From contig CP126121.1 in assembly GCA_030123625.1 (NCBI GenBank), positions 1,962,179 to 2,026,178 of the forward strand: DNA of 64,000 nucleotides. The letters are read 5' to 3'. Below the pieces are notes generated by a model. That model ran no database searches, was not told the origin of the DNA, and saw nothing but the letters and a program-made list of their open reading frames with translations. A program made the translations under genes and the position numbers. This document shows positions 1 through 64,000 of the stretch, in pieces. Position 1 is the stretch's first letter, and each line of letters starts with the position of its first letter. Origin of the DNA: Nitrospira sp. (GTDB lineage Bacteria > Nitrospirota > Nitrospiria > Nitrospirales > Nitrospiraceae).

Positions 1-125
1 GGCGCATGGAAGGATCATCGCTCGTCGGGACTTAGTGACCAGCATCGCGTGATCTAAAAGGCTAACGAGCAGCGCGTACTGGTTTTTGTGATAGATGTGA
101 CGGGGCATGATTACAGGAGGCACTC
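1..125 (+). pseudogene. Decayed HigB-like toxin remnant upstream of the XRE gene
   Basis: No intact frame reaches the XRE gene, but two short frames look like pieces of a HigB-type mRNA interferase. One near the left edge reads GRIIARRDLV, like the usual HigB start. A second just before the next gene reads RVLVFVIDVTGHDYRR, like the HigB segment RVVFNIxGNxYRL. They are in different frames with stops between them, which fits frameshift plus internal deletion. HigB toxins are normally followed directly by an XRE antitoxin, as here. This is an inference from two short stretches, and the gene may also be cut by the window edge. Confidence 0.3.
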
Positions 126-392
126 ATGAGGAACCATGACTTCCGCGCAGTGCGCTCCCGGATCACGGCCTCAGTGGGAGAATCTGTCAGGATCGTGCGC
201 GAGCTTCAGGAGATGATTCAAAGTGAGTCGGCGCGTTTAACTGGGATTCCGCAATCCATCATCTCCACTATTGAAAACAACAGCGTGAATCTGGGCGTGG
301 AACGAGCTAAAGTTCTGGCGCGGGCGCTTCGCTGCCATCCCGCCGTGCTGATCTTCTCAGGATGGGATATTCACAAACCTTCCGGCGCATAA
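126..392 (+). CDS. XRE-family helix-turn-helix regulator, antitoxin-like
   Basis: This is an 88-aa DNA-binding protein. The helix-turn-helix lies at about residues 28-65: a first helix around RELQEMIQSESARLTG, then the recognition helix IPQSIISTIENN, followed by VNLGVERAKVLARAL and a short tail ending in SGWD. This arrangement is known from small XRE antitoxins paired with HigB-type toxins. A strong ribosome binding site (aggagg) sits just before the ATG. The toxin-like sequence upstream is broken, so the gene may be a solitary survivor of a toxin-antitoxin module that could still repress its own promoter. The XRE fold is clear; the antitoxin role is inferred. Confidence 0.8.
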   Translation: MRNHDFRAVRSRITASVGESVRIVRELQEMIQSESARLTGIPQSIISTIENNSVNLGVERAKVLARALRCHPAVLIFSGWDIHKPSGA

Positions 393-1474
393 ACAGGACG
401 ATTCATCTGACATTATTGCTAGGATACCGACACTCAAGTTCCATCTGAAACCGCCGGGCCGACTCCCGTGGCTTCCACCGCTTAGTCCAGCCGACCTTGT
501 GTAGCTTACATAGTGTGCACGAGCGCCGTTTTTGCTTGTAGGATTTCGCATGGCGGCGGAGGAAGCCGGTAAATCGACGAAGCTTGAAATGCTGGAGTTG
601 CTCCGAAGCACTCCGACCGAACGACCTTACGCCGTTTTCTTGAGCCGTTTACCGACATGGAGCACGGTAAAACCGATAACTTCTGTCCCCTCGTAGCGAA
701 CAATGATGTCGTCGTCCGTCATCTCGCTGTCAGTCGCGTGGCTCAGCTTCTTGAAATTCACATACAGCGTATCCGCTTCAGCATCAATAGGTGATCCATA
801 CCGCATGCTGTGGCGACCTATTCACTGCCGGAATGAGCTTCAAGAACTCTTGGATATCTGCTATGGCCATAGCTGCCTCCTCTTCGCAAGCGACCGCGTC
901 GATGACATTGCGCTCGACGAACGAGGCACATCCTGGTCGCCATCTATAAACCAGACCGTCCGAACTTTCAATCGACAGCCATCAGACGTGATCAAACCCC
1001 ATTCCATGGGTAGAGCGGGTCCCCAAGGATGTGTTGCCTCATAAGCTCCCACCATCTCAGTTTGCCCCGCGGCACCGCTTGAACTCCCTTACACTGCCGC
1101 ACAGAGAGAGGGGTCGTTGCATCCAATGCGCGGGTGACCCCGGTGACGGCCGCTCCACTTCCGGCCTGACCTGATACATCGTCCGGGCCCAGGAAACGAG
1201 GCGCAGTGCGTACTACTTCTTGTGATGGATGTGACGGCGGGGATATTTACAAATCTTCTGCCGCTTAGCGAATCTCCGATGCAGTGACTTTTGAGCTGTT
1301 CCTCAGGTCGAGAACTGCTTTTCAATATAACAACTGAACCTTTGAACCTTCTTCGGGAAAGGCGGCGGTTGAGCACGTTATAGGCGAGATCCCCCAGCAG
1401 CGAGGTGTGGACGGCGCGACATGGGCCTTTCTGTATGCCCGCGGCACAGAACGACCAGGAAGATCTCACGTGAT
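393..1474. other. Non-coding accessory stretch
   Basis: About 1.1 kb without a convincing gene. Open frames here are short, overlap on both strands and lack ribosome binding sites. The only recognisable content is a degenerate copy of the neighbouring toxin-antitoxin locus near 1194-1268. It looks like decayed accessory DNA. Confidence 0.6.
1194..1268 (+). repeat. Degenerate second copy of the XRE locus with internal deletion
   Basis: Bases 1194-1235 match the stretch before the XRE gene at about 64-101 (shared cores include gcgtact, tgtgat and gatgtgacgg). They then run straight into 1236-1268, which matches the 3' end of the XRE gene at about 361-392 (ggatattcacaaa against ggatatttacaaa). 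The intervening roughly 260 bases, holding most of the XRE gene, are missing. This is the footprint of a duplicated toxin-antitoxin locus that lost its centre. Confidence 0.6.
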
Positions 1475-2929
1475 TCAAGCCGACCCGTGCCTTTCGTGCG
1501 TACCAGTCAGGTAGAGTTTAGCCCATTCCGTTCTCGCACGCATACTCAAGAAGAACGGTACCAAAATTCCTGGCTTATAGACGGCCGCTGGCATAAACAT
1601 GATGTACGCGACGGCTCTGAGTCGCTGATCGCTACACCAGCCTCCGAATCCATAAAAGTACGGCCATATCGGGTAGTCGTATTCTGCCAGGTTGAGCTCG
1701 ATGGCTTTGTCGATCGCCTCGCGCTCCGTGCAATAAAGAGGAAGCGTGAGCTTCCAAAGGACACCGTTCCCAAGTTGGGGATGGCTCGTGGGAATAATTT
1801 CGCACAGCGCCGTGCCACCCGAGAACAGTCCAGGTTTCTCGTCATTGAAGCGGAATTCTGTGGTCACCCCTTGCGAATCAGCGTTGGTTAGGACTAAGCC
1901 ATCGAGCGAAATGTGCGTCAGTGATTCGAAATCGGCTTCGGTGAAAGGAGACGGTCTCTGCCCCATCGGTGCGAACATCTTTTCAATGACGTTGAGCATG
2001 TCGTCCATGACCTCCCGACGTCCAGAGGACGGATGGGAGGAGACATCGACTTCGGCATCGAATAGCCGGGCGAATTCGGATTGTCCTTTGATATGGGCGT
2101 CTGCAATCTGAATCGCGACGGCGGCAGACAAAAACGAGGTGAGCCACCGCTCGGTCTCGGGCGTGACATAGGCGCAACACCGAAGCGTCAGCCGACCAGT
2201 CTGTGGATCAAAACGATAGGTATTGAGGCTTGCCGCCTTGTTCGAGAGGTTCAGACGCGCCCGATTCGCCATCGTGTCCGGCACCTGGCAGAGGAGTGCC
2301 GTTTCGGCCTGCACCTGCACTACAGGAGAATCCCGATCTTCGGATATCTGTTCGATCCACACCCGCTGCGCGAGACGATGCGCCCACCAGGTGGACCCAC
2401 ACGGCTCGCGAATAGACCATTCCTCGTCTATCTGCAGTCTTTCGGATAAGGCCTGCAGGACTCTATTCCCTAATCCAGCTTGGTTCCTGAGTGGAGGAGT
2501 CGACTTCTTAGTCGGCGTGGCCGAGATGAATCCGTCGCCCCGATCAGCTGTGGCATTTGGATACTCAGCAAGCACTTGCTGTCTCACAGACTCGATGACG
2601 GACTCTGGCGCTGTGAAGATGCGGCCGAATCCCCGACAGGTGGGGCAGCCCTCATACCGATCCGCCATTGTCGTGGAATCACGCAGGCCTCGTCCTCGAC
2701 AGGACTCACACGTCGAGACGATTTTATCAAAGATCCGATCGGCCAATTTCCGATGCGGCCCGATCGGCGACAATCCGTAGAACAGCTGGTATCGGCCCAT
2801 TGACTCGATCATACTTAACGACCAACCATCGGGCTCACCTGGCATGTTGCAGTTAGAGCAAAGTGGGGTCCCTCTCGTGATAACGCCTGGCTGACATTGG
2901 CAAGTCGGTCTCCAGACTCGATGTGGCAT
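1475..2929 (-). CDS. Unrecognised 484-aa protein with DnaJ-like zinc motifs
   Basis: I do not recognise this family. The N-terminal 120 residues are cysteine-rich: an early CxC and a CSNC pair, then CESCRGRG and CPTCRGFG, which resemble the CxxCxGxG zinc repeats of DnaJ. A polar region follows, and the C-terminal half (from about residue 300) is a compact alpha/beta-looking region with WPYFYGFGGW near residue 435. There is no signal peptide or membrane segment. The start is supported by ggagg seven bases upstream. It stands alone between decayed sequences, so acquisition by transfer is plausible. The zinc-binding role is inferred from the cysteine spacing only. Confidence 0.75.
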   Translation of the reverse strand: MPHRVWRPTCQCQPGVITRGTPLCSNCNMPGEPDGWSLSMIESMGRYQLFYGLSPIGPHRKLADRIFDKIVSTCESCRGRGLRDSTTMADRYEGCPTCRGFGRIFTAPESVIESVRQQVLAEYPNATADRGDGFISATPTKKSTPPLRNQAGLGNRVLQALSERLQIDEEWSIREPCGSTWWAHRLAQRVWIEQISEDRDSPVVQVQAETALLCQVPDTMANRARLNLSNKAASLNTYRFDPQTGRLTLRCCAYVTPETERWLTSFLSAAVAIQIADAHIKGQSEFARLFDAEVDVSSHPSSGRREVMDDMLNVIEKMFAPMGQRPSPFTEADFESLTHISLDGLVLTNADSQGVTTEFRFNDEKPGLFSGGTALCEIIPTSHPQLGNGVLWKLTLPLYCTEREAIDKAIELNLAEYDYPIWPYFYGFGGWCSDQRLRAVAYIMFMPAAVYKPGILVPFFLSMRARTEWAKLYLTGTHERHGSA

Positions 2930-4413
2930 CGGCGAACCTCCTTACTGCTTCAAACTTACCATTAGCTTCAAATCGCATGCTGATCCTGGTCTAAGCAGCA
3001 GACGTTATATCAACACCGTTGGCTACTAGATGCACTGTTGATCGGTAGAGTCAGTCAACCGTCCGCTTAAGTTTGGGGCGTGGCGTCTGGTCGAAGACAC
3101 GTCCGCCACCAACATAAGCCATTGCTCCGATCGCGCACAGAAAATTGCGCTTCCTCGTTGGAGGAGGCCTAGCTACCTGTGAGGTAAGCACCCAGCTCGC
3201 CTCTGTAATGTCGGCCCGCTGGTGCGGTTGGTGTGTGTTCTGTCAAGTACAGCACGCTCACTGTCGCCTGATCCTTGAGCGGTCGAGATAGTCGTTGAGA
3301 AGAACAGCCTCTTCTCACTCACATTTTGTCAGATCGTGGCCTTGATGCTATCAGATCGCAGCATCGCCGGTCGTTTGGATGTATGTTATGGTTACCAGGT
3401 GCCACCAACTTGTGTGACCTCAAACAAACCTTTCACGGATGGAGGAGAGACACCGTACAGTTTACGGCGAACTAGGAGGAAAGGAGGCCGGAGCTGGCGC
3501 CGAGAAGGATCACAAGGCGGGAGTGACAGGACACTGGCGTGTGAGTGATGCGCCTCGCCTGTGCTGGGCGGTCGGCTTTGAGACCGGCGGCGATTTTTAT
3601 CAATATTGGCTCCTGGCGCCTTGCTCTTTTCCTTCTTGACACCGATTCCTTCATTCTTACGGACGAACTGGATCGAAGAGATGGGCCAGGCGAATGGCCT
3701 CGAGGATTCCTAGTCGATTCATCGTGCCGGTAGAGAAGTTGGTTCGCGACTCGACCAGCCGGATCCTTGTAGGTTAGCTCAATCGCTTCGGAACCGAACC
3801 ATTTCACACTGACTACAGTGATTAGAGCATCAGGCAGGATGCCGCGACTGCGGCATTGGGCTGGAGATCTTCGAGCCTCATACGGCCCCCACAGATAATT
3901 AGCGAAGAGGCTTACCGTTTTTCAGATATAAAAGCAACCATTCTGATGGTGAGCTGGCGGAATAGCCAGGGAAGGGCCGAGAAGACCCTCGTAGCTGATG
4001 GCGTATAGCCAATGGACGAGAAACAGCCTGAAATAGTTGCTCATGTGAGCGGTTCAGTCCACCGGCGTCCCCTTCTCCGAGAATCGCTCTAGCCAGATCG
4101 CTCGATGTCGCTCCAAGCAGTAAACACGCGCTCATCTGCTCTGGTTCACACTAGCACGGGTCTCGGCTCCTCAACTCTAACTTCAAGCTCCGACTCTCGG
4201 GTCTTTCCGGGTAGGCCTGCCGCCTCCACGCGTTATGATGGAGTCATGCATCGAATCACGAATGATGACCTGGAAAAAGCATTGTGAGTGTCGATGCTCT
4301 ATGAACTCTGATCCAGCTATTTTGCTCCACGGGCAACACATTCCCCATCGTTCGTGACTGTTGTTCGAGCGCGGCAAAACAGCGCAACCCCTTACCAAAA
4401 GGAGGGATATGCT
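2930..4413. other. Gene-poor stretch with helicase remnant
   Basis: About 1.5 kb with no intact gene. The frames present are short and overlapping. The only recognisable piece is a helicase fragment on the minus strand near 3660-3810, annotated separately. Nothing supportable is seen in 2930-3600 or 3830-4380. Confidence 0.55.
3660..3810 (-). pseudogene. Fragment of a large SNF2-type helicase N-terminus
   Basis: Read on the minus strand from about 3807, the frame gives KWFGSEAIELTYKDPAGRVA followed by NQLLYRHDES. A +1 frame then continues with ILEAIRLAHLFDP. In large SNF2/HepA-type helicases that accompany methylase and defence loci, as I remember them, these two segments occur in the same order near the N-terminus, separated by roughly 25 residues. 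Here the intervening part is missing, the frame is broken, and nothing of the ATPase domains is seen nearby. It is therefore a decayed remnant. The family assignment is from memory of the motif pair. Confidence 0.5.
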
Positions 4414-4647
4414 ATGAACCGCGTTCTCAGTCTCTTGATCGCATTCATGACTCTCAGCCCCTCGCTCGCCTTGGCAGAGGAAGCTGCCCATGCATCGTAT
4501 CGGGGAATCGGGTTTATTTATTACACCATCATCGGGGCGATCTTAATTTACGGAGTCAATGATGCCTTTGGGAAGAGAGCTATGCTTATCGCAGCCCCTA
4601 TCATTGTCCTTGTCCTATATCTCATGCTGCCGCCATTGGCTAGTTAG
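4414..4647 (+). CDS. Small secreted/membrane protein, paralogue of the 12951 gene
   Basis: A 77-aa protein of unknown function. It has an N-terminal signal peptide (MNRVLSLLIAFMTLSPSLALA), a short acidic/His segment, then two hydrophobic stretches that could span the membrane (GFIYYTIIGAILIYGV and a C-terminal segment rich in I, V and L). The ATG at 4414 is chosen over an upstream alternative because aaggaggg lies directly before it. The core G-x-x-YYT-x-I-x4-L/I-x-YGV-x-D-x-F is shared with the gene at 12951, so the two form a family. No neighbour gives a clue to the role. Confidence 0.8.
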   Translation: MNRVLSLLIAFMTLSPSLALAEEAAHASYRGIGFIYYTIIGAILIYGVNDAFGKRAMLIAAPIIVLVLYLMLPPLAS

Positions 4648-4719
4648 GCGACCTATGGGACACGGAAGTTAAACTCCTCCCTGAGTATCTCATTATCGGC
4701 TGAAGGAGTGCCGATTGCG

Positions 4720-6912
4720 TTACGGTTTGTCGAGTGCCATTAGATGGTGGAGATGGTCTTCGGCGAGGGACAGTTCTTCCTCTGTGAGCGGGATGTGGCC
4801 GAATCTGGTTCGGCAATAGAGTTCTGTAATGGACGCGACTGCGGAGTTCGCCTCGCTCCATTTCACTTGCGCGATGCGGACAAATTCGAGGGGTGCTGTC
4901 GTGGTGGGTTTCGGAATGCCTTCCCCAGCGAGATGTTGGATCATTCGTCCATAGAGTTGCGCGATCACTTGCTCGTCGCGCGTCGACTTTTTGCTGACTA
5001 GTCCCTTGGCCCAGGGCCGCTTGATCCCTAGCCAGAGAAGCACCGCGAGGCCGATCAACGAAATGCCAAGCAGCTCAACCAAAGACTGTGTCGTTCCTTT
5101 AAATGCGTATTCTGTAATCCCACTAAACATGACCGCAGAAGGGCTGAAGAGCGCACTCATGGAATCGAATGCCTTGTTGCGGGCCGACGTACCCCCCGCT
5201 TTCAACTCCCGCACGACGGCCAGCTGATCCGCCGCGCTGTACTGCACGAAAAATCGGCTCCACTGGAGCCTGATGGTGTCCATCATTCGCCCCAACGCAT
5301 CCCATGCGGGAGATCCGCTGTTGATACTTTCGATCGAGGGCGGAGTGGGATCCATCGTAATCCATCCCGAATGCGGGAGATGCACCTCCACCCACGCATG
5401 GGCGTCTTGCTGTCTGACCACATAATAGTTGCCGTATTCATTCCACTCGGTGGCGAGAAACCCCGTTACGAGGCGCGCGGGGATTCCGATTGTCCGAAGC
5501 ATCATCACCATGGCAGTCGCATAGTGCTCGCAATAGCCGGTTTTTCGAAAGAAGAGGAACTCCTCGAGCGGATGGTCCAGCTCAGCGAGTGGAGCATCAA
5601 GGCTATAACGAAAGTTGTGTGTCAAGAATGATTGGATGGCGTTGGCTTTATCATATGCCGTACGTTGTGTCTGAGTAATGTCCTGGGCCAGGACAGTGAT
5701 CCGCCCGGATTGAGCAGGGATCTGTAGGAAATGTCTGGTAAATGATTCGGGGTAGCGAACGGGTTCCGAGCTAAGGTCAGTAGGTAGTACCGGGTTGGAT
5801 CGGGAAAGGGCGGAATACTCGATTCTCGACGCACTGGGGAACGGTAAATAGACCGAACCGGTTGAATCGAACTGGACGCTGGGGAACTTTCCGCTGACTC
5901 TCTCGATAAAAGGAGCGGCAAACAGGACGGGGGTGTCGAGCGGTTCCAAAATGATATTCTGCCGGATGGTTTCGCCGAGCGGGGCCGGCGTGGGAGATCG
6001 ACTACCGCGAAGAACGAACGACCCGGTCTCGTCTTCGCTGACAGCCCGCCGGTAGTTCAGCCGATTCGTCCAAGTTTTGCCGTCGTATTGATCAAATGCA
6101 ACACCTCGTAGGTAAAGTCGGTCCCCTTCGTGCGGAAAACTATCGGACAGCTCCACCCGCATCACTACACTAGGATCTCGCTTGATCGGCCCGATCTCTC
6201 CTAAGTTCACCGTTTCGGAGAATCCCGACGTGCGAATGTTCTCCCCAAAGCTTTTTTGGTAGAACCCTGCACTGACTCGGGGAATCGCGAAGAAGATCGC
6301 CAACGTCAGACCAAAAGTGATAAGGGCAAGGCCGTTGGCAAGCCAAAAGAGTTGTGGCGTCACGTGGCCGGACGAGGCAGGAGGTTGTGCTCGCATAGTG
6401 GTCGACATCGGGAGCATCCGAGTTTCCTCCGGATGCTTGGTCAGCTGAAACAGTAGCAGGGTCCACACCGCGGCCAAAAGATAGAGCAAGAAAATCGGGA
6501 AGTACCACAGATCCGTCGTGAGGGACCCGGAGGTCAGAATCGCCACGAGACTGATGGCATAGAGATGCAAATAGTCGCGACGAAGCTTGAGGTTGAACAG
6601 CTTGACGATCATGAGGATCATGAGGAAGTGAATGCCAGCCTGAAGAAGCTCGCCAGAGACCCACAACATATCCACCCAGAATCCAAGAAAGCCGATAATC
6701 ACAAGAAGATTCCATCCGGTAATTGAAATCGGCGGAAACGTTGCCAACCACTCCACAGACTTGCTTTTTCCGTTCCGTAAGAGAGCAATGATCAGCGCCG
6801 CTCCGGTCAGTGCAGCCACCCATTCCGGCAGACCGGTTCCAAGCGTCAGTCCAATGAAGGAGATGGATGCCAGCCAAATCGACGCGAACCCCAGGGCTTG
6901 ATCAAACGGCAT
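4720..6912 (-). CDS. TgpA-like transmembrane transglutaminase (DUF3488-TGc-DUF4129)
   Basis: This is a membrane-bound transglutaminase-like enzyme, third gene of a MoxR-DUF58-TgpA operon. The N-terminal 190 residues hold several membrane helices (DUF3488). A periplasmic region follows with a transglutaminase core around residues 430-510, carrying the Cys in GYCEHYA, the His in DAHAWVEV and the Asp in MDPTP, so the catalytic triad is intact. A last helix near residue 635 precedes a cytoplasmic DUF4129-like tail. The ATG at 6912 overlaps the DUF58 stop by 11 bases, giving translational coupling; a TTG at 6942 is an alternative. The family's substrate is not firmly known, and a role in envelope protein crosslinking or processing is inferred. 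Confidence 0.9.
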   Translation of the reverse strand: MPFDQALGFASIWLASISFIGLTLGTGLPEWVAALTGAALIIALLRNGKSKSVEWLATFPPISITGWNLLVIIGFLGFWVDMLWVSGELLQAGIHFLMILMIVKLFNLKLRRDYLHLYAISLVAILTSGSLTTDLWYFPIFLLYLLAAVWTLLLFQLTKHPEETRMLPMSTTMRAQPPASSGHVTPQLFWLANGLALITFGLTLAIFFAIPRVSAGFYQKSFGENIRTSGFSETVNLGEIGPIKRDPSVVMRVELSDSFPHEGDRLYLRGVAFDQYDGKTWTNRLNYRRAVSEDETGSFVLRGSRSPTPAPLGETIRQNIILEPLDTPVLFAAPFIERVSGKFPSVQFDSTGSVYLPFPSASRIEYSALSRSNPVLPTDLSSEPVRYPESFTRHFLQIPAQSGRITVLAQDITQTQRTAYDKANAIQSFLTHNFRYSLDAPLAELDHPLEEFLFFRKTGYCEHYATAMVMMLRTIGIPARLVTGFLATEWNEYGNYYVVRQQDAHAWVEVHLPHSGWITMDPTPPSIESINSGSPAWDALGRMMDTIRLQWSRFFVQYSAADQLAVVRELKAGGTSARNKAFDSMSALFSPSAVMFSGITEYAFKGTTQSLVELLGISLIGLAVLLWLGIKRPWAKGLVSKKSTRDEQVIAQLYGRMIQHLAGEGIPKPTTTAPLEFVRIAQVKWSEANSAVASITELYCRTRFGHIPLTEEELSLAEDHLHHLMALDKP

Positions 6913-8020
6913 GCGATGCTCCGACGATGACGGCTCCGTCAATCAGAATGGTGGGATGTTCGGACTTGATATCCTTCGGTCCCAGCCATGACTGCACGAC
7001 GATCATCTTCCCCTCTTGGGTTTCAAACGGATCTCCGGGCGGTTCTCCCGGCACGGAGGACTCTGCATAAGGCGAGCGCCGTTCACAGAGGGCGAGCATT
7101 CGAAGAAGTTCCAACAAATGGAGATCGCCTTGACCGAACGACGAACGAGACGATCCTACAACTAACTGAAGGATATACCCGCGTTGAGCCAAGAGCTGAA
7201 TGATGGAGGCCGTGATGGAAACCGCCTGTTCAAATAAAGCATCGTGGCTTACCGGAGCGACAGTCGGTAAGTAGACGCTGGCACGGCGTTGGTCTTCGGC
7301 CTCGGTTTCTCGGACCGTCAATTGGGACGTCCGCGCCGTCGTCGGCCAGTGAATTTTTCGCGAGTCGTCTCCGGCTTGATACAGGCGAAGATTGTACAAA
7401 TCGTTGCCATGCCCCCGTCGGTCGACAATTTGTTCCGGTCCAGCGGTGAGGAGACCCTGTAACAGTCTTTCATCGATCGGCTTGAGCTCCGGGCAGACAA
7501 TGACCGTCTCTTCGATCGGATAATACGTTCGTTTCATGAAGAGCCCGAACGGAAACTCCGTCCCGACACAGATTCCCTCCAGTTGCAGCCGGCCACGCCG
7601 CGTGGCAACGATGGGATACGACACCAGCCGGCTCGCGCCCGGAAGGAGTTGGCGAATTTCCAGACCTCGATCCAGCTCCCGGCCGTCGCTGACATCGAAC
7701 AGTTTCAACGAAAAACTGGGAAACTGTGACTTGCGGTTCTTCACGACCAGAGAAGCGATGGTCGGTTCATTCACAATGAGATGATCGGGGAGATGACGGT
7801 GGAATTCCAACCGTCGCAAGGAGTGTTCCGCCACAATTCCCGAGATCAAAATGAGGCTCAGCATCATCGCGAGCAAAAGATAGAAGAGATTGTTTCCAGT
7901 ATTGATGGCTGCGATGCCGATCGCCAGAGTAAAAAGCAGGAATTGAATGCCCTCCGATGTGATGCGCGTCGAACGATAGTGAAACAATCGTTGAGTGAAG
8001 GAGGGATATTGAAGCGGCAT
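6902..8020 (-). CDS. DUF58 domain protein
   Basis: A 372-aa protein with two N-terminal membrane helices (residues about 20-65) and a von Willebrand A-like DUF58 domain. The diagnostic DUF58 signature is seen as LYQAGDDSRKIHWPTTART near residue 215. Family members work with MoxR ATPases, probably as the metal-dependent adhesion-type partner that MoxR remodels. Here it lies directly between the MoxR gene and the transglutaminase gene, overlapping the latter. The start ATG follows a gagg-type ribosome binding site. The function in envelope stress or protein assembly is inferred from other MoxR operons. Confidence 0.92.
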   Translation of the reverse strand: MPLQYPSFTQRLFHYRSTRITSEGIQFLLFTLAIGIAAINTGNNLFYLLLAMMLSLILISGIVAEHSLRRLEFHRHLPDHLIVNEPTIASLVVKNRKSQFPSFSLKLFDVSDGRELDRGLEIRQLLPGASRLVSYPIVATRRGRLQLEGICVGTEFPFGLFMKRTYYPIEETVIVCPELKPIDERLLQGLLTAGPEQIVDRRGHGNDLYNLRLYQAGDDSRKIHWPTTARTSQLTVRETEAEDQRRASVYLPTVAPVSHDALFEQAVSITASIIQLLAQRGYILQLVVGSSRSSFGQGDLHLLELLRMLALCERRSPYAESSVPGEPPGDPFETQEGKMIVVQSWLGPKDIKSEHPTILIDGAVIVGASHAV

Positions 8021-8061
8021 GTAACCCCAATCCCACGTCGGGACACGGACTTCGGCAAGAC

Positions 8062-9003
8062 TTAAACAGGGACGGGAATCGTGTCGACCAGATCTTGGAT
8101 AATCCGCTCGGCTTGCTCAAAACTTCGCTGACGCAACCCCTGCGTGCGGGCTACCATGATGCGGTGGGACAACACGATGGGGGCCAACTCCTTGATATCG
8201 TCCGGTAGACAATAGGTCCGGCCGCGGACGAGCGCCAATGCTTTGGCAGCCCGACTCAATGCCAACGCGCCTCTGGTACTCACACCCAATGACAAGAGGT
8301 CCGACTGCCTGGTGCTTTGGACGATAGCCAAGAGATAGTCCGTGATGCTTTCCTCCATGAGAACATGATCGACCTGTTCCTGCAGCAAAAGGACATCCTG
8401 AGTCGTCAGCAACGGTTGGAGCTCCTCGGCCGGGTGGAGCGATTGCGGTCGGTCGAGGACCTTTTTTTCTTCCTCCGGCGGGGGATAGCCGATGCGAAGC
8501 CGCATCAAGAACCGATCCAGCTGTGATTCCGGGAGGGGAAACGTGCCATGGTATTCGGCGGGATTCTGCGTCGCGATGACCATGAAAGGCTGATTCAAGG
8601 GATAGGTCTTGTTGTCGAACGAAATCTGCGCTTCACTCATCGCCTCCAAAAGACTACTTTGTGTTTTCGGCGTCGTTCGATTGATTTCATCCGCGAGTAC
8701 AATGTTGGCGAAAATCGGACCCGGCATAAATTCAAAGGCCTGTTTCTGGCGGTTGAATATCGAGACCCCTACAATATCGGACGGAAGCAGATCGCTCGTG
8801 AACTGAATGCGCTTGAAGGAGCAATCCAGCGATCGCGCAAGACTATGGGCGAGTGTCGTTTTTCCCACCCCCGGTACGTCTTCGAGCAGGAGATGCCCGC
8901 GCGCCAAGAGCGCGACCAGGCTCATTTCGATCACGTGCGGTTTGCCTTTGATCACCCGCGCAATATTCTCCTGGATGGCTTGAATGATATCCGTTGAATC
9001 CAT
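8062..9003 (-). CDS. MoxR-family AAA+ ATPase
   Basis: A 313-aa AAA+ ATPase of the MoxR family, acting as a chaperone-like activator of its operon partners. Visible motifs are Walker A (GVGKTTLA), Walker B (LADEINRTTPK), sensor 1 (ATQNPAEYHGTFPLPE) and the following LDRF arginine-finger region. It is the first gene of the minus-strand operon with DUF58 (41 bases downstream) and TgpA. The ATG at 9003 is chosen because the protein then begins MDSTDIIQAIQENI, as in the family; an upstream TTG at 9069 would add 22 residues unlike the family. There is no clear Shine-Dalgarno for either. Confidence 0.94.
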   Translation of the reverse strand: MDSTDIIQAIQENIARVIKGKPHVIEMSLVALLARGHLLLEDVPGVGKTTLAHSLARSLDCSFKRIQFTSDLLPSDIVGVSIFNRQKQAFEFMPGPIFANIVLADEINRTTPKTQSSLLEAMSEAQISFDNKTYPLNQPFMVIATQNPAEYHGTFPLPESQLDRFLMRLRIGYPPPEEEKKVLDRPQSLHPAEELQPLLTTQDVLLLQEQVDHVLMEESITDYLLAIVQSTRQSDLLSLGVSTRGALALSRAAKALALVRGRTYCLPDDIKELAPIVLSHRIMVARTQGLRQRSFEQAERIIQDLVDTIPVPV

Positions 9004-9137
9004 GATGGCTAAGGCGTGGTAGATCGCTGAAGAAAAGCCTGGTGATGGGACACGGTCGAAGTCTAACAAAGGGTCTGGAAACGGTCAATTATTCAAGATT
9101 TTTATAACTTTGACATTAAGCCAAGACTTGGATCAGT

Positions 9138-10448
9138 TTACGCAGGAACCAGTGTGACGAGCCAGGGGGGAACTTCTTCGGTCATGGAAGCGAACTTCCG
9201 TGCAGTGCTGCTCGCCGGAATGCCAGGAAAGGTGGCGCCTCGGCTGATGCGGACATACCGGAAATGACCGGCAACGTCATCCATTAAAGAAGATGAGCCT
9301 GATCGAAGGTAGTGACGCCGAAGGGCCGCCAACTCAGCCAAGTCCATTGATTCGCCGGTCTGCAGACCTATAAGGGCATGGTAGACCTCGCCGAAGACCT
9401 CCGGCAGATTGACGGAGTGAAAGGGTTGGTCCGGTGGACGATAGCGTGAGTCCTCGAGCAACTGCGCCAGGAGTTCCCAGAATACTTGCGCATCCATTGA
9501 TCCAAGCACGCATAGGAATCCGCGGCGAGCGAGCAGGCTCAAGAGATCGAGGGGGCCGACGATCTCAAACTTCCACGGCGGGAAGAGAAGCGCGCGGCCG
9601 GCATGCCGGACTTCAAGCGCTTGTTCTTTGCCGAACTGTGTCCTGTGAAATGCGCCTTTGGTGCGCTCCAGCTCGCTGCGAACGAGTGTCTCGGAGAGCC
9701 TCGTCGGCTCATAGGCGAAGGTCGGTGTGGCCGGCGCCCAACAGGTGGCGATGGTATATCGCGGGGCCAGCAACCCCTGCTGATCCAGATCTCCAAGTTC
9801 AAACATGTCTTGATTGCCGAAGAAAGAGAAGGAAAGCCCCTCCTTCCGCCGTAATTTCTGCAGCCTTTCCGGACTCGCATGGAGCGGGCCGCCCAGTTGG
9901 GAACGGGGATCGAGCCGGTCCAGGCAGTGAACGATGAACGGTCGGTGTTGTCGATTGAGCTCGGAGCCGTACAGATCGACTAACTCCTCGGCGAATGAGA
10001 GATCGCCGGCCCCGATCTCCAACACGGATGCTGCGTCAGTGCAACGAAGAAGGAGGTCGAATGGATTCTTCAAACGGCGCACAGCTTTTTCTACTTCCTC
10101 ACTCGACAGATGCGTCACAGGCCACTTCGAGAATGCTGTGGGCACCAACTCAAAAAAAACGGCCAATGCGCGCAGGGCCTTGGCCGGAGGGAAACCCGTG
10201 GCGGACTTGAGGGCTTCTCCGTCGAGATCCTGAGCCCGTCGCGGCTCGTGTTCTTCGAAGAGGCGCAACAACCGTTCTTTCACTGAAGCCGGAAGATCTT
10301 TGCTTCGAACGGCATCACAGAGTCGCGTAATAGTGGAGGGAAAGGTGGTTTCCTCCAGCACCTTCTTTGATGCCTCCCATTGTCGGGGAAGCTGACGCGC
10401 GCGAGCACTCACGGCGCGGCGGAATTCAGCGAGTAGGTCGGAACTCAT
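9138..10448 (-). CDS. Putative methyltransferase-like protein
   Basis: A 436-aa soluble protein. Near residue 150 it carries VLEIGAGDLSFAEELVDLYG, which fits motif I of class I SAM-dependent methyltransferases. The acidic residue is followed by LCDRL-like strands (FIVHCLDRL). The rest, including a roughly 140-residue N-terminal helical part and a C-terminal extension, is not recognised. The ATG at 10448 is used; a TTG at 10484 would add 12 residues. It is a single gene between the MoxR operon and the divergently transcribed ChaN gene. The methyltransferase call rests on one motif, and substrate is unknown. Confidence 0.7.
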   Translation of the reverse strand: MSSDLLAEFRRAVSARARQLPRQWEASKKVLEETTFPSTITRLCDAVRSKDLPASVKERLLRLFEEHEPRRAQDLDGEALKSATGFPPAKALRALAVFFELVPTAFSKWPVTHLSSEEVEKAVRRLKNPFDLLLRCTDAASVLEIGAGDLSFAEELVDLYGSELNRQHRPFIVHCLDRLDPRSQLGGPLHASPERLQKLRRKEGLSFSFFGNQDMFELGDLDQQGLLAPRYTIATCWAPATPTFAYEPTRLSETLVRSELERTKGAFHRTQFGKEQALEVRHAGRALLFPPWKFEIVGPLDLLSLLARRGFLCVLGSMDAQVFWELLAQLLEDSRYRPPDQPFHSVNLPEVFGEVYHALIGLQTGESMDLAELAALRRHYLRSGSSSLMDDVAGHFRYVRISRGATFPGIPASSTARKFASMTEEVPPWLVTLVPA

Positions 10449-10614
10449 GGAAGCGTGATCGGCTGTGCGTGAGAGGGTTATCAAGGACCGTTAGATCGAG
10501 GAGCATAGTAATCTTCAAACTTCAGCGTCAAGTCCGCTTGTTCACGCCTATTCGGTATGGTAGGAGTGGTCCATGATTCCTATCCTTCGTATTATGTTCA
10601 CACCCAAGATCACT

Positions 10615-10806
10615 TCAGGAGGCTCAAAAAGGCCGTCCAGCAAGGCCGCAGCGAGCGAAGGGGCGAAGCGTACGCTTCGGTACGTTGAGCCTCTGAGGTT
10701 CACGCCGTGCCGAATAAGGCACGGCACGTTTGTGAACGCCGCCGAGATGGTGAGGCGGCAGTGTCCCGCGAGAACGCCGCTGGCGGACTTTTTGAGCATC
10801 CTGCCG
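10615..10806. repeat. MITE-like element with inverted ends
   Basis: About 190 bp with imperfect terminal inverted repeats. The left end begins ggaggctcaaaaaggccgtc, and the reverse complement of the right end begins aggatgctcaaaaagtccgc. Inside are a perfect 14-bp palindrome (gaagcgtacgcttc, 10665-10678) and a hairpin with an 8-bp stem (10704-10711 with 10718-10725), wrapped by a second 6-bp stem (10698-10703 with 10732-10737). There is no coding capacity for a transposase. The structure fits a miniature inverted-repeat or REP-like interspersed element, and lies directly before the ChaN start. Confidence 0.7.
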
Positions 10807-10824
10807 GCCTGGCGATCGGCCGTC

Positions 10825-11784
10825 ATGCTGGGCTCGCTCGTGGCTCTGCTGGCATTCCCGATCGGCTGTGGAGCTGAGCGTGAGGCCAGCCTCCGTTCAG
10901 ACACCGATGAGAAATGGCAACCTTGGCAGGTTCTTGAAACACAATCCGGCCGTATCGTCCCTTTTTCAGAATTGATGACGAAGCTGGAGCAACATGACAT
11001 TGTCTATCTGGGAGAGGAACACCATAATCCCTACCATATTCAAGCAGCCCTGAAAGTACTGGATCAATTGGTGGCCGACGGCATTGAACCGACCATTGGA
11101 ATGGAGATGTTCGGCTGGGACGGCCAACCGGCACTCGACAATTATGTCGCGACAACTCAGCCGGTCACGAACGAGTTTTTGGAACAGGTGCGCTGGAAGC
11201 AAAATTGGGGTGGAGCATTTGAAGACTACGCGCCATTGGTGACGTTTGCACGAGACCGACACTTGTCCGTCCTGGCGATGAATCCACCCAGACCTTTGAT
11301 TCGGGGTGTCGTCAAACGGGGCCTCGACCAGGAGAGGCATGAGCCGGAATGGGTGCCGTGGGGAATCTTGCAGGAGGATATCGTCGACGACCCAGCGTAC
11401 CGGGGAAGAATTCTCGATCAGTTGCGACGGTGCCACGGAGGAACCGAGGAACACTTCCGGACGATGTATGAGGCATCGATGGTCCGGGACGAGGGCATGG
11501 CGAGAACACTGGTCCACCGACAAGAAGAATTTCGCCGGGAGAGCGACGGCCCCCGTCGAATGATCGTGAGTTACACGGGAGGAGGCCATGTTCAATATGG
11601 CCTCCCCGTACCGAAGCGGGTCGCTAGACGCCTGGGAGATGACATCAAACAAACCACGATTTACATGATGTCGTTTGAGCCCAGTAAAACCGAAGAGGTT
11701 CGGACACTCATGCAGGAACCCATCGCTGATTATATTTGGCTGACGCCCATGGGAAAATCCAGCTCAACCAAACCCTGCCGATAG
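10825..11784 (+). CDS. ChaN family lipoprotein (haem-binding/Tiki-like)
   Basis: A 319-aa lipoprotein of the ChaN family, whose studied members bind haem. The start at 10825 gives a classical lipoprotein signal, MLGSLVALLAFPIGC, so the mature protein would be lipid-anchored at Cys15. The body shows family features: IVYLGEEHHNPYHI with Glu-Glu-His-His, then IGMEMFGWDGQPALDNY, and a late SYTGGGHVQYGLPVP segment. The frame stays open upstream to 10573 only because it reads through the MITE-like repeat, so I exclude that part. The repeat may affect transcription of this gene. Haem binding is known for relatives, not shown here. Confidence 0.87.
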   Translation: MLGSLVALLAFPIGCGAEREASLRSDTDEKWQPWQVLETQSGRIVPFSELMTKLEQHDIVYLGEEHHNPYHIQAALKVLDQLVADGIEPTIGMEMFGWDGQPALDNYVATTQPVTNEFLEQVRWKQNWGGAFEDYAPLVTFARDRHLSVLAMNPPRPLIRGVVKRGLDQERHEPEWVPWGILQEDIVDDPAYRGRILDQLRRCHGGTEEHFRTMYEASMVRDEGMARTLVHRQEEFRRESDGPRRMIVSYTGGGHVQYGLPVPKRVARRLGDDIKQTTIYMMSFEPSKTEEVRTLMQEPIADYIWLTPMGKSSSTKPCR

Positions 11785-11921
11785 ACCATCCAGAACGTGC
11801 GCTTCAGACAGTCGAGTAGAGCAAGGCGTATACAAAACCGTTCAGTGCTTGACAGGATTCAAGGCCCTCGTCACACTGAGGCCGTATGCGTGATGGTTGC
11901 GCAAGAGGCCGGCTCGTTTAG

Positions 11922-12824
11922 ATGCGAAACAAAATTCCTTGCAGTGCCGAACGGCTTGGTTTGTTGACCTCTGAAATGATCCAGGCCGTGTCGGATGCCT
12001 CGGCCTTTCAAATAGCCCATCAGTACTTGACCACGAATCGCGTCCGTATCGCCGAGGCGGGTGATTCCCAGATCACGTCGTCCGTCATCGGTAATTCCGG
12101 TCTGTATGAGCAGGACATTCGACTGAAAGACGGCCACCTCGTCTCGAAATGTTCCTGCATGCTTCCCGAAGAGCCCATGTGCCGTCATTGCATCGCGGTG
12201 CTGCTGGAGTATCAGCGATGGGCTCAGCCTCGGCAATCGCGAAACCCGAAGTTTGCGAAAGAATCGATAACGGCAGCGCCGATCAGTCCTTCGGATAATG
12301 GCAAAAGGGCCACCGTGCCGTCGTTCACGGCCGACGTAAAACTAAGCGATGTCATGGTTTTTTTGGAATGGCTTCAACCGGCGATGAAGGCTCTTGAAAG
12401 GCAAGAGCCGCTTCCTGCTCCTCCCGCCCTCGGGCCCGGAGCGATCTCGATGTGGATTCAAGCGATCAGCAATCTTGAGGATCGACGCAGGGAGAGTGAA
12501 GAGGTCATGACGAGTCTCGAATCTCAGTTGAAAGACCGTGACTCGGACGTTGGACATCTCACGCAACAACTCCAGACCTCTCTGCGAGAAAGCAATGCCG
12601 CGCAGGCCACTACTCAGGAACTTCGACGAGAAGTGGCATCCTATAAGGAAGTGCTGACCAGAGTCAGCGAGTTGACCGCCGAAGTCGTACGACATGCCGG
12701 ACAGATGCGGGCTGTTACGGGAGATATGCTTCAGAAGGGCTCTCAACTCGAAAACCTTGTCAGTTCGTTTAAGGATGTGGCTGAGGCACTCCAGTCGACC
12801 GTCACGCTGCCTTCTCACAAATAG
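11922..12824 (+). CDS. SWIM zinc-finger protein with C-terminal coiled coil
   Basis: A 300-aa protein. Residues about 65-100 form a SWIM zinc finger, CxC-xn-CxH, seen as CSCMLPEEPMCRHCIAVLL. A proline-rich linker follows, then a long predicted coiled coil from about residue 185 to 260, rich in E, Q, L and R. SWIM domains bind DNA or protein, and in bacteria they often occur next to SNF2 helicases; here the gene is alone. No signal peptide or membrane segment is present. No strong ribosome binding site is seen before the ATG. The combination of SWIM with a coiled coil is unusual, and its target is unknown. Confidence 0.82.
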   Translation: MRNKIPCSAERLGLLTSEMIQAVSDASAFQIAHQYLTTNRVRIAEAGDSQITSSVIGNSGLYEQDIRLKDGHLVSKCSCMLPEEPMCRHCIAVLLEYQRWAQPRQSRNPKFAKESITAAPISPSDNGKRATVPSFTADVKLSDVMVFLEWLQPAMKALERQEPLPAPPALGPGAISMWIQAISNLEDRRRESEEVMTSLESQLKDRDSDVGHLTQQLQTSLRESNAAQATTQELRREVASYKEVLTRVSELTAEVVRHAGQMRAVTGDMLQKGSQLENLVSSFKDVAEALQSTVTLPSHK

Positions 12825-12950
12825 CAATCGCCCCCTTCACCACGCCGATTCCTTCACGACTTGATTCCTCTTGCGCCCTCCAGTCGCCGTCCAGTACAAT
12901 ATGCCCCACTTCTCGTGTACGGATTTGATGGATTTAGTAAGGGGGGAGCG

Positions 12951-13139
12951 ATGAATCGGCTACTTTCACGAACAGGTCTGTTAACCGGGATCTTGCTGGT
13001 CCAAGCTTTACCGGTATTGGCGAATGTCCCAGAGGGGGGAGGGCCTCCGGATTACAGCGGAATCACCGGTCTGTACTATACACTCATCGCAGTAGTCCTC
13101 GCGTACGGCGTTTACGACACGTTCTTCAAGAAGTCGTAA
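12951..13139 (+). CDS. Small secreted/membrane protein, paralogue of the 4414 gene
   Basis: A 62-aa protein of unknown function with a signal peptide (ending near PVLANVPEGG) and one hydrophobic stretch, GITGLYYTLIAVVLAYGVYD, then a basic end (FFKKS). The ATG at 12951 is chosen because ggggggag directly precedes it. It shares the core G-x-x-YYT-[IL]-I-x4-x-YGV-x-D-x-F with the 4414 protein, which has an additional C-terminal hydrophobic segment. It lies between the SWIM gene and the tesA gene with no shared operon. Confidence 0.8.
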   Translation: MNRLLSRTGLLTGILLVQALPVLANVPEGGGPPDYSGITGLYYTLIAVVLAYGVYDTFFKKS

Positions 13140-13212
13140 GGAATAGCAGTTCGGTACCCGCCTATGTTGAGTTGTCTTGCTGGTGTGCGGGTCTGATCGA
13201 GAAGTCCCTCCT

Positions 13213-13890
13213 TCAACTTCGCTTGTGCGAAAGCGGGGAGTTGTGCTCATTCAACACCGGTTTGAGAACGTTGAGGACTTGCTCTACGATGATCTTATAG
13301 CCTTCCTTGGTTGGGTGAATACCGTCAGCCTGATTCAGCGAGGATGAACCACCCACCCCTTCTAGAAAAAATGGGATTAAGGGAAGTTGATATTCTATAG
13401 CCAGCATCTGGTACATGGCTTCGAAGCTTATTGTGTAGTCCTGTCCGTAATTCGGAGGTAATTTCATTCCCGCCAAGACAACCGTCGTGCCTGCCTCCTG
13501 TAATTGTCGGATGATCCGACGAAGATTGCTTTTTGTTTGATCGACGGGGAGCCCTCGGAGTCCATCGTTCGCACCCAATTCGAGGATCACCAGCTCAGGC
13601 TTGCTGTTCAGGATCCAGTGAACACGTCGAAGTCCACCGGCCGTCGTGTCGCCGCTCACACCGGCGTTGATTACCAAATAGTGGTAACCCAGATCATCAA
13701 GTCGGCGTTGAAGTTGAGCCGGGTAGGATTCATCGGCTTGCACCCCAAGTCCGGCGGTGAGACTGTCCCCAAACGCCACGATGCGGGGTCTATCGTCCGA
13801 TGCTGAAAAAGAGATCGCTCCCGAAGTGAGCGGCCAAAGCAGCATCAAGAAGACCGGCACGAGTATGTCATGAAATCGTTTCATGGTCAT
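13213..13890 (-). CDS. tesA: SGNH-hydrolase esterase / thioesterase I
   Basis: A 225-aa secreted SGNH hydrolase of the TesA/arylesterase family. All four blocks are seen: GDSLTAGLG (nucleophile Ser), VINAGVSGDTTAGG (Gly), LELGANDGLRG (Asn) and DGIHPTKEG (catalytic Asp and His). A signal peptide covers the first 25 or so residues, placing it in the periplasm. It is divergent from an ABC transporter pair of the ybbA-ybbP type, the same partnership known in Escherichia coli. The roughly 80-bp gap between them has a TATAAT-like element near 13923 that could serve the ABC genes. Confidence 0.93.
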   Translation of the reverse strand: MTMKRFHDILVPVFLMLLWPLTSGAISFSASDDRPRIVAFGDSLTAGLGVQADESYPAQLQRRLDDLGYHYLVINAGVSGDTTAGGLRRVHWILNSKPELVILELGANDGLRGLPVDQTKSNLRRIIRQLQEAGTTVVLAGMKLPPNYGQDYTISFEAMYQMLAIEYQLPLIPFFLEGVGGSSSLNQADGIHPTKEGYKIIVEQVLNVLKPVLNEHNSPLSHKRS

Positions 13891-13972
13891 GTGAAGCGAT
13901 ACTCGATCATTATTCTGTACAGTATAATAACATTTCTGAAGCTCTCATTTCGAAAGGCGAGCAACGTTTTTG

Positions 13973-14713
13973 ATGATCACCGTGAAAGATGTTTCGATGG
14001 TCTTGGCGGCGGCAAGTCGTTCAGTCACGATTCTTGACCGCATCACCTTTGAAATCCCGACAAAGCAGACAGTGGCCATTGTGGGGCCATCAGGAAGTGG
14101 AAAGTCGACATTGCTGGGTTTGATGGCGGGCCTCGATCGACCGACCACTGGATCAATTCAACTGGATGGAACAGACATCACAACCATGGGTGAGAGTCAG
14201 ATGGCCCGGTTCCGGCGCGAAAAGGTGGGCTATATCTTCCAATCGTTTCATCTCATCCCGACCCTTACGGCAATCGAGAACGTCGCCGTTCCACTGGAAC
14301 TCAGCGGAGTGAGTCGAGCCGGTAATCGGGCGGGTGAATTGCTTGCTGCGGTCGGACTGTCCGACCGTATGGAGCACTATCCGGTTCAGCTATCAGGTGG
14401 AGAACAACAACGAGTCGCGGTGGCCCGGGCGTTTGCCTGTCGTCCCCCCATCCTATTGGCGGATGAGCCGACAGGAAACCTCGACAGTTCTACCGGTGCC
14501 CACGTCATCGAGTTGCTGCTCTCACTCCATCGTGATTATGGCACCACTCTCGTTCTCGTGACACATGACGCAACGCTGGCCTCGTCGATGCAGCGTGTCC
14601 TGTCCCTCCGCGACGGGCATCTGGAGTCCGATACTCTGCCTGCCTCGCCCAGTGTTGAGCGGACTCCCCCCGATCCGTTATCCTCTGATTCATTCCCCAT
14701 ATTCGGAGTATGA
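13973..14713 (+). CDS. ABC transporter ATP-binding protein (YbbA-like)
   Basis: A roughly 246-aa ATPase of the LolD/MacB/YbbA type. Visible motifs are Walker A ([12 protein letters not shown]), the Q-loop region ([19 protein letters not shown]), the signature [14 protein letters not shown] and Walker B ([13 protein letters not shown]). The family powers extraction or mechanotransmission, not classic import. It overlaps the permease gene by 4 bases (ATGA), so the two are coupled, and it faces tesA. The start is the ATG at 13973 after an aaaggcgag site; a TTG one codon earlier is possible. Confidence 0.94.
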
Positions 14714-17364
14714 CTTCCTTCATATTCAACATGGCGTTGCGCGAGACACGTGCGGCATGGCGGCACTTTCTCTATTTCTTGGTTTGTATTGCGATCGGTG
14801 TGGGGGCATTGACCGGAGTCTCTCTTTTCGGCACGCAGGTAGAACGAGCCGTTACCAAAGAAGCGCGCGGCCTTCTCGGAGGCGATCTTGAAATCCGACT
14901 CTCTCGCCTGATGAGTCCCAAAGGCCGGGAGGTTCTGGATTCGTTGAACGATCGTGGAGTCGCTCTCACCCACGTCAGCGAGCTCGTGGCGATGGCCTCG
15001 CGAACCGAATCATCCGGAAGTGGGCAACCGACTCAGATCATTGAGCTCAAAGCCGTCGAGCCTCAATATCCGCTATATGGCACGCTCCGATCGGAACCAC
15101 AGGGAGACTTAGTGGATCTTCTTAGCCGGAAAACTCGCCGGTGTCCCGACCGCATCTGCTTTGGAGTCGTCGTGCAGGAGTCTCTCTTGATCCGAATGGG
15201 ACTCAGGGAAGGGGATTCACTCAAGATCGGGCAAGGTTTCTTCATCATCACCGGCGTGGTCAGGACGGAACCGGATCGCATGGCGAACGCCTTCAGCCTT
15301 GGTCCTCGAGTCCTGATGTCACGAGAAGGACTTTACGCGGCTGAGCTGATCAAGGTGGGCAGCAGGATTCGTGAGCGATATCTCCTGAAAACGCCAACCT
15401 CTATGGCGCTTGAACCGCTGCTCTACGAGTTGAGAGAGCGACTTGCGCCGGACTCTGCCCGCGTGTCGAGTTACCGTGATGCACAACCACAATTGAAGCA
15501 GTCTTTGGAACAGCTGACCCGTTATTTGGGTTTGATCGGATTGACGGCGCTGTTTGTAGGGGGCTTGGGGGTTGCTACGTCGGTTCATGCTTTTGTGCGG
15601 GAAAAATTGAATACGATCGCTGTCTTGAAGACGGTCGGAGCAGAGTCTCCCACGATCATCGGGACCTATGGGGTACAGGCGATGATCCTTGGGCTGGTCG
15701 GAAGCCTTGTCGGCCTCATAATCGGTGTGCTGCTTTACCAAGGATCCCCGTGGATGATTGCAGCCTTGATGGCATCGGATCTCCTTGACCAATTAGGATT
15801 TGCAACGAATGGAATGAATTTTACTCTAGCTCCTCTTGCGAAGGGGTTGGCATTGGGCATGCTGTCCACGCTGCTCTTTGCACTTTGGCCGTTGTTGACG
15901 ATCCGTGATGTCAAACCGGCCCGAATCTTCCGCCGTGAGGTTGTTCCACTGAGCCCGGTGGCACCATGGTGGACGGCTTGGCGTGAGGTTGACAGGGTCA
16001 AGATTCTTGTGTCGGTTGGAATCGGCTTGGGACTGCTGCTCTTGTCCGTGTGGCAAGCAAATTCATGGAAGATCGGCCTACTGTTTATCCTGGCCTTCGC
16101 GGTTGCAGTCCTGCTGTTGGGTGTGTCGGCACGCGGCGTGCTCATGGCACTGAAAAAATCGCCACGTCCTGAGCCTCTTGTCTTTCGTCAAGCACTGGGC
16201 AACATCTTACGCCCTGGTAGCCAGGCAGTGAGCATCACGATTGCGATCGGCATCGCCGTCATGGTCGTAACGACTGTGTCGCTCGTCGAATGTTCGCTCC
16301 TCGCACAAGTAGGTGGCAATCGGCCGACCGACGCCCCGACGTTTTTCTTCATCGATATCCAACCTGATCAGGCAGAAGGGATGGCTGCTCTCCTCCGCCG
16401 ACGTTCCAGTGATCCAAGCCCTCGATTGACACCGCTGGTGCGATCCCGGCTATCAGCCGTCAAGGATGAGCCCGTGAAGTTGGAAGCCACGTCAGAGGAG
16501 GAAGAACAGAAAGAGAAGGCCGCCCAGAAGGAAGGACGTCGGAAGAAGTGGTACCTGACACGCGAATACGTCCTGACGTTTCTCCAGGACCTTCCCAAAG
16601 ACAATAAGATTGTTCAGGGTAAGTGGTGGAAACCTGGACAAGTCTTTACCAAACCGCTGATTTCGATCGAGGAGGATGCGGCGAAGCAACTTGGTCTCAC
16701 AGTCGGTGACACCATCGAGCTCGACATACAAGGAGTACCCATCGCTGGGGAGATCAGCAGCATTCGTCAAGTGGAGTGGGGAAATTTTTCCACGAACTTC
16801 TACATGATCTTTTCGCCGGGCGCCCTCGATGGCGCCCCGCATACTTATGTGGCCACGGCTCGCGTCGCGCCGTCCGAAGAGACGGCGTTACAGCAAGCGG
16901 TCGTCGCATCTTTTCCCAATGTGACGGCCATTAATATGGGCGATGTCCTCGCCAGTTTTGCCCGAGTGCTTGATCGGCTGTCCCTCGCCATCCGTGCCGT
17001 GGCATTGTTCTGTGTTGTTTCAGGCGGTTTGGTGATGGCAGCCGCCTTGGCGGCGACGCGCTATCGGCGGTTGTACGAATCAGTCATCCTGAAAGCCCTG
17101 GGAGCGACTCGCAGCGTGATCGTGCGTACGTTTGCGGCCGAGTACGCGATCTTGGGGGCATTGGCCGGTCTGCTGGGATGCGCATTGGCCAGCGTACTGT
17201 CCTGCGCGGTCCTTGAGACAATGTTTGAACTCTCCTGGAGCCTTCAGCCGACCGTGCTGGTTATGGGCTTTATAGCGACGATTATACTCACCATGCTGGT
17301 CGGGTTTCTCAGCACTTATCGGATACTCGGTCAGCCACCATTGGCGGTGCTTCGCCAGGAATAG
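14710..17364 (+). CDS. FtsX-like ABC permease (YbbP-like)
   Basis: An 884-aa membrane protein with two FtsX-type halves. The first helix (residues about 15-35) is followed by a large periplasmic domain, a group of helices at about 270-460, a second periplasmic domain with a charged insert (SEEEEQKEKAAQKEGRRKK), and C-terminal helices from about 755. The signature around helix pairs (VLKTVGAESPTIIGTYGVQA and ILKALGATRSVIVRTFAAEY) is typical of the family. With the upstream ATPase and divergent tesA it makes the conserved tesA-ybbA-ybbP cluster. The substrate is unknown; lipid or lipoprotein-related work is a guess from the esterase neighbour. Confidence 0.93.
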   Translation: MTSFIFNMALRETRAAWRHFLYFLVCIAIGVGALTGVSLFGTQVERAVTKEARGLLGGDLEIRLSRLMSPKGREVLDSLNDRGVALTHVSELVAMASRTESSGSGQPTQIIELKAVEPQYPLYGTLRSEPQGDLVDLLSRKTRRCPDRICFGVVVQESLLIRMGLREGDSLKIGQGFFIITGVVRTEPDRMANAFSLGPRVLMSREGLYAAELIKVGSRIRERYLLKTPTSMALEPLLYELRERLAPDSARVSSYRDAQPQLKQSLEQLTRYLGLIGLTALFVGGLGVATSVHAFVREKLNTIAVLKTVGAESPTIIGTYGVQAMILGLVGSLVGLIIGVLLYQGSPWMIAALMASDLLDQLGFATNGMNFTLAPLAKGLALGMLSTLLFALWPLLTIRDVKPARIFRREVVPLSPVAPWWTAWREVDRVKILVSVGIGLGLLLLSVWQANSWKIGLLFILAFAVAVLLLGVSARGVLMALKKSPRPEPLVFRQALGNILRPGSQAVSITIAIGIAVMVVTTVSLVECSLLAQVGGNRPTDAPTFFFIDIQPDQAEGMAALLRRRSSDPSPRLTPLVRSRLSAVKDEPVKLEATSEEEEQKEKAAQKEGRRKKWYLTREYVLTFLQDLPKDNKIVQGKWWKPGQVFTKPLISIEEDAAKQLGLTVGDTIELDIQGVPIAGEISSIRQVEWGNFSTNFYMIFSPGALDGAPHTYVATARVAPSEETALQQAVVASFPNVTAINMGDVLASFARVLDRLSLAIRAVALFCVVSGGLVMAAALAATRYRRLYESVILKALGATRSVIVRTFAAEYAILGALAGLLGCALASVLSCAVLETMFELSWSLQPTVLVMGFIATIILTMLVGFLSTYRILGQPPLAVLRQE

Positions 17365-17397
17365 TCCTGACTCATCGTGGGAACCGAATAGTCGCCC

Positions 17398-17904
17398 CTA
17401 CCGCCTGGACGGCAACAGTTCGGGTAGCCATACATCGATAAGCTGGCGAATGCGCCGCTCATCGCTTCGACGGAGTCGAGTGAAACGTAGACCGATCGCG
17501 CCATCGGCTGACGACCGCACCACGGCCTCCTCGATAGTAATCGGGAAGGAATCGTTGGAATGCTGAAATTCGAGTTCGAGCCGCGCGCCGATCGCCGCCG
17601 GAGCCGTAGAACGAATCCGGCATCCACGTATCGATAGATTCTCCATCACGCCTTCTTGCCCCGTCTCATCCGGGTACTTGGACCGACGCGGCCTAAACCA
17701 GACCGGAAAAGAGACTTCGACACGCTCGAAGCTGCGACGGGGATTGGGCGTACGGCGCCCGAGGAATGTTCGAAAGCGATCGGCGCAGAGCTGGCATCGA
17801 AACGGATAAATCGTCAGACCGCTCAGGAGAACATCAGAAAGAGATGCTCTGTGGGCGAGTCTGATTTTGCTCGCCCCGCAAGCCGGACAGCGGAGATCGG
17901 ACAT
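17398..17904 (-). CDS. PilZ domain protein with N-terminal zinc ribbon
   Basis: A 168-aa protein. The start is a small zinc ribbon (CPACG near residue 6 and CQLC near residue 38). The rest is a PilZ domain with both c-di-GMP-binding motifs: RRSFER (RxxxR) near residue 57 and NLSIRG ([DN]xSxxG) near residue 90. It should therefore bind cyclic di-GMP and signal to an unknown partner. The ATG at 17904 is used; a TTG four codons upstream is the alternative. It stands alone, convergent with the ABC permease gene 33 bases away. Confidence 0.9.
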   Translation of the reverse strand: MSDLRCPACGASKIRLAHRASLSDVLLSGLTIYPFRCQLCADRFRTFLGRRTPNPRRSFERVEVSFPVWFRPRRSKYPDETGQEGVMENLSIRGCRIRSTAPAAIGARLELEFQHSNDSFPITIEEAVVRSSADGAIGLRFTRLRRSDERRIRQLIDVWLPELLPSRR

Positions 17905-18488
17905 CGGAATTTCCAAATGGGGTGTCTTTTGATTGTAGCGGGACGCAAAGCTCTCGACAACAGAGTGAATATGCGTACCATGCTAATACGTACGTACAGA
18001 GATCGGTTTTGTGGTCTATCTTTTCTTCAAGGATTGACGGTCATGCGCGGCACGATCATGTGGTGGAATCAAAGCCTGATATGTATCCAATTGGTTCGAT
18101 CCAGTATCTCGTAAGATACACTTGGCGCGAGCCGCTGCCTCAAACGAAAACGAAGCGAATTGATGATACCCCGGTAAGGAAATACGAAAATGTTTCACCC
18201 TCACAATGCGCACGGATCTTGCTCACTCTCAAAATTAGAGTCACGGAAGGTCCATTGTTATGAGGCGCGCCGCTGGATCCTTTCCATGTCTCCAAGTTCT
18301 CCGTTTGGACAGATCGGTTTATAAGCGACGTGCGTCTCAGATCCTTCGTACGTTAAGCAAGGATGGACCACTTAAGCCCCTGCGGGGAACCGGTGGAACT
18401 CATTACGATTAACAAGATCATTACTTGAGGTAGGAATTATACGTCCAAATCTCAAATCGAGGAAGATGGCCATAAGGAGGAGAAAGCC
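17905..18488. other. Intergenic stretch without recognised features
   Basis: About 580 bp between the PilZ gene and a secreted protein gene. Frames here are short, without ribosome binding sites or recognisable motifs. The last 60 bases lead into a good aaggaggag site for the next gene. Confidence 0.6.
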
Positions 18489-18977
18489 ATGAACTCATAT
18501 GATCCACACTCAGCATTAAACGTAGCGTCCGGTGCCGGCAAGCCTTGCCCAGTCCGAAGCCGTGCCTGGAAAAACCTAGGCATAGCAGCGGTTGGAATTA
18601 TTGTATCGCTTAGTATGGCAGGAAATGTTGGTGCGGGCGGCCTTGCTTGCGACGCTAATTTCAAGATTACGAATGAGAAAAGCAAAGCCGTCAAAGTCCT
18701 TTCGTTAATTTACCAGGTAGAAGGGAAAGAACACACGGAAGGACTCAGCAATAGGAAATTGTCCTCTGGAGAAGACCATACATGGAAAAATCAATCTCTT
18801 GGCAAACTCGCTGAGCATAATGCAATGGAGAAAATTCGGATCGAATATCGGAACGACACGAGCGGCGAAGGAAAAATTAGCTCCCCATGGGGACCTGCTG
18901 TAAAGACCATCTGGTTTACGGAAGAAGTCGCAGGCGACTGTACAAACAACAGAACCTACGAGCTAAGAATTCCTTAA
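18489..18977 (+). CDS. Secreted protein of unknown function
   Basis: A 162-aa protein, not recognised. A basic N-terminus (residues 1-30) precedes a hydrophobic segment, GIAAVGIIVSLSMAGNVGAG, which looks like a signal peptide with cleavage near residue 50. The mature part is polar and lysine/glutamate-rich with two cysteines that could form a disulphide (GLACDANF and GDCTNN). The start follows an aaggaggagaaagcc ribosome binding site. The gene is richer in A and T than its neighbours, which suggests later acquisition. A strong 28-base palindrome follows it. Confidence 0.75.
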   Translation: MNSYDPHSALNVASGAGKPCPVRSRAWKNLGIAAVGIIVSLSMAGNVGAGGLACDANFKITNEKSKAVKVLSLIYQVEGKEHTEGLSNRKLSSGEDHTWKNQSLGKLAEHNAMEKIRIEYRNDTSGEGKISSPWGPAVKTIWFTEEVAGDCTNNRTYELRIP

Positions 18978-18996
18978 ACTTGTTTGGAGCATGGTG

Positions 18997-19024
18997 TGGC
19001 GGGAGACTCTAGAGTCTCCCGCCA
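18997..19024. terminator. Perfect 28-base palindrome after the secreted protein gene
   Basis: Bases 18997-19010 and 19011-19024 are exact reverse complements (tggcgggagactct / agagtctcccgcca), 20 bases after the upstream stop. No T-run follows, so it is either a bidirectional, T-less terminator or a binding site. Confidence 0.5.
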
Positions 19025-19125
19025 GGCTCAATGCAGTCATTTCACCGTGCTGTTCTCACCGCCCCGGCCTCTGAGAGAAAACCGGCAGCCCGACCGGCAC
19101 ATGCGGCCACATCATGTATGGGAAT

Positions 19126-21876
19126 TCACCTTGCTTCTCCCGACAGTGCGTTGGCGAACGCGGTTCCAAGCGTGCGCTCTTCCCGTTCACGGAACGAGAC
19201 GGAGACACGGAGTTGTTCCAAGTACTGTTCTAGTGTTTTCCCTCCCAGATCGATCTTGCGAACAGTAAAGAATGTGCGCACGTTTTGTTCGAGTTCCGGA
19301 GTGGCAAGGCCGACGATTCCCCCACACATTCGCCTGAGGCCTTGCTTCGGATAGAGCCGATCCATTTGATCCCAATTCGCTTTTACAAACTCCCAGGCGA
19401 GTTCTCTGCCATACACATTCATCAGCAATGCTCCGACGATGAAGGGGGCATCCTGAGTGCGGATCTCGCCGTTGATCGTGCGGGCCAATGTGCTCATCAG
19501 TAATTCCTTGTGTCGAAATGAGGCCAATGAAAACAGGTATCGCCGTTCTTCTTGAGGGGTAGACGCCGTTCGATAGAGCTCTAAGAATTCATCATAACGA
19601 GCCTCGTCTCCGATGTGGGCCAGAATAGCCACGAGAGCGGGCACGACATTCGAGTCGGCGGTAGCCGGATCTTTACGGAATCGCCGATACCGTTCCGTCG
19701 CCTCCTGTTGCGTCGCAACATCATTGCCAAGCTTTCCGAGTGCGCCGAGCAAGTCGCCTCGCAATTGTCGAATGAGGTCCGATTCTCCCGGCAGCGGATC
19801 CCATCCGAGATCCTTCACAACTGGTTTTACGAGGTTACACACAAAGGCTTCGAGCGTCGGCCGGTCCCCCAAAGAAATCACCCGGTTCAGGAAAGAGAAC
19901 GAGTCCAGCAACACCGCCCAGACGTTCTTGTCCCGTTCATTTTTGAAATGGACGGTGAGTCGGAGGTATTCCGGCAGCGGCATGAGCCCGGCCACTGTGG
20001 TCGCCCACGCGTCACTGACAAGGGCGAACCGTTCGATGGCCGCCAGACGATCAAGACCCTGATCGAGGAGTTGCTCTAAGAGCGGATTCCGGTAGCGGAC
20101 GCGATAAAACCCATGTCCTCCTTCATTGACGAAGACGGAGGTGACACCAGCCGGTAGTCCGATAGCCATCTCCCGCTCTGTCAACAGCAGCCGACGATGC
20201 TCCGTACGGTCCCCGATGACCAGCCGAATCTGGACGGGAATCTGCCAGAGCTGCTCGTCGGCTGACGCTTGCGCGATATAGGTGAATCGTTGTTGTGAGA
20301 GCCGCAATTCTCGATGCCGTATTTCTGCCGTCACCAACGGGAAGCCGGGTTGAAAGATCCAGCCGTCCATCAGCTCAGGCACCGGTTGGCTGGCAACCGT
20401 GCCAAGAGCCGCCCACAGATCGCTCGTATCGGCATTGGCAAAGGCATGGGTCCGGAGGTACTGTCGCACACCGTCTCGGAAGACCGTGGGGCCGATATGT
20501 TGCTCCAGCATCCGAAGGATCGACGCTCCTTTTTCATAGGTCAAAATGTCGAACATGGCATCGGCGTCCTTCGGAGCATGAACAGGGTATTCGATCGGTC
20601 GGGTGCTCACCAGTCCATCGACCGAGAACGCGGCCGCTCGCGCGACGCTGAAACTCTCCCAACGTTTCCATTCCGGTTTCCAGGCATCAACGGCTAGCAT
20701 CTCCATGAAGGTCGCGAACGCCTCGTTCAGCCAAAGCCCGTTCCACCAGGACATGGTGACTAAGTCGCCGAACCACATGTGGGCGTTCTCATGGGCCACC
20801 ACGTCGGCCACGCGCTCAAGCTCAGCATGGGTTCCGACCCGTCGATCCACGAGTAACGCCGTCTCACGGAACGTGATGGCGCCGAGATTTTCCATCGCTC
20901 CGGAAGCAAAGTCCGGGATGGCCACAAGGTCCAGTTTGTCTCCGGGATATGGAATGCCGTAGTAGTCCTCAAAAAACTTCAGCGACGCCACGGCAATATC
21001 TTGCCCGAACGGTGTGAGAGATCGTTTCCCTGGGACCGTCCATAGCCGAAGGGGTGTCTTGCCGACCCATACCGGCTCCGTCCCCTCCATACGACCCACC
21101 ACGAAAGCCACGAGATAGGTCGACATCTTGATGGTGTCTGCAAACCGTACCAGTTTCTTGTTGCCCTCAACAGACTCCGATATGGCCGATGTGTTTGATA
21201 TTGCCGTGAGATCAGGCTCGATCACGAGCGTAGTCGCGAAGATCGCCTTAAAATCCGGTTCGTCCCAACAGGGAAAGGCTCGGCGCGCATCGGTGGCTTC
21301 GAACTGCGTGGCCGCCAACGTCTGCGGTGTTCCTGAAGCATCGTTATATGTACTGCGATAGAAGCCGCGGAGCTGATCGTTCAGTTTGCCATGAAAGGAA
21401 AGATGCAACCGCCATTCGCCGGGCTGGATCGATTCTTGAACGGAAAGCCCGACCCGCTGCGTCTTTTGCTCCAATTCGATACGCGCCTCGAATTGCCGCT
21501 GATTCGCGTCCTCAGCCATCGCCGACTGAAGCACGAGATCGACTGCGTTCAACAGAATGGTCTGCGTGGTCTGTTTGACCGTGATCGTGATCGTCACATG
21601 GCCTGCGAACGTCGCGGCCGCGAGATCAGGTTCAAGCCGTAGGTCATAGCGTGTCGGGATCACGTGTCGCGGAAGCCGATACCGATCGTGGCTGCCTGGA
21701 ACATCCTCAGGACTCATATCTTCACCTTGTGGTCTCGTGGTCGTTGTGGCGTCTGCGGATTTGGATGATGGTACGAGGGTATACGCTATCGGGCCGATCA
21801 GAAGGAAGCAAGCCCGTCGGCCGAAATTCAATAGAATTTCTCGTCTGCTGAACGAGCCCTCATTTCCTTGGGACAT
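19126..21876 (-). CDS. M1-family zinc aminopeptidase
   Basis: A 916-aa metallopeptidase of family M1, removing N-terminal amino acids from peptides. It has the exopeptidase motif GAMEN (residues 326-330), the zinc motif HENAH (362-366) and the third ligand in NEAF (Glu385). A C-terminal ERAP1-like helical domain follows. The start carries SRREILLNFGRR and a hydrophobic stretch, resembling a twin-arginine export signal, so the enzyme may be periplasmic; this is unusual for M1 enzymes of the PepN type. It overlaps the end of rpiA by 17 bases and is probably co-transcribed with it. Confidence 0.94.
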   Translation of the reverse strand: MSQGNEGSFSRREILLNFGRRACFLLIGPIAYTLVPSSKSADATTTTRPQGEDMSPEDVPGSHDRYRLPRHVIPTRYDLRLEPDLAAATFAGHVTITITVKQTTQTILLNAVDLVLQSAMAEDANQRQFEARIELEQKTQRVGLSVQESIQPGEWRLHLSFHGKLNDQLRGFYRSTYNDASGTPQTLAATQFEATDARRAFPCWDEPDFKAIFATTLVIEPDLTAISNTSAISESVEGNKKLVRFADTIKMSTYLVAFVVGRMEGTEPVWVGKTPLRLWTVPGKRSLTPFGQDIAVASLKFFEDYYGIPYPGDKLDLVAIPDFASGAMENLGAITFRETALLVDRRVGTHAELERVADVVAHENAHMWFGDLVTMSWWNGLWLNEAFATFMEMLAVDAWKPEWKRWESFSVARAAAFSVDGLVSTRPIEYPVHAPKDADAMFDILTYEKGASILRMLEQHIGPTVFRDGVRQYLRTHAFANADTSDLWAALGTVASQPVPELMDGWIFQPGFPLVTAEIRHRELRLSQQRFTYIAQASADEQLWQIPVQIRLVIGDRTEHRRLLLTEREMAIGLPAGVTSVFVNEGGHGFYRVRYRNPLLEQLLDQGLDRLAAIERFALVSDAWATTVAGLMPLPEYLRLTVHFKNERDKNVWAVLLDSFSFLNRVISLGDRPTLEAFVCNLVKPVVKDLGWDPLPGESDLIRQLRGDLLGALGKLGNDVATQQEATERYRRFRKDPATADSNVVPALVAILAHIGDEARYDEFLELYRTASTPQEERRYLFSLASFRHKELLMSTLARTINGEIRTQDAPFIVGALLMNVYGRELAWEFVKANWDQMDRLYPKQGLRRMCGGIVGLATPELEQNVRTFFTVRKIDLGGKTLEQYLEQLRVSVSFREREERTLGTAFANALSGEAR

Positions 21877-22552
21877 GGAGGGTGCGAACGCCTTGGGGCG
21901 TGCCGATGATCAAGACATTGGTCCGACCGACAAAAAGACCGGTTTCCACGACACCGGGGATAAGATTCAGTGCTGTTTCCAGTTCACCCGGCTGATCGAT
22001 GCGGTTGATATGGACATCAACGATGAAATGAGAATTCTCAGTCTTATACGGAGCTCCGTCGCGCTCTCGTAACACGACAGGGCTTCCGGTGAGCGCTTCA
22101 ATTTCGCGCGCAGTGCTGCCCCACCCAAAGGGGATGACTTCAATAGGCAGCGGGAAGGACCCTCCGAGCACCGATACTTGTTTGGTGTAGTCAACCATCA
22201 CGATGAATTGTTTCGCCGACGCCGCCACGATTTTTTCTTTCAAGAGCGCTCCGCCTCCGCCCTTGATCAAATTGAAGTCGGGATCAACCTGATCGGCTCC
22301 ATCGATAGCCACGTCGATCTCCCACCGATTCTCTGAATCGATAAGCGGAATGCGGGCTTGTTTCGCAAGTTCAGCTGTTTCTGACGATGTCGACACGCCC
22401 TTGATTCGCATTCCATCCTTCACCAGTTCTCCAAGCATCCGGACCATATGGCGGGCTGTGGAGCCTGTGCCTAGCCCCACGATGTGACCATCCTTCACAT
22501 ATTCGACAGCTGCTCGCGCCGCTCGGTCTTTGAGCGCCTCAAGATTGTCCAC
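21860..22552 (-). CDS. rpiA: Ribose-5-phosphate isomerase A
   Basis: A 230-aa enzyme interconverting ribose 5-phosphate and ribulose 5-phosphate in the pentose phosphate and Calvin-type routes. Family motifs are visible: VGLGTGSTARHMV near residue 25, DGADQVDPDFNLIKGGGGALLKEK region near residues 84-107 (with the catalytic Asp and Glu), and the late VETGLFVGRTNVLIIG. The length is normal. The stop overlaps the M1 peptidase start. Other sugar-phosphate genes (glk, pgl) lie about 2 kb away, separated by an insertion sequence. Confidence 0.96.
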   Translation of the reverse strand: MDNLEALKDRAARAAVEYVKDGHIVGLGTGSTARHMVRMLGELVKDGMRIKGVSTSSETAELAKQARIPLIDSENRWEIDVAIDGADQVDPDFNLIKGGGGALLKEKIVAASAKQFIVMVDYTKQVSVLGGSFPLPIEVIPFGWGSTAREIEALTGSPVVLRERDGAPYKTENSHFIVDVHINRIDQPGELETALNLIPGVVETGLFVGRTNVLIIGTPQGVRTLHVPRK

Positions 22553-22749
22553 GTGATGGCTTCCTTATCAAACGTTCGAGTGCCTCTAGGAGGCCTTCTC
22601 TGTCACAGCGAGTTTTGATCGCTTCGCCGACCATCCATGAAATAAACAGCGGGCGTACCAACTGTCAAGGAAGCCGCTGGAATACTGCCTCAGCTTCCTG
22701 AATTATAAATCGCCAAGGTATCAATCGTTCCGCCTCTGAAGGAGCAGGC

Positions 22750-22780
22750 GGCCACAGCGTAGACCGCTGTTGCTGTGGCC
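22750..22780 (-). other. Hairpin downstream of a small lipoprotein gene
   Basis: A 9-bp perfect stem (ggccacagc at 22750-22758 with gctgtggcc at 22772-22780) and 13-base loop, about 60 bases past the lipoprotein stop and before rpiA on the same strand. No T-run is seen on either side, so terminator function is uncertain. Confidence 0.35.
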
Positions 22781-22838
22781 CCCGAACGCCTTCAGCAAGC
22801 CGATGGTCTTCATCCAAGTGTCCATTATCTACGCCACC

Positions 22839-23087
22839 TTACCGCTTGACAGCTTCTCGCTTCGACTTCTCGAGTTCCCCCCAGGCATTCATGCCAGTGG
22901 CCACACTCGATGAAAGAGCCTGAACCGCACCGGCATCGAATCCGAATGCGGTGCAGGAGCTTTCGATTTGACCTACCGAAAAACCACTCTCTTTCATGGC
23001 GATCATATCCTGACTGCTGCAGGTGCGGTGCATCGTGCAGCCAGTCAATAACATCAGCATAACGATGGTAGCAAGTCTGCGTGTCAT
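22839..23087 (-). CDS. Small lipoprotein of unknown function
   Basis: An 82-aa lipoprotein. The signal is MTRRLATIVMLMLLTGC, with the lipidated cysteine at position 17, and the mature part has two further cysteines (RTCSSQ, SSCTAFGF). It ends with a short charged helix, ELEKSKREAVKR. The ATG at 23087 is chosen for the taggaggtgg ribosome binding site upstream. Residues MIAMKESGFSVGQIESSC resemble the small helical modules of other envelope lipoproteins, but no function can be assigned. Confidence 0.8.
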   Translation of the reverse strand: MTRRLATIVMLMLLTGCTMHRTCSSQDMIAMKESGFSVGQIESSCTAFGFDAGAVQALSSSVATGMNAWGELEKSKREAVKR

Positions 23088-23174
23088 GAGCCACCTCCTA
23101 TCGTGAGACTGCTGGAAAGTGCATCTATGCAACCCATACTGGCATCGACTGCACCCCGGGGTTCCTTGTGTGGC

Positions 23175-23432
23175 TCAGCCAATCCTGCATAGACGCAAGC
23201 TCAGTGCCAAGGCCAGGCCTACGCTCCTCAATAATAGATTTCGACAGAATTGCCTGTCGTAATGCGCGAATGCGCTTTCCATGATAGAAGGCATCGATGC
23301 ATGCGTCATATAGGGAGGAAGGATATGAATCCGAATAGATTCACCACCATATCCAAATTGATTCGCCCTATGTATCTCCCGAAGGAAGTCATTCAGGGAG
23401 GCGTTGAGTTGCCGGGATAGTTCATTCTGTTT
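23175..23432 (-). pseudogene. 3' part of an unknown gene split by the IS630 element
   Basis: The minus frame from the insertion junction reads KQNELSRQLNASLNDFLREI, continues through IRIHILPPYM and stops at 23175. If the IS and one TA copy are removed, the frame joins without a stop to the flank on the other side (QLSTQELKQNELSRQL). This indicates one reading frame interrupted by the insertion. The family is not recognised, and no start codon is visible for the reconstructed frame, so it may have been a fragment already. Confidence 0.45.
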
Positions 23433-23434
23433 TA

Positions 23435-24335
23435 TAGCCAAGCCCTCAATTACTGATGGACATTGACGGTGAACCTGGGCGATCATGGGGCATGCGATGT
23501 TCATCAGATTTGCGTCAACGGGTGGTGGATTTTGTCCGGAGTGGTGGCAGCAAGGCCGAGGCGGCTCGGCGATTCAGGGTGGGGGAGGCGAGTGTGTATC
23601 GCTGGCTCAAGCCTGGGGGCTTGGCGTACAAGCGCCCCGGCCCACAACGGCCCCACAAACTCGATTGGGAAGCCTTGCGCCGTCATGTGGAAGTCCATCC
23701 GGATCGGACACAAGCGGAGCGGGCGCGGCATTTCCACGTCTCCCGGCATGGCATCTGGAACGCGCTGCGAAAACTGGCGGTCACTCATAAAAAAAAGGAT
23801 GGGCTATCAAGAACGCGACCCTCTCCGACGACGATGGTTTCTCCGTCTTCGCGAACGGTTCCTGCGACGCGGCAAACAGCCCGTCTACATCGATGAATGC
23901 GGGTTTGCGCCTTCAACGGTGCGGCGCTATGGATATGCGCTGAAAGGCCAGCGCGTGGCTGGCCTCGTTTCCGGGCATCGACGGCCACGCACCTCGCTCA
24001 TTGCCGCTCGCATGGATGGGCGACTTGCCGAGCCCTGTCTGTTCGAAGGAACCTGCGATACGGCAGTCTTCAATGCCTGGCTAAAGACGAGGTTATGCCC
24101 TCGTCTGAACGCCCAGCATCTCGTCATCCTGGACAACGCCGCATTTCATACCTCACCTGAAACAGCGCAGCTCATCAAGGCGACGGGCGCCACCCTGCTC
24201 TTCCTCGCACCCTATTCTCCCGATCTCAACCCCATCGAGCAGGACTTCGCCACCCTGAAGAAGCGTCGGGAGTATCAGGAGCAAGCCACCCTCGACGACA
24301 TCGTCAAGACCTATCAATGATTGTGGACATAGCTA
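23435..24335 (+). mobile_element. IS630-family insertion sequence with TA duplication
   Basis: A 901-bp element. Its ends are imperfect inverted repeats: the first 37 bases from 23435 match the reverse complement of the last 37 at 26 positions, both starting TAGC. It is flanked by TA on each side (23433-23434 and 24336-24337), the target duplication known for IS630. It encodes a DDE transposase in two frames. It sits between the small lipoprotein and glk and splits an older frame. Confidence 0.88.
23492..24320 (+). CDS. IS630 transposase, two frames joined at an A8 run
   Basis: The first frame, from ATG 23492, encodes the helix-turn-helix part (LRQRVVDFVRSGGSKAEAAR, then YRWLKPGG and RRHVEVHPDRT). 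The second encodes the DDE catalytic part, with VYIDECGF (first Asp), VILDNAAFHTS (second Asp) and YSPDLNPIEQDFATLKK (Glu). The frames meet at eight A residues (23789-23796). Reading through needs a net +1 shift, equal to losing one A, so transcriptional slippage or frameshifting could yield the full protein, and a plain inactivating mutation is the alternative. The fused product would be about 276 aa. Confidence 0.88.
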
Positions 24336-24337
24336 TA

Positions 24338-24417
24338 GTTCTTGCGTGGACAGCTGTGTTGTGAAGTGGATGCTCTTGAGGTATGAGTCGGATGACAGCG
24401 ACCGAAGCGAGCTTTTT
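24338..24417 (-). pseudogene. 5' flank of the frame split by IS630
   Basis: On the minus strand this piece reads LSSDSYLKSIHFTTQLSTQE up to the insertion point and joins the 23175-23432 frame when the IS and one TA are removed. An in-frame stop lies just upstream near 24418, and no ATG is seen, so the ancestral gene start is not preserved here. Confidence 0.35.
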
Positions 24418-24498
24418 TATCATGCTCAAGGCAGCTTTCGTCAGCTGTCCCTTGATGAATGGGGAGATGCGTGCTTAAGATTATCGAGGTCCTTATTG

Positions 24499-25572
24499 CT
24501 ATCGTGATGTGGAGCTCTGAGAGAGGGCTGCTGCGACGGACGCGGCGCCTATCAAGGCCGTTTGCTGATTCATGATGACTCTCACGGGCATCTGGTTCAT
24601 CAGCCGCTTGTATCGCCCCTTGTTGGTAAAGGCTTTCATGAATGTGCCGTCCTGGAGTTTCGTGATCAGCTTGGGCGCGATCCCGCCACCGACATACACA
24701 CCATCGAGGGAGAGCGCCTTCAAGGCGAGATTGCCGGCTTCTGCGCCATAAATCGACGCGAAGAGATCCAGCGTTTGCGTGGCAATCTCGGCTTGTCCTT
24801 GCAAGCCCGCTTGAGCAATTTCAGCAGCCGGGTTACCGGCTCTGATCTTTTCCGCAAGCCACGTCGGCTCGTTCTTCTTGGTGTCACGTAGGAATTCATA
24901 TATCGCGTATAGACCAGGTCCTGAGAGGATCCGTTCGTTACTCACATGGAGATACTGCGTCCGAAGATATCGGAGTAGTTCGATTTCTTGATCATTGTTG
25001 GGCGCAAAATCCGTATGGCCTCCCTCAGACGGCATGGGGCGGTATGTCTTGCCGTCCCAGAATAAGATGCCTTCACCCAATCCGGTGCCGGCGGCAATGA
25101 GCGCCAATGCTTGCCGTTTGCTCGGCGGATTGCCTGCATTCAGCACTTCCAGCTCGTCCGGACGCAGCCACAGCAGGCCATAGGCGGTGGCTTCAAGATC
25201 ATTGATCAACTGCGCTTGAGGAATATTGAACTGTTTTGCGATGATCCGGCCGTCGATCACCCAAGGGAGATTCGTCGTCTGACAACGATTGTCGATGACC
25301 GGTCCCGCGATCCCAAAGCAGGCCGCCGTCAGTGTCACCGACTCAGCAGGAGATATGACGAGCTTTTCGTTTGAGTTTGTTTGTCCAGTTTCCAATGAGT
25401 CTAGGGGAGATGGCCCTTTCGGCGGTGCAAGGAACTCGACGAGAATGTCTTCGAGCGACTTGTAATCACCACTCGGAAAACTCTCCAACCGCAATGGTTC
25501 CACACGTTCCGTTGTCCACTCATAGAGCGCCAGATTCGTCTTTGTCCCGCCGATGTCTCCCGCGAGAATCAT
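24499..25572 (-). CDS. glk: Glucokinase
   Basis: A 357-aa enzyme phosphorylating glucose to glucose 6-phosphate with ATP. It begins MILAGDIGGTKTNLALYEW, the phosphate-1 motif of bacterial glucokinases. Other features are INDLEATAYGLLWL (catalytic Asp), LIAAGTGLGEGIL, PSEGGHTDFAP and GVYVGGGIAPKLI. The length is slightly above the E. coli type. It overlaps pgl by 4 bases (ATGA) and follows it on the same strand, so both are in one operon feeding the oxidative pentose phosphate route or glycogen/glucose turnover. Confidence 0.95.
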   Translation of the reverse strand: MILAGDIGGTKTNLALYEWTTERVEPLRLESFPSGDYKSLEDILVEFLAPPKGPSPLDSLETGQTNSNEKLVISPAESVTLTAACFGIAGPVIDNRCQTTNLPWVIDGRIIAKQFNIPQAQLINDLEATAYGLLWLRPDELEVLNAGNPPSKRQALALIAAGTGLGEGILFWDGKTYRPMPSEGGHTDFAPNNDQEIELLRYLRTQYLHVSNERILSGPGLYAIYEFLRDTKKNEPTWLAEKIRAGNPAAEIAQAGLQGQAEIATQTLDLFASIYGAEAGNLALKALSLDGVYVGGGIAPKLITKLQDGTFMKAFTNKGRYKRLMNQMPVRVIMNQQTALIGAASVAAALSQSSTSR

Positions 25573-26345
25573 GTCCCCTCTCTGTGAGATCGCTTCCTTG
25601 TGAGCTGTTGCGCGGCGGCTTGATCAAGCATCCACACGAGTCGACCCGATTCCGGCGCAATCCTCGCCGCAGGCAAGGAACGATCTGCCTCGGAGTCAGA
25701 CTCGATGACCCGGCGGACCATCTCTGCTTTACCTGAACCGGTCACCAGGAACAGTACCACAGCTGCATGATTCAGCACACCTAGGGTCAATGTCAGGCGA
25801 GCCCTGATGCCAGTGGGAGCGTGACCAACCGTGACAATCTTGTTCTGTTCCTGCAAAGCGGCTGTTCCAGGAAAAAGCGACGCGGTATGTCCATCGTCTC
25901 CGAGGCCGAGAAGGACGAAGTCTATGATCGGTACTTTTGATGAAGGGCTCTTGGTCAGCCTTCGAATGGCCTCCTCGTACTCCTGAGCAGCAGCCGTTGG
26001 ATCCTCATACTCCCCTTTTATTCGGCAAATATGATCCGGGTGAATGTTGAGCGGCTGAAACAGAGCGGTTTGGGCCATTTTGAAATTGCTTTCCGGATGG
26101 TCTGGTGGGACGCAGCGTTCATCACCGAACAACAAAAAGATACGGGCCCAATCGAGCCGCGTTTTCCACTCTGGCGTAGCCAGGACCTGATAGAGCGTCT
26201 TCGGTGTGGATCCTCCTGAGAGAGCGATGATGAAGCGGCCGTGAGATTTGATAGCTTGTTCGCTTACAGAATGGAGGAAGGCTGCGGCGTCCTGCGCCCA
26301 CTCATGAAGGTTGCCTGCGATGCGGATTTCCGGGATGACGGGCAT
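25569..26345 (-). CDS. pgl: 6-phosphogluconolactonase
   Basis: A 258-aa DevB-type enzyme that hydrolyses 6-phosphogluconolactone in the oxidative pentose phosphate pathway. Motifs seen are ALSGGSTPKTLYQVLA near residue 42, FLLFGDERCVPPDHPESN near residue 70 and LLGLGDDGHTASLFPG near residue 145. It sits between glk (4-base overlap) and a glucose-6-phosphate isomerase remnant that ends 1 base before its start. zwf would be expected upstream in such operons but is not present in this window. Confidence 0.95.
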   Translation of the reverse strand: MPVIPEIRIAGNLHEWAQDAAAFLHSVSEQAIKSHGRFIIALSGGSTPKTLYQVLATPEWKTRLDWARIFLLFGDERCVPPDHPESNFKMAQTALFQPLNIHPDHICRIKGEYEDPTAAAQEYEEAIRRLTKSPSSKVPIIDFVLLGLGDDGHTASLFPGTAALQEQNKIVTVGHAPTGIRARLTLTLGVLNHAAVVLFLVTGSGKAEMVRRVIESDSEADRSLPAARIAPESGRLVWMLDQAAAQQLTRKRSHREGT

Positions 26346-26346
26346 C

Positions 26347-26667
26347 TTAGCGGCGAGTGATCTTACGGCGTTTCGTTGAGGCTGTACGGCGTCCGGATGA
26401 TGCCGTCCCTATCAATGCCGCTGTGATGGCATTCACCGTGGAGGCCTGGTCGCGGCCCAATTGAGTACGAACAGCATGGCGATGGTGGATGTTGAGTGAT
26501 TCCATGTCACCGGCCGCCTGTGCCTGAGCCAATGTCCTAAATGAAAACGGCTTTTCGGGAATCGGCACGTCGGGCATCATCCGGTCCACCAGTTCAAGAA
26601 AGACCCCCGATGTTGGGACCGCCTTGTGGAGTTGTATCTTATTGACCCAGTGTGGAAAAGGCAACAT
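26347..26667 (-). pseudogene. C-terminal remnant of a glucose-6-phosphate isomerase domain
   Basis: Only about 106 residues remain. The segment SGVFLELVDRMMPDVPIPEK followed by FSFRTLAQAQAAGDMESL and RHAVRTQLG matches the last part of transaldolase/glucose-6-phosphate isomerase proteins, where a PIPG.PYTFGTLKQAQALGD-type sequence precedes a final helix. The catalytic sugar-isomerase domain is absent and the upstream sequence belongs to another gene. The frame stays open to 26757, overlapping that gene by 71 bases. No good ribosome binding site precedes the ATG at 26667. It lies 1 base before pgl, so it marks an operon that once carried the full isomerase. A short functional protein cannot be excluded. 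Confidence 0.6.
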
Positions 26668-26686
26668 GGACTCATACTCTGCGTCC

Positions 26687-27325
26687 CTATTTATCGGTTG
26701 GACGGCGAATGACCAAAGCCATGCCATCGACGAGAGACCAGGCCAAAGATTGCGCATGGTTGACAGAGAGGGTCAGTCGGAGATGAGACGTGGGCTCTGA
26801 TGATCGGTCCATTAACAATCTACTCGTCCAGTCCCTCACATTTCGCCACCCCACTTTTCCCAAAAGGACGGCACTTTGAAGGAGACTATCGCTTTCGACG
26901 GATGGAACCACCGTGACGCGCAGAGAGGGACCGAAGGACAACACGTAGTCGGCCGGCATATCGGCGAGGGAAATAGGCTCCTGCTCGACTTCTGCACCAG
27001 GTTCGACCTTTCGTCTGACGACCTGGGGCCGTGCAACCAATCGGTGGATCCCTTCCAGATCCTTCCATGATCCGGCAGACCAGGCCATGATGGGCATCTG
27101 GTGGAGGACGACTCCACGACCTTTAATGTGAATGGTCCTTCCACCCAAATCGATCAAAAGATACGTTTGAGGACGTGCAGCCAGCTTGAGTTCTTCCTCA
27201 AGGACCCGCGTTGCCTCTTTCAGTTCATTGGGGTTGTTGAGATTCAGGTCGGGGAAGCCCTCGATATCCTTTCCCCAACTTGGTGTGGTGAAGACGATGA
27301 GAAGAAGAATGGCGCAGAGGTTCAT
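26687..27325 (-). CDS. Secreted protein resembling a catalytically empty L,D-transpeptidase
   Basis: A 212-aa protein with a signal peptide (MNLCAILLLIVFTTPSWG). Residues about 48-85, with QTYLLIDLGGRTIHIKGRGV, resemble the first strands of the YkuD domain in the next gene upstream (KPYILVDTARNRLYVKHQEQ). However, neither the HG pair nor the HGC cysteine motif of active L,D-transpeptidases is present. It follows the transpeptidase gene at 27353 by 27 bases and is probably in the same operon. It may be a regulatory or structural relative of the enzyme. The homology is proposed from the short strand pattern and context only. Confidence 0.65.
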   Translation of the reverse strand: MNLCAILLLIVFTTPSWGKDIEGFPDLNLNNPNELKEATRVLEEELKLAARPQTYLLIDLGGRTIHIKGRGVVLHQMPIMAWSAGSWKDLEGIHRLVARPQVVRRKVEPGAEVEQEPISLADMPADYVLSFGPSLRVTVVPSVESDSLLQSAVLLGKVGWRNVRDWTSRLLMDRSSEPTSHLRLTLSVNHAQSLAWSLVDGMALVIRRPTDK

Positions 27326-27352
27326 GGGTAGTATCTGCGCGCTCTTGAGGGA

Positions 27353-27991
27353 TCAAAAGATCATGATCGGTGTCCCTACTCGAGCGAGCTTGTAGACACC
27401 TTTAAGGTCCCTGTCATTGAGCCGGATACATCCATGTGTCACATTTTTCCCCAATAAACGAGTATAAAGCGTCCCATGGATGAAATAGCCTTTGCCGAAT
27501 CCCAATGCATATTCGCCGAGGACCCCTTGTTCGGCGCGGTCGGCGGCATTTTGCGGCACAGCGAGTCCTTCTTCGATGAAGGCCCAATCGGGCTTGATCC
27601 ATGTGGGATTGGTCAATTTCGACTTGACGAGAAATTCTCCTCGTGGCGTATCGAAAATCCACTGGCTGTTACCTTCGCCGGGCTTATCGAGAATTGTTCC
27701 GCTACCGGTCGACGCAATCGCATCGAGGATGACTTGCTCTTGGTGCTTCACATAGAGCCGGTTTCTGGCCGTATCGACTAAGATGTAAGGCTTGTTCGGC
27801 ATGAGTTGGGACAGCTGTTTGGAGCGTGCCTTATACCGGGCTTGCAATGTATGAAGATCGGCCTTGTCTTGAACAGCAGGGTGGTGAACGGCTGTGGAGT
27901 TTTCGGGCGCCACATGATTGGTAGTAAAGGCACTTATGACCACTAAGAGAAGTAAGACGACTGCTGAAGTTGCAAGAAGGAGTCGTCCCAT
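27353..27991 (-). CDS. L,D-transpeptidase (YkuD domain)
   Basis: A 212-aa membrane-anchored L,D-transpeptidase, forming meso-DAP crosslinks in peptidoglycan or attaching proteins to it. An N-terminal hydrophobic anchor (residues about 5-22) leads to a short linker and the YkuD domain at about residues 67-212. The catalytic motifs are intact: IHG (His172) and THGCIRL (His186, Cys188). It is flanked by a second L,D-transpeptidase 10 bases away and by the non-catalytic relative, so all are probably transcribed together from the 29755 end. Confidence 0.92.
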   Translation of the reverse strand: MGRLLLATSAVVLLLLVVISAFTTNHVAPENSTAVHHPAVQDKADLHTLQARYKARSKQLSQLMPNKPYILVDTARNRLYVKHQEQVILDAIASTGSGTILDKPGEGNSQWIFDTPRGEFLVKSKLTNPTWIKPDWAFIEEGLAVPQNAADRAEQGVLGEYALGFGKGYFIHGTLYTRLLGKNVTHGCIRLNDRDLKGVYKLARVGTPIMIF

Positions 27992-28001
27992 CAGGTTACG
28001 C

Positions 28002-29135
28002 TCAGATTTCGTCTCTACGCTGAACCAGTTCAGACAAGGCCAAGGCCACCGCGTTCTCTTTCGTCAAGGCACCGACGATCGTGACCGGTGTCCCGACGGA
28101 GACGCCCTCGTAGAGAACAGCCATATTCGGATTATCAAGCATGATGCATCCAAGGGTCTGGGCCAACAGTTCGTTGTCGGCTCCATGGATCTCGATAAGG
28201 CCCCCTATGCCTTTGGCAGGGCCGATCCTTCCCGACTTCTTCGCAAGGTCGAACCGCCGACGATCTTCGGCGTTGGGATAATCCAGAGCCAATGCTCGAT
28301 AGAATTGCGTCTGCCCTTGACCGCGCTTATCCGTCACGCGATAGCGTCCTTCCGGTGTCGCTCCGTCCCCTTGGAACCGTTTTTCCAGCATGCCGTTGAA
28401 CCCCAGCCGGACGGGATATGATAGCACCTTCCGTCCGCTCTTGTAGAGAGTCAATTCTCGGTCGGCCTTACTCACCACGATAGCCGTTGATTGATGGATT
28501 CGTGACCAATCAATCGTCTGCTTGGCTAAGGTCTTCCAATAGGCGATCCGGCTCTCGTCGGCGTAGCGCCCCAATTCTTGGCTGAGTAATAAAGCTTGGG
28601 CCTTGAAAGCGTAATCCGCTTTCTCTGCCGCCTGCATGGCTCGTTGGAAATCTTTATGTTCGAAGAAGGAACGGGCCTGTTTGACAAGAAGATCCGTTTG
28701 AACGGCTTTTTCTCCGAGGAGGATGCGTCCATCGATCGATTCGACCTTCGAGTTAATCGTATGGAGCCGTTCTTCAAGGCGAGCCACCTTAGCCTGTGCC
28801 GTGCGGTGCTGCGAAGCTTGCCTCTCGTGCAGCTGGGAAACGGTACGCTCCCCCATGATGTAGAGGCCGCGGAGTTTATTCTCAAGATCACTCGATTCCC
28901 ATGGCCATGTGATGAGATCATCGTCCAATTGGACGCGTGCTTTGAGCAAGACCCATTGGTGAACAAAGTGCCCGTACTCCTCAGGCGCAGCTTCCGGAGC
29001 CCGCAATGCGATTAAATCTTGATCAATGGCTTCAAGGGCAACAAGGAGGTCCGGCGGAACGGCTTGAACGCAGCCCGTCAAACAGAGGATGCAGACGACC
29101 GCAGCAAGCGTCTTATGTATCTGATCAAGCGCCAT
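28002..29135 (-). CDS. L,D-transpeptidase lipoprotein with coiled-coil N-terminus
   Basis: A 377-aa protein. The signal ends in LTGC (Cys22), suggesting a lipoprotein. Residues about 60-210 are helical and include a probable coiled coil (VARLEERLHTINSKVESIDG). The YkuD domain follows at about 215-355 with IEIHG (His317) and LGCIML (Cys330), where the usual SHGC is LGC: the histidine/serine before the glycine is replaced by Leu. It should still be active through His317 and Cys330, but this is inferred. It lies in the same operon as the 27353 enzyme and the coiled-coil lipoprotein. Confidence 0.88.
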   Translation of the reverse strand: MALDQIHKTLAAVVCILCLTGCVQAVPPDLLVALEAIDQDLIALRAPEAAPEEYGHFVHQWVLLKARVQLDDDLITWPWESSDLENKLRGLYIMGERTVSQLHERQASQHRTAQAKVARLEERLHTINSKVESIDGRILLGEKAVQTDLLVKQARSFFEHKDFQRAMQAAEKADYAFKAQALLLSQELGRYADESRIAYWKTLAKQTIDWSRIHQSTAIVVSKADRELTLYKSGRKVLSYPVRLGFNGMLEKRFQGDGATPEGRYRVTDKRGQGQTQFYRALALDYPNAEDRRRFDLAKKSGRIGPAKGIGGLIEIHGADNELLAQTLGCIMLDNPNMAVLYEGVSVGTPVTIVGALTKENAVALALSELVQRRDEI

Positions 29136-29143
29136 GCCGTACG

Positions 29144-29755
29144 TTACTTTTTCCTTGCGGATTTCCCTTTTCCCACCTTCGCAAGGGCGTTCTGTATTTC
29201 GGTCGACACGCCTTGGCTCATGTCATGAATAGCCTTTGCCTGCGTTTGCGCAGCCGGGTAATCTTCTTTGTCGATCGATGCCTGAACCTGTTTCAGTAAC
29301 GACTTCAGTCCTTCCACGTCGTTCTTAATGGCCTCCACCGCCGCACGGTCTTTTCCGACCGGCGCCTTGGCGACCAAATCTTGTGTCGCTTTCACCGCCT
29401 CTTCAGCGACTTGTTGAGCTTGCAAGGCCGCGGCTTTGGCCTCTTCCTTTTTTTGAACCGAAGCCGCCTTAATCCGTTCACTGTCGGTTTTGGCCGAGGC
29501 AGATAGTTGTTGTGCCTTGCCGTAGTCTCGAAAGAGTGTGAACTTTTCATCCTGATCGGCGACTTCTTTCCGCAATGCGGCAAGGGTACCTTCCAGCTTG
29601 GCGTACTCGTCAGCGCTATATGTGGCAGCGCCGCTTTCCTGTGCCTCTTTGAGAGCTTTTTCCGCGTCCTGGATCTGCTGAGTGGGAGGCTCCGCACATC
29701 CGGCGACCACAACGAGAGTCAAGAAAAGTGAGACAAGGGATGCTTTTCTCGGCAT
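29144..29755 (-). CDS. DUF4398-like coiled-coil lipoprotein
   Basis: A 203-aa lipoprotein. The ATG at 29755 is chosen for the taaggagg site upstream and gives the signal MPRKASLVSLFLTLVVVAGC (Cys20). The mature part is almost wholly helical and rich in A, E, K and Q, with a DUF4398-like segment (ALKEAQESGAATYSADEYAK) and long alanine-rich heptads. It starts the operon that carries two L,D-transpeptidases and their empty relative. It may link outer membrane and peptidoglycan like Lpp-type proteins; this is an inference from context and architecture. Confidence 0.85.
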   Translation of the reverse strand: MPRKASLVSLFLTLVVVAGCAEPPTQQIQDAEKALKEAQESGAATYSADEYAKLEGTLAALRKEVADQDEKFTLFRDYGKAQQLSASAKTDSERIKAASVQKKEEAKAAALQAQQVAEEAVKATQDLVAKAPVGKDRAAVEAIKNDVEGLKSLLKQVQASIDKEDYPAAQTQAKAIHDMSQGVSTEIQNALAKVGKGKSARKK

Positions 29756-30113
29756 ACGAGGAATCCTCCTTACAGGTTCTATCAACAGACTTCGGATTCT
29801 TCTTTTCTTCTTAGCGGCGTTATCCTTCAAAACCATTAAGACTCTTTCAAGTATGCGCCAGCTTAACAGACTTGGACCATCAGGCATACTAGCACGGCCG
29901 CAATATGCAGCAAGCTCGGTGCCACCAATAATCGTCGTTGTCGGATAAAGATTCAATCTATTTTGCATATTTATGAGAGGAATTGACGATCTTTGTGATC
30001 CGATGTTTGTGGCATTCTGGTGACAGGAGGCAAAAGCGCCTCAACACTGCGGGCATGAAGGCTGATGTTGTAATGTTCTTTAAATATACCTGATGGCCAG
30101 AGGCAGCATGAAA

Positions 30114-30142
30114 TTGACAGGCCCAGGTCCCTTCCCTATAAT
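30114..30142 (+). promoter_or_regulatory. Consensus sigma-70 promoter for rpmH-rnpA
   Basis: A perfect -35 (ttgaca, 30114-30119) and -10 (tataat, 30137-30142) are separated by 17 bases, 56 bases before the rpmH start. The region 29756-30113 before it holds no gene and no DnaA-box cluster that I can see. Confidence 0.88.
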
Positions 30143-30198
30143 TCGCCGTTCATTTGATTGATCTATATTAAATTAAACCGAGGCAATGGAAGGGATCT

Positions 30199-30336
30199 AT
30201 GTCTTTCACATTTCAACAACCGTCCAACTTGAAAAAGAAGCGCGAGCATGGATTTAGGAAACGTATGAGCACCAAAAATGGGCGCAAGGTACTGGCCCGC
30301 CGAAGGGCAAAGGGACGAGCTCGGTTGACCGTCTAG
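30199..30336 (+). CDS. rpmH: 50S ribosomal protein L34
   Basis: A 45-aa basic ribosomal protein of the large subunit. It has the family body [20 protein letters not shown] followed by [14 protein letters not shown]. It is preceded by a gaagggat-type ribosome binding site and a consensus promoter. It heads the run rpmH-rnpA-yidD-yidC-mnmE-mnmG. It is too short for many gene finders. Confidence 0.97.
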
Positions 30337-30440
30337 ACGCATCGAGTCGGATCAGCGGTGTTCTTCGGGTCGTCGCTCTCCAATCTCTCTCGTTGCTGTT
30401 GAGCGTGTGTTCACCTACCAGCTAGAGTCTCTCCGGGATC

Positions 30441-30842
30441 ATGAACGGATGGGATGCGGCGAAGAAACACCTCTTCCCAATGACACTGAAAGCGCAAGGA
30501 CGAGATGTTTTTTTGCGCAGCAACCGGGACATTCAGATCGTCAAGCATTACGGTCGGCGGATTTCGACCACCTTCTTCAATCTTTTGGTATACAAGATGA
30601 ACGATGCCCCGAGTCGCGTGGGAATTATTGTGGGGAAGCGATTTGGAAATGCGGTCCGTCGCAATCGAGCCAAACGAGTTTTTCGTGAACTGGTAAGACA
30701 CGTATATCCGGACCTGGCTCCGGGCCAACGGCTTCTCGTGTTTCCTAAGCGAGACGCGCTATTGCAATCCCGAGAGGGGTTGGTCCAGGCGTGGAAGACG
30801 TCTCTTGAGCGTTTCCATCTTCTTCGACCAAGGGCATATTGA
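30441..30842 (+). CDS. rnpA: Ribonuclease P protein component
   Basis: A 133-aa basic protein that joins the RNase P RNA to process tRNA precursors. The family core is KRFGNAVRRNRAKRVFRELV, with the RNR motif, at about residue 70-90, and LLVFPKRDAL follows. It stops one base before yidD. The ATG at 30441 lacks a good ribosome binding site; a start at the internal Met (residue 14, MTLKAQGRDV) is possible and would be closer to the family length. Confidence 0.94.
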   Translation: MNGWDAAKKHLFPMTLKAQGRDVFLRSNRDIQIVKHYGRRISTTFFNLLVYKMNDAPSRVGIIVGKRFGNAVRRNRAKRVFRELVRHVYPDLAPGQRLLVFPKRDALLQSREGLVQAWKTSLERFHLLRPRAY

Positions 30843-30843
30843 T

Positions 30844-31053
30844 ATGCAATCGCTATGTCTGTGGCTGATTCAGGGATACCGCCTGGTGATTTCTCCTATG
30901 TATGGTCGCACATGTCGATTTGAACCCAGTTGTTCGCAATATGCCTCAGATGCTATCAGCAAATATGGAGCATTACAGGGGCTCGGCCTAGCCATCCTCC
31001 GGCTTATGAAATGTCACCCCTTCCATCCCGGTGGAGAGGACCCGGTCAAGTAG
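30844..31053 (+). CDS. yidD: Membrane protein insertion efficiency factor YidD
   Basis: A 69-aa membrane-associated protein helping YidC insert membrane proteins. It shows the family signature YRLVISPMYGRTCRFEPSCS and KCHPFHPGGEDPVK. It starts 1 base after rnpA and precedes yidC, as in most bacteria. Confidence 0.95.
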   Translation: MQSLCLWLIQGYRLVISPMYGRTCRFEPSCSQYASDAISKYGALQGLGLAILRLMKCHPFHPGGEDPVK

Positions 31054-31089
31054 CGATGATTACACCTTTTAAGAAAGCATAGCCTCTTC

Positions 31090-32787
31090 ATGGACAAAAA
31101 TCGCGTCATCGTGTTCTTGATACTCTCCCTGGGGATTATCTTCGGATATGAATACCTCCTCAAAGAGCTGGGTCTGCTTCCTCAACCGACCATTTCGGAA
31201 CCGGCCAGGCCTTCCACGAACGATACGTCATCGTCTTCGAATACAAGCCCTGGCGCTCCAACTTCAAACGTTCCGGCAACCAAGGAAACAGCTGTACCAC
31301 CCTCCCCCACTCGGGGCGACCGAGCTCAAGAGGCGCGCGGAGAACCGTCCTTGATAGAGGTCGTCGAGGTAGAGACGGATCTCTATCGGGCTAAGTTCAC
31401 GACCCGCGGGGCCGCGCTGATCAGCTGGGAACTCAAGCGTTATCGCAGCAGTTCGGACGGGAAGTCCGCTGTGCAACTCGTGCGACAAGGAGGTAAATTT
31501 ACCGAACCGCTGACAATCACGGCGGATGACGCCTCTCATTCAAAGGAATTGAGCGAGGGAATCTACAGGGTTGAAAGAGATTTTACGACCTTGGATCAAG
31601 GCCACCCCACCGGACATATGACTTTCTATTACGCTAATCCGGCGACCGGCATACGATTAGAAAAACAACTGACCTTTCGCGCCGATAGCTATGTTGTAGA
31701 CATCGCAGTGAAACCCAGCGGACTCTCAGGGGCGGTGAAAGTCGGATTGGGAACGAATTTTGGGGTTGTAGATTGGGGGGAAGGCTTTATCGGTTCCATC
31801 GGAGCGGCTTCTCTCATTGACGATAAGATTGAAAATGATATGCCGGAATCCGAGGTCGAGCGCCAGGGCGCGCTAAAATGGGTCGCGTTACAAGACAAGT
31901 ATTTCATTGCCGCACTTATTCCAAAAACGACTGCTTCCGCATTGCCCAAGAAACAAGGGGACAAGCTCGTTTCCACGGCTGTTCGCTTTCCTGTCGATTC
32001 GTCCGAGGCCTCTCTCGGACTCCAGCTTTTCGCCGGCCCCAAGGAGTATGACACTCTTCAGAGTTTGCACATTAGACTTGAAGATACCATCGATTTTGGA
32101 TGGTTTCTTTTCGGAAGCTGGGACATGGTCCGGGCCGTGGCCAAACCCATCTTCTATGTGCTGCGTTATATCAATGATTATACCCACAATTATGGACTGA
32201 CGATCATCATCCTAACCATTTTCATCAAGCTGCTGTTTGTCCCTCTGCAATACAAGAGTTATACATCGATGAAGCAGATGCAGGGCATCCAGCCCAAAGT
32301 GGCGGCTCTCCAGGAAAAATTCAAAGATGATCGTGAACGCTTGAATAAGGAGCTCATCAAGCTCTACCGGGATCACAAGGTCAATCCCGTCGGCGGCTGT
32401 CTCCCTATGGTATTGCAGATGCCGGTGTTCGTATCGCTGTTCAATATTCTGTATATGACGATCGATTTACGGCAAGCGCCGTTGGGATTGTGGATTACCG
32501 ATCTGTCGGTTCAGGATCCCTACTACATTTTGCCGATCATCATGGGAATCAGCATGGTAGTCATGCAAAAGATCCAGCCGACGACCATGGATCCGACTCA
32601 GGCCAAAGTCATGCTGATGCTTCCGGCCCTCATGACGTTTCTGTTCATCAACTTCCCTGCCGGCCTGGTGTTGTATTGGTTGACCAATAACGTGCTCACC
32701 ATCGTGCAACAATTCGTCACAGATCGCTTTTTCTTTCGAACTCCCGCCATGGCACCGGCTACGGATGAACAAGACGGCAAAAAATGA
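31090..32787 (+). CDS. yidC: Membrane protein insertase YidC
   Basis: A 565-aa insertase of the Gram-negative type. An N-terminal helix (residues about 5-25), a proline/serine/threonine-rich linker and a large periplasmic domain (residues about 95-350) precede the conserved helical core. The core includes YTHNYGLTIIILTIFIKLLF with the conserved Lys, KEMQ-type loop (KSYTSMKQMQGIQPK), NPVGGCLPMVLQMPVF and a final helix. A charged tail follows. It inserts inner-membrane proteins with or without Sec. Confidence 0.97.
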   Translation: MDKNRVIVFLILSLGIIFGYEYLLKELGLLPQPTISEPARPSTNDTSSSSNTSPGAPTSNVPATKETAVPPSPTRGDRAQEARGEPSLIEVVEVETDLYRAKFTTRGAALISWELKRYRSSSDGKSAVQLVRQGGKFTEPLTITADDASHSKELSEGIYRVERDFTTLDQGHPTGHMTFYYANPATGIRLEKQLTFRADSYVVDIAVKPSGLSGAVKVGLGTNFGVVDWGEGFIGSIGAASLIDDKIENDMPESEVERQGALKWVALQDKYFIAALIPKTTASALPKKQGDKLVSTAVRFPVDSSEASLGLQLFAGPKEYDTLQSLHIRLEDTIDFGWFLFGSWDMVRAVAKPIFYVLRYINDYTHNYGLTIIILTIFIKLLFVPLQYKSYTSMKQMQGIQPKVAALQEKFKDDRERLNKELIKLYRDHKVNPVGGCLPMVLQMPVFVSLFNILYMTIDLRQAPLGLWITDLSVQDPYYILPIIMGISMVVMQKIQPTTMDPTQAKVMLMLPALMTFLFINFPAGLVLYWLTNNVLTIVQQFVTDRFFFRTPAMAPATDEQDGKK

Positions 32788-32832
32788 TGCAGAGTCGGTT
32801 TCGCTCACTGGTCTAGCCGAACGTATGTGAAC

Positions 32833-34284
32833 ATGCTGGCCGTTGGAACGCCCGAGGATACGATTTGTGCAATTGCCACTTCTGCCGGCGAGGGAGGTAT
32901 CGGTATTGTTCGGATAAGCGGACCAAATGCCGTTGACATAGGGAGCCGCGTTGTTCGGCTACGCTCCAAGCAGTCGCTTCAGACACTCGTTTCTCACAAG
33001 CTGCACCTGGCCGATATTCTCTTCGCGCCTGTTCCTTCAATGGGTAGCCGACCTGCTCCCGAGACAGGTCTCTCGACCGAACGGATCATCGACGAAGGCC
33101 TGGTGGTCTATATGAAGGCGCCTCGATCTTTTACCGCGGAGGACGTGATTGAGATTCATTGCCACGGAAGTTGGCTCGTTCTGCAACGAGTCTGTGAGGC
33201 CTGCGTCGCTGCCGGAGCTCGTCTCGCACAAGCCGGAGAGTTTACCAAGCGGGCTTTCTTGAATGGCCGCTTGGATTTGTCTCAGGCTGAGGCTGTGCTG
33301 GACACCATCAAAGCTAAGTCGGAACTCGGGCTCAAATTGGCCCAACGTCAGCTCCGCGGCGAACTCACGCAGCAAGTCCACCGATTGCGCACCCGTCTCG
33401 TAGGCCTGTTGGCCCACCTAGAAGCAGGAATCGATTTCGCTGCGGAAGACATAACGTTCATCGGACGTAAGGAGATGATCGTCTCTCTGCAGGAGACGCT
33501 GGCTCATGTTCGGCAAATGTTGGCGACTGCCGAGACCGGGCGCCTACTGCGCGACGGAGTCCGCGTGGTGATCAGTGGAGAGCCCAATGTCGGCAAATCA
33601 AGTTTATTGAACAGTTTACTGCGTGAGAGCCGGGCTATTGTGACCGATATCCCCGGCACGACTCGCGACATTATCGAAGAATCGGTCATCTGGTTTGGCC
33701 TGCAAGTCACCTTGGTCGATACCGCCGGCTTGCGTGATACGACCGATCTCGTCGAACTGGAAGGTATCCGTCGGTCTAAAGAGGCTCAGAACCAAGCGGA
33801 TATCGTCCTGCATGTCTTGGATGGCGCTCAGCTAGCAAAGAGAGACATAGGAACCATCCGTTTGCCTTCTCTGGTTCATGAGCATTTGTGTGTCGTCAAT
33901 AAAATCGATTTGGTCGACGCTGCAACGATACAACCGCTGTCCGACGCACTTCGCGCTCACACGAAGTGCAAGGTTTTCCCCATTTCCGCTCAAACGGGCG
34001 AGGGACTTAATGCGTTGAAGCAGGCTATTCGAGCACAATTTGTGAAGCCTTCCTTGGAGCCGAACGATGGTGTCGTTATCACCCATGTTCGGCATCGGGT
34101 GGCGCTTGAGCGAGCAGAGGGGTCACTTCAAGAGTCACTGGCGTCAATCGAACGAGGCCTAGAGCCTGAATTTGTGGCGGTCGATCTGAGAGGCGCAGCT
34201 GATGCGTTGGGCGAGATTGTCGGGGCAATTACGTCTGACGAAGTTTTGGACCAAATTTTTTCCGAGTTTTGTATCGGCAAATAG
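32833..34284 (+). CDS. mnmE: tRNA modification GTPase MnmE
   Basis: A 483-aa GTPase that, with MnmG, adds the carboxymethylaminomethyl or aminomethyl group to U34 of certain tRNAs. The N-terminal folate-binding domain starts [20 protein letters not shown]. The G domain has [27 protein letters not shown] and NKID. The protein ends FCIGK, with the catalytic cysteine. The ATG at 32833 is used; a GTG two codons upstream is equally possible. The stop lies 8 bases before the preferred mnmG start. Confidence 0.97.
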
Positions 34285-34292
34285 AGAAACCG

Positions 34293-36185
34293 ATGGCTAC
34301 GGCATTTGATGTCATCGTGGTGGGGGGCGGCCATGCCGGGTGCGAAGCCGCCATGGCTTCGGCACGAATGGGTGCAAAAACTTTGCTTTTGACGATGGAA
34401 CGTGGCCGAATCGCACAGATGTCGTGCAATCCGGCAGTCGGCGGGATCGCCAAGGGACATCTTGTAAAGGAAATCGACGCGCTCGGCGGTGAGATGGGAC
34501 GGAACACGGATCGTTCAGGAATTCAATTTAGATTCATCAACACCAGCAAGGGACCGGCGGTTCGGGCGTTGCGCGCCCAATGCGACAAATCGTTGTATCG
34601 CATGGCTATGCAGGAGACCCTCGCCTCACAGGAGCATCTCACCCTGGCGGAAGGAGTCGTAGATCGGCTGCTCGTGGTCGGAGGGACGGTAACCGGGATT
34701 GTGACGGGCTTAGGTGAGAAGATCGATGCGAAAGCCGTCATCATGACATCGGGTACTTTCCTTAAGGGTCTTATCCATATCGGACTCACCCATTTTCCGG
34801 CCGGGCGGGCGGGAGAAGCCTCGGCCGAACACCTTTCGGACTGCATGCGCGACCTGGGATTTGAGGTTGGACGTCTCAAGACCGGAACCCCCCCTCGATT
34901 GGACAAGACGACAATTGATTTCTCGGTGATGATTCCTCAGCCCGGTGATACTCCTCCACCCTCTTTTTCGTATCGCACCCGATACATCACGACCAGACAA
35001 GTTCTCTGTCACTTAACCCATACAAGTCGAAAGACCCATGACATTATTCAAAAGAATCTCGACCGCTCACCCCTGTACAGCGGCATCATCGAATCCACAG
35101 GACCTCGGTACTGTCCTTCCATTGAGGATAAGATCGTGCGTTTTGCTGAGAAAGAACGGCACCAGATTTTTATCGAGCCAGAAGGTCTTGACTCGATCGA
35201 ATTTTACCCGAACGGTATTTCAACCAGCCTGCCGGTTGATGTTCAGGCCGCAATGCTGAAAACAATCCCTGGATTAGAACATGCCAAAATGCTCAAACCG
35301 GGCTATGCGATTGAGTACGATTATTTTCCTCCTCGTCAGCTCTACCGAACGCTCGAAACAAAGCAGGTTGCGGGTCTCTATCACGCTGGACAAATCAATG
35401 GAACCTCCGGGTATGAAGAAGCTGCGGCGCAGGGTTTGATTGCCGGTATTAATGCCGTTTTGAAGTTGCGAGAGAAACCTCCTCTCATCCTGGATCGGTC
35501 ACAAGCCTATATCGGAGTGCTCATTGATGATCTCATCACAAAAGATACCCATGAACCTTATCGAATGTTCACGTCGAGAGCTGAGTATCGATTACTTCTC
35601 CGCCACAACAACGCAGACCTTCGTCTCATGCCGATCGGATATGACGTTGGCCTGATCCCCGAGGAAGCATATATGAGGTTTTTGCGGAAGAAATGTCTGA
35701 TCGAAAACGAGATCGAGCATCTGAATACAGCCAGACCACCATTCACTGAAAAAATCCGGTTTCAAGCCAAAGGCACGTATCTGGAGAATGTCTCGTCTGC
35801 CATGACCATGGCACAGCTTCTTCGACGGCAGGAATCAAGCTATCAAGAACTCTTACGAGCTTTTGAAATGCCCTTTATTTCAGATAATGAAATTGGTGAA
35901 GAAATTGAACTTCAGATCAAATACGAAGGCTATGTACGTCGCCAAATCCAACAGGTAGAGAAATTTAAGAAACTCGAGCAAAAATTGATTCCTCGCATGT
36001 TCGATTACAACACCGTGACCGGTTTTTCCACAGAAGTTCGAGAAAAGCTCAATAGAGTAAGACCTGAAACAGTAGGCCAGGCATCGAGAATATCCGGAGT
36101 GACCCCCGCTGCTATATCTTTACTTCTAGTTGCGATAGAAAAGAGTCGTCGCCAGTCTCCTTCTGCTAGACAAATAGTGTCATAA
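34293..36185 (+). CDS. mnmG: tRNA uridine-5-carboxymethylaminomethyl synthesis enzyme MnmG
   Basis: A 630-aa FAD enzyme partnered with MnmE. It begins with the FAD-binding [14 protein letters not shown] motif, followed by [20 protein letters not shown] and [28 protein letters not shown] and the C-terminal helical domain are in place. The ATG at 34293 is preferred because the next residues [13 protein letters not shown] match the family; an upstream in-frame start at 34269 overlaps mnmE. Confidence 0.97.
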
Positions 36186-36238
36186 AACCCAAATGGAACC
36201 CAATCTTCCCTATTGACCTCACTGCTGCATCAGCGTAG

Positions 36239-36895
36239 TTGTTCCACGTGGAACAAACAAATTCATCCTTCATTCTATTACAGGAAAGTTCGACCGAGAT
36301 TGGTGTCCCACTCAGTAGCGAACAAGCACAACGGTTCATGATATACCTGAGGCAGCTTCAATTCTGGAATCAATCATTCAACCTCACAAGCATTTCCCTA
36401 GATGATGAGATTATCATCAAGCATTTTGTGGACTCCCTTGCTGCGCTCAGAGCCGATATTAAAATTGGTGCCAGATTGCTCGATGTCGGCACAGGAGCAG
36501 GATTTCCTGGAATTCCATTAAAAATTGCGAGACTGGACTTAAACATTACTCTCATTGAACCAGCGAGCAAGAAATCTTCCTTCCTTCGCTTCATCATTGG
36601 TCTTCTACAGCTTAATACCGTCAAGATCTTCGACGGGACTCTAGAGAGGTTCTTGAATGGTCGGCTACCACATGAATCATTTGACTACTTGACAACTCGT
36701 GCGTTGAAACACGACATAATCTTGCGTGATGGCAGAAGACTTCTTCGACAGGGGGGGAAAGCTATCCTCTATTCGTCACAACCTATTAAACAATCAGATT
36801 TGCCTTCCCACTGGTTATTGACTAGTGAATACATTTTTCAGCTTCCCCAGGGATATGGCCAGAGAGTAGTTTCCACCGTTACACCTTCCGTGTAA
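36239..36895 (+). CDS. rsmG: 16S rRNA m7G527 methyltransferase
   Basis: A 218-aa SAM-dependent enzyme methylating N7 of G527 in 16S rRNA. Motifs are [24 protein letters not shown] (SAM motif I), [12 protein letters not shown] and LTTRALK. The start is uncertain: a TTG at 36239 or a GTG at 36248 both lie inside the parS palindrome, and the next Met (residue 34) would cut into the family's first helix. ParB spreading over this start may influence expression. Base composition here is lower in GC than upstream. Confidence 0.93.
36240..36255. promoter_or_regulatory. parS site (first copy)
   Basis: A perfect 16-base palindrome, tgttccacgtggaaca, matching the known chromosomal parS consensus bound by ParB. 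It overlaps the start codon region of rsmG. Confidence 0.94.
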
Positions 36896-36904
36896 AGGTT
36901 TCAG

Positions 36905-36920
36905 TGTTCCACGTGGAACA
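36905..36920. promoter_or_regulatory. parS site (second copy)
   Basis: An identical copy of the 16-base palindrome tgttccacgtggaaca, 21 bases before the parA start. Two sites 665 bases apart flank rsmG and would load ParB next to its own genes, marking the origin-proximal region. Confidence 0.95.
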
Positions 36921-36941
36921 GGTTCGTTGTAGGAGCTTTCA

Positions 36942-37718
36942 ATGGGAAAGGTTGTCGCTATTGCGAATCAAAAAGGCGGGGTCGCCAAGACTACCACGGC
37001 TATAAATCTTTCCTCAGCCATTGCACTAGAAGGAAGATCTGTACTCTTAGTGGATATGGACCCACAAGGAAACGCGACAAGTGGTCTCGGCATTGACCAA
37101 CAGTCCCTGAAGAGGACAATCTACAGTTGCCTTGTCAAAACCAGCACGATCCAAGAATCATCACTAGAGACTTCAGTTTCAGGACTCACTCTCTTACCGG
37201 CCAACGCGGATTTGGCAGGGGCTGAGGTGGAACTTGTCAACGTTGAAAGGCGCGAAGGTCATCTCAGAATCATCATTGAGGAAGTCAGAGAGAAATATGA
37301 CTTTATTTTTCTCGATTGCCCTCCAGCTCTGGGAATTCTCACCATCAATGCCCTTACCGCCGCAGATTCCGTTCTCATACCGGTCCAATGCGAATATTAC
37401 GCGATGGAAGGCCTGACCAGGCTCATCGGGAGTATTGATCTTGTTCGTCAATCGTTTAACTCCAGCTTAGAGCTAGAGGGTATTGTCTTGACGATGTTTG
37501 ACTCGCGCAACACCTTATCCAAGCAAGTAGCTGAACAAATACGGTCTCACTTTGTCGATAAGGTTTATCAAGCCGTCATCCCGCGCAATGTCTCGCTCGC
37601 AGAGGCGCCGAGTTATGGCCGACCTGGAATCTTGTACAACGTGGCATCTGCCGGCTCGCAAGCATACGTAACTTTAGCTAAGGAGTTTGTTGTCCATGGA
37701 GAAAAAAGCCCTCGGTAA
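36942..37718 (+). CDS. parA: Chromosome partitioning ATPase ParA (Soj)
   Basis: A 258-aa deviant-Walker ATPase that moves ParB-parS complexes over the nucleoid. It starts MGKVVAIANQKGGVAKTTTA with the signature lysines, then DMDPQGNATSGLG, FLDCPPALGILTINAL and VPVQCEYYAMEGL. A gtaggagc ribosome binding site precedes it, and a parS site lies just upstream. It overlaps parB by 23 bases, giving tight coupling. Confidence 0.97.
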   Translation: MGKVVAIANQKGGVAKTTTAINLSSAIALEGRSVLLVDMDPQGNATSGLGIDQQSLKRTIYSCLVKTSTIQESSLETSVSGLTLLPANADLAGAEVELVNVERREGHLRIIIEEVREKYDFIFLDCPPALGILTINALTAADSVLIPVQCEYYAMEGLTRLIGSIDLVRQSFNSSLELEGIVLTMFDSRNTLSKQVAEQIRSHFVDKVYQAVIPRNVSLAEAPSYGRPGILYNVASAGSQAYVTLAKEFVVHGEKSPR

Positions 37719-38547
37719 AGGACTCGGCGCCCTTCTACCCTCCTCCAAAGTAGGCCAGTCAGCGGAACCGGTCGATGTCCAGCGGATACGAATCGAGCAT
37801 ATTGTACCCAATCGCTATCAACCGCGGCACATCTTCACCCCAGAAGAACTTGCTGAACTCGCGGCTTCCATTAAAGAGAGCGGAGTTCTTCAGCCGATTA
37901 TAGTCCGCCGTAAAGGTGACGGTATTTACGAATTGATCGCCGGAGAACGCCGATGGCGCGCCTCGAAGGAAGCCGGCCTGGAAACCATCCCCGTCGTCAT
38001 TCGCAATTGTAGTGATCAAGAGTCTCTCTTGCTGGCATTGGTTGAGAATCTCCAACGGGAAGACTTGAATCCGATGGAGACTGCGCGGGCGTATTCGCGC
38101 ATGATGAATGAATTCGGCCTTACGCAAGACGCGATTGCCGTAAAAGTCGGCCGTGATCGTTCCTCCGTCGCAAACTTCGTTAGACTGATCCATCTTCACC
38201 CGGAAGTACAGGAACTCGTCGAAGGAGGAACTCTAACAACAGGTCATGCGAAAGTCTTGCTCGGCCTCCAATCCCCGGAAGAGCAGCTCAGGATCGGCAA
38301 AATGGTTGTCGCCAGCACTCTTTCCGTCAGAGAAACGGAAAAACTCGTAGATCTCTCTCTTGTAGGGAGGAAGAAGCGGCAGCCGAAGAGTCTTCAGAGT
38401 TCACCTTGGGCTGATCTCGAGATCAGGTTGCAGAAGCGTCTTGGCACGAAAGTGACGATCCATCCACACAAGCAAGGAGGGAAAATCGTCATTCATTATT
38501 TCTCTCCTGACGAACTCGATGGTATTGTAGATACACTCCTGAGTTAG
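37696..38547 (+). CDS. parB: Chromosome partitioning protein ParB (Spo0J)
   Basis: A 283-aa CTPase and DNA-binding clamp that loads at parS. The start is MEKKALGKGLGALLP, typical for the family. The CTP-binding region holds NRYQPRHIFTPEELAELAAS and ELIAGERRWRASKEAGL, the helix-turn-helix is FGLTQDAIAVKVGRDRSSVA, and a C-terminal dimerisation part follows. The ATG at 37696 lies within parA. Cognate sites are the two parS copies at 36240 and 36905. Confidence 0.97.
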   Translation: MEKKALGKGLGALLPSSKVGQSAEPVDVQRIRIEHIVPNRYQPRHIFTPEELAELAASIKESGVLQPIIVRRKGDGIYELIAGERRWRASKEAGLETIPVVIRNCSDQESLLLALVENLQREDLNPMETARAYSRMMNEFGLTQDAIAVKVGRDRSSVANFVRLIHLHPEVQELVEGGTLTTGHAKVLLGLQSPEEQLRIGKMVVASTLSVRETEKLVDLSLVGRKKRQPKSLQSSPWADLEIRLQKRLGTKVTIHPHKQGGKIVIHYFSPDELDGIVDTLLS

Positions 38548-38717
38548 CCCTCGCCTGACCGTCAGCGTGCCTTCTTTTCGCCTAAAAAGCATATCAATTG
38601 CCTTTTGAGCACATGAACGCTAAATATCTCATCGAAACAAACCGATATCTTTTCTAACGGTAAGCCCATGCTTTGTAATCGGATCCAGTGATCTAAATCT
38701 CAAGAGGAGGAAAGTGT

Positions 38718-39212
38718 ATGTGGAAGGAGAAACAAGACGGTAGACGCTCCGATGATATTGATACGGAGAGCAATGGATTGAGCACGGAATCTATGCGCCA
38801 CGAACCCGGGCAAGATGTCAGCGCTTTCGTAGGAAAGGGGGTTGTGTTCAAGGGCACCATCACCTACAACGGGACCGTTCGAATCGATGGCACGCTCGAG
38901 GGCGAAATCCACACCGATGGCATCCTGTTGGTAGGCGAAGAAGCCGTTATTACGGCGAAAGTTACGGCCGGAACGGTCGTCTGTAAAGGGAAGATTACCG
39001 GCGATATTCATGCCAAAGACAAGATGAAATTACGTGCTCCTGCGATTATCAACGGCGGAATCACCACACCCATGCTCTCCATGGAAGAAGGAGTCCTCTT
39101 TAACGGTACCTTAGAGATGGAACAAGCCGCACCTACCTCGCAACGTGATACGACACATCTTCATTCCATCGGAATCCCGGGTGAGCCCGTCATCAGGAGG
39201 GTCTCGGCATAG
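38718..39212 (+). CDS. Bactofilin, first of a pair
   Basis: A 164-aa polymer-forming cytoskeletal protein. The central beta-helix has repeats such as VVFKGTITYNGTVRIDGTLE, GEIHTDGILLVGEEAVI and ITGDIHAKDK. Disordered tails are on both sides (N-terminal 35 residues and the last 25). It follows parB by 170 bases with an aagaggagg site of its own. Bactofilins scaffold ParAB, stalk or cell-wall enzymes in other bacteria, so a link to chromosome partitioning is plausible here but inferred. Confidence 0.94.
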   Translation: MWKEKQDGRRSDDIDTESNGLSTESMRHEPGQDVSAFVGKGVVFKGTITYNGTVRIDGTLEGEIHTDGILLVGEEAVITAKVTAGTVVCKGKITGDIHAKDKMKLRAPAIINGGITTPMLSMEEGVLFNGTLEMEQAAPTSQRDTTHLHSIGIPGEPVIRRVSA

Positions 39213-39340
39213 TCATGTGATACACTACATAATAAAACAATACAGGGAGCATGTGCTTTCCATCGAGGAGCTTCCTTCTGTTCAACCCCATTTGACGACG
39301 ATGCCTCGTCGGTTGTTGTCACAAGGAGCAAGATAAACTG

Positions 39341-39787
39341 ATGTGGGCCCTAGGCGACAAACATGCTCAAGACACGGGCAACAGCGATAATTTTACATTC
39401 CTGGCAAAAGGAGTCGATTTTAAGGGCGTTCTCAACTTTGATGGGACCATCCGCATCGACGGCCGTCTTGAAGGCGAAGTCCACACCACCGGAACGCTGA
39501 TTATCGGGGAGCAGGCAGTCATTAAGGGCATTCTTTCAGCCGGCACCCTGATGACGAGCGGCAAGGTCAACGGCACGGTTACAGCTACCGCAAAAATTCA
39601 AATTCTTAAACCTGGGATTCTTATTGGTGATATTCGTACACCCGGCATTTCGATCGAGGATGGCGCTCACTTCCATGGCATGTGTGACATGGGAGCTCAT
39701 AAATGGGTCGATGAAAACCCATCGTCACCCAAGAACGTTCACGATTTGGCATCCCATCGAGGCAAAGCTCGGGCGGCAGACCTCTAG
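39341..39787 (+). CDS. Bactofilin, second of a pair
   Basis: A 148-aa bactofilin with the same beta-helix repeats: VDFKGVLNFDGTIRIDGRLE, GEVHTTGTLIIGEQAVI, KGILSAGTLMTSGKVNG and ILIGDIRTPG. It is clearly paralogous to the upstream gene but has a different N-terminal tail (MWALGDKHAQDTGNSD) and C-terminus. The aaggag site is about 20 bases from the start. Tandem bactofilins often co-polymerise. It lies 36 bases before mnmA, with which it may share transcription. Confidence 0.93.
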   Translation: MWALGDKHAQDTGNSDNFTFLAKGVDFKGVLNFDGTIRIDGRLEGEVHTTGTLIIGEQAVIKGILSAGTLMTSGKVNGTVTATAKIQILKPGILIGDIRTPGISIEDGAHFHGMCDMGAHKWVDENPSSPKNVHDLASHRGKARAADL

Positions 39788-39822
39788 CCCTTTATCCACT
39801 CCTCCCGGTACAATACCGCCCC

Positions 39823-40905
39823 ATGACCCGACCAACCGTTCTCCTTGGTATGAGCGGCGGAGTTGATAGCTCCGTTGCTGCTGCATTGCTGGTTCGCCAG
39901 GGCTACGACGTGCATGGCATTACCTTTCAGGTATGGGAACATGAAGATGAAACTGTATCAGCCTCCAAAAAGTGGCAAGAACGGGGGTGCTGTAAGGTCG
40001 GCATCGCCAGACACGTCGCCAAACTCCTTAACATCTCCCACGAAGTCATCGATACTCGCGACACCTTTCGGAAAGGAGTCATAGACGATTTTCTCCACGG
40101 CTATACCACCGGCACGACACCCAATCCTTGTGTGCGCTGTAACGAGAGAGTGAAAATTCGGGGACTCATGGATCTCGCAACCTCGCGAGACATCAATTAT
40201 GTAGCAACAGGACATTACGCGCGTCTTCGGAACAATCACGGCACTTTCGTCCTCGCACGAGCCACTGATGATCGCAAGGATCAAACCTACTTTCTCTATC
40301 GCCTCAATCCTCACTGGCTTCCCAAACTTCTCTTCCCTCTAGGCAATCTGGTCAAATCAGACGTCTGGAGAGAAGCGGAAGCCTTGGGGCTCCCGGCCGA
40401 TGAGCTGAAGGAAAGTCAGGAAATCTGCTTTGTCACTCAAGGAGATTATCGTACATTCATCGAAAAAGAGGTTCCCGAAGCCAAGAGACCCGGCCTCTTT
40501 ATTGACGAGGCAGGGCAGCCGTTGGGCCAACACGACGGAATTGCGTTCTACACACCAGGACAACGCCGGGGTCTTGGCGTTGCCACAGGACAACGGCTCT
40601 ATGTTCAACAAGTACGCCCCATTACCAATACTGTCATGCTCGGCCCGGAGAAATCCTTGCTCAGACAAGACTGTACGGTGAGCGAGCTTAATATCTTTGT
40701 GCCTCGACTATTAGAAGGCCCCACCGAAGTTCACGTTAAAGTCCGCTACGCGACACCGCCTACACCTGCTATTCTTTCACCGTTGACCTCCTCAAGCATC
40801 TGTGTTCAATTCCGGGAGCCTCAACGGGCATTGAGCCCCGGCCAATCCGCCGTCTTCTATGAAGGAGATCTGGTTCTCGGAGGCGGCATTATCCAACCGT
40901 TCTAA
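39823..40905 (+). CDS. mnmA: tRNA-specific 2-thiouridylase MnmA
   Basis: A 360-aa enzyme making s2U34 in tRNA. It has the PP-loop LLGMSGGVDSSVAAALL, the first catalytic Cys in TPNPCVRCNERVK, the second in ESQEICFVTQGDYRTFI and a C-terminal beta-barrel (GQSAVFYEGDLVLGGGII). Together with mnmE and mnmG in the same window it completes the U34 modification set. Length is normal. Confidence 0.96.
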   Translation: MTRPTVLLGMSGGVDSSVAAALLVRQGYDVHGITFQVWEHEDETVSASKKWQERGCCKVGIARHVAKLLNISHEVIDTRDTFRKGVIDDFLHGYTTGTTPNPCVRCNERVKIRGLMDLATSRDINYVATGHYARLRNNHGTFVLARATDDRKDQTYFLYRLNPHWLPKLLFPLGNLVKSDVWREAEALGLPADELKESQEICFVTQGDYRTFIEKEVPEAKRPGLFIDEAGQPLGQHDGIAFYTPGQRRGLGVATGQRLYVQQVRPITNTVMLGPEKSLLRQDCTVSELNIFVPRLLEGPTEVHVKVRYATPPTPAILSPLTSSSICVQFREPQRALSPGQSAVFYEGDLVLGGGIIQPF

Positions 40906-41025
40906 CTCCAGCCCTTTCTTCTTCTTGACTTGTCCCGCAATCATCCTATAGCCTTGAGAGCTGCGGGTGCGGAGGGCAACTGTCTCCGTTCAGACTAGAG
41001 GTTCATGCATTAATCTGAGGTTTGG

Positions 41026-41310
41026 ATGTTCGGCTCATTTGGTTGGATGGAATTACTGCTGATCTTGATCATTGTCTTGATCATTTTCGGCGCGGGTAAA
41101 CTTCCCCAATTGGGAGAAGGCCTCGGTAAAGCCATTAAAGGCTTCAAGAAGTCCGTACACGAGGCCGACGCAATTGACGTAACACCGGCCGAACAGCCTC
41201 AGCAGGCTCAGTCACAGGCCGCCTCATCCAATCACGTCAACGCCCAATCAGCGACCACGCCATCGCCCGCTCCTCAAGCGACGCAACCGGGACAGGTGAA
41301 ACAAGGGTAA
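41026..41310 (+). CDS. tatA: Twin-arginine translocase subunit TatA
   Basis: A 94-aa protein with one N-terminal helix ([20 protein letters not shown]), the FGxGKLP hinge and an amphipathic helix ([17 protein letters not shown]), then a Gln/Pro/Ala-rich tail. This is the TatA/TatE layout, forming the pore of the Tat system. A second Tat-like gene follows after 67 bases; no tatC is present. Confidence 0.93.
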
Positions 41311-41377
41311 AACCCTGAGAATTCCGGTGACGATTGGACAGTGGAGAGATAACGGTATTACCACTACTAGCTGAATC

Positions 41378-41677
41378 ATGTTTGGATTGGGAGCCAGCGA
41401 GATACTAATTATTCTGGTAATAGCCTTTCTCCTCTTCGGCCCAAAACAACTCCCAGAAGTCGGGCGCCAAGTCGGCAAAGCCATTAAGGGCTTTAAAGAT
41501 ACGGCGGAGGATCTGCGCAAATCGGTGGAGCCTGAGCTCAACATGATTCAACAAGAAGTCAAAATGGTCGAACAGGACTTTCAAGCTTCTATGAAAGAAG
41601 CCGAAGAAGAAATCACTGCCGCGGGTAAACAATCGGAGGAGACTCCACAGTCTGTTAACAAATCAGGTCACCTATAG
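41378..41677 (+). CDS. TatA/TatB-like protein
   Basis: A 99-aa protein with the same layout: N-terminal helix ILIILVIAFLLFGPKQLPEV, hinge FGPKQLP and amphipathic helix [20 protein letters not shown]. The longer charged second helix (EPELNMIQQEVKMVEQDF) is closer to TatB, which contacts TatC and substrates. It pairs with tatA. With TatC elsewhere, this could supply the B-type subunit, but TatA/TatB cannot be told apart firmly by sequence. Confidence 0.85.
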   Translation: MFGLGASEILIILVIAFLLFGPKQLPEVGRQVGKAIKGFKDTAEDLRKSVEPELNMIQQEVKMVEQDFQASMKEAEEEITAAGKQSEETPQSVNKSGHL

Positions 41678-41852
41678 CCGGAAATGATCAGTGCGGTGGT
41701 TTCACCAAGAGGATACGGGCAACAGGGACGCTCCGCTATTTTCCTCCGCTCATCGAACCCTCTCGTTGACGAGTGCATAGACATATCTCCTTGCTCATTT
41801 TTTGCCTCATGCAGAAAGGCCTGCTCCACTCGGCTCCTTTCCTCTTCAGAGA

Positions 41853-43568
41853 ATGCATACCCTAAGGATGCTTCCTAAACCGGTAGTTCGAAGACCGTGG
41901 AAAACGGTCTTTCTTACAGCCATGGCAATGGTGGTCGGACTATTTACTTTCTGCGGTCCAGCCGAGAGTGCCTTCGAATTGCCCGAAGGGGAAAAGATTA
42001 CCAATCCGATTGTCATCGGACGCGGTATCCCTCAAAAAGAAGCCTACGAACCGTTCGATCCAAAGATCGGCAGAAACTTCGATATTAAAAACCTCTGGAT
42101 GCGCGCCGATCTCCGCGTACGACCCGAATTCCGCAACAACGTCTGTTTCGGCGGAGGGATAGGAGCGGCCGGAGAATGTAATCGCCCCGGTATTGCGCCA
42201 AATAACCTGGCCGGCAACGCCAACGATCAATTCGTCCAACAGATGACCCGTCTGGGCCTCGGCTACGATCTGTCACCCGACGTCAATTTTTACCTCGAAT
42301 TCATTGATTCTCGTACCTGGGGTGGTAATGGAACACCTGTCGGCGCCGGAGGCGCTGGGAACAACGGAGACCCGTCGATCCATACCTGTGGGTCCACGCC
42401 TAATCCGGGTGGGAGGCCGGTCTGCACACTGGGAGTGCGAGCCGGTTATATGTTGATTCGTAACTTTGCCGGTGTACAGGGCTTGGGCTTAAAGGCTGGT
42501 CGGCAGTATCTGGTGTTCGGCGACCAGAGTTTGTTCGGCCACTTCGATTGGGCCAACACAGGCTTCTCGTTTGATGGTGTCATGGTGCAGTATTCCCACA
42601 GCATCATGGATACTCATGTAGGCTGGTTTCGGACAGCGGAAACGGACCTTTTACAAGGGGCTGCCGTCGGAAGTGGCGGTCCCAACATCGCCGGCACAGG
42701 TCAAGCAAGAAACGCCGCCGGCGATGCCGATTTCCTCATTCTTTATAATCAAATTAAAACGGTCCCTGGATTTCTCATCGAACCCTTCTATGTCTATTAC
42801 AAAAACAACTTGGGTGGAGGAGATATTTCTTCTCAGGGGCTCGGCACACCGAAACACGGCAATCAAACCCGTCATACTGTCGGAGGACGGGTAGCCATGA
42901 AGAAAGGATACTTCGATCTATCCAGCGAAGTGGTCTATCAGTTCGGGCACATGGGAGATACCGCTGCCAGCGCAAGCAGCCTATGCGGGGATCCCGGAGG
43001 CGAAGGAAAATGTCTCCACATCAATGCATGGGCAACCAGAAATTGGTTCGGCTACACAGCATTCAATCTGCCTGGGAAACCTCGGCTCGCCTTCAATTTT
43101 GACTATGCCTCCGGAGACGGTCGAGCAAACTGTACGTTAAACGCCGCCTATGGCGATTGCAAGACCGCCAACACGTTCGAAAACTTTTTCCCGACGAATC
43201 ACATTCACATGGGATACATGGATGTCATGGCATGGAAGAACATGATGAGCTTCTCCGGTAACTTTCAAGCCAGACCCTCATCCAATGATCATATCGAAAT
43301 TTGGTATACGAATCTCCACTTGGCCAATGCTCGAGATAACTGGTATCGCGCAAGCCAAGGAGTCTATGTGTTCTCGAAACCGGATAACACGGAAACTCAT
43401 ATCGGGGACGAAATCGATTTCGTTTGGACGCACTTCTTTATGAACGGCATGGTCGCCTTTCAAACAGGCTACGGCCATCTATGGCCTGGTTCCTATATCG
43501 CACGGAATTTAGGACGGCGAGCCGTCGGACAAGATTGGGCTTATGCCCAGCTCTGGATCAATTTTTAG
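41853..43568 (+). CDS. Outer-membrane porin, alginate-export family
   Basis: A 571-aa secreted beta-barrel. The signal peptide lies at about residues 12-40 (VFLTAMAMVVGLFTFCGPAE), with cleavage near AFELPEG. The mature part alternates aromatic and polar residues and ends in a strand with terminal aromatics (WAYAQLWINF), as in outer-membrane porins. Segments MWMRADLRVRPEFR-type and YLEFIDSRTWG are typical of the alginate-export family (AlgE-like) that is common in Nitrospira. It contains pairs of cysteines in loops (VCFGGGIGAAGECN, CTLNAAYGDC). It is monocistronic. The substrate is not known. Confidence 0.85.
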   Translation: MHTLRMLPKPVVRRPWKTVFLTAMAMVVGLFTFCGPAESAFELPEGEKITNPIVIGRGIPQKEAYEPFDPKIGRNFDIKNLWMRADLRVRPEFRNNVCFGGGIGAAGECNRPGIAPNNLAGNANDQFVQQMTRLGLGYDLSPDVNFYLEFIDSRTWGGNGTPVGAGGAGNNGDPSIHTCGSTPNPGGRPVCTLGVRAGYMLIRNFAGVQGLGLKAGRQYLVFGDQSLFGHFDWANTGFSFDGVMVQYSHSIMDTHVGWFRTAETDLLQGAAVGSGGPNIAGTGQARNAAGDADFLILYNQIKTVPGFLIEPFYVYYKNNLGGGDISSQGLGTPKHGNQTRHTVGGRVAMKKGYFDLSSEVVYQFGHMGDTAASASSLCGDPGGEGKCLHINAWATRNWFGYTAFNLPGKPRLAFNFDYASGDGRANCTLNAAYGDCKTANTFENFFPTNHIHMGYMDVMAWKNMMSFSGNFQARPSSNDHIEIWYTNLHLANARDNWYRASQGVYVFSKPDNTETHIGDEIDFVWTHFFMNGMVAFQTGYGHLWPGSYIARNLGRRAVGQDWAYAQLWINF

Positions 43569-43671
43569 AGCTCTGTCAGTCGGAATCCAGCGCATCAACA
43601 GACCAAAAACCAGCCGCTTGCCGACCTGCCGCCAATCAGAGCTCCTAATCGCCGGCTAATCCATCCGCTCT

Positions 43672-44283
43672 CTATATGGCCGCTTGAACGAATTGTTCCT
43701 GAAGTTCTCCATAGTTCTGCGTCACAGGAAATTCAGGAAATTCCTTCGGTAAATGATCGGGCGGCCGAAAGAAAAACCCGGCATCGGCTTCGCCCAACAT
43801 CGCAGTGTCGTTGTACGAATCACCGGCAGCCATCGTGAAGAAGTTCAGCGATTTGAGGGCAGCTACCGCATGCTTCTTTGGATTCTGCATTCTCATGCGA
43901 TAGTTCACGATGCGGCCATTTCCTTCAATTTCCAACTGATTGCAAAAGAGCGTCGGAAAACCCAACTGTCGCATAAGAGGCTGAACGAACTGATAGAACG
44001 TGTCTGACAAAATAATCACCTGATAGCGCTCCCGCAGCCATGCGAGGAAGTCAGCCGCCCCTTCTAAAGGACCCATTTTTGCAATCACTGCTTGAATGTC
44101 GCCGATCTTCAATGCCTGCCGATCCAGTATGTCCAACCGCTGCCTCATGAGTTTGTCGTAATCCGGCATCTCACGGGTCGTGACCTTCAAATCATCAATA
44201 CCTGTTTTCACTGCCACATTGATCCAGATTTCCGGAACGAGTACCCCTTCTAGATCCAAACACACCACCACGGGTTTTTGCAT
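43672..44283 (-). CDS. thrH: ThrH-like HAD phosphatase (phosphoserine/homoserine)
   Basis: A 203-aa HAD-family enzyme of the ThrH group, known as phosphoserine phosphatase with phosphoserine:homoserine phosphotransferase activity. It starts with VVVCLDLEGVLVPEIWI, where the HAD DxxG motif appears as DLEG, followed by ILSDTFYQFVQPLMRQLG and AGDSYNDTAML. A membrane segment is absent. The gene is transcribed alone and convergent with the porin gene. It may supply serine or O-phosphohomoserine-derived metabolites. Confidence 0.92.
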   Translation of the reverse strand: MQKPVVVCLDLEGVLVPEIWINVAVKTGIDDLKVTTREMPDYDKLMRQRLDILDRQALKIGDIQAVIAKMGPLEGAADFLAWLRERYQVIILSDTFYQFVQPLMRQLGFPTLFCNQLEIEGNGRIVNYRMRMQNPKKHAVAALKSLNFFTMAAGDSYNDTAMLGEADAGFFFRPPDHLPKEFPEFPVTQNYGELQEQFVQAAI

Positions 44284-44891
44284 GCAATCTCTCCTCTTCT
44301 TCTCTGAAGATACCCTCGCCCGATGCTGTCAGGAGTCAGCGTCAATACGACTTGAATGAATGAGCCGATTTGGAAGTGCTCAGTTGTGCAGAAACCTTCT
44401 TCGCAACGAACTTTGAAAACCTATTGAAGTCTACCATCAATGGAGCAGGTAAAGTTAATATGTCGCTGAACACTGAATCAAGAGCCATGGCACCGTGACG
44501 CTTATACTGTGGCAAAGGTGTGCCTCTAGTTGATTCACCCTCTTGTCGTTATGGCTTATGTCCGATCTATGCGAAACGGTGACACCGGCAGATCCTACCG
44601 GTTCGTTTGCCCTACCCCAAATGGACTCACACATAAGGCCATCTTTGGGCCTTGTGCGTCTCATAAAAAGGTGTAGAGTTTATGGTGCGCGGGTACACCG
44701 ACCCTGCCGAACATGAGATAGTCAACGAGAGGTCGTCGCTCATACCGAGTCAGCGAGGTGTACCCCCGCCCAACCACCACCTCTCATTTTCTGCTCCACA
44801 CAAAATGATTCTCTCTCATCGTCGCCTTGCATTATTCCCTCTTCCAGCTCAGTGATCTTGCTCCTTCCATAAAGAAACTCGATAATAACGT
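44284..44891. other. Intergenic stretch with RNA-like inverted structure
   Basis: About 600 bp without a credible gene. The 3' part contains a nested inverted-repeat region at 44684-44769 described separately. The 5' part shows nothing supportable. Confidence 0.55.
44684..44769. ncRNA. Candidate structured RNA or regulatory element
   Basis: A 9-bp perfect outer stem (gggtacacc, 44691-44699, with ggtgtaccc, 44757-44765) is extended by a GCG/CGC pairing outside it. Inside are a 5-bp stem (atgag, 44713-44717, with ctcat, 44739-44743) and a short acga/tcgt stem. The nested layout resembles a branched RNA, but no known family matched by eye. Strand is undecided, and a cruciform binding site is possible. 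Confidence 0.35.
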
Positions 44892-45266
44892 ATGGAACAA
44901 CCAATTGTATTTTCCGGCCATGTTATTGGTCTGCTCAAAGAGTACATGCGGGACCTTGTTGAACAGGCAACGCAAGAGCAGCATTCCCAAGAACAGTTCG
45001 GCTTTACTCCTCTGCCGTATCGTCCCGATCAGGCATTTTCCGACCTCCTCGCCCTGCTGGACGATCGCATCGAATCGGAAGGCATCCAAGTAGGCTTACC
45101 GGAATGTTTTCTCCATGACATGTGGACTCTCTGTAACGAAGCAGTGAAACCGATCTCTAATCATGTCTGGCTGGAAGGAAACCTGAATGGCCGGAGCATG
45201 ACGAAAGCTCAAACAAGGGAGCTGACCTATCAGGCTCTGATTCAGTTTATTGAGTCCCGTTCATGA
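44892..45266 (+). CDS. Hypothetical protein
   Basis: A 124-aa soluble protein, not recognised. It is mostly helical by composition, with acidic patches (VEQATQEQHSQEQ, LLALLDDRIESEG) and two cysteines. A motif PLPYRPDQAFSDLLALLDDR is the longest conserved-looking piece. No signal peptide and no strong ribosome binding site are present. The following small frame starts just after its stop. Coding status rests on length and a plausible protein composition. Confidence 0.6.
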   Translation: MEQPIVFSGHVIGLLKEYMRDLVEQATQEQHSQEQFGFTPLPYRPDQAFSDLLALLDDRIESEGIQVGLPECFLHDMWTLCNEAVKPISNHVWLEGNLNGRSMTKAQTRELTYQALIQFIESRS

Positions 45267-45276
45267 GAAGAAATTA

Positions 45277-45474
45277 ATGCAGCTTCTCTGGTTATCATAT
45301 AGTGTTTGGGGGCTCATCCTGATCCCCGTCCGCAGCCTGCGAACCGGCAGAGGGCGTGCCGAACCGGCAAAGAGTCCAGACGAACGATCTATCGTCACAT
45401 TAGTTCCAGTGATGACTGAAGGTCCTGAGAATCCACTTTTTCTCACACAGACCAGCGTACGGACACTGTTGTAG
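45277..45474 (+). CDS. Possible small membrane protein
   Basis: A 65-aa frame with one hydrophobic helix (LLWLSYSVWGLILIPV) and a basic then polar tail. A gagaag site precedes the ATG at 45277 by eight bases. It begins 10 bases after the upstream gene and could be co-transcribed. No family is recognised, and it may not be real. Confidence 0.35.
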   Translation: MQLLWLSYSVWGLILIPVRSLRTGRGRAEPAKSPDERSIVTLVPVMTEGPENPLFLTQTSVRTLL

Positions 45475-45572
45475 CGGAGAAATCTTCGCTCTGAATAACC
45501 TCTTGCTTCCGTTACGAAACTGGGACATGTATTAAAGCATTTACTTGCACGGCGTTCAGAAGAAGAGACGGA

Positions 45573-46043
45573 ATGGAATCAAAACGATATTGGTTGATGA
45601 AGTCGGAGCCCTCCACCTTCTCGATTGATGACTTGGTACGATCTCCCAACAAGACAACTTCTTGGGACGGAGTACGCAACTATCAAGCCCGCAATTTCAT
45701 GCGCAGCATGGTAGTCGGCGATCAGGTCCTGTTCTATCACAGCAACATCAATCCCCCGGCGGTCGTGGGTATTGTTGAGGTCGTCAAAACCGCCTATCCT
45801 GATCCCACACAATTCGACAGGAAGGACAAGCATTACGACCCGGAGAGCAAACCATCCGCCCCAAGGTGGGATATGGTCGATATCAGGTATGTTCGCAAAT
45901 TTGCTCGCCCATTGTCCCTGGACGAATTGCGGAAAGAGGGCAAGCTGAAAGGAATGGTGTTATTGAAAAAGGGGTCTCGTCTCTCAGTTCAGCCGGTTAC
46001 TCCACTGGAGTGGATCCACATCACCAGCCTCGTAAATGCCTAG
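45573..46043 (+). CDS. EVE domain protein
   Basis: A 156-aa protein of the EVE family, a PUA-related fold thought to bind modified bases in RNA or DNA. Family motifs are YWLMKSEPSTFSIDDL at the start, TSWDGVRNYQARNFMR, GDQVLFYHSN and VLLKKGSRLSVQPV. It spans the whole domain with nothing added. The ATG lies after an aagagacgg site. It stands alone next to a small HExxH peptidase on the opposite strand. Confidence 0.93.
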   Translation: MESKRYWLMKSEPSTFSIDDLVRSPNKTTSWDGVRNYQARNFMRSMVVGDQVLFYHSNINPPAVVGIVEVVKTAYPDPTQFDRKDKHYDPESKPSAPRWDMVDIRYVRKFARPLSLDELRKEGKLKGMVLLKKGSRLSVQPVTPLEWIHITSLVNA

Positions 46044-46055
46044 TCGCTCTTCGGA

Positions 46056-46334
46056 CTAAGTACTGGCCTTTCCATCGTCCATATACCGATGTTGCCAGTC
46101 CAACCAGGCGTGGCCAAGCTCGTGTGCAAGAATATATCGGCGGCGAGTGACAGGAAGTCGCTTCCGTACGTAGATGGTCTTCGTATCATCATCCCAAATT
46201 CCATCAGCATTCGCATCGCGCTTGTCCATTTCCGCGTCGGATAACTGTCGAACCGAAATCCGGTAACCGAACGGAAGGACAACTTGATTGGGAATGCGCA
46301 ACATCTTTCTTCGTTCTCTGACCATTGTCCCCAT
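46056..46334 (-). CDS. Small HExxH-containing putative metallopeptidase
   Basis: A 92-aa protein with the zinc motif HELGH in RYILAHELGHAWLDWQHRY near residue 70, resembling the ImmA/IrrE-type metallopeptidase core. The N-terminal part is a basic beta-like segment (VVLPFGYRISVRQLSDAEMD). It lacks the usual XRE partner, so its target is unknown. It is convergent with the EVE gene, and its stop is 12 bases from it. Confidence 0.7.
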   Translation of the reverse strand: MGTMVRERRKMLRIPNQVVLPFGYRISVRQLSDAEMDKRDANADGIWDDDTKTIYVRKRLPVTRRRYILAHELGHAWLDWQHRYMDDGKAST

Positions 46335-46522
46335 CGTTCACTCCATCTTCCTCCGACCGCTGACTTAGCCTACCATAACAAGGCAGGCCGAGTGTTGACC
46401 ATTTTCTCCATGTTTTTCCATGTCTTAGTGGCTTCTACGTCTTGGGAATGGTTGAGGCTGGATTCAACCACTGCAGCGCCTTAGCAGTTCCCTCGTGAGA
46501 TAATTTTGTGTATGATCGGCCT

Positions 46523-47287
46523 ATGGAATCCACCCTTGCCGAAGAATTTGCTCACATCTATCCCACTTGTGTCCGCTTGGTTGGAGTGAAGGTCAGGAAC
46601 CGGGGAGAGGTCAAGAAGTTGGACTCAGCCGGTGTGTCATTGCGCACCGGAGACCCTGTCTTGCTCGAAGTGGAAGGTGAAATCACGTATGGGATCGTCT
46701 ACACGGAGCCCTATTTGACACCCTTTATTCCGCCCATGCGGGCGATGAAATCCATTTTACGCAAGCCTAACACGGAAGAAACGGCGTTAATAGCCCGGCT
46801 TGAGCAACTCTCCCAGGAGGCGGCTACTTATTGCCGAACCAAAGCGATGGAACGTGGTATCCATCTCAAATTGGTCGAGGTCTATGGGGCCATGGATCGC
46901 CGACAACTGACCTTCGTCTACACAGCCGACGACCGGATCGATTTCCGAGAACTGGTCCGAGACCTGGCCCGTCGTTTCGGCGGGCGTATCGAGATGCGTC
47001 AAGTCGGGGTCCGCGAGGAGGCCAGACGGCTTGGTGGCATCGATACCTGCGGCCTTGTCCTGTGCTGTGCGAGTTTTCTGACCGATGTGAAACCTATCTC
47101 GGCTAAGCAAGCGAAAAAGCTCGATTTGCCGATCGATGATCCTCGCTTGCTGGGCGTATGCGGAAGGTTGAAGTGTTGTTTGATGTTTGAAATGATGGAC
47201 GCCCAGGGGATGGTCACCCCTGAAGTCCACCAACTCATTACACCGACCAGACCCAATTCTCCACCCTCGTCAACCCTCCCCGCTTAG
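46523..47287 (+). CDS. RicT/PSP1-domain protein
   Basis: A 254-aa protein of the RicT (YaaT) family with a PSP1 C-terminal domain. In Bacillus, RicT joins RicA and RicF in RNA processing and phosphorelay control. The conserved cysteine blocks TCGLVLCCASF and VCGRLKCCLMFE, which can carry an iron-sulphur cluster in the complex, are intact. The ATG at 46523 is used; a GTG at 46508 is in frame. The function outside Firmicutes is less clear. Confidence 0.9.
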   Translation: MESTLAEEFAHIYPTCVRLVGVKVRNRGEVKKLDSAGVSLRTGDPVLLEVEGEITYGIVYTEPYLTPFIPPMRAMKSILRKPNTEETALIARLEQLSQEAATYCRTKAMERGIHLKLVEVYGAMDRRQLTFVYTADDRIDFRELVRDLARRFGGRIEMRQVGVREEARRLGGIDTCGLVLCCASFLTDVKPISAKQAKKLDLPIDDPRLLGVCGRLKCCLMFEMMDAQGMVTPEVHQLITPTRPNSPPSSTLPA

Positions 47288-47439
47288 CCGTACACTGCCC
47301 ACCTTTTACCGTTAGGGGCGTTCCAGTAATATTCGAATCCTTTGTCAATGAGCTATCTCTAATGGCCAATCGAATAAGGAGCCATTCTTTCCCCTAGATT
47401 GGCTAGGCGAAAGTTCCTCAGGCCAGGAGGTTTGTCGCA

Positions 47440-47958
47440 ATGAGCAAGAGTCTGTTAGCGTTTGTCGCAATGGCTGCAGTGGGATGTAGCGGACTTGCTG
47501 TCCACCAGGCGATCGGTGGAGAACCGACTAGTCCAGCCGTCGGATACGATATTCATGTCCAAGCGCCTCACATGATGCCGGACGGGACACCGGGCGGCCC
47601 TTACCATCATTACTGCAAGGGCATTTCCGACAAGATTCTTCAATGCCTGCTCTTCGAATCGACCGATCCAAAAGCACCCTTGGTCGGGATCGAGTATTTC
47701 GTCGCCAAGGACCTTACCCGAAAGCTTCCCGCCATTCAGTGGCACCGCCATTTCCACGATCATAAAGTAGAGATTGCGACAGGCCGAGTCCAAGTCCTTG
47801 ATATGCCTCCTGACCAAGCCGCCAAGGTTGCGGAAGCCGCAGCGGGGACGGACGGTGTGATCTATCATCTGTGGCAGCATGGGCAGGAATTCCCCGATGG
47901 CACGGTGAGCTTCCCACAATCCCTCGGTCACAAGTTCCCAGGGTATTCCGACAAGTAA
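47440..47958 (+). CDS. DUF1264 secreted protein
   Basis: A 172-aa protein with a signal peptide (residues 1-26, MSKSLLAFVAMAAVGCSGLA) that may be lipidated at Cys16. The mature part is the DUF1264 domain, seen as YHHYCKGISDKILQCLLFES, GIEYFVAKDLTRKLP and WHRHFHDHKVEI. This family is known in plants (oil-body-associated proteins) and scattered bacteria, with no known activity. The strong ccaggagg site supports the start. A c-type cytochrome gene follows after 99 bases. Confidence 0.88.
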   Translation: MSKSLLAFVAMAAVGCSGLAVHQAIGGEPTSPAVGYDIHVQAPHMMPDGTPGGPYHHYCKGISDKILQCLLFESTDPKAPLVGIEYFVAKDLTRKLPAIQWHRHFHDHKVEIATGRVQVLDMPPDQAAKVAEAAAGTDGVIYHLWQHGQEFPDGTVSFPQSLGHKFPGYSDK

Positions 47959-48057
47959 GCTGACAGTGGGGAAGTCGCCGTGTCTTCACCCGATAGAGCT
48001 CCGGGGAGTATGGTCTGACCTCCCATCACTGTACAAGGCCGACATGAGAAGAAGTGC

Positions 48058-48540
48058 GTGTCCCGATCGCTATCCATAGCGCTATTGACAGCGGCAATCC
48101 TCGCCTCAGGGAAGTTTCCTGCGTTGGGAGCAGATGAAGCCGTACTCAAACCCCGGGTGCCTGCGGACCAAATCGAGCAAGTCAAAACTTGGAAGACTCC
48201 CCTACAACCGACTCAGGAGACGATTGAAAAGGGGAAACAGCTCTTTCATGGGAAGGCCTTTTGTATAACCTGCCACGGAAGAGACGGCAAGGGATTGGGA
48301 GACGATATAGAACTGGGCATTCTCAAAGGTCCCTTGCCGCGCGATTTCACCGATAAGGATTGGCAGGCTGCGAGAACGGATGGTGAGCTCTTCTGGATTT
48401 TGAAAAACGGCAGCAAGGGCACGGCGATGGCGCCGTTCATTCCGCTCATTCTCACTGAAGAAGAAGCCTGGCAGGTCTTGCTCTACGTGCGATCATTCGG
48501 CCGAAACCGGGACGAGCCACAAGCAGAGGGGCAACCGTAA
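48058..48540 (+). CDS. Monohaem cytochrome c
   Basis: A 160-aa periplasmic cytochrome c with a signal peptide (residues 1-24) and one haem site, CITCH (residues 69-73). The likely axial Met lies in GTAMAPFIPLILTEEE. A cytochrome_c domain covers about residues 55-150. It starts with GTG at 48058 and has a weak purine-rich site. It follows the DUF1264 gene and may serve electron transfer in the periplasm; partner not known. Confidence 0.92.
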   Translation: MSRSLSIALLTAAILASGKFPALGADEAVLKPRVPADQIEQVKTWKTPLQPTQETIEKGKQLFHGKAFCITCHGRDGKGLGDDIELGILKGPLPRDFTDKDWQAARTDGELFWILKNGSKGTAMAPFIPLILTEEEAWQVLLYVRSFGRNRDEPQAEGQP

Positions 48541-48561
48541 AGACGATCAGGATTCAGTGCA

Positions 48562-49887
48562 TTAGGACGGCGGTTGGTCTTGTAGCAGCGATTGCACGGT
48601 CTCTCCAACCAACGCCCGTTCCACCGCCTTATCCCGACGGTGCAAGAGGGCAGCAACCGGGTCGCTGATATCGAGGTGGGGCAGTATCCACGGCGGAGTT
48701 CCATTGCGGACCGAATCCAGGACCTCTTTCACGAGGATCAGGTCCGGCGACTTGATGAGGCTCACCCCTTCCGGTTCCTGAAGGCGACCCACAAACCCAT
48801 TTTCCACGAGACGTTCCACCTCTTCCTCTACCAGAGACAAGGGCATGCTCAGTTCACTCGACAGCTCAGGCAGCCTCAACGGCCGATCCCCCTTGAGGTA
48901 ATGTTGCCCGAGGACCCGCAATACTTTAAGTGCCAGTTGTTCCCGGAAGACATACGTGCCCTGTTCCCACAGCAGGCGAGACAAATAGGCCGTGGGATAT
49001 TGGTGGAAAAAGGAGAATTGCGCGCCAATCAGCACAATCATCCAGCCGGTGTAGAGCCACAGCAGGAACAGCATTAGGATGGCGAAACTCGAATAGATGG
49101 CGCTGTAATTGGCGGAGGCCGCCACGAATTTGGCAAAGGCTTCACCGACGATGATCCAAAGGATGGCCGCCGACACGCCACCAATAACTGCCGAGCGAAC
49201 CTGGACATGGGTATTGGGAATCATCTTGTAGAAGAAGGTGAATACGGCACACAGCATCAAGAAGGGAATCACTTCGCCGCTCCACACCAGCAGCGTCCCA
49301 AACGGCTCTAATTCTATGAGATGCTGGACCAGAGTGTTGCTTTGGAGCGACGCCAGCAAGCCGAACGCGCTTACGACGAGAACCGGTCCTACCAGGACCG
49401 CGCTCAAATAGTCGGTAAACTTGCGTTCCCAGGTGCGTCCCTGCTTGACCTGCCAAATGGCATTCAAGGCCTGCTCGATTTTATCGATCAGCGAGTAGGT
49501 CGTATAGAAGAGACCGGCAATCCCGAATATCCCCAGCACGCCCATCTTGATATTGTCGACAAAACCGATGATGGTGGTGGTGATCTCCCGGCTCTTGGGG
49601 CCGAGGGGCTCCAGCGTCTGGGCCAAGAAGGGTTCAATCACATGGTGGACACCGAAGCCCTTGAGCACCGAGAACATCACGGCGAGAAACGGCACCAACG
49701 ACAGCAACGTCGTATAGACCAGACCGGCGGCTCGCGCATCGAGCAGCCGATGGCGGAACTCCATGCCGACGGCAGTGGCCAGCCGAAGCGCCTGAGTACC
49801 CAACCGCCGGAGCAATGACATGGTCGTCAGATCCCTGGTCCAGAGGTCTTGCTTCGTAAACTGTGAAATACGCGAGGAGCGCGCCAT
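48562..49887 (-). CDS. YihY/BrkB family membrane protein
   Basis: A 441-aa protein with six membrane helices in the N-terminal 300 residues (for example GLVYTTLLSLVPFLAVMFSV and MGVLGIFGIAGLFYTTYSLI). The BrkB/YihY family motif ALNAIWQVKQGRTWERKFTD is present. The C-terminal 120 residues are soluble and hold a winged-helix-like stretch (LRLPELSSELSMPLSLVEEE). Older names such as ribonuclease BN do not apply. The ATG at 49887 is used; a TTG at 49932 would add 15 residues. Its function is unknown, possibly transport. Confidence 0.9.
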   Translation of the reverse strand: MARSSRISQFTKQDLWTRDLTTMSLLRRLGTQALRLATAVGMEFRHRLLDARAAGLVYTTLLSLVPFLAVMFSVLKGFGVHHVIEPFLAQTLEPLGPKSREITTTIIGFVDNIKMGVLGIFGIAGLFYTTYSLIDKIEQALNAIWQVKQGRTWERKFTDYLSAVLVGPVLVVSAFGLLASLQSNTLVQHLIELEPFGTLLVWSGEVIPFLMLCAVFTFFYKMIPNTHVQVRSAVIGGVSAAILWIIVGEAFAKFVAASANYSAIYSSFAILMLFLLWLYTGWMIVLIGAQFSFFHQYPTAYLSRLLWEQGTYVFREQLALKVLRVLGQHYLKGDRPLRLPELSSELSMPLSLVEEEVERLVENGFVGRLQEPEGVSLIKSPDLILVKEVLDSVRNGTPPWILPHLDISDPVAALLHRRDKAVERALVGETVQSLLQDQPPS

Positions 49888-50158
49888 AGACCGTACTGTT
49901 CTGAGCAGGGTCTTCACATCCTGTGGGTACAACAGGCGCGGTAGTGGATAAGTACCATGCTGCAGAATAGCATCTTATGAGACAGTTCCCAAGAGCTGCG
50001 CAGCATCGGGCGGACGACAGCACAACCGTCTCGGTCGGACTTCGTTGAGGATGATTCGCTCACTCCTCCACGCTCTCTTGAATTCGCCTCATCAGCAACA
50101 CAATTGCTCCCTGATTGTTTGATGCGCTTGGCATAGTGTGATACCGTCCCCTTCTCTC

Positions 50159-51541
50159 ATGCCGGACTTGGTCCCATCCTTCACCCTGGTCGATGTTCCC
50201 GGCGCTGTGCCGCTGCTTGGCCATCTGCCTGAGTTCAAAAAGCGCCCGTTAGAGACCATGGCCGAGTGGTGGCGTCAGTACGGCGATGCGCTGCGCTTTC
50301 GGCTCGGCCCGAAAACGTTCTATTTATTCAGTCATCCCGATCTCACCGAAGATATCCTCGTCAAACAATCGGACCGCTTCGTGAAGGTGTACAACCCTCG
50401 CCGTCCACATGGTCTTGCCTTGGTGTTAGGGAATGGCTTGGTGACCAGTTCCGGTGAGGTCTGGAAACGTCATCGCCGCATCATCCAGCCGATCTTTCAC
50501 CGCTCTCGGATGGCGGCCATGGCTAATCGCATGGCCCAGGTCGGGGAACAGCGGATTGCCGCATGGGGAAATCAGCCGGACCGTACGATCGACATCGCTG
50601 CAGAAATGATGCAGCTGGCCCTTGAGGTGATCTCCCAAACGATGTTCAGCACCAGTATGACCCAACACATCGACCGAATCAGCCATGCGCTACAGGTGAG
50701 CATCAAATACGCCTTCGACTCGTTCAGTAATCCCCTGTCCCTCCCGCTGTGGGTACCCACCGCACGCAACCGTGAATTTCGTTCCGTGATGCAGTTCATG
50801 GACGGGCTGATGTATGGCTTGCTCGCTGAACGGCGACGAAGCGGCGTGCAGCATGCCGACCTCCTTGATCTGCTACTCCAGGCGCGGGATGAAGAGACCG
50901 GTAAGGGACTGAGTGATCAGGAACTGCGTGATGAAGCCTTAACCATCTTTGCTGCGGGACATGAGACCACCGCGAACGCCCTCGCCTGGACCTGGTATCT
51001 TTTGGCCACCCACCCTGAGGCAAAGGCCCGGTTTCATGAAGAAGTCGACCGGGTGCTCCAGGGAAAGACACCGAATGCCGATGACCTTCAGCAGCTGCCC
51101 TATACTCGGGCCGTCTTTGATGAATCACTCCGTCTTTATCCGCCTGCCCCGGCGGTCCACCGCAAAGCCGCAACCGGCACCACAGTCGGTGGGTTGTCAC
51201 TGCCGGAAGGCGCGTTTGTCTTAGTCGGCACATACAATCTGCACAGACATCCAGATTTCTGGCAGAATCCTGAGCAATTTCAGCCGGAGCGCTGGCTGGA
51301 CGGCGAGCGACAGGCTGCCCGATATGCTTATCTCCCGTTCGGCGCAGGTCCGCGTGCCTGTGTAGGAATTCATTTCGCGTCAGTTGAAGGGCCTCTGTTG
51401 CTGGCATTAATCGGTCGTCGCTATGACCTCCAGCTGGCGCAAGACCACGTCGAACCCCATCTCATGGTGACCCTTCGACCGAAAGGCGGCATCAGCATGA
51501 GGCTCCAACCACGGAAGGTGTCGGCCGTATCGGTCGTCTAG
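50159..51541 (+). CDS. Cytochrome P450
   Basis: A 460-aa soluble-type P450 monooxygenase. The I-helix AGHETT (residues 266-271), the ExxR pair ESLR (322-325), the PERW segment and the haem-binding FGAGPRACVG with the Cys ligand at 401 are present. It has no membrane anchor, so it depends on separate redox partners not seen here. The ATG at 50159 gives MPDLVPSFTL; a GTG at 50138 is possible. P450s are unexpected in an autotroph, so the substrate (perhaps a lipid, steroid-like or other secondary metabolite) is unknown. Confidence 0.95.
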   Translation: MPDLVPSFTLVDVPGAVPLLGHLPEFKKRPLETMAEWWRQYGDALRFRLGPKTFYLFSHPDLTEDILVKQSDRFVKVYNPRRPHGLALVLGNGLVTSSGEVWKRHRRIIQPIFHRSRMAAMANRMAQVGEQRIAAWGNQPDRTIDIAAEMMQLALEVISQTMFSTSMTQHIDRISHALQVSIKYAFDSFSNPLSLPLWVPTARNREFRSVMQFMDGLMYGLLAERRRSGVQHADLLDLLLQARDEETGKGLSDQELRDEALTIFAAGHETTANALAWTWYLLATHPEAKARFHEEVDRVLQGKTPNADDLQQLPYTRAVFDESLRLYPPAPAVHRKAATGTTVGGLSLPEGAFVLVGTYNLHRHPDFWQNPEQFQPERWLDGERQAARYAYLPFGAGPRACVGIHFASVEGPLLLALIGRRYDLQLAQDHVEPHLMVTLRPKGGISMRLQPRKVSAVSVV

Positions 51542-51837
51542 AGACACTGATCAGCTCACCTTCTCTAAGAGTCAGCTTTGCGGGGATCTTTTTGTCATGG
51601 TTCCAATGCGGTGCCAAGTCGAGGACAGAGACGCGAGACTTGAAAACACTTCAGCCTACGAGACTATAGGTCACGATCCGCCCTCATTCGTTAAATCTCA
51701 ATCACTTATAGAGAAATCGAGGGGGTAGAAATCCGATCAAAACAGATCAGACACGATAGTTCAGCCACCAGTTTGGCCTATTACTGTCGAACTTGCGAAG
51801 GAGACAGGAAGGGGTGATGGTCCAATCGCGCGAAGAA
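51542..51837. other. Intergenic stretch without recognised features
   Basis: About 300 bp between the P450 and histidine kinase genes, which converge. No gene, T-run hairpin or repeat is seen. Confidence 0.6.
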
Positions 51838-53031
51838 TTAAGAAACGGGAGCTTTGACTGCCACATGTTGATGTCCATTAGATCTATTAGGCGATAAGGG
51901 AAAGGTAAGTGTGATTGTGCTTCCCGTACCGACCTCGCTCTTCAGTTGCAGACAACCTCCCATTGCAAGGATCCGTTCCCTCACGCTGAATAATCCATAG
52001 CTCACCTCAGCTGATGCAGTCTTTATTGTTTCTGGATCAAAGCCGCACCCTTCGTCGTGGACCTCGGTGTAAAAGGAGCTCTCATCTGCCCATACGTTTA
52101 CAATTGCACGATCGGTCTTTGCATGCTTGATTACATTCATCAAGAGTTCACGAACAGATCGAAAGACGAACAGGGCCTCATCACTTGGTAACGAAGGCTC
52201 CTGCGCGATACGCATATCAACCGTAAGACCGTGACGTTGCATATCTTCTCGGAGCCAAGTGAGTGCCTCTTCCAACCCAAAGTCATGGAGAACGCGGGGG
52301 CTCAATTCGTCCATCAGTGAACGCGTAAACTGAATGGCGTCCTTAAAGAGATTGTCCAATTGCGCGATTCCAGCGCTTACTTCGGGGCGCAAAGAACCTA
52401 ATGATGGGCGGAGTTGCGAAATCTTCATCCTGCCAAGGGCCAACGTTTGAGCGAGATAATCATGAAGCTCACTCGCTAATCGTTTCCGCTCTTGCTCCTC
52501 ATAGACCTGTACTTCATTGGCCAAGTTACGAAGTCGCTGCCGGGATTCGGCTAATTCGGTGGTACGTTGCTCGACTTGTCCCTCTAATTCTGTTGCCAAT
52601 ATCTGAAGTTTGGCTTGAGCATCTTTCAGTGACCGTTCGCGCTCGGTGGCTAATGCGGCGTGCTCCAAGGCGCGAAAGTGCGCACGTCGCATCCCGTCGC
52701 CGAGAGCGATAAGGACTAGGCAACTGAAGACGTACATTCCTGCTCCCCAATATTCCGGTGTGCTAAAGAGGAATTGGTATCTCGGCTCGATAAAAAGCCA
52801 GTGAGCAGCAAAATAGCTCAAGATCGTTGTGAGAATGGCGGGCCCTATTCCCCCGTACCAGCATGCAGCAGCGACAAATCCATAAATCGTTGCTAGCGGT
52901 AGATATTCACCCACAAAGGGATCCATTGCCCATCGAAGTAAAACGGACCCTGTTGCACAGAAAATAGCGATTGCGTAGCGGCTTACCGGTGAGAGCTCAC
53001 TATCTCGAGCTCGAGAAAACAACTGACTCAT
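51838..53031 (-). CDS. DUF4118 sensor histidine kinase (NarL-type pair)
   Basis: A 397-aa membrane histidine kinase. Four helices at about residues 20-110 form a DUF4118-like sensor (KdpD-type). A coiled coil (residues 115-175) leads to a HisKA_3 domain with the phosphorylated His190 in RLASELHDYLAQTL. The HATPase domain carries ELLMNVIKHAKTDRAIVNVW (N box) and DEGCGFDPETI (G1). Such kinases normally pass phosphate to a LuxR/NarL-type regulator, but none is adjacent. What it senses is unknown. Confidence 0.93.
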   Translation of the reverse strand: MSQLFSRARDSELSPVSRYAIAIFCATGSVLLRWAMDPFVGEYLPLATIYGFVAAACWYGGIGPAILTTILSYFAAHWLFIEPRYQFLFSTPEYWGAGMYVFSCLVLIALGDGMRRAHFRALEHAALATERERSLKDAQAKLQILATELEGQVEQRTTELAESRQRLRNLANEVQVYEEQERKRLASELHDYLAQTLALGRMKISQLRPSLGSLRPEVSAGIAQLDNLFKDAIQFTRSLMDELSPRVLHDFGLEEALTWLREDMQRHGLTVDMRIAQEPSLPSDEALFVFRSVRELLMNVIKHAKTDRAIVNVWADESSFYTEVHDEGCGFDPETIKTASAEVSYGLFSVRERILAMGGCLQLKSEVGTGSTITLTFPLSPNRSNGHQHVAVKAPVS

Positions 53032-53320
53032 AGGTTCCCCTGCTGGTACGCCAAGATTCGAAGTGGCTAACTAGGAGGTTCACCAGGCCCAATTACTTAT
53101 ACATAGATCAATGAAGTGAAATACTAGGGGAATGCCTAGGGCGAGCCTGAGCGGAAATGGCCGAACGCGTTCAACGTTCAATTGGTTGTTTCCCGGATGC
53201 GATTGGGGGGTGGTTTCAGAGGCCGATGAGCGATGGCATTGGGATCTCTTCAAGCAGGTGGTGAATGCGCGCCAAGCTGCCAGGCTTCGAGAAGCAGAAA
53301 TCGGAAGTCATTGAAGAATT

Positions 53321-53396
<76 letters not shown>

Positions 53397-53412
53397 CACC
53401 GGATTGAAGAAA

Positions 53413-53467
53413 GGTTGAGGTTCAGGTTGAAAAGGGAACCAGCTCGTAGACTCCCTCAACCTCAACC
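53413..53467. repeat. Inverted repeat between two tRNA genes
   Basis: A 14-base arm (ggttgaggttcagg, 53413-53426) pairs with 53454-53467 with one mismatch. It lies between tRNA-Lys and tRNA-Arg, both minus strand, and might act as a processing or termination structure. Confidence 0.6.
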
Positions 53468-53486
53468 GGGCGTTGGTATGTAGTTT

Positions 53487-53563
53487 TGGTGCGCCTGACA
53501 GGATTTGAACCTGTGGCCCTCAGCTCCGGAGGCTGATGCTCTATCCAGCTGAGCTACAGGCGC
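53487..53563 (-). tRNA. tRNA-Arg (CCG)
   Basis: The complement folds with acceptor gcgcctg/caggcgc, D arm agctcagctggatagagc, anticodon loop CTCCGGA (anticodon CCG) and T loop ttcaaatcc. The CCA end is encoded. Confidence 0.97.
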
Positions 53564-53631
53564 TCTCGCAACCAAGGAACGTCACCTTAGCATAGCGAGA
53601 AATAAGCTGTCTAGCGCGCATTCTGCGTGTG

Positions 53632-54306
53632 TCATGTTGCTGTCGCCATGGATCCGATGCTGTTCGATCTCGATCCCACTACGGCGTCTTCTATCTCAAG
53701 ACTCCGTATGAAAGCATAGGGCAGGAACACCTCTTCACCCACGATTCCTGTTCGGAGGCGTAACGCCTCGATTTCCTCTGCTTCTATCCCAGCGAGATGA
53801 TTCTCTTCTTCCCGAAAGGCTTTTGAGACCCGAATAAGTGGGACGGCTGTTTGCACAGCACAGGCGCCACCGACGCAAATTCCATCATCCTGGGGAACTC
53901 CCATGGAACGACAGACCAGCGGCCGAAACTCATAGAGGCCACAGGTTCCATTCTGTTCCAAGGCCGGACAAGGCCATGCTTCGAACCGTTGGATGATCCG
54001 ATCAATATCCTCCTCCGCCCACTGATCGATGAAACGACTCGCGTTCAGTTGCGGCGCGGCGGCTGTCAGCGCAGTGACTTGCTCTGCTGCTGTTCGTTCG
54101 ATCCTTTTCCGCGGCTCATCCGGAAGCCTTCGGAGACCACGCTGAATCTCGTGCCGGTCCAGAATGGTCACGGGAAACAGCCCAACACAACAGCCGGCGC
54201 AACCTTGGGTACAAGGAAGGCTCCCAAGAAGAAAAGCATTCACCCGCTCAAACCACCGAGCAGTTTTATCAAACAGCGTGGAGGGAAAGTGGAGCGTCCC
54301 TGACAC
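53632..54306 (-). CDS. YkgJ-family cysteine cluster protein
   Basis: A 224-aa protein with the zinc/iron-chelate cysteine pattern of the YkgJ (CxxxCxxCC) family: LPCTQGCAGCCVGLFPV near residue 33, and a second cluster WPCPALEQNGTCGLYEFRPL, VCRSMGVP and ICVGGACAV. Such proteins are found across bacteria with unknown catalytic role and are thought to bind a metal or an Fe-S cluster. It starts with GTG one base after the upstream gene's stop, so translation is coupled. Confidence 0.88.
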   Translation of the reverse strand: MSGTLHFPSTLFDKTARWFERVNAFLLGSLPCTQGCAGCCVGLFPVTILDRHEIQRGLRRLPDEPRKRIERTAAEQVTALTAAAPQLNASRFIDQWAEEDIDRIIQRFEAWPCPALEQNGTCGLYEFRPLVCRSMGVPQDDGICVGGACAVQTAVPLIRVSKAFREEENHLAGIEAEEIEALRLRTGIVGEEVFLPYAFIRSLEIEDAVVGSRSNSIGSMATAT

Positions 54307-54307
54307 G

Positions 54308-54868
54308 TTAGTCTTCGTCCGAGACCGACAGATCCACGATCAGTTCGCCTTTGGGAGAGTAGAAGCCCTGCTTATCGATTTGAACGATTCCGTTGCACTG
54401 CTCCTGATAGAACTCGAGGATCCACCCATTGAAATCATAACCCTCATCGGTCACATCGTTCTCCGCCATACGTGTCGTCAGGATAAATCGACAACGAGTC
54501 ACATATTCAATCGCGAGTTGCGCTTCGATATCAGAGTGAACGGTAAGAAGGTCCAGAAAAAGCTTTTTCTCCTGGTCAAGGACATCTCGATAGCTGCCGC
54601 GATCACGTACGCAAAAGAGATGGACGGGCTTACGCTCGCGATCGTAACTCAAAGCCACTTGCACCCAGGCCCATTCCTCCAGGGCTTCTTGCTCCAGGTT
54701 GGGCGGGACAATAGGATCTTGGCCTCGGGATTTCAGAAAATCGATCAACAGCCGGAGCGGAGGAGAATTTTCTCTTTGACAAAACACTCGTGAATAGAGA
54801 AAGCTTTCGAGCTGTTCGGTGTGCTGGCCGGTGCCACCTAAGGGTAATATAGGTAGTTCTTTACCCAT
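54308..54868 (-). CDS. Hypothetical protein coupled to the YkgJ gene
   Basis: A 186-aa soluble acidic protein of unknown family. Segments include WAWVQVALSYDRERKPVHLF, a mid region with FLDLLTVHSDIEAQLAIEY, and a tail GFYSPKGELIVDLSVSDED. The reading frame has good length and composition. The next gene starts one base after its stop, so the two are probably one operon. Confidence 0.7.
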   Translation of the reverse strand: MGKELPILPLGGTGQHTEQLESFLYSRVFCQRENSPPLRLLIDFLKSRGQDPIVPPNLEQEALEEWAWVQVALSYDRERKPVHLFCVRDRGSYRDVLDQEKKLFLDLLTVHSDIEAQLAIEYVTRCRFILTTRMAENDVTDEGYDFNGWILEFYQEQCNGIVQIDKQGFYSPKGELIVDLSVSDED

Positions 54869-55156
54869 GCGCTTTCACCATCGTCAAGAGCCCTTTATGT
54901 CGATTTGCACGGTCCATATAGCTCTACTCTACCCTTCCATTTGCTTAAACCGCAAGAGGCAGTGCGTGCATTTCTCCACGCCAGATGCGCGTTTTTCTCG
55001 TTGACACTCTTCCGACTCTTGGCTACACTCTCGCGGGTTTTCACGATGTGGGCACAAGCACGCACACCGTCAACCCAAACCAGCCAGGTTGTTTACACGA
55101 GGCGCGTCAGGCGACATATCGATTTACTTTATCCCTTAGCCCAAGGAGGTTCACGA

Positions 55157-55444
55157 ATGGCAAAATCAATGACGAAATCGCAGATTGCAGATTACCTCGC
55201 CGGGAAAGCCGGCATCACGAAGAAAGGGGCGGTTCAGATCCTTGATGATCTGGCGGCTCTGGCCTATCGTGAAGCCAAGAATGTCTTCACGGTGCCCGGT
55301 ATCGGCAAGCTGAAGCTGGCTAACCGCAAGGCGCGCATCGGGCGCAATCCTCAAACCGGTGAAGAAATCAAGATTCCGGCAAAACGAGTGGTCAAGTTCC
55401 GTGTCGCGAAGGCAGCGAAAGACTCGATTCTCGGCAAGAAATAA
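55157..55444 (+). CDS. hup: HU-family DNA-binding protein
   Basis: A 95-aa histone-like protein that bends and coats DNA. It begins MAKSMTKSQIADYLAGKAGI and has the family segment FTVPGIGKLKLANRKARIGR, NPQTGEEIKIPAKRVVKFR. The ATG at 55157 follows a caaggaggtt site; the frame is open upstream but the extra residues do not belong to the family. A long hairpin lies downstream of the stop. Confidence 0.95.
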   Translation: MAKSMTKSQIADYLAGKAGITKKGAVQILDDLAALAYREAKNVFTVPGIGKLKLANRKARIGRNPQTGEEIKIPAKRVVKFRVAKAAKDSILGKK

Positions 55445-55519
55445 AGAGTATCCATCCTTCACCATCGCAGCGCCTGATCCAGGCCAGTTTGAATCATCCG
55501 CTGCGTGTGGAAGATACAA

Positions 55520-55553
55520 GAGGGGTCGAGACCTTATGGAGTCTCGACCCCTC
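55520..55553 (+). terminator. Hairpin after the HU gene
   Basis: A 13-bp perfect stem (gaggggtcgagac, 55520-55532, with gtctcgacccctc, 55541-55553) and 8-base loop, about 75 bases after the HU stop. Only a weak T-rich stretch follows, so it may end transcription from both sides (the next gene converges). Confidence 0.65.
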
Positions 55554-55568
55554 ATTCATTCGCTACAT

Positions 55569-55844
55569 TTAGGGATGCGATGGTCCAAGCCCGCTGTTCC
55601 CCATTCCGTCGTGTCCGATCAGGCGAATCGCGTCTCCGTCCTGAACGAGTGAGTCCTCGCTGGCGATCTTCTTATTGATCGTCACGAGCACTTTCTTCTC
55701 CCGCAGCAGCTGCAGCAGGTGCCGAAGCTGAATTCCTTGTCGCTGGATCAGCTGGCGAACCGACATCGACCGATCAATTTCGCAGGCTAGATCACATTCG
55801 CCGTCCACGGTTTGCAATTGTCCGGTCAAGACGATGGTCACCAT
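55569..55844 (-). CDS. MoaD/ThiS-like ubiquitin-fold protein
   Basis: A 91-aa protein with the beta-grasp signature of MoaD/ThiS: IDRSMSVRQLIQRQGI, VLVTINKKIASEDSLVQDGD and AIRLIGHDGMG. Sulphur carriers of this family end in a free Gly-Gly; here the chain runs on to GNSGLGPSHP, so the usual thiocarboxylate end is absent unless it is trimmed after GMG. It may be a related non-carrier protein. No E1-like partner is adjacent. Confidence 0.8.
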   Translation of the reverse strand: MVTIVLTGQLQTVDGECDLACEIDRSMSVRQLIQRQGIQLRHLLQLLREKKVLVTINKKIASEDSLVQDGDAIRLIGHDGMGNSGLGPSHP

Positions 55845-55938
55845 ATCCGTCGTTCCTCATCATAATATATAAACGTTCCGAACTTTCTGGTTCTACGAAA
55901 GTTGACTCGCCATGCATTTTCTCCTGATAATAGGAGCT

Positions 55939-56364
55939 ATGCCGTCTCTCGATGTTCAAAACCCAGAAATGCCTGATCTCCAATTCGTCCTGTTCGTGTC
56001 GGCACTCTGCACGGCAGACCTGACGACGATCAATGTTTCGCAAGAACTGCGACAGACTATCTTTGATCGCTGCTGGACACTCCTTCACACCGACGCGCCG
56101 CCCACGGACCCCAAAGAACGCGTTCTTGATCTACGAGGGGGAACGGAACTCACGCTCGATGCCTGCGCTGCTACGATCCGATCACTTCTCCTCGATGCCA
56201 ACATCACTACCCTAGTATGGGATCATCCGGTGAGTGCGGCTCGCATGAACAGCTCACCTGAAGCTCTTCCCTTGATCGACCGATTGGGGCAATTGTATCC
56301 CGATCGTCCTACAACCGTCGATCCTCCCAGTCATCTACCTCGGGGATCCAATCCCGAGCCATGA
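55939..56364 (+). CDS. Hypothetical protein upstream of rfbC
   Basis: A 141-aa soluble protein, not recognised. The ATG at 55939 is chosen because a taggag site directly precedes it; an earlier ATG at 55912 adds a hydrophobic MHFLLIIGA with no such site. Its body includes ILDLRGGTELTLDACAATIR-type and a proline-rich end (DRPTTVDPPSHLPRG). It ends 12 bases before rfbC, so the two may be co-expressed. Confidence 0.6.
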   Translation: MPSLDVQNPEMPDLQFVLFVSALCTADLTTINVSQELRQTIFDRCWTLLHTDAPPTDPKERVLDLRGGTELTLDACAATIRSLLLDANITTLVWDHPVSAARMNSSPEALPLIDRLGQLYPDRPTTVDPPSHLPRGSNPEP

Positions 56365-56376
56365 ATAGAGAATACC

Positions 56377-56937
56377 GTGCGTGTGACGTCAATTGACATT
56401 CCTGGTGTGCTCTTGTTGGAACCGTCTGTCATGTCGGATCAGCGAGGGTGCTTCGTGGAAACATATCACGCGCAGCGTTACTCGGACGCAGGTATTACTG
56501 AGCACTTCGTCCAAGATAACTGCTCACGCTCCGTCCGAAACACGGTGCGGGGCCTGCATTTTCAGGAACCGCAGGCTCAAGGGAAACTCGTCATGGCCCT
56601 TGAGGGAACTGTATACGACGTCGTCGTCGATATTCGAAAGGGCTCGCCGACGTTCGGAAAATGGTATGCGACCGAGCTGTCGGGTAAAAACCTTCACCAA
56701 ATGTACATTCCTCCGGGATGCGCTCATGGTTTTTGTGTCACGAGCGAGACGGCGACGTTCCTGTATAAGTGCACGGCTTATTATTCGCCGGAAGATGAAC
56801 GAGGCATCTTGTGGAACGATCCGGTTTTGGGAATTGTCTGGCCGATCAGTGAGCCTATTCTGTCGCAGAAAGACCGGGCTTACCGCACTCTCAAAGGAAT
56901 GGAAATGGAGTTGCCGTCCTATAAACCTGTTCATTAG
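56377..56937 (+). CDS. rfbC: dTDP-4-dehydrorhamnose 3,5-epimerase
   Basis: A 186-aa RmlC enzyme of dTDP-L-rhamnose synthesis for surface polysaccharides. Family motifs are QDNCSRSVRNTVRGLHFQ (catalytic His in GLHFQ), VVVDIRKGSPTFGKW, YIPPGCAHGFCVTSE and NDPVLGIVWPI. It starts with GTG. The other rml genes are not in the window. Confidence 0.95.
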   Translation: MRVTSIDIPGVLLLEPSVMSDQRGCFVETYHAQRYSDAGITEHFVQDNCSRSVRNTVRGLHFQEPQAQGKLVMALEGTVYDVVVDIRKGSPTFGKWYATELSGKNLHQMYIPPGCAHGFCVTSETATFLYKCTAYYSPEDERGILWNDPVLGIVWPISEPILSQKDRAYRTLKGMEMELPSYKPVH

Positions 56938-57062
56938 CTGATCGCCCTCGTTCACTCTCGTTCCTTTTACGTACCAACGAGGTTTCCAGACGGTGGAGCA
57001 ATTCTAGTGACAGGGCAGCTATGAGTGTGGTATGTGTGCTGTTCTCTTACCCATAGTGGCAC

Positions 57063-57140
57063 GTCCCCATCGTCTAGCCTGGCCTAGGACATTGCCCTTT
57101 CAAGGCAGTAACACGGGTTCAAATCCCGTTGGGGACACCA
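57063..57140 (+). tRNA. tRNA-Glu (TTC)
   Basis: Starts gtccccatcgtctagcctgg. The anticodon loop is CTTTCAA with anticodon TTC, the T loop is ttcaaatcc, the acceptor gtcccc/ggggac closes the stem, and CCA is encoded. Confidence 0.97.
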
Positions 57141-57297
57141 GTTCCTTTGCAGGATTGTCTGCTAAAATCCTCAACTGCGTCATGGACGGTGTCGAAGAGG
57201 CATGGACTCCCTCATACTGGAGCCCATGAATCGGTTGGTGGCCGCCATCTGGGCAAACGGCACCAAAAAACACAACACATGCCTGGTCGGCTAAGGG

Positions 57298-57702
57298 ATG
57301 GAAAGCATCGGCACGAGCCTCTCGGAATCGCGACGAGGATTTCTGTTTGGGAGCATTTTGATTTTCGTCACGACCTTCGTCTGGATCATGCTGGTAGGCT
57401 CTGTCGGGATTTCTCAGTGGACCGAATACCTCGTCATTGCAGGAATTCTCGCTCAGGTCCTTCTCATCCATCGGCGAGAGCAGGTGCTGTACACATCGCG
57501 ACGGTGGCGATTCTGGTATGCGCTGATCATCGCGGGGTTTGCATGCGATCTAATGACCAGGCATCTCTGGATGCAAGGCCATGACACCATCGCAGATCTC
57601 ATACAGGTCCGCGGTCAGCTCATGCTGGGCGGGTTCCTCTTGTTTTATGTTATGGTATTCCCGATCACGCTACGCCTGACCACCCGAAACAAGACGTCGT
57701 GA
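57298..57702 (+). CDS. Four-helix membrane protein of unknown function
   Basis: A 134-aa protein with four predicted membrane helices (LFGSILIFVTTFVWIMLVGS; EYLVIAGILAQVLLIH; FWYALIIAGFACDLMT; LMLGGFLLFYVMVFPITL). There is a short polar N-terminus and a basic C-terminus. No family is recognised. It lies between tRNA-Glu and the DUF-like two-helix gene, with no clear operon. Confidence 0.7.
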   Translation: MESIGTSLSESRRGFLFGSILIFVTTFVWIMLVGSVGISQWTEYLVIAGILAQVLLIHRREQVLYTSRRWRFWYALIIAGFACDLMTRHLWMQGHDTIADLIQVRGQLMLGGFLLFYVMVFPITLRLTTRNKTS

Positions 57703-57749
57703 GCGAGCGCCGGTACGAAGAACCTGCCGAAGAATACTGCAGCAGAGGT

Positions 57750-58133
57750 CTACCCTTCAAACGCATGACTGCATTTTCGGCACAGGAACTTCGACGCGAT
57801 TGTATCCTTCCATTCATTAAGCTTCTGAGTGTAGTTCTTGGTTTTCAGAGTTCCATACCCCACCCATACACCTAGGAAGGCGACAGAAGACGCTAAGTCG
57901 GCTATTGCCATCTCGGACTCCGATCCCTGCGGAGAGGCCAGGCTCAGCATCACAGCAGCGTTCACGGGTATACCGAGGAAAAATCCCTGGAGGTAGGCCC
58001 ACGGTGCCTTTGGAGGATGGTAGGAGGTCGGCAGCTGGGCTAATGCTTCCCTCGACGGCGTCTGACGGAGAATGTCGCTGATCTGTTGTACCTTCTCAGT
58101 ATTGCAGGTCGGACAAGTGCGTTCACCAGACAT
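57750..58133 (-). CDS. Small zinc-ribbon membrane protein of unknown function
   Basis: A 127-aa protein. Near the start is CPTCNTEKV, and near the end CRKCSHAF, together a four-cysteine zinc site that could bring the two ends together. Two hydrophobic segments lie between (WAYLQGFFLGIPVNAAVMLS, DLASSVAFLGVWVGYGT). The ATG at 58133 is chosen for a ggaaggagg site. No family is recognised. It sits downstream of amoC on the same strand but beyond a strong terminator. Confidence 0.75.
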   Translation of the reverse strand: MSGERTCPTCNTEKVQQISDILRQTPSREALAQLPTSYHPPKAPWAYLQGFFLGIPVNAAVMLSLASPQGSESEMAIADLASSVAFLGVWVGYGTLKTKNYTQKLNEWKDTIASKFLCRKCSHAFEG

Positions 58134-58272
58134 ATAACGCCTCCTTCCAGATAGCAGCAACTCTTCGGATCAATAGCGGTTTGACGACTAACTATTCTAG
58201 GCAGGAAAAATTGCTATGTGCAAGAGGAGAAGGCTCTCAGTTATAGAAATTTATAGAAATTTTTTGGCTTAC

Positions 58273-58314
58273 AAAAAACCGGCCCGGAATTCCCTGAACG
58301 GGAATTCCGGGCCG
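58273..58314 (-). terminator. Strong rho-independent terminator of amoC
   Basis: A 15-bp perfect stem (cggcccggaattccc, 58280-58294, pairing with 58300-58314) with a 5-base loop, followed on the minus strand by a T6 run (58273-58278), 26 bases past the amoC stop. It isolates amoC from the next gene. Confidence 0.95.
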
Positions 58315-58340
58315 CTCTCTCACACTCGGCCCCTTGCTGC

Positions 58341-59150
58341 TTAGTACCCTGCCTTGGCGTTAGGGTTCACCTGGCTGGGGAACGGATCCAGGATGCTCTT
58401 CGGCGCGTTGTTCCAGATCACGTCCGCCAGATTCGACATCCGGCTCACGATCTGCGCCGCCACGCCACCCGCGGCCCCGAACAACCCGCACCACCCCAAC
58501 GTCACGAAGCCCCAGTGCAACGGCGCCGAAAACAGCTCATCCACAAACCAGAACGCATGGCCCCACTCGTTCAACCCCACGTTCGGCAGAATGAACATCG
58601 GCCCCACCACCGCCGCCACCAACGGAAACGACGTCGCCTGCGCGTACAACGGCAGCCGCGTCTGTGCATACAGATAACTCGCCACCCCGCACGTGATGTA
58701 CAACGGGAACGTCCCGTAGAACGCCACAATGTGGCTCGCCGTGAAGCTCGTGTCCCGGATGATCACTTGGTGCCACGCCGCATCCTGCTCCAACGTGTAG
58801 CTCCCCGCATAGTACACGCCCCAGATGTAGCACACCAACCACCCCATCCAGTAAAAGTACCGCTTCAGCTCCAGCTTGTGGTCCAGGTTCGCCAGGTTCC
58901 GGTCCCGCGTCACCCAGATCCAGCCAATGGTCACCGCAAAAAACACCGCGTTCGCCAAAATGTTAAACCGCCACAGCCCCATCCATACCGAATCAAACTC
59001 CGGGGTCATGGAGTCCAACCCGTGCGAGTACCCGAACGCCCGCTGGTACAGCACCCAGAAGACCCCGATTCCCAAGATCGCCAACCAGCCGATTTTCACC
59101 GGCTTCGAGTCGTACCACTGCGAGATGTCATACCCTCGATCGCTTGCCAT
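58341..59150 (-). CDS. amoC: Ammonia monooxygenase subunit C (stand-alone copy)
   Basis: A 269-aa integral membrane subunit of the copper ammonia monooxygenase, which oxidises ammonia to hydroxylamine. Several membrane helices are visible ([20 protein letters not shown] and [18 protein letters not shown] near the N-terminus). The metal ligands of the AmoC/PmoC family are seen as Asp123, His127 and His140 in DAAWHQ...SFTASH. A ccaagggg site precedes the ATG. amoA and amoB are not adjacent: an unrelated gene follows and a terminator closes the unit. Extra amoC copies are known in ammonia oxidisers and in comammox Nitrospira, where they are thought to be expressed under stress or recovery. AmoC is favoured over PmoC by overall sequence, not proven. 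Confidence 0.95.
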
Positions 59151-59481
59151 AGCGTGACCTCCCCTTGGTTTATTGATAATGACGCCCTACTTTCATCCTT
59201 CTTACGTATAATACCTACCCTCGAATCTCTCTTCTCCCACACCCGACATTAACCGACCAACGGATATGTTACCTTAAGTCGATAGGCCAATACCAACCAA
59301 TAATTTCATTAGCTCTCCGGCCGCTAATTACTGTCTTTTCAATGCGTTATCTCATTCATTCTGCCTGTCCTCATTACTTTTCATGAAATGCATATATGTT
59401 GACCTGCCGGCAAGTCCAACTCTAGCAACATTGATCCTGTTGCATCCTGCAGCGTAGGATATTTCTTTTGTCGAGAGCAGC
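59151..59481. other. Intergenic region with amoC upstream sequence
   Basis: About 330 bp between divergent genes amoC and the DUF1566 gene. It is AT-richer than the flanks and probably holds amoC promoter elements; on the minus strand a TATTAT-like -10 lies near 59205 to 59215, without a clear -35. No gene or repeat is seen. Confidence 0.5.
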
Positions 59482-60054
59482 ATGAGACCACCTGGATGGG
59501 CAAGCTTGCGGGGAATCGTCGCCGCGATAGTCGCGATAGGTGCATTTTTCCTGTTGGCATACACGCAGATCAAATCTCAGACACAAGGAAAAGAACAAAT
59601 CGTCGCCGCCATCATCGAGAATTGGCAACAGGCGCATCCAGCCGCCCAGCGGTTCATGATTTTGCCCGACTTCAACAATGATGCGGTTCTCGATAAGGAT
59701 ACAAACCTCATCTGGGAGCTTTCTCCAACAGCAACGCCCGTGACATGGAACGAAGCCCGTGTCACATGCACGACCCGAATGACGGGCGGTCAAAAAGGCT
59801 GGCGTCTGCCGGCGCCGGCCGAAATGCGTAGTCTCGTGGGTCCAGCAGTGGACTCACCTATCCCGAATATCCCGCCAGGACATCCATTCTTGAACATCCA
59901 GCCCACATCCTATTGGACGGTCGTCCCGGAAGCCAACCAACCATCATATGCGCGGTACGTAGACGCCTTCCTCGGCAACGTGCTGAGCTTCATCAAAATA
60001 TATACGTATCCGGTCTGGTGCGTTCGTGGGCCGATCAAGCAGGATGACAAATGA
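59482..60054 (+). CDS. DUF1566 (Lcl C-terminal) domain protein
   Basis: A 190-aa membrane-anchored or secreted protein. A helix at residues about 10-30 precedes a DUF1566 domain with the family pattern AVLDKDTNLIWEL, TWNEARVTCTTRMTGGQKGW, RLPAPAEMRSLV and YPVWCVRGP. The two cysteines (CTT, WCV) may form a disulphide. This fold resembles FGE/C-lectin-like domains; role unknown. It starts divergently from amoC, sharing its upstream region. Confidence 0.85.
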   Translation: MRPPGWASLRGIVAAIVAIGAFFLLAYTQIKSQTQGKEQIVAAIIENWQQAHPAAQRFMILPDFNNDAVLDKDTNLIWELSPTATPVTWNEARVTCTTRMTGGQKGWRLPAPAEMRSLVGPAVDSPIPNIPPGHPFLNIQPTSYWTVVPEANQPSYARYVDAFLGNVLSFIKIYTYPVWCVRGPIKQDDK

Positions 60055-60108
60055 TCCCAGCTTGAGCACATACTCGTGATGGACTGTGCCTTGTTAGGAG
60101 ACAAGCCC

Positions 60109-61047
60109 ATGAACATTGTCATAGCTGGAGGTACAGGATTCATTGGGCGGGCGTTATGCGCCGCGCTCATGAACGGAGACCACACAGTCAGCGTGCTGAC
60201 CAGACATACGGGACAGGTGCTTCACCGGCCTGACGTACATATAAACTCAGTGGAATGGAACGCCCGGGACATCGGACCCTGGGAACAGGCTCTTGAAGGA
60301 GCGGATGCGGTCATCAACCTCGCTGGTGCCCCGATTGCCGAGGCACGCTGGACCGACTCACGTAAGCGACTCATCACCGACAGTCGCGTACTCACCACCC
60401 GATTACTGGTCAGAGCCATGTCGCGCCGGTCCTCTAGACCCGCAACGTTCATCAGCGCCTCCGGCATCGGTTATTACGGCGCAAGCGACGACCGCCTATT
60501 GCACGAAGGGTCTGCTCGCGGCACCGGATTTCTTGCGGAGCTTTGTCTTGCCTGGGAGGCGGAAGCGATGAGCGCCGCAGAATTTGGGACTCGCGTGGTC
60601 ATTGTGCGGACCGGCATGGTCTTGGAAACGGACGGTGGTGCATTGGCCAAAATGGTGTTGCCGTTCAGATTGTTCGCAGGCGGTCCCATCCTGCCCGGGA
60701 CACAGTGGGTCTCCTGGATTCATCGATGGGACCATATCGGTCTCATTGAATGGGCTTTAGCCAACACTGATCTTTCAGGGCCTCTCAATGCCGTGGCCCC
60801 AGAGCCTGTAACGATGAAGACGTTCTGTGAGGTCCTTGGGCGAGTGATTCACAGACCATCTTGGCTGCCCGTTCCACGGTTTGTCTTGGATGCTCTTCTT
60901 GGGGAGTTGGGGACATTGATGACCACCGGCCAGCGCGTGATTCCTGTGAAAGCAATGGCGGGAGGCTATACGTTTCAATATCCAACGCTGGAGCCCGCCT
61001 TGCAAGCCATCCTCATAGGAACGACAGCTGCCCGGAGAGCGGCATGA
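60109..61047 (+). CDS. TIGR01777-family NAD(P)-dependent epimerase
   Basis: A 312-aa short-chain epimerase/dehydratase-like protein (YfcH/SulA-type). The nucleotide-binding start is MNIVIAGGTGFIGRALCAAL. Family motifs INLAGAPIAEARWTDSRKR, SASGIGYYGASD and VIVRTGMVLETDGGALAKM are seen, and the domain ends with a DUF1731-like region. The ATG at 60109 has a taggag site upstream. It heads a co-directional run with the DUF523/DUF1722, CbiX and pyrE genes. Substrate unknown. Confidence 0.92.
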   Translation: MNIVIAGGTGFIGRALCAALMNGDHTVSVLTRHTGQVLHRPDVHINSVEWNARDIGPWEQALEGADAVINLAGAPIAEARWTDSRKRLITDSRVLTTRLLVRAMSRRSSRPATFISASGIGYYGASDDRLLHEGSARGTGFLAELCLAWEAEAMSAAEFGTRVVIVRTGMVLETDGGALAKMVLPFRLFAGGPILPGTQWVSWIHRWDHIGLIEWALANTDLSGPLNAVAPEPVTMKTFCEVLGRVIHRPSWLPVPRFVLDALLGELGTLMTTGQRVIPVKAMAGGYTFQYPTLEPALQAILIGTTAARRAA

Positions 61048-61131
61048 CTAGCGGCAATCTACCATTGCTTTCGAGGATTGGATCATCGGCAGGCATGTCA
61101 GGAATACCTCGACCAGGTCTCAGGTGATGAG

Positions 61132-62085
61132 ATGACGGATTCCCCGATCCGCCTAGGCATCAGCAGGTGCCTCCTTGGTGATGAAGTTCGTTTCGATGGC
61201 GGACACAAGCGGGACCATTTTTTAACAGTTGTACTGGGCCGCTATGTTGAATGGGTACCGGTCTGTCCCGAGGTTGAAGCGGGACTGGGCACCCCGCGTG
61301 AACCCATGCGGTTGGTGGGAGATTCGCAGCATCCTCGGTTGATGACGATCACAAGTAAGCACGATCATACCGAAACGATGAACACGATGATTGAGGAACG
61401 TCTCGAGTCCTTGAACAAACTGGGCCTCTCGGGATTCGTCTTCAAGAAGGGATCGCCCAGCTGCGGTGTCGAGCGAGTTCGTTTGTATACCGAAAAAGGC
61501 ATGCCGAGCCATACGGGCTCCGGGATCTTCGCGCAGGCTTTTGGAGATCGGTTTCCTCTCATTCCCATCGAAGACGAAGTGCGGCTCTACGACCCCGCGC
61601 TCAGAGAAAACTTCATCGAACGGGTATTTTGCTATCGCCGATTCCAAGATTTGATGCTTTACGGCGTTACCAAACAGGCTCTGATACGCTTTCATACCAT
61701 TCACAAGTATCTGCTTTTGTCCCACAGCCAATCACATTATGAAGCGATGGGCCGGCTGGTCGGTCAAGCGAATCGTTATAGACCCAACGAATTGGCGGTG
61801 AGGTACGGTGCATTATTTATGAAGACCTTGGCTGTAAAAGCAACGGTCCGCAAGCACGTGAACGTGTTGCACCATATCGTGAGCTACTTCAAAAGTAGAT
61901 TGAAGACACACGAAAAGGCCGAGCTCTTAGGCGTGATCGACGACTACCATCGAGGGCTCACTCCCTTGATCGTTCCATTGACGCTGATCAAGCACTATGT
62001 CCGAATGTTCAATGTCGACTCTATTCGCGATCAGGTGTACCTCAATCCGCATCCAAAAGAATTGACGCTTCGAGGCCACGTGTAG
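61132..62085 (+). CDS. DUF523/DUF1722 fusion protein (YbgA-like)
   Basis: A 317-aa protein. Residues about 1-150 are DUF523 with ISRCLLGDEVRFDGGHKR, VCPEVEAGLGTPREPMRL and FKKGSPSCGVERV (two conserved Cys). Residues about 175-310 are DUF1722, a helical domain with HTIHKYLLLSHSQSHYEAMG and HVNVLHHIVSYFKSRLK. Family members are often found next to photolyase genes and are thought to work in DNA repair or thio metabolism; no photolyase is present here. The ATG at 61132 lies after a ggtgatgag region. Confidence 0.9.
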   Translation: MTDSPIRLGISRCLLGDEVRFDGGHKRDHFLTVVLGRYVEWVPVCPEVEAGLGTPREPMRLVGDSQHPRLMTITSKHDHTETMNTMIEERLESLNKLGLSGFVFKKGSPSCGVERVRLYTEKGMPSHTGSGIFAQAFGDRFPLIPIEDEVRLYDPALRENFIERVFCYRRFQDLMLYGVTKQALIRFHTIHKYLLLSHSQSHYEAMGRLVGQANRYRPNELAVRYGALFMKTLAVKATVRKHVNVLHHIVSYFKSRLKTHEKAELLGVIDDYHRGLTPLIVPLTLIKHYVRMFNVDSIRDQVYLNPHPKELTLRGHV

Positions 62086-62090
62086 GGGGC

Positions 62091-62624
62091 ATGGTGACAC
62101 AGAAGCAAGGAGTCATTCTTGTGGGACACGGCGGAATCCCTCAGGATTGCCCGCAGGATTTGGTGACGCGGTTGAAGCGGCTGGAAGCCCAGCGCCGCGC
62201 GGCCAAACAACCGCCATCCGCTGAAGAACTCGAATTGGATATGAAGATCCGACGTTGGCCCAGGACGCCATCGACCGATCCTTACCAATCCGGACTTCAA
62301 GCCGTCGCAGCACGATTACAGCCGCAACTCAATGGTATCTTATTCGGACTGGCCTATAACGAGTTCTGTGCTCCAACCTTGAAAGAGGCGGTAGAACATC
62401 TCATTGAACAGGGGGCCACTGAAATCACTGTGGTGACCACCATGTTTACTCCCGGAGGTTCTCATTCGGAAATCGAGATACCTGAGATCGTTGAGCATCT
62501 CCGGTCAGAACATCCCGGCGTGGTACTCCGGTATGCCTGGCCCTTTGATCTCGAATTGGTCGCCAACACATTAGCCGAGCAGATTCGTCGCTTCTCCACG
62601 ATGGCCTCTCACTCGGATCGGTGA
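62091..62624 (+). CDS. CbiX/SirB-like chelatase family protein
   Basis: A 177-aa protein with the CbiX-type start GVILVGHGGIPQDCP, containing the metal-binding His, and TEITVVTTMFTPGGSHSEIEIPEI with the second His in the usual place. These enzymes insert cobalt or iron into sirohydrochlorin for cobalamin or sirohaem. The middle insertion (RAAKQPPSAEELELDMKIR) is not usual. It starts 5 bases after the DUF1722 gene, so both are probably co-translated. The true chelatase activity is unproven. Confidence 0.85.
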   Translation: MVTQKQGVILVGHGGIPQDCPQDLVTRLKRLEAQRRAAKQPPSAEELELDMKIRRWPRTPSTDPYQSGLQAVAARLQPQLNGILFGLAYNEFCAPTLKEAVEHLIEQGATEITVVTTMFTPGGSHSEIEIPEIVEHLRSEHPGVVLRYAWPFDLELVANTLAEQIRRFSTMASHSDR

Positions 62625-62697
62625 AAAGGTCTATCGGCAGCCGGCTAGGCAGTGTAGAATGCCGGCACGAGCGGACACGACAAGAGGAGGACCTCTC

Positions 62698-63288
62698 GTG
62701 ACGGTTCGAGAGCAACTGGCAAAAGCGTTCTCTGCTACTGAATCATTTAAATGGGATCGCGACAAGGGATTCAAGCTCGCTTCCGGCGAGATCAGCCCTT
62801 TTTATGTCGATTGCCGCGCCCTCATGGCGTATCCGGAAGCGCGTCGTCTGGTCGCTCAACTGGCCTATGAGGCCCTTACGGACATTGAATTCGATTGTCT
62901 AGGCGGCCTCGAACTCGGAGCCATCCCGATTGCCGTAACCATTTCAGATTTTGCCTGCGCTGCGTCTCGGCGGCGGCTCTGGCGGACATTCGTCGTTCGC
63001 AAGCAGCCGAAAGATCATGGACTGGGAAAGTTGATCGAGGGCAGCATTCGTCCCGGCGATCGAGCACTGATCGTCGATGATGTACTCACGAGCGGTGGGT
63101 CGTTGCTGAAAGCGACGGGAGTCGCACGAGAGGCCGGGCTTCGGGTCGATCATGCATTAGTCATTGTCGATCGTCAAGAGCAAGGCGGGAGAGCACGCGT
63201 AGAAAGAGAAAAGGTTCAGCTCATCAGTCTCTTAACTATTCAGGATCTCATGAGCACGGTGAAAAAGGACGAGGGCCAACCTGCCTAG
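62698..63288 (+). CDS. pyrE: Orotate phosphoribosyltransferase
   Basis: A 196-aa enzyme of pyrimidine synthesis joining orotate to PRPP. Motifs are LASGEISPFYVDCRALMAYP, GGLELGAIPIAVTIS and the PRPP-binding ALIVDDVLTSGGSLLKA. The GTG at 62698 is chosen because an aggagg site lies directly before it; an upstream ATG at 62659 would add 13 residues unlike the family. Confidence 0.94.
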   Translation: MTVREQLAKAFSATESFKWDRDKGFKLASGEISPFYVDCRALMAYPEARRLVAQLAYEALTDIEFDCLGGLELGAIPIAVTISDFACAASRRRLWRTFVVRKQPKDHGLGKLIEGSIRPGDRALIVDDVLTSGGSLLKATGVAREAGLRVDHALVIVDRQEQGGRARVEREKVQLISLLTIQDLMSTVKKDEGQPA

Positions 63289-63307
63289 CTTATGCGTTCC
63301 GCTCCAT

Positions 63308-63625
63308 TCATTTGCACTCGAACTGAATTCCCCACCGCCGCTCTTCTACCAATTCTTGCGCCCCATCAAGTGGGCTTACGACCCGAGTGCGCCCTTTGGT
63401 TTCTCCCTCGCGAACGATGCTGTAGGATCTGTCGCTACATTTCGTTTTCATGAGGTCAAGGGCATCCTTGCGGAAGGAGGAGAGCATAGGGCCCTGTCCT
63501 TCCTTAAAAGGATAGATGACGACTCCACCTCTGTCGTGTTGCTGAACCAGCTTTGCGCCGTCGGCACATCCTCCCATCGCTAGGCACGCCGCTGCCACGA
63601 CAATTTTGAACCAACATTTTCCCAT
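63308..63625 (-). CDS. Small lipoprotein of unknown function
   Basis: A 105-aa lipoprotein with signal MGKCWFKIVVAAACLAMGGC (Cys20). The mature part has a conserved-looking basic/Tyr segment DRSYSIVREGETKGRTRVV and two cysteines. Its ATG overlaps the stop of the upstream gene by one base (TAATG), so the two are coupled. It stands opposite to pyrE. Confidence 0.8.
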   Translation of the reverse strand: MGKCWFKIVVAAACLAMGGCADGAKLVQQHDRGGVVIYPFKEGQGPMLSSFRKDALDLMKTKCSDRSYSIVREGETKGRTRVVSPLDGAQELVEERRWGIQFECK

Positions 63626-64000
63626 TATCTTGGACTGGCTCCAATCACTGTCGGCAACGGAATATGAGAACCCGTGCTTCCTCCGAACAGACTCTTCCAG
63701 GAAGCGTGTTCTTGTACCTGCAGATCCTTTTCCCACAGCGACTCCAAAATGCGGATTTCCGAAGAAGATCCTCCGTCCATAGCCATCGCTTGACGTACAG
63801 AAGGAAGCGTCTCCTTAAAACACCGACCAACGTCGTATAAACGAACGGCTCCGAGACTCCTGAGGAGAAGAATGTGCCCGGTATCCGTTTCAGCGACTAT
63901 CGTCTGATAAGCATGCTTCCCGCTTTCACGAACGCGGATCTTACCGGTTAGGTCCAGAAGCATCAAAGCCTGTGCCGCTTCACGGTAACGCGGCTGTTCT
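63625..64000 (-). CDS. Phosphodiester glycosidase-like protein (3' part, cut by window)
   Basis: The frame is open to the right edge, so only about the last 125 residues are present. They include IVAETDTGHILLL and the segment QAMAMDGGSSSEI, which matches the DGGxSS motif of the NAGPA/phosphodiester glycosidase family (DUF2233). The rest of the protein lies outside. It overlaps the lipoprotein gene by one base. The family cleaves GlcNAc-phosphodiester or related bonds; identification rests on this motif. Confidence 0.7.
   Translation of the reverse strand, partial: EQPRYREAAQALMLLDLTGKIRVRESGKHAYQTIVAETDTGHILLLRSLGAVRLYDVGRCFKETLPSVRQAMAMDGGSSSEIRILESLWEKDLQVQEHASWKSLFGGSTGSHIPLPTVIGASPR

Follow-up and report, generated by a model that had tools for sequence, protein, structure and literature searches.

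Several kinds of short bacterial repeat bear comparison with the element described here. REP units are given as 20 to 40 bp in the passage that we cite (PMC3733652), and REPs are described, in a partial extract, as landing sites of several insertion sequences (PMC1525189). The ERIC or RU-1 elements of enterobacteria are 127 bp long, occur in many intergenic copies, and in some cases are read in frame inside genes, according to the sections of the account used here (PMC2759123). The palindromic elements of Rickettsia, about 150 bp long, are inserted in frame into genes, as stated in the excerpt consulted (PMC10969869). Finally, insertions of the IS5 family carry a conserved duplication, YTAR, as far as the cited portion of the source goes (PMC10359306).

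The repeat that we analyzed in a Nitrospira genome shares features with each of these systems. Like IS5-family insertion sequences and MITEs, its family has outer ends of the type CAGGCTGCGGAAAAAC, an 18-nt identity to such an end in two copies, and YTAR beside the ends; unlike them, it has no autonomous partner found in its own genome, and its core consists of a single long, structured palindrome into which modules are inserted. With ERIC it shares size (122 bp against 127 bp), many intergenic copies, and a copy lying in frame inside a gene, although the phylum is different and the likeness is one of description, with no claim of shared descent. In-frame insertion is frequent among the Rickettsia elements, at least in the extract cited above, whereas in Nitrospira we established one case, in chaN, and many copies lie at gene boundaries; insertion into a coding gene of the Rickettsia kind is seen in the chaN copy only. 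REP and REPIN sequences with their RAYT transposases are likewise high-copy palindromes and the landing site of an IS110-type element, but the Nitrospira palindromes are much longer, have IS5-like ends, and lack a matching Y1 partner. A limited literature search returned no description of a Nitrospira repeat of this kind. We consider it likely that the repeat belongs to a Nitrospira-wide MITE family mobilized by IS5-type transposases and that this copy lies within chaN with the reading frame open.

The repeat was examined in a stretch of 64,000 nucleotides (the window), in which two end patterns, allowing up to three mismatches, detect a single family copy. A sequence-only reading had placed a MITE-like repeat with inverted ends, a 14-base palindrome, and a nested hairpin at 10615 to 10806. 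Each of these structures was located; the repeat is real, but the family boundaries shorten it by a few bases (Table 1). Its arms are 20 nt long and 90% complementary. The predicted RNA fold has an energy of -103 kcal/mol, compared with a mean of -74.9 for shuffled sequences (standard deviation 4.88, z = -5.76), and none of 200 shuffles equaled it; the DNA fold gave z = -5.89.

Table 1. Features of the chaN locus, in window coordinates
Feature	Position	Strand	Basis or remark
Divergent neighbor gene, 448-aa open frame, no Pfam hit	9138..10484	-	context only
chaN Shine-Dalgarno (SD) sequence AGGAG	10562..10566	+	kept in relatives
chaN reading frame of 403 aa, counted from the conserved start	10573..11784	+	residues 134-350 match Pfam PF04187
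Palindromic MITE copy, 188 bp, within the chaN reading frame	10616..10803	+	matching pieces in own genome, family boundaries, arms
Left inverted arm CAGGAGGCTCAAAAAGGCCG	10616..10635	+	arm comparison
Left part of the 122-bp family core, including inner stem and 14-base palindrome	10616..10697	+	element positions 1-82 match short family copies
14-base palindrome GAAGCGTACGCTTC	10665..10678		
Inner module of ~72 bp, missing from 122-bp core copies, holding the nested hairpin	10694..10765	+	element positions 79-150, by comparison with short copies
Nested hairpin GTTCAC-GCCGTGCC...GGCACGGC-...GTGAAC	10698..10737		
Terminator-like right end GAGAACGCCGCTGGCGGACTTTTT	10770..10793	+	strongly conserved across family; pattern matches, core alignment
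Right inverted arm CGGACTTTTTGAGCATCCTG	10784..10803	+	arm comparison
TTG in element right end, possible in-frame chaN restart	10792..10794	+	predicted SD pairing
Conserved lipoprotein-type signal core MLGSLVALLAFPIGC	10825..10869	+	lipobox presumed by us

We searched the source genome (one contig of 4,691,675 bases) and its relatives for further copies. BLAST returned 61 matching pieces in the genome itself. The left-end pattern matched 37 times and the right-end pattern 34 times, with no match for either reversed control, and the terminal motif matched 146 times, compared with 6 in its control. With 100 of these 146 motif matches covered, we paired at least 58 copies, 56 of which span 84 to 444 bp and two of which are enlarged by an IS110 insertion. 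Family matches also occur in 55 of 58 other genomes (56 of 59 counting the source genome). From the relatives we took 38 copies, drawn from loci chosen for good matches or for chaN and including one copy counted twice (L102) and near-duplicates (L240, L258). The repeat is one copy of a structured miniature transposable element family spread through the genus Nitrospira: the 58 paired copies are non-coding, short, and multi-copy, with terminal inverted repeats, as expected of a MITE. The genome-wide search for copies with the same ends, proposed as a check in the sequence-only reading, thus bears out its suggestion of a non-autonomous mobile element.

The shortest full copies of the family are 120 to 124 bp long, and 25 of the 38 copies from relatives measure exactly 122 bp. 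Of 48 short copies, 42 entered an alignment (29 of the 31 found in relatives and 13 of the 17 in the source genome), and from it the core is predicted to be a 122-bp palindrome with 39 base pairs. At least one compensatory double change is present in 20 of the 39 pairs; as judged from the aligned copies, the predicted core stems are kept through compensatory changes. Longer copies, the chaN copy included, carry additional inner modules, and in many a further module of about 75 bp, opening with another copy of the end motif, is attached on the outer left side. Long copies at 1031777, 1341062, and 3800816 in the source genome each show two same-orientation matches to the 72-bp inner module, which suggests internal module duplication.

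Mobility of the family is shown by one clean empty site. At locus L191 (Nitrospira sp. RSF1), a 124-bp copy with CTAG and CGAG as its flanks separates chaN from the gene beside it, and the sister-species loci L192, L196, and L226 have no copy there. This is a single locus, and its empty site falls one base short of what a perfect 4-bp duplication predicts. A YTAR tetranucleotide stands after the right end of 29 of 58 source-genome copies and of 21 of 38 other copies, against a background of 0.0021 per position. The flanking tetranucleotide is identical on both sides in few copies. Most flanks of the MITE agree at three of four bases, a degree of agreement that two independent YTAR sites would give as well.

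We searched 39 genomes, including the source genome, for DUF772 transposase genes as likely mobilizers, and 19 of them gave a match. Among 30 DUF772 loci scanned for ends, six (L309, L310, L322, L323, L331, and L332) carry ends that face inward on either side of the transposase gene, allowing up to three mismatches in 15, and L328 has a single end; no inward-facing pair surrounds the gene at the remaining scanned loci. L331 and L328, which lie in other Nitrospira genomes, share the end CAGGCTGCGGAAAAACTC; the MITE copies at 246977 and 2901994 in the source genome have the same 18 nt at their outer left ends. The transposases of L309 and L332 pass the NCBIfam IS5 model NF033581 (two of six tested; L331 is not among them). 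The source genome yielded no autonomous IS5 element with family ends, its best DUF772 locus (L311) being without them, so the mobilizing partner may have been lost or may be a different one. IS5-family transposases would move miniature inverted-repeat elements in trans, and this family was most likely moved in that way, as read from the shared ends. By its ends, its copies, and the empty site, the family fits an IS5-related MITE.

Copies often meet a gene boundary with their right end. In 21 of 58 source-genome copies and in 16 of 38 from relatives, this end directly abuts the stop codon of a gene that runs toward the element, where contact means an offset of 0 or 1 from a frame with 150 or more open codons and copies with less than 500 bases of flank are unable to score. 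At the inner left end, the corresponding counts are 0 of 58 and 1 of 38. When right ends are limited to those that have YTAR and sufficient flank, 16 of 27 in the source genome and 11 of 20 elsewhere close a frame of at least 100 codons, compared with 11.9% of 1,196 control YTAR sites. Five of the stop-adjacent copies in relatives follow genes whose C-termini resemble those of the window neighbors of chaN (9138-10484 for L222 and L257; 8062-9069 for L240, L250, and L258). Most simply, YTAR would be the target of the element, and an insertion would do no harm where YTAR contains a TAA or TAG stop. Insertion would occur at YTAR, and because the duplicated YTAR would restore the stop, insertions would survive mostly at gene boundaries. 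The stop is TGA in 3 of the 37 contact cases, and these are not accounted for by YTAR. By seating itself exactly at stop codons, an element that targets YTAR can spread while doing little damage. A weak signal also exists for gene starts, which adjoin 14 of 58 right ends but 1 of 56 left ends in the source genome; no such enrichment is seen in relatives (2 of 36 compared with 2 of 37).

The copy in chaN departs from this pattern. The element is absent from all 17 aligned close chaN orthologues, and in the wider set of orthologous upstream regions, 67 of 76 lack the end motif and 9 of 76 have one motif (up to three mismatches in 16). The orthologues begin 51 nt before the codon that aligns with ATG 10825, with ATG in 16 of 17 and GTG in one (L196), and their starts are preceded by an AGGAG-type site; the position corresponds to ATG 10573 in the window. 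Between ATG 10573 and ATG 10825 lie 252 nt instead of 51, a net gain of 201 nt or 67 stop-free codons, which comprises the 188-nt element and 13 unexplained nucleotides at the junctions. We considered whether these 13 bases are a remnant of the left module, which they resemble by eye, and rejected this; their alignment score of 24 (26 for the best stretch) falls below the 95% level of shuffled sequences, 36, and nhmmer found no left-module match in them. YTAR is present at neither end of this copy and no target duplication is seen, so this is either an old, eroded insertion or one that came with a local rearrangement.

Since the orthologue start and its SD sequence fall at ATG 10573, the element sits inside chaN, ahead of the lipoprotein signal. 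It leaves the frame open, as the sequence-only reading had said, and the longer gene start is therefore probably genuine and not a product of misannotation. Sequence from ATG 10573 up to the element is highly diverged, however, so this ATG may have arisen anew near the ancestral start. The element is open in one of the three plus-strand frames, and by luck an insertion would be both in frame and open about once in nine. Selection is not needed to account for an open frame, given that 43 of 56 copies have one or more open frames among the six.

How chaN is initiated admits three readings. Translation from ATG 10573 through the element is the first, and predicted SD pairing is strongest there (-6.9 kcal/mol). 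A lipoprotein signal preceded by an n-region of about 90 residues would be unusual, and with a ribosomal restart at TTG 10792 the signal would be of normal length. The element would then donate the start codon, and the upstream ATG would be a decoy or unused; the resulting N-terminus, MSILPAWRSAVMLGSLVALLAFPIGC, is a plausible lipoprotein signal, and the predicted pairing at TTG 10792 is moderate (-4.8 kcal/mol). Against the restart, ATG 10573 has the better SD site and its frame is open across the whole element, and we regard the restart as a tentative possibility short of the favored one. The sequence-only reading had the element as an upstream leader ending 20 bases before a chaN start at ATG 10825, with the longer frame an artificial extension of 84 residues. 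The distance holds, ATG 10825 lying 21 nt past the element, and a start there would be followed directly by the lipoprotein signal core and give an export signal of ordinary length. Yet the conserved start and SD site of all 17 orthologues lie 51 nt further upstream, and the predicted pairing at ATG 10825 is weak (-2.7 kcal/mol), which makes a false extension improbable. Translation of chaN from its conserved upstream start position would correct the likely gene start in the source genome.

We also looked for other genes that contain the element in frame. Copies overlap 36 candidate open frames, one of which is chaN itself, and 20 of the 36 were scanned against Pfam. Thirteen of the 20 have no Pfam hit; in the other seven the domain lies outside the element, which is N-terminal, where a later start is likely. 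A second in-frame insertion was not established among these 20 frames.

The nature of the family itself can be read in other ways. The sequence-only reading had also called the repeat REP-like, and a REP or REPIN element mobilized by a Y1 (REP-associated tyrosine) transposase would indeed be palindromic and present in high copy; the genome contains four Y1_Tnp matches, and the one tested passes the REP_Tyr_transpos model. Its ends, however, are of another kind: two near-identical Y1 units end differently from the family, in GGGTCAGATCTTG... and ...CAAGACCTGACCC, and no family end lies within the four Y1 loci. A Y1 or RAYT partner was rejected on these grounds. The 122-bp core also exceeds the 20 to 40 bp quoted above for a REP unit, within the limits of that passage. 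The family fails the REP/RAYT tests made, on Y1 units with matching ends and on unit size, and in the strict sense a REP origin is highly improbable. The two Y1 units, at L092 and L093, are 933 bp long, 98.7% identical, and encode a REP-associated tyrosine transposase; adjoining one of them is an internally deleted derivative of about 212 bp.

It has more in its favor to suppose that the palindrome is kept at gene ends as a functional RNA or terminator module and is not selfish. The compensatory changes and the stop codons at the right end speak for this, as do an A-run, a GC-rich stem, and a T-run that can be read on either strand. In one orientation, the predicted stems of the core alignment, own copies and relatives' together, hold 53 G-U cells compared with 16 A-C cells, a weak excess because the inherited changes of related copies are counted many times. 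That orientation is antisense to the stop-adjacent genes, however, and YTAR targeting with purifying selection would likewise place copies at stops; Rfam returned no family at threshold and one sub-threshold match. We judge such a function rather unlikely as the reason for the family's maintenance. The copies may serve as portable terminators at the ends of genes. A selfish MITE, here inside a gene without breaking its frame, is the best supported interpretation. More speculatively, and in our view unlikely, the IS5-moved palindromes would form a portable gene-boundary module that sits directly at stop codons and supplies the 3' ends of dozens of genes and, in chaN, a translated or start-donating insert before the lipoprotein signal. 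The repeats are a family for annotators of Nitrospira genomes to mask.

Within these palindromes we came across another mobile element. An IS110-family element with a 346-aa transposase is present in eight nearly identical copies in the source genome; four of these lie at the same place in the palindrome family or a piece of it, and four lie in other sequence. Cases of the element are L087 (1637-2820) and L015 (1700-2890), and 685461 and 1536170 in the source genome. The 1.4-kb copies at L015 and L087 resemble autonomous versions of the family at first sight but are IS110 insertions. As a mobilizer of the family, the IS110 element was rejected: its transposase lies inside the palindrome and half of its eight full copies are outside the family. 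Its position within the palindromes resembles the RNA-guided targeting of REP repeats by IS110 elements, and since an IS110-type element lands in these repeats, the genus may prove a useful natural system for studying how IS110 elements are targeted by RNA guides.
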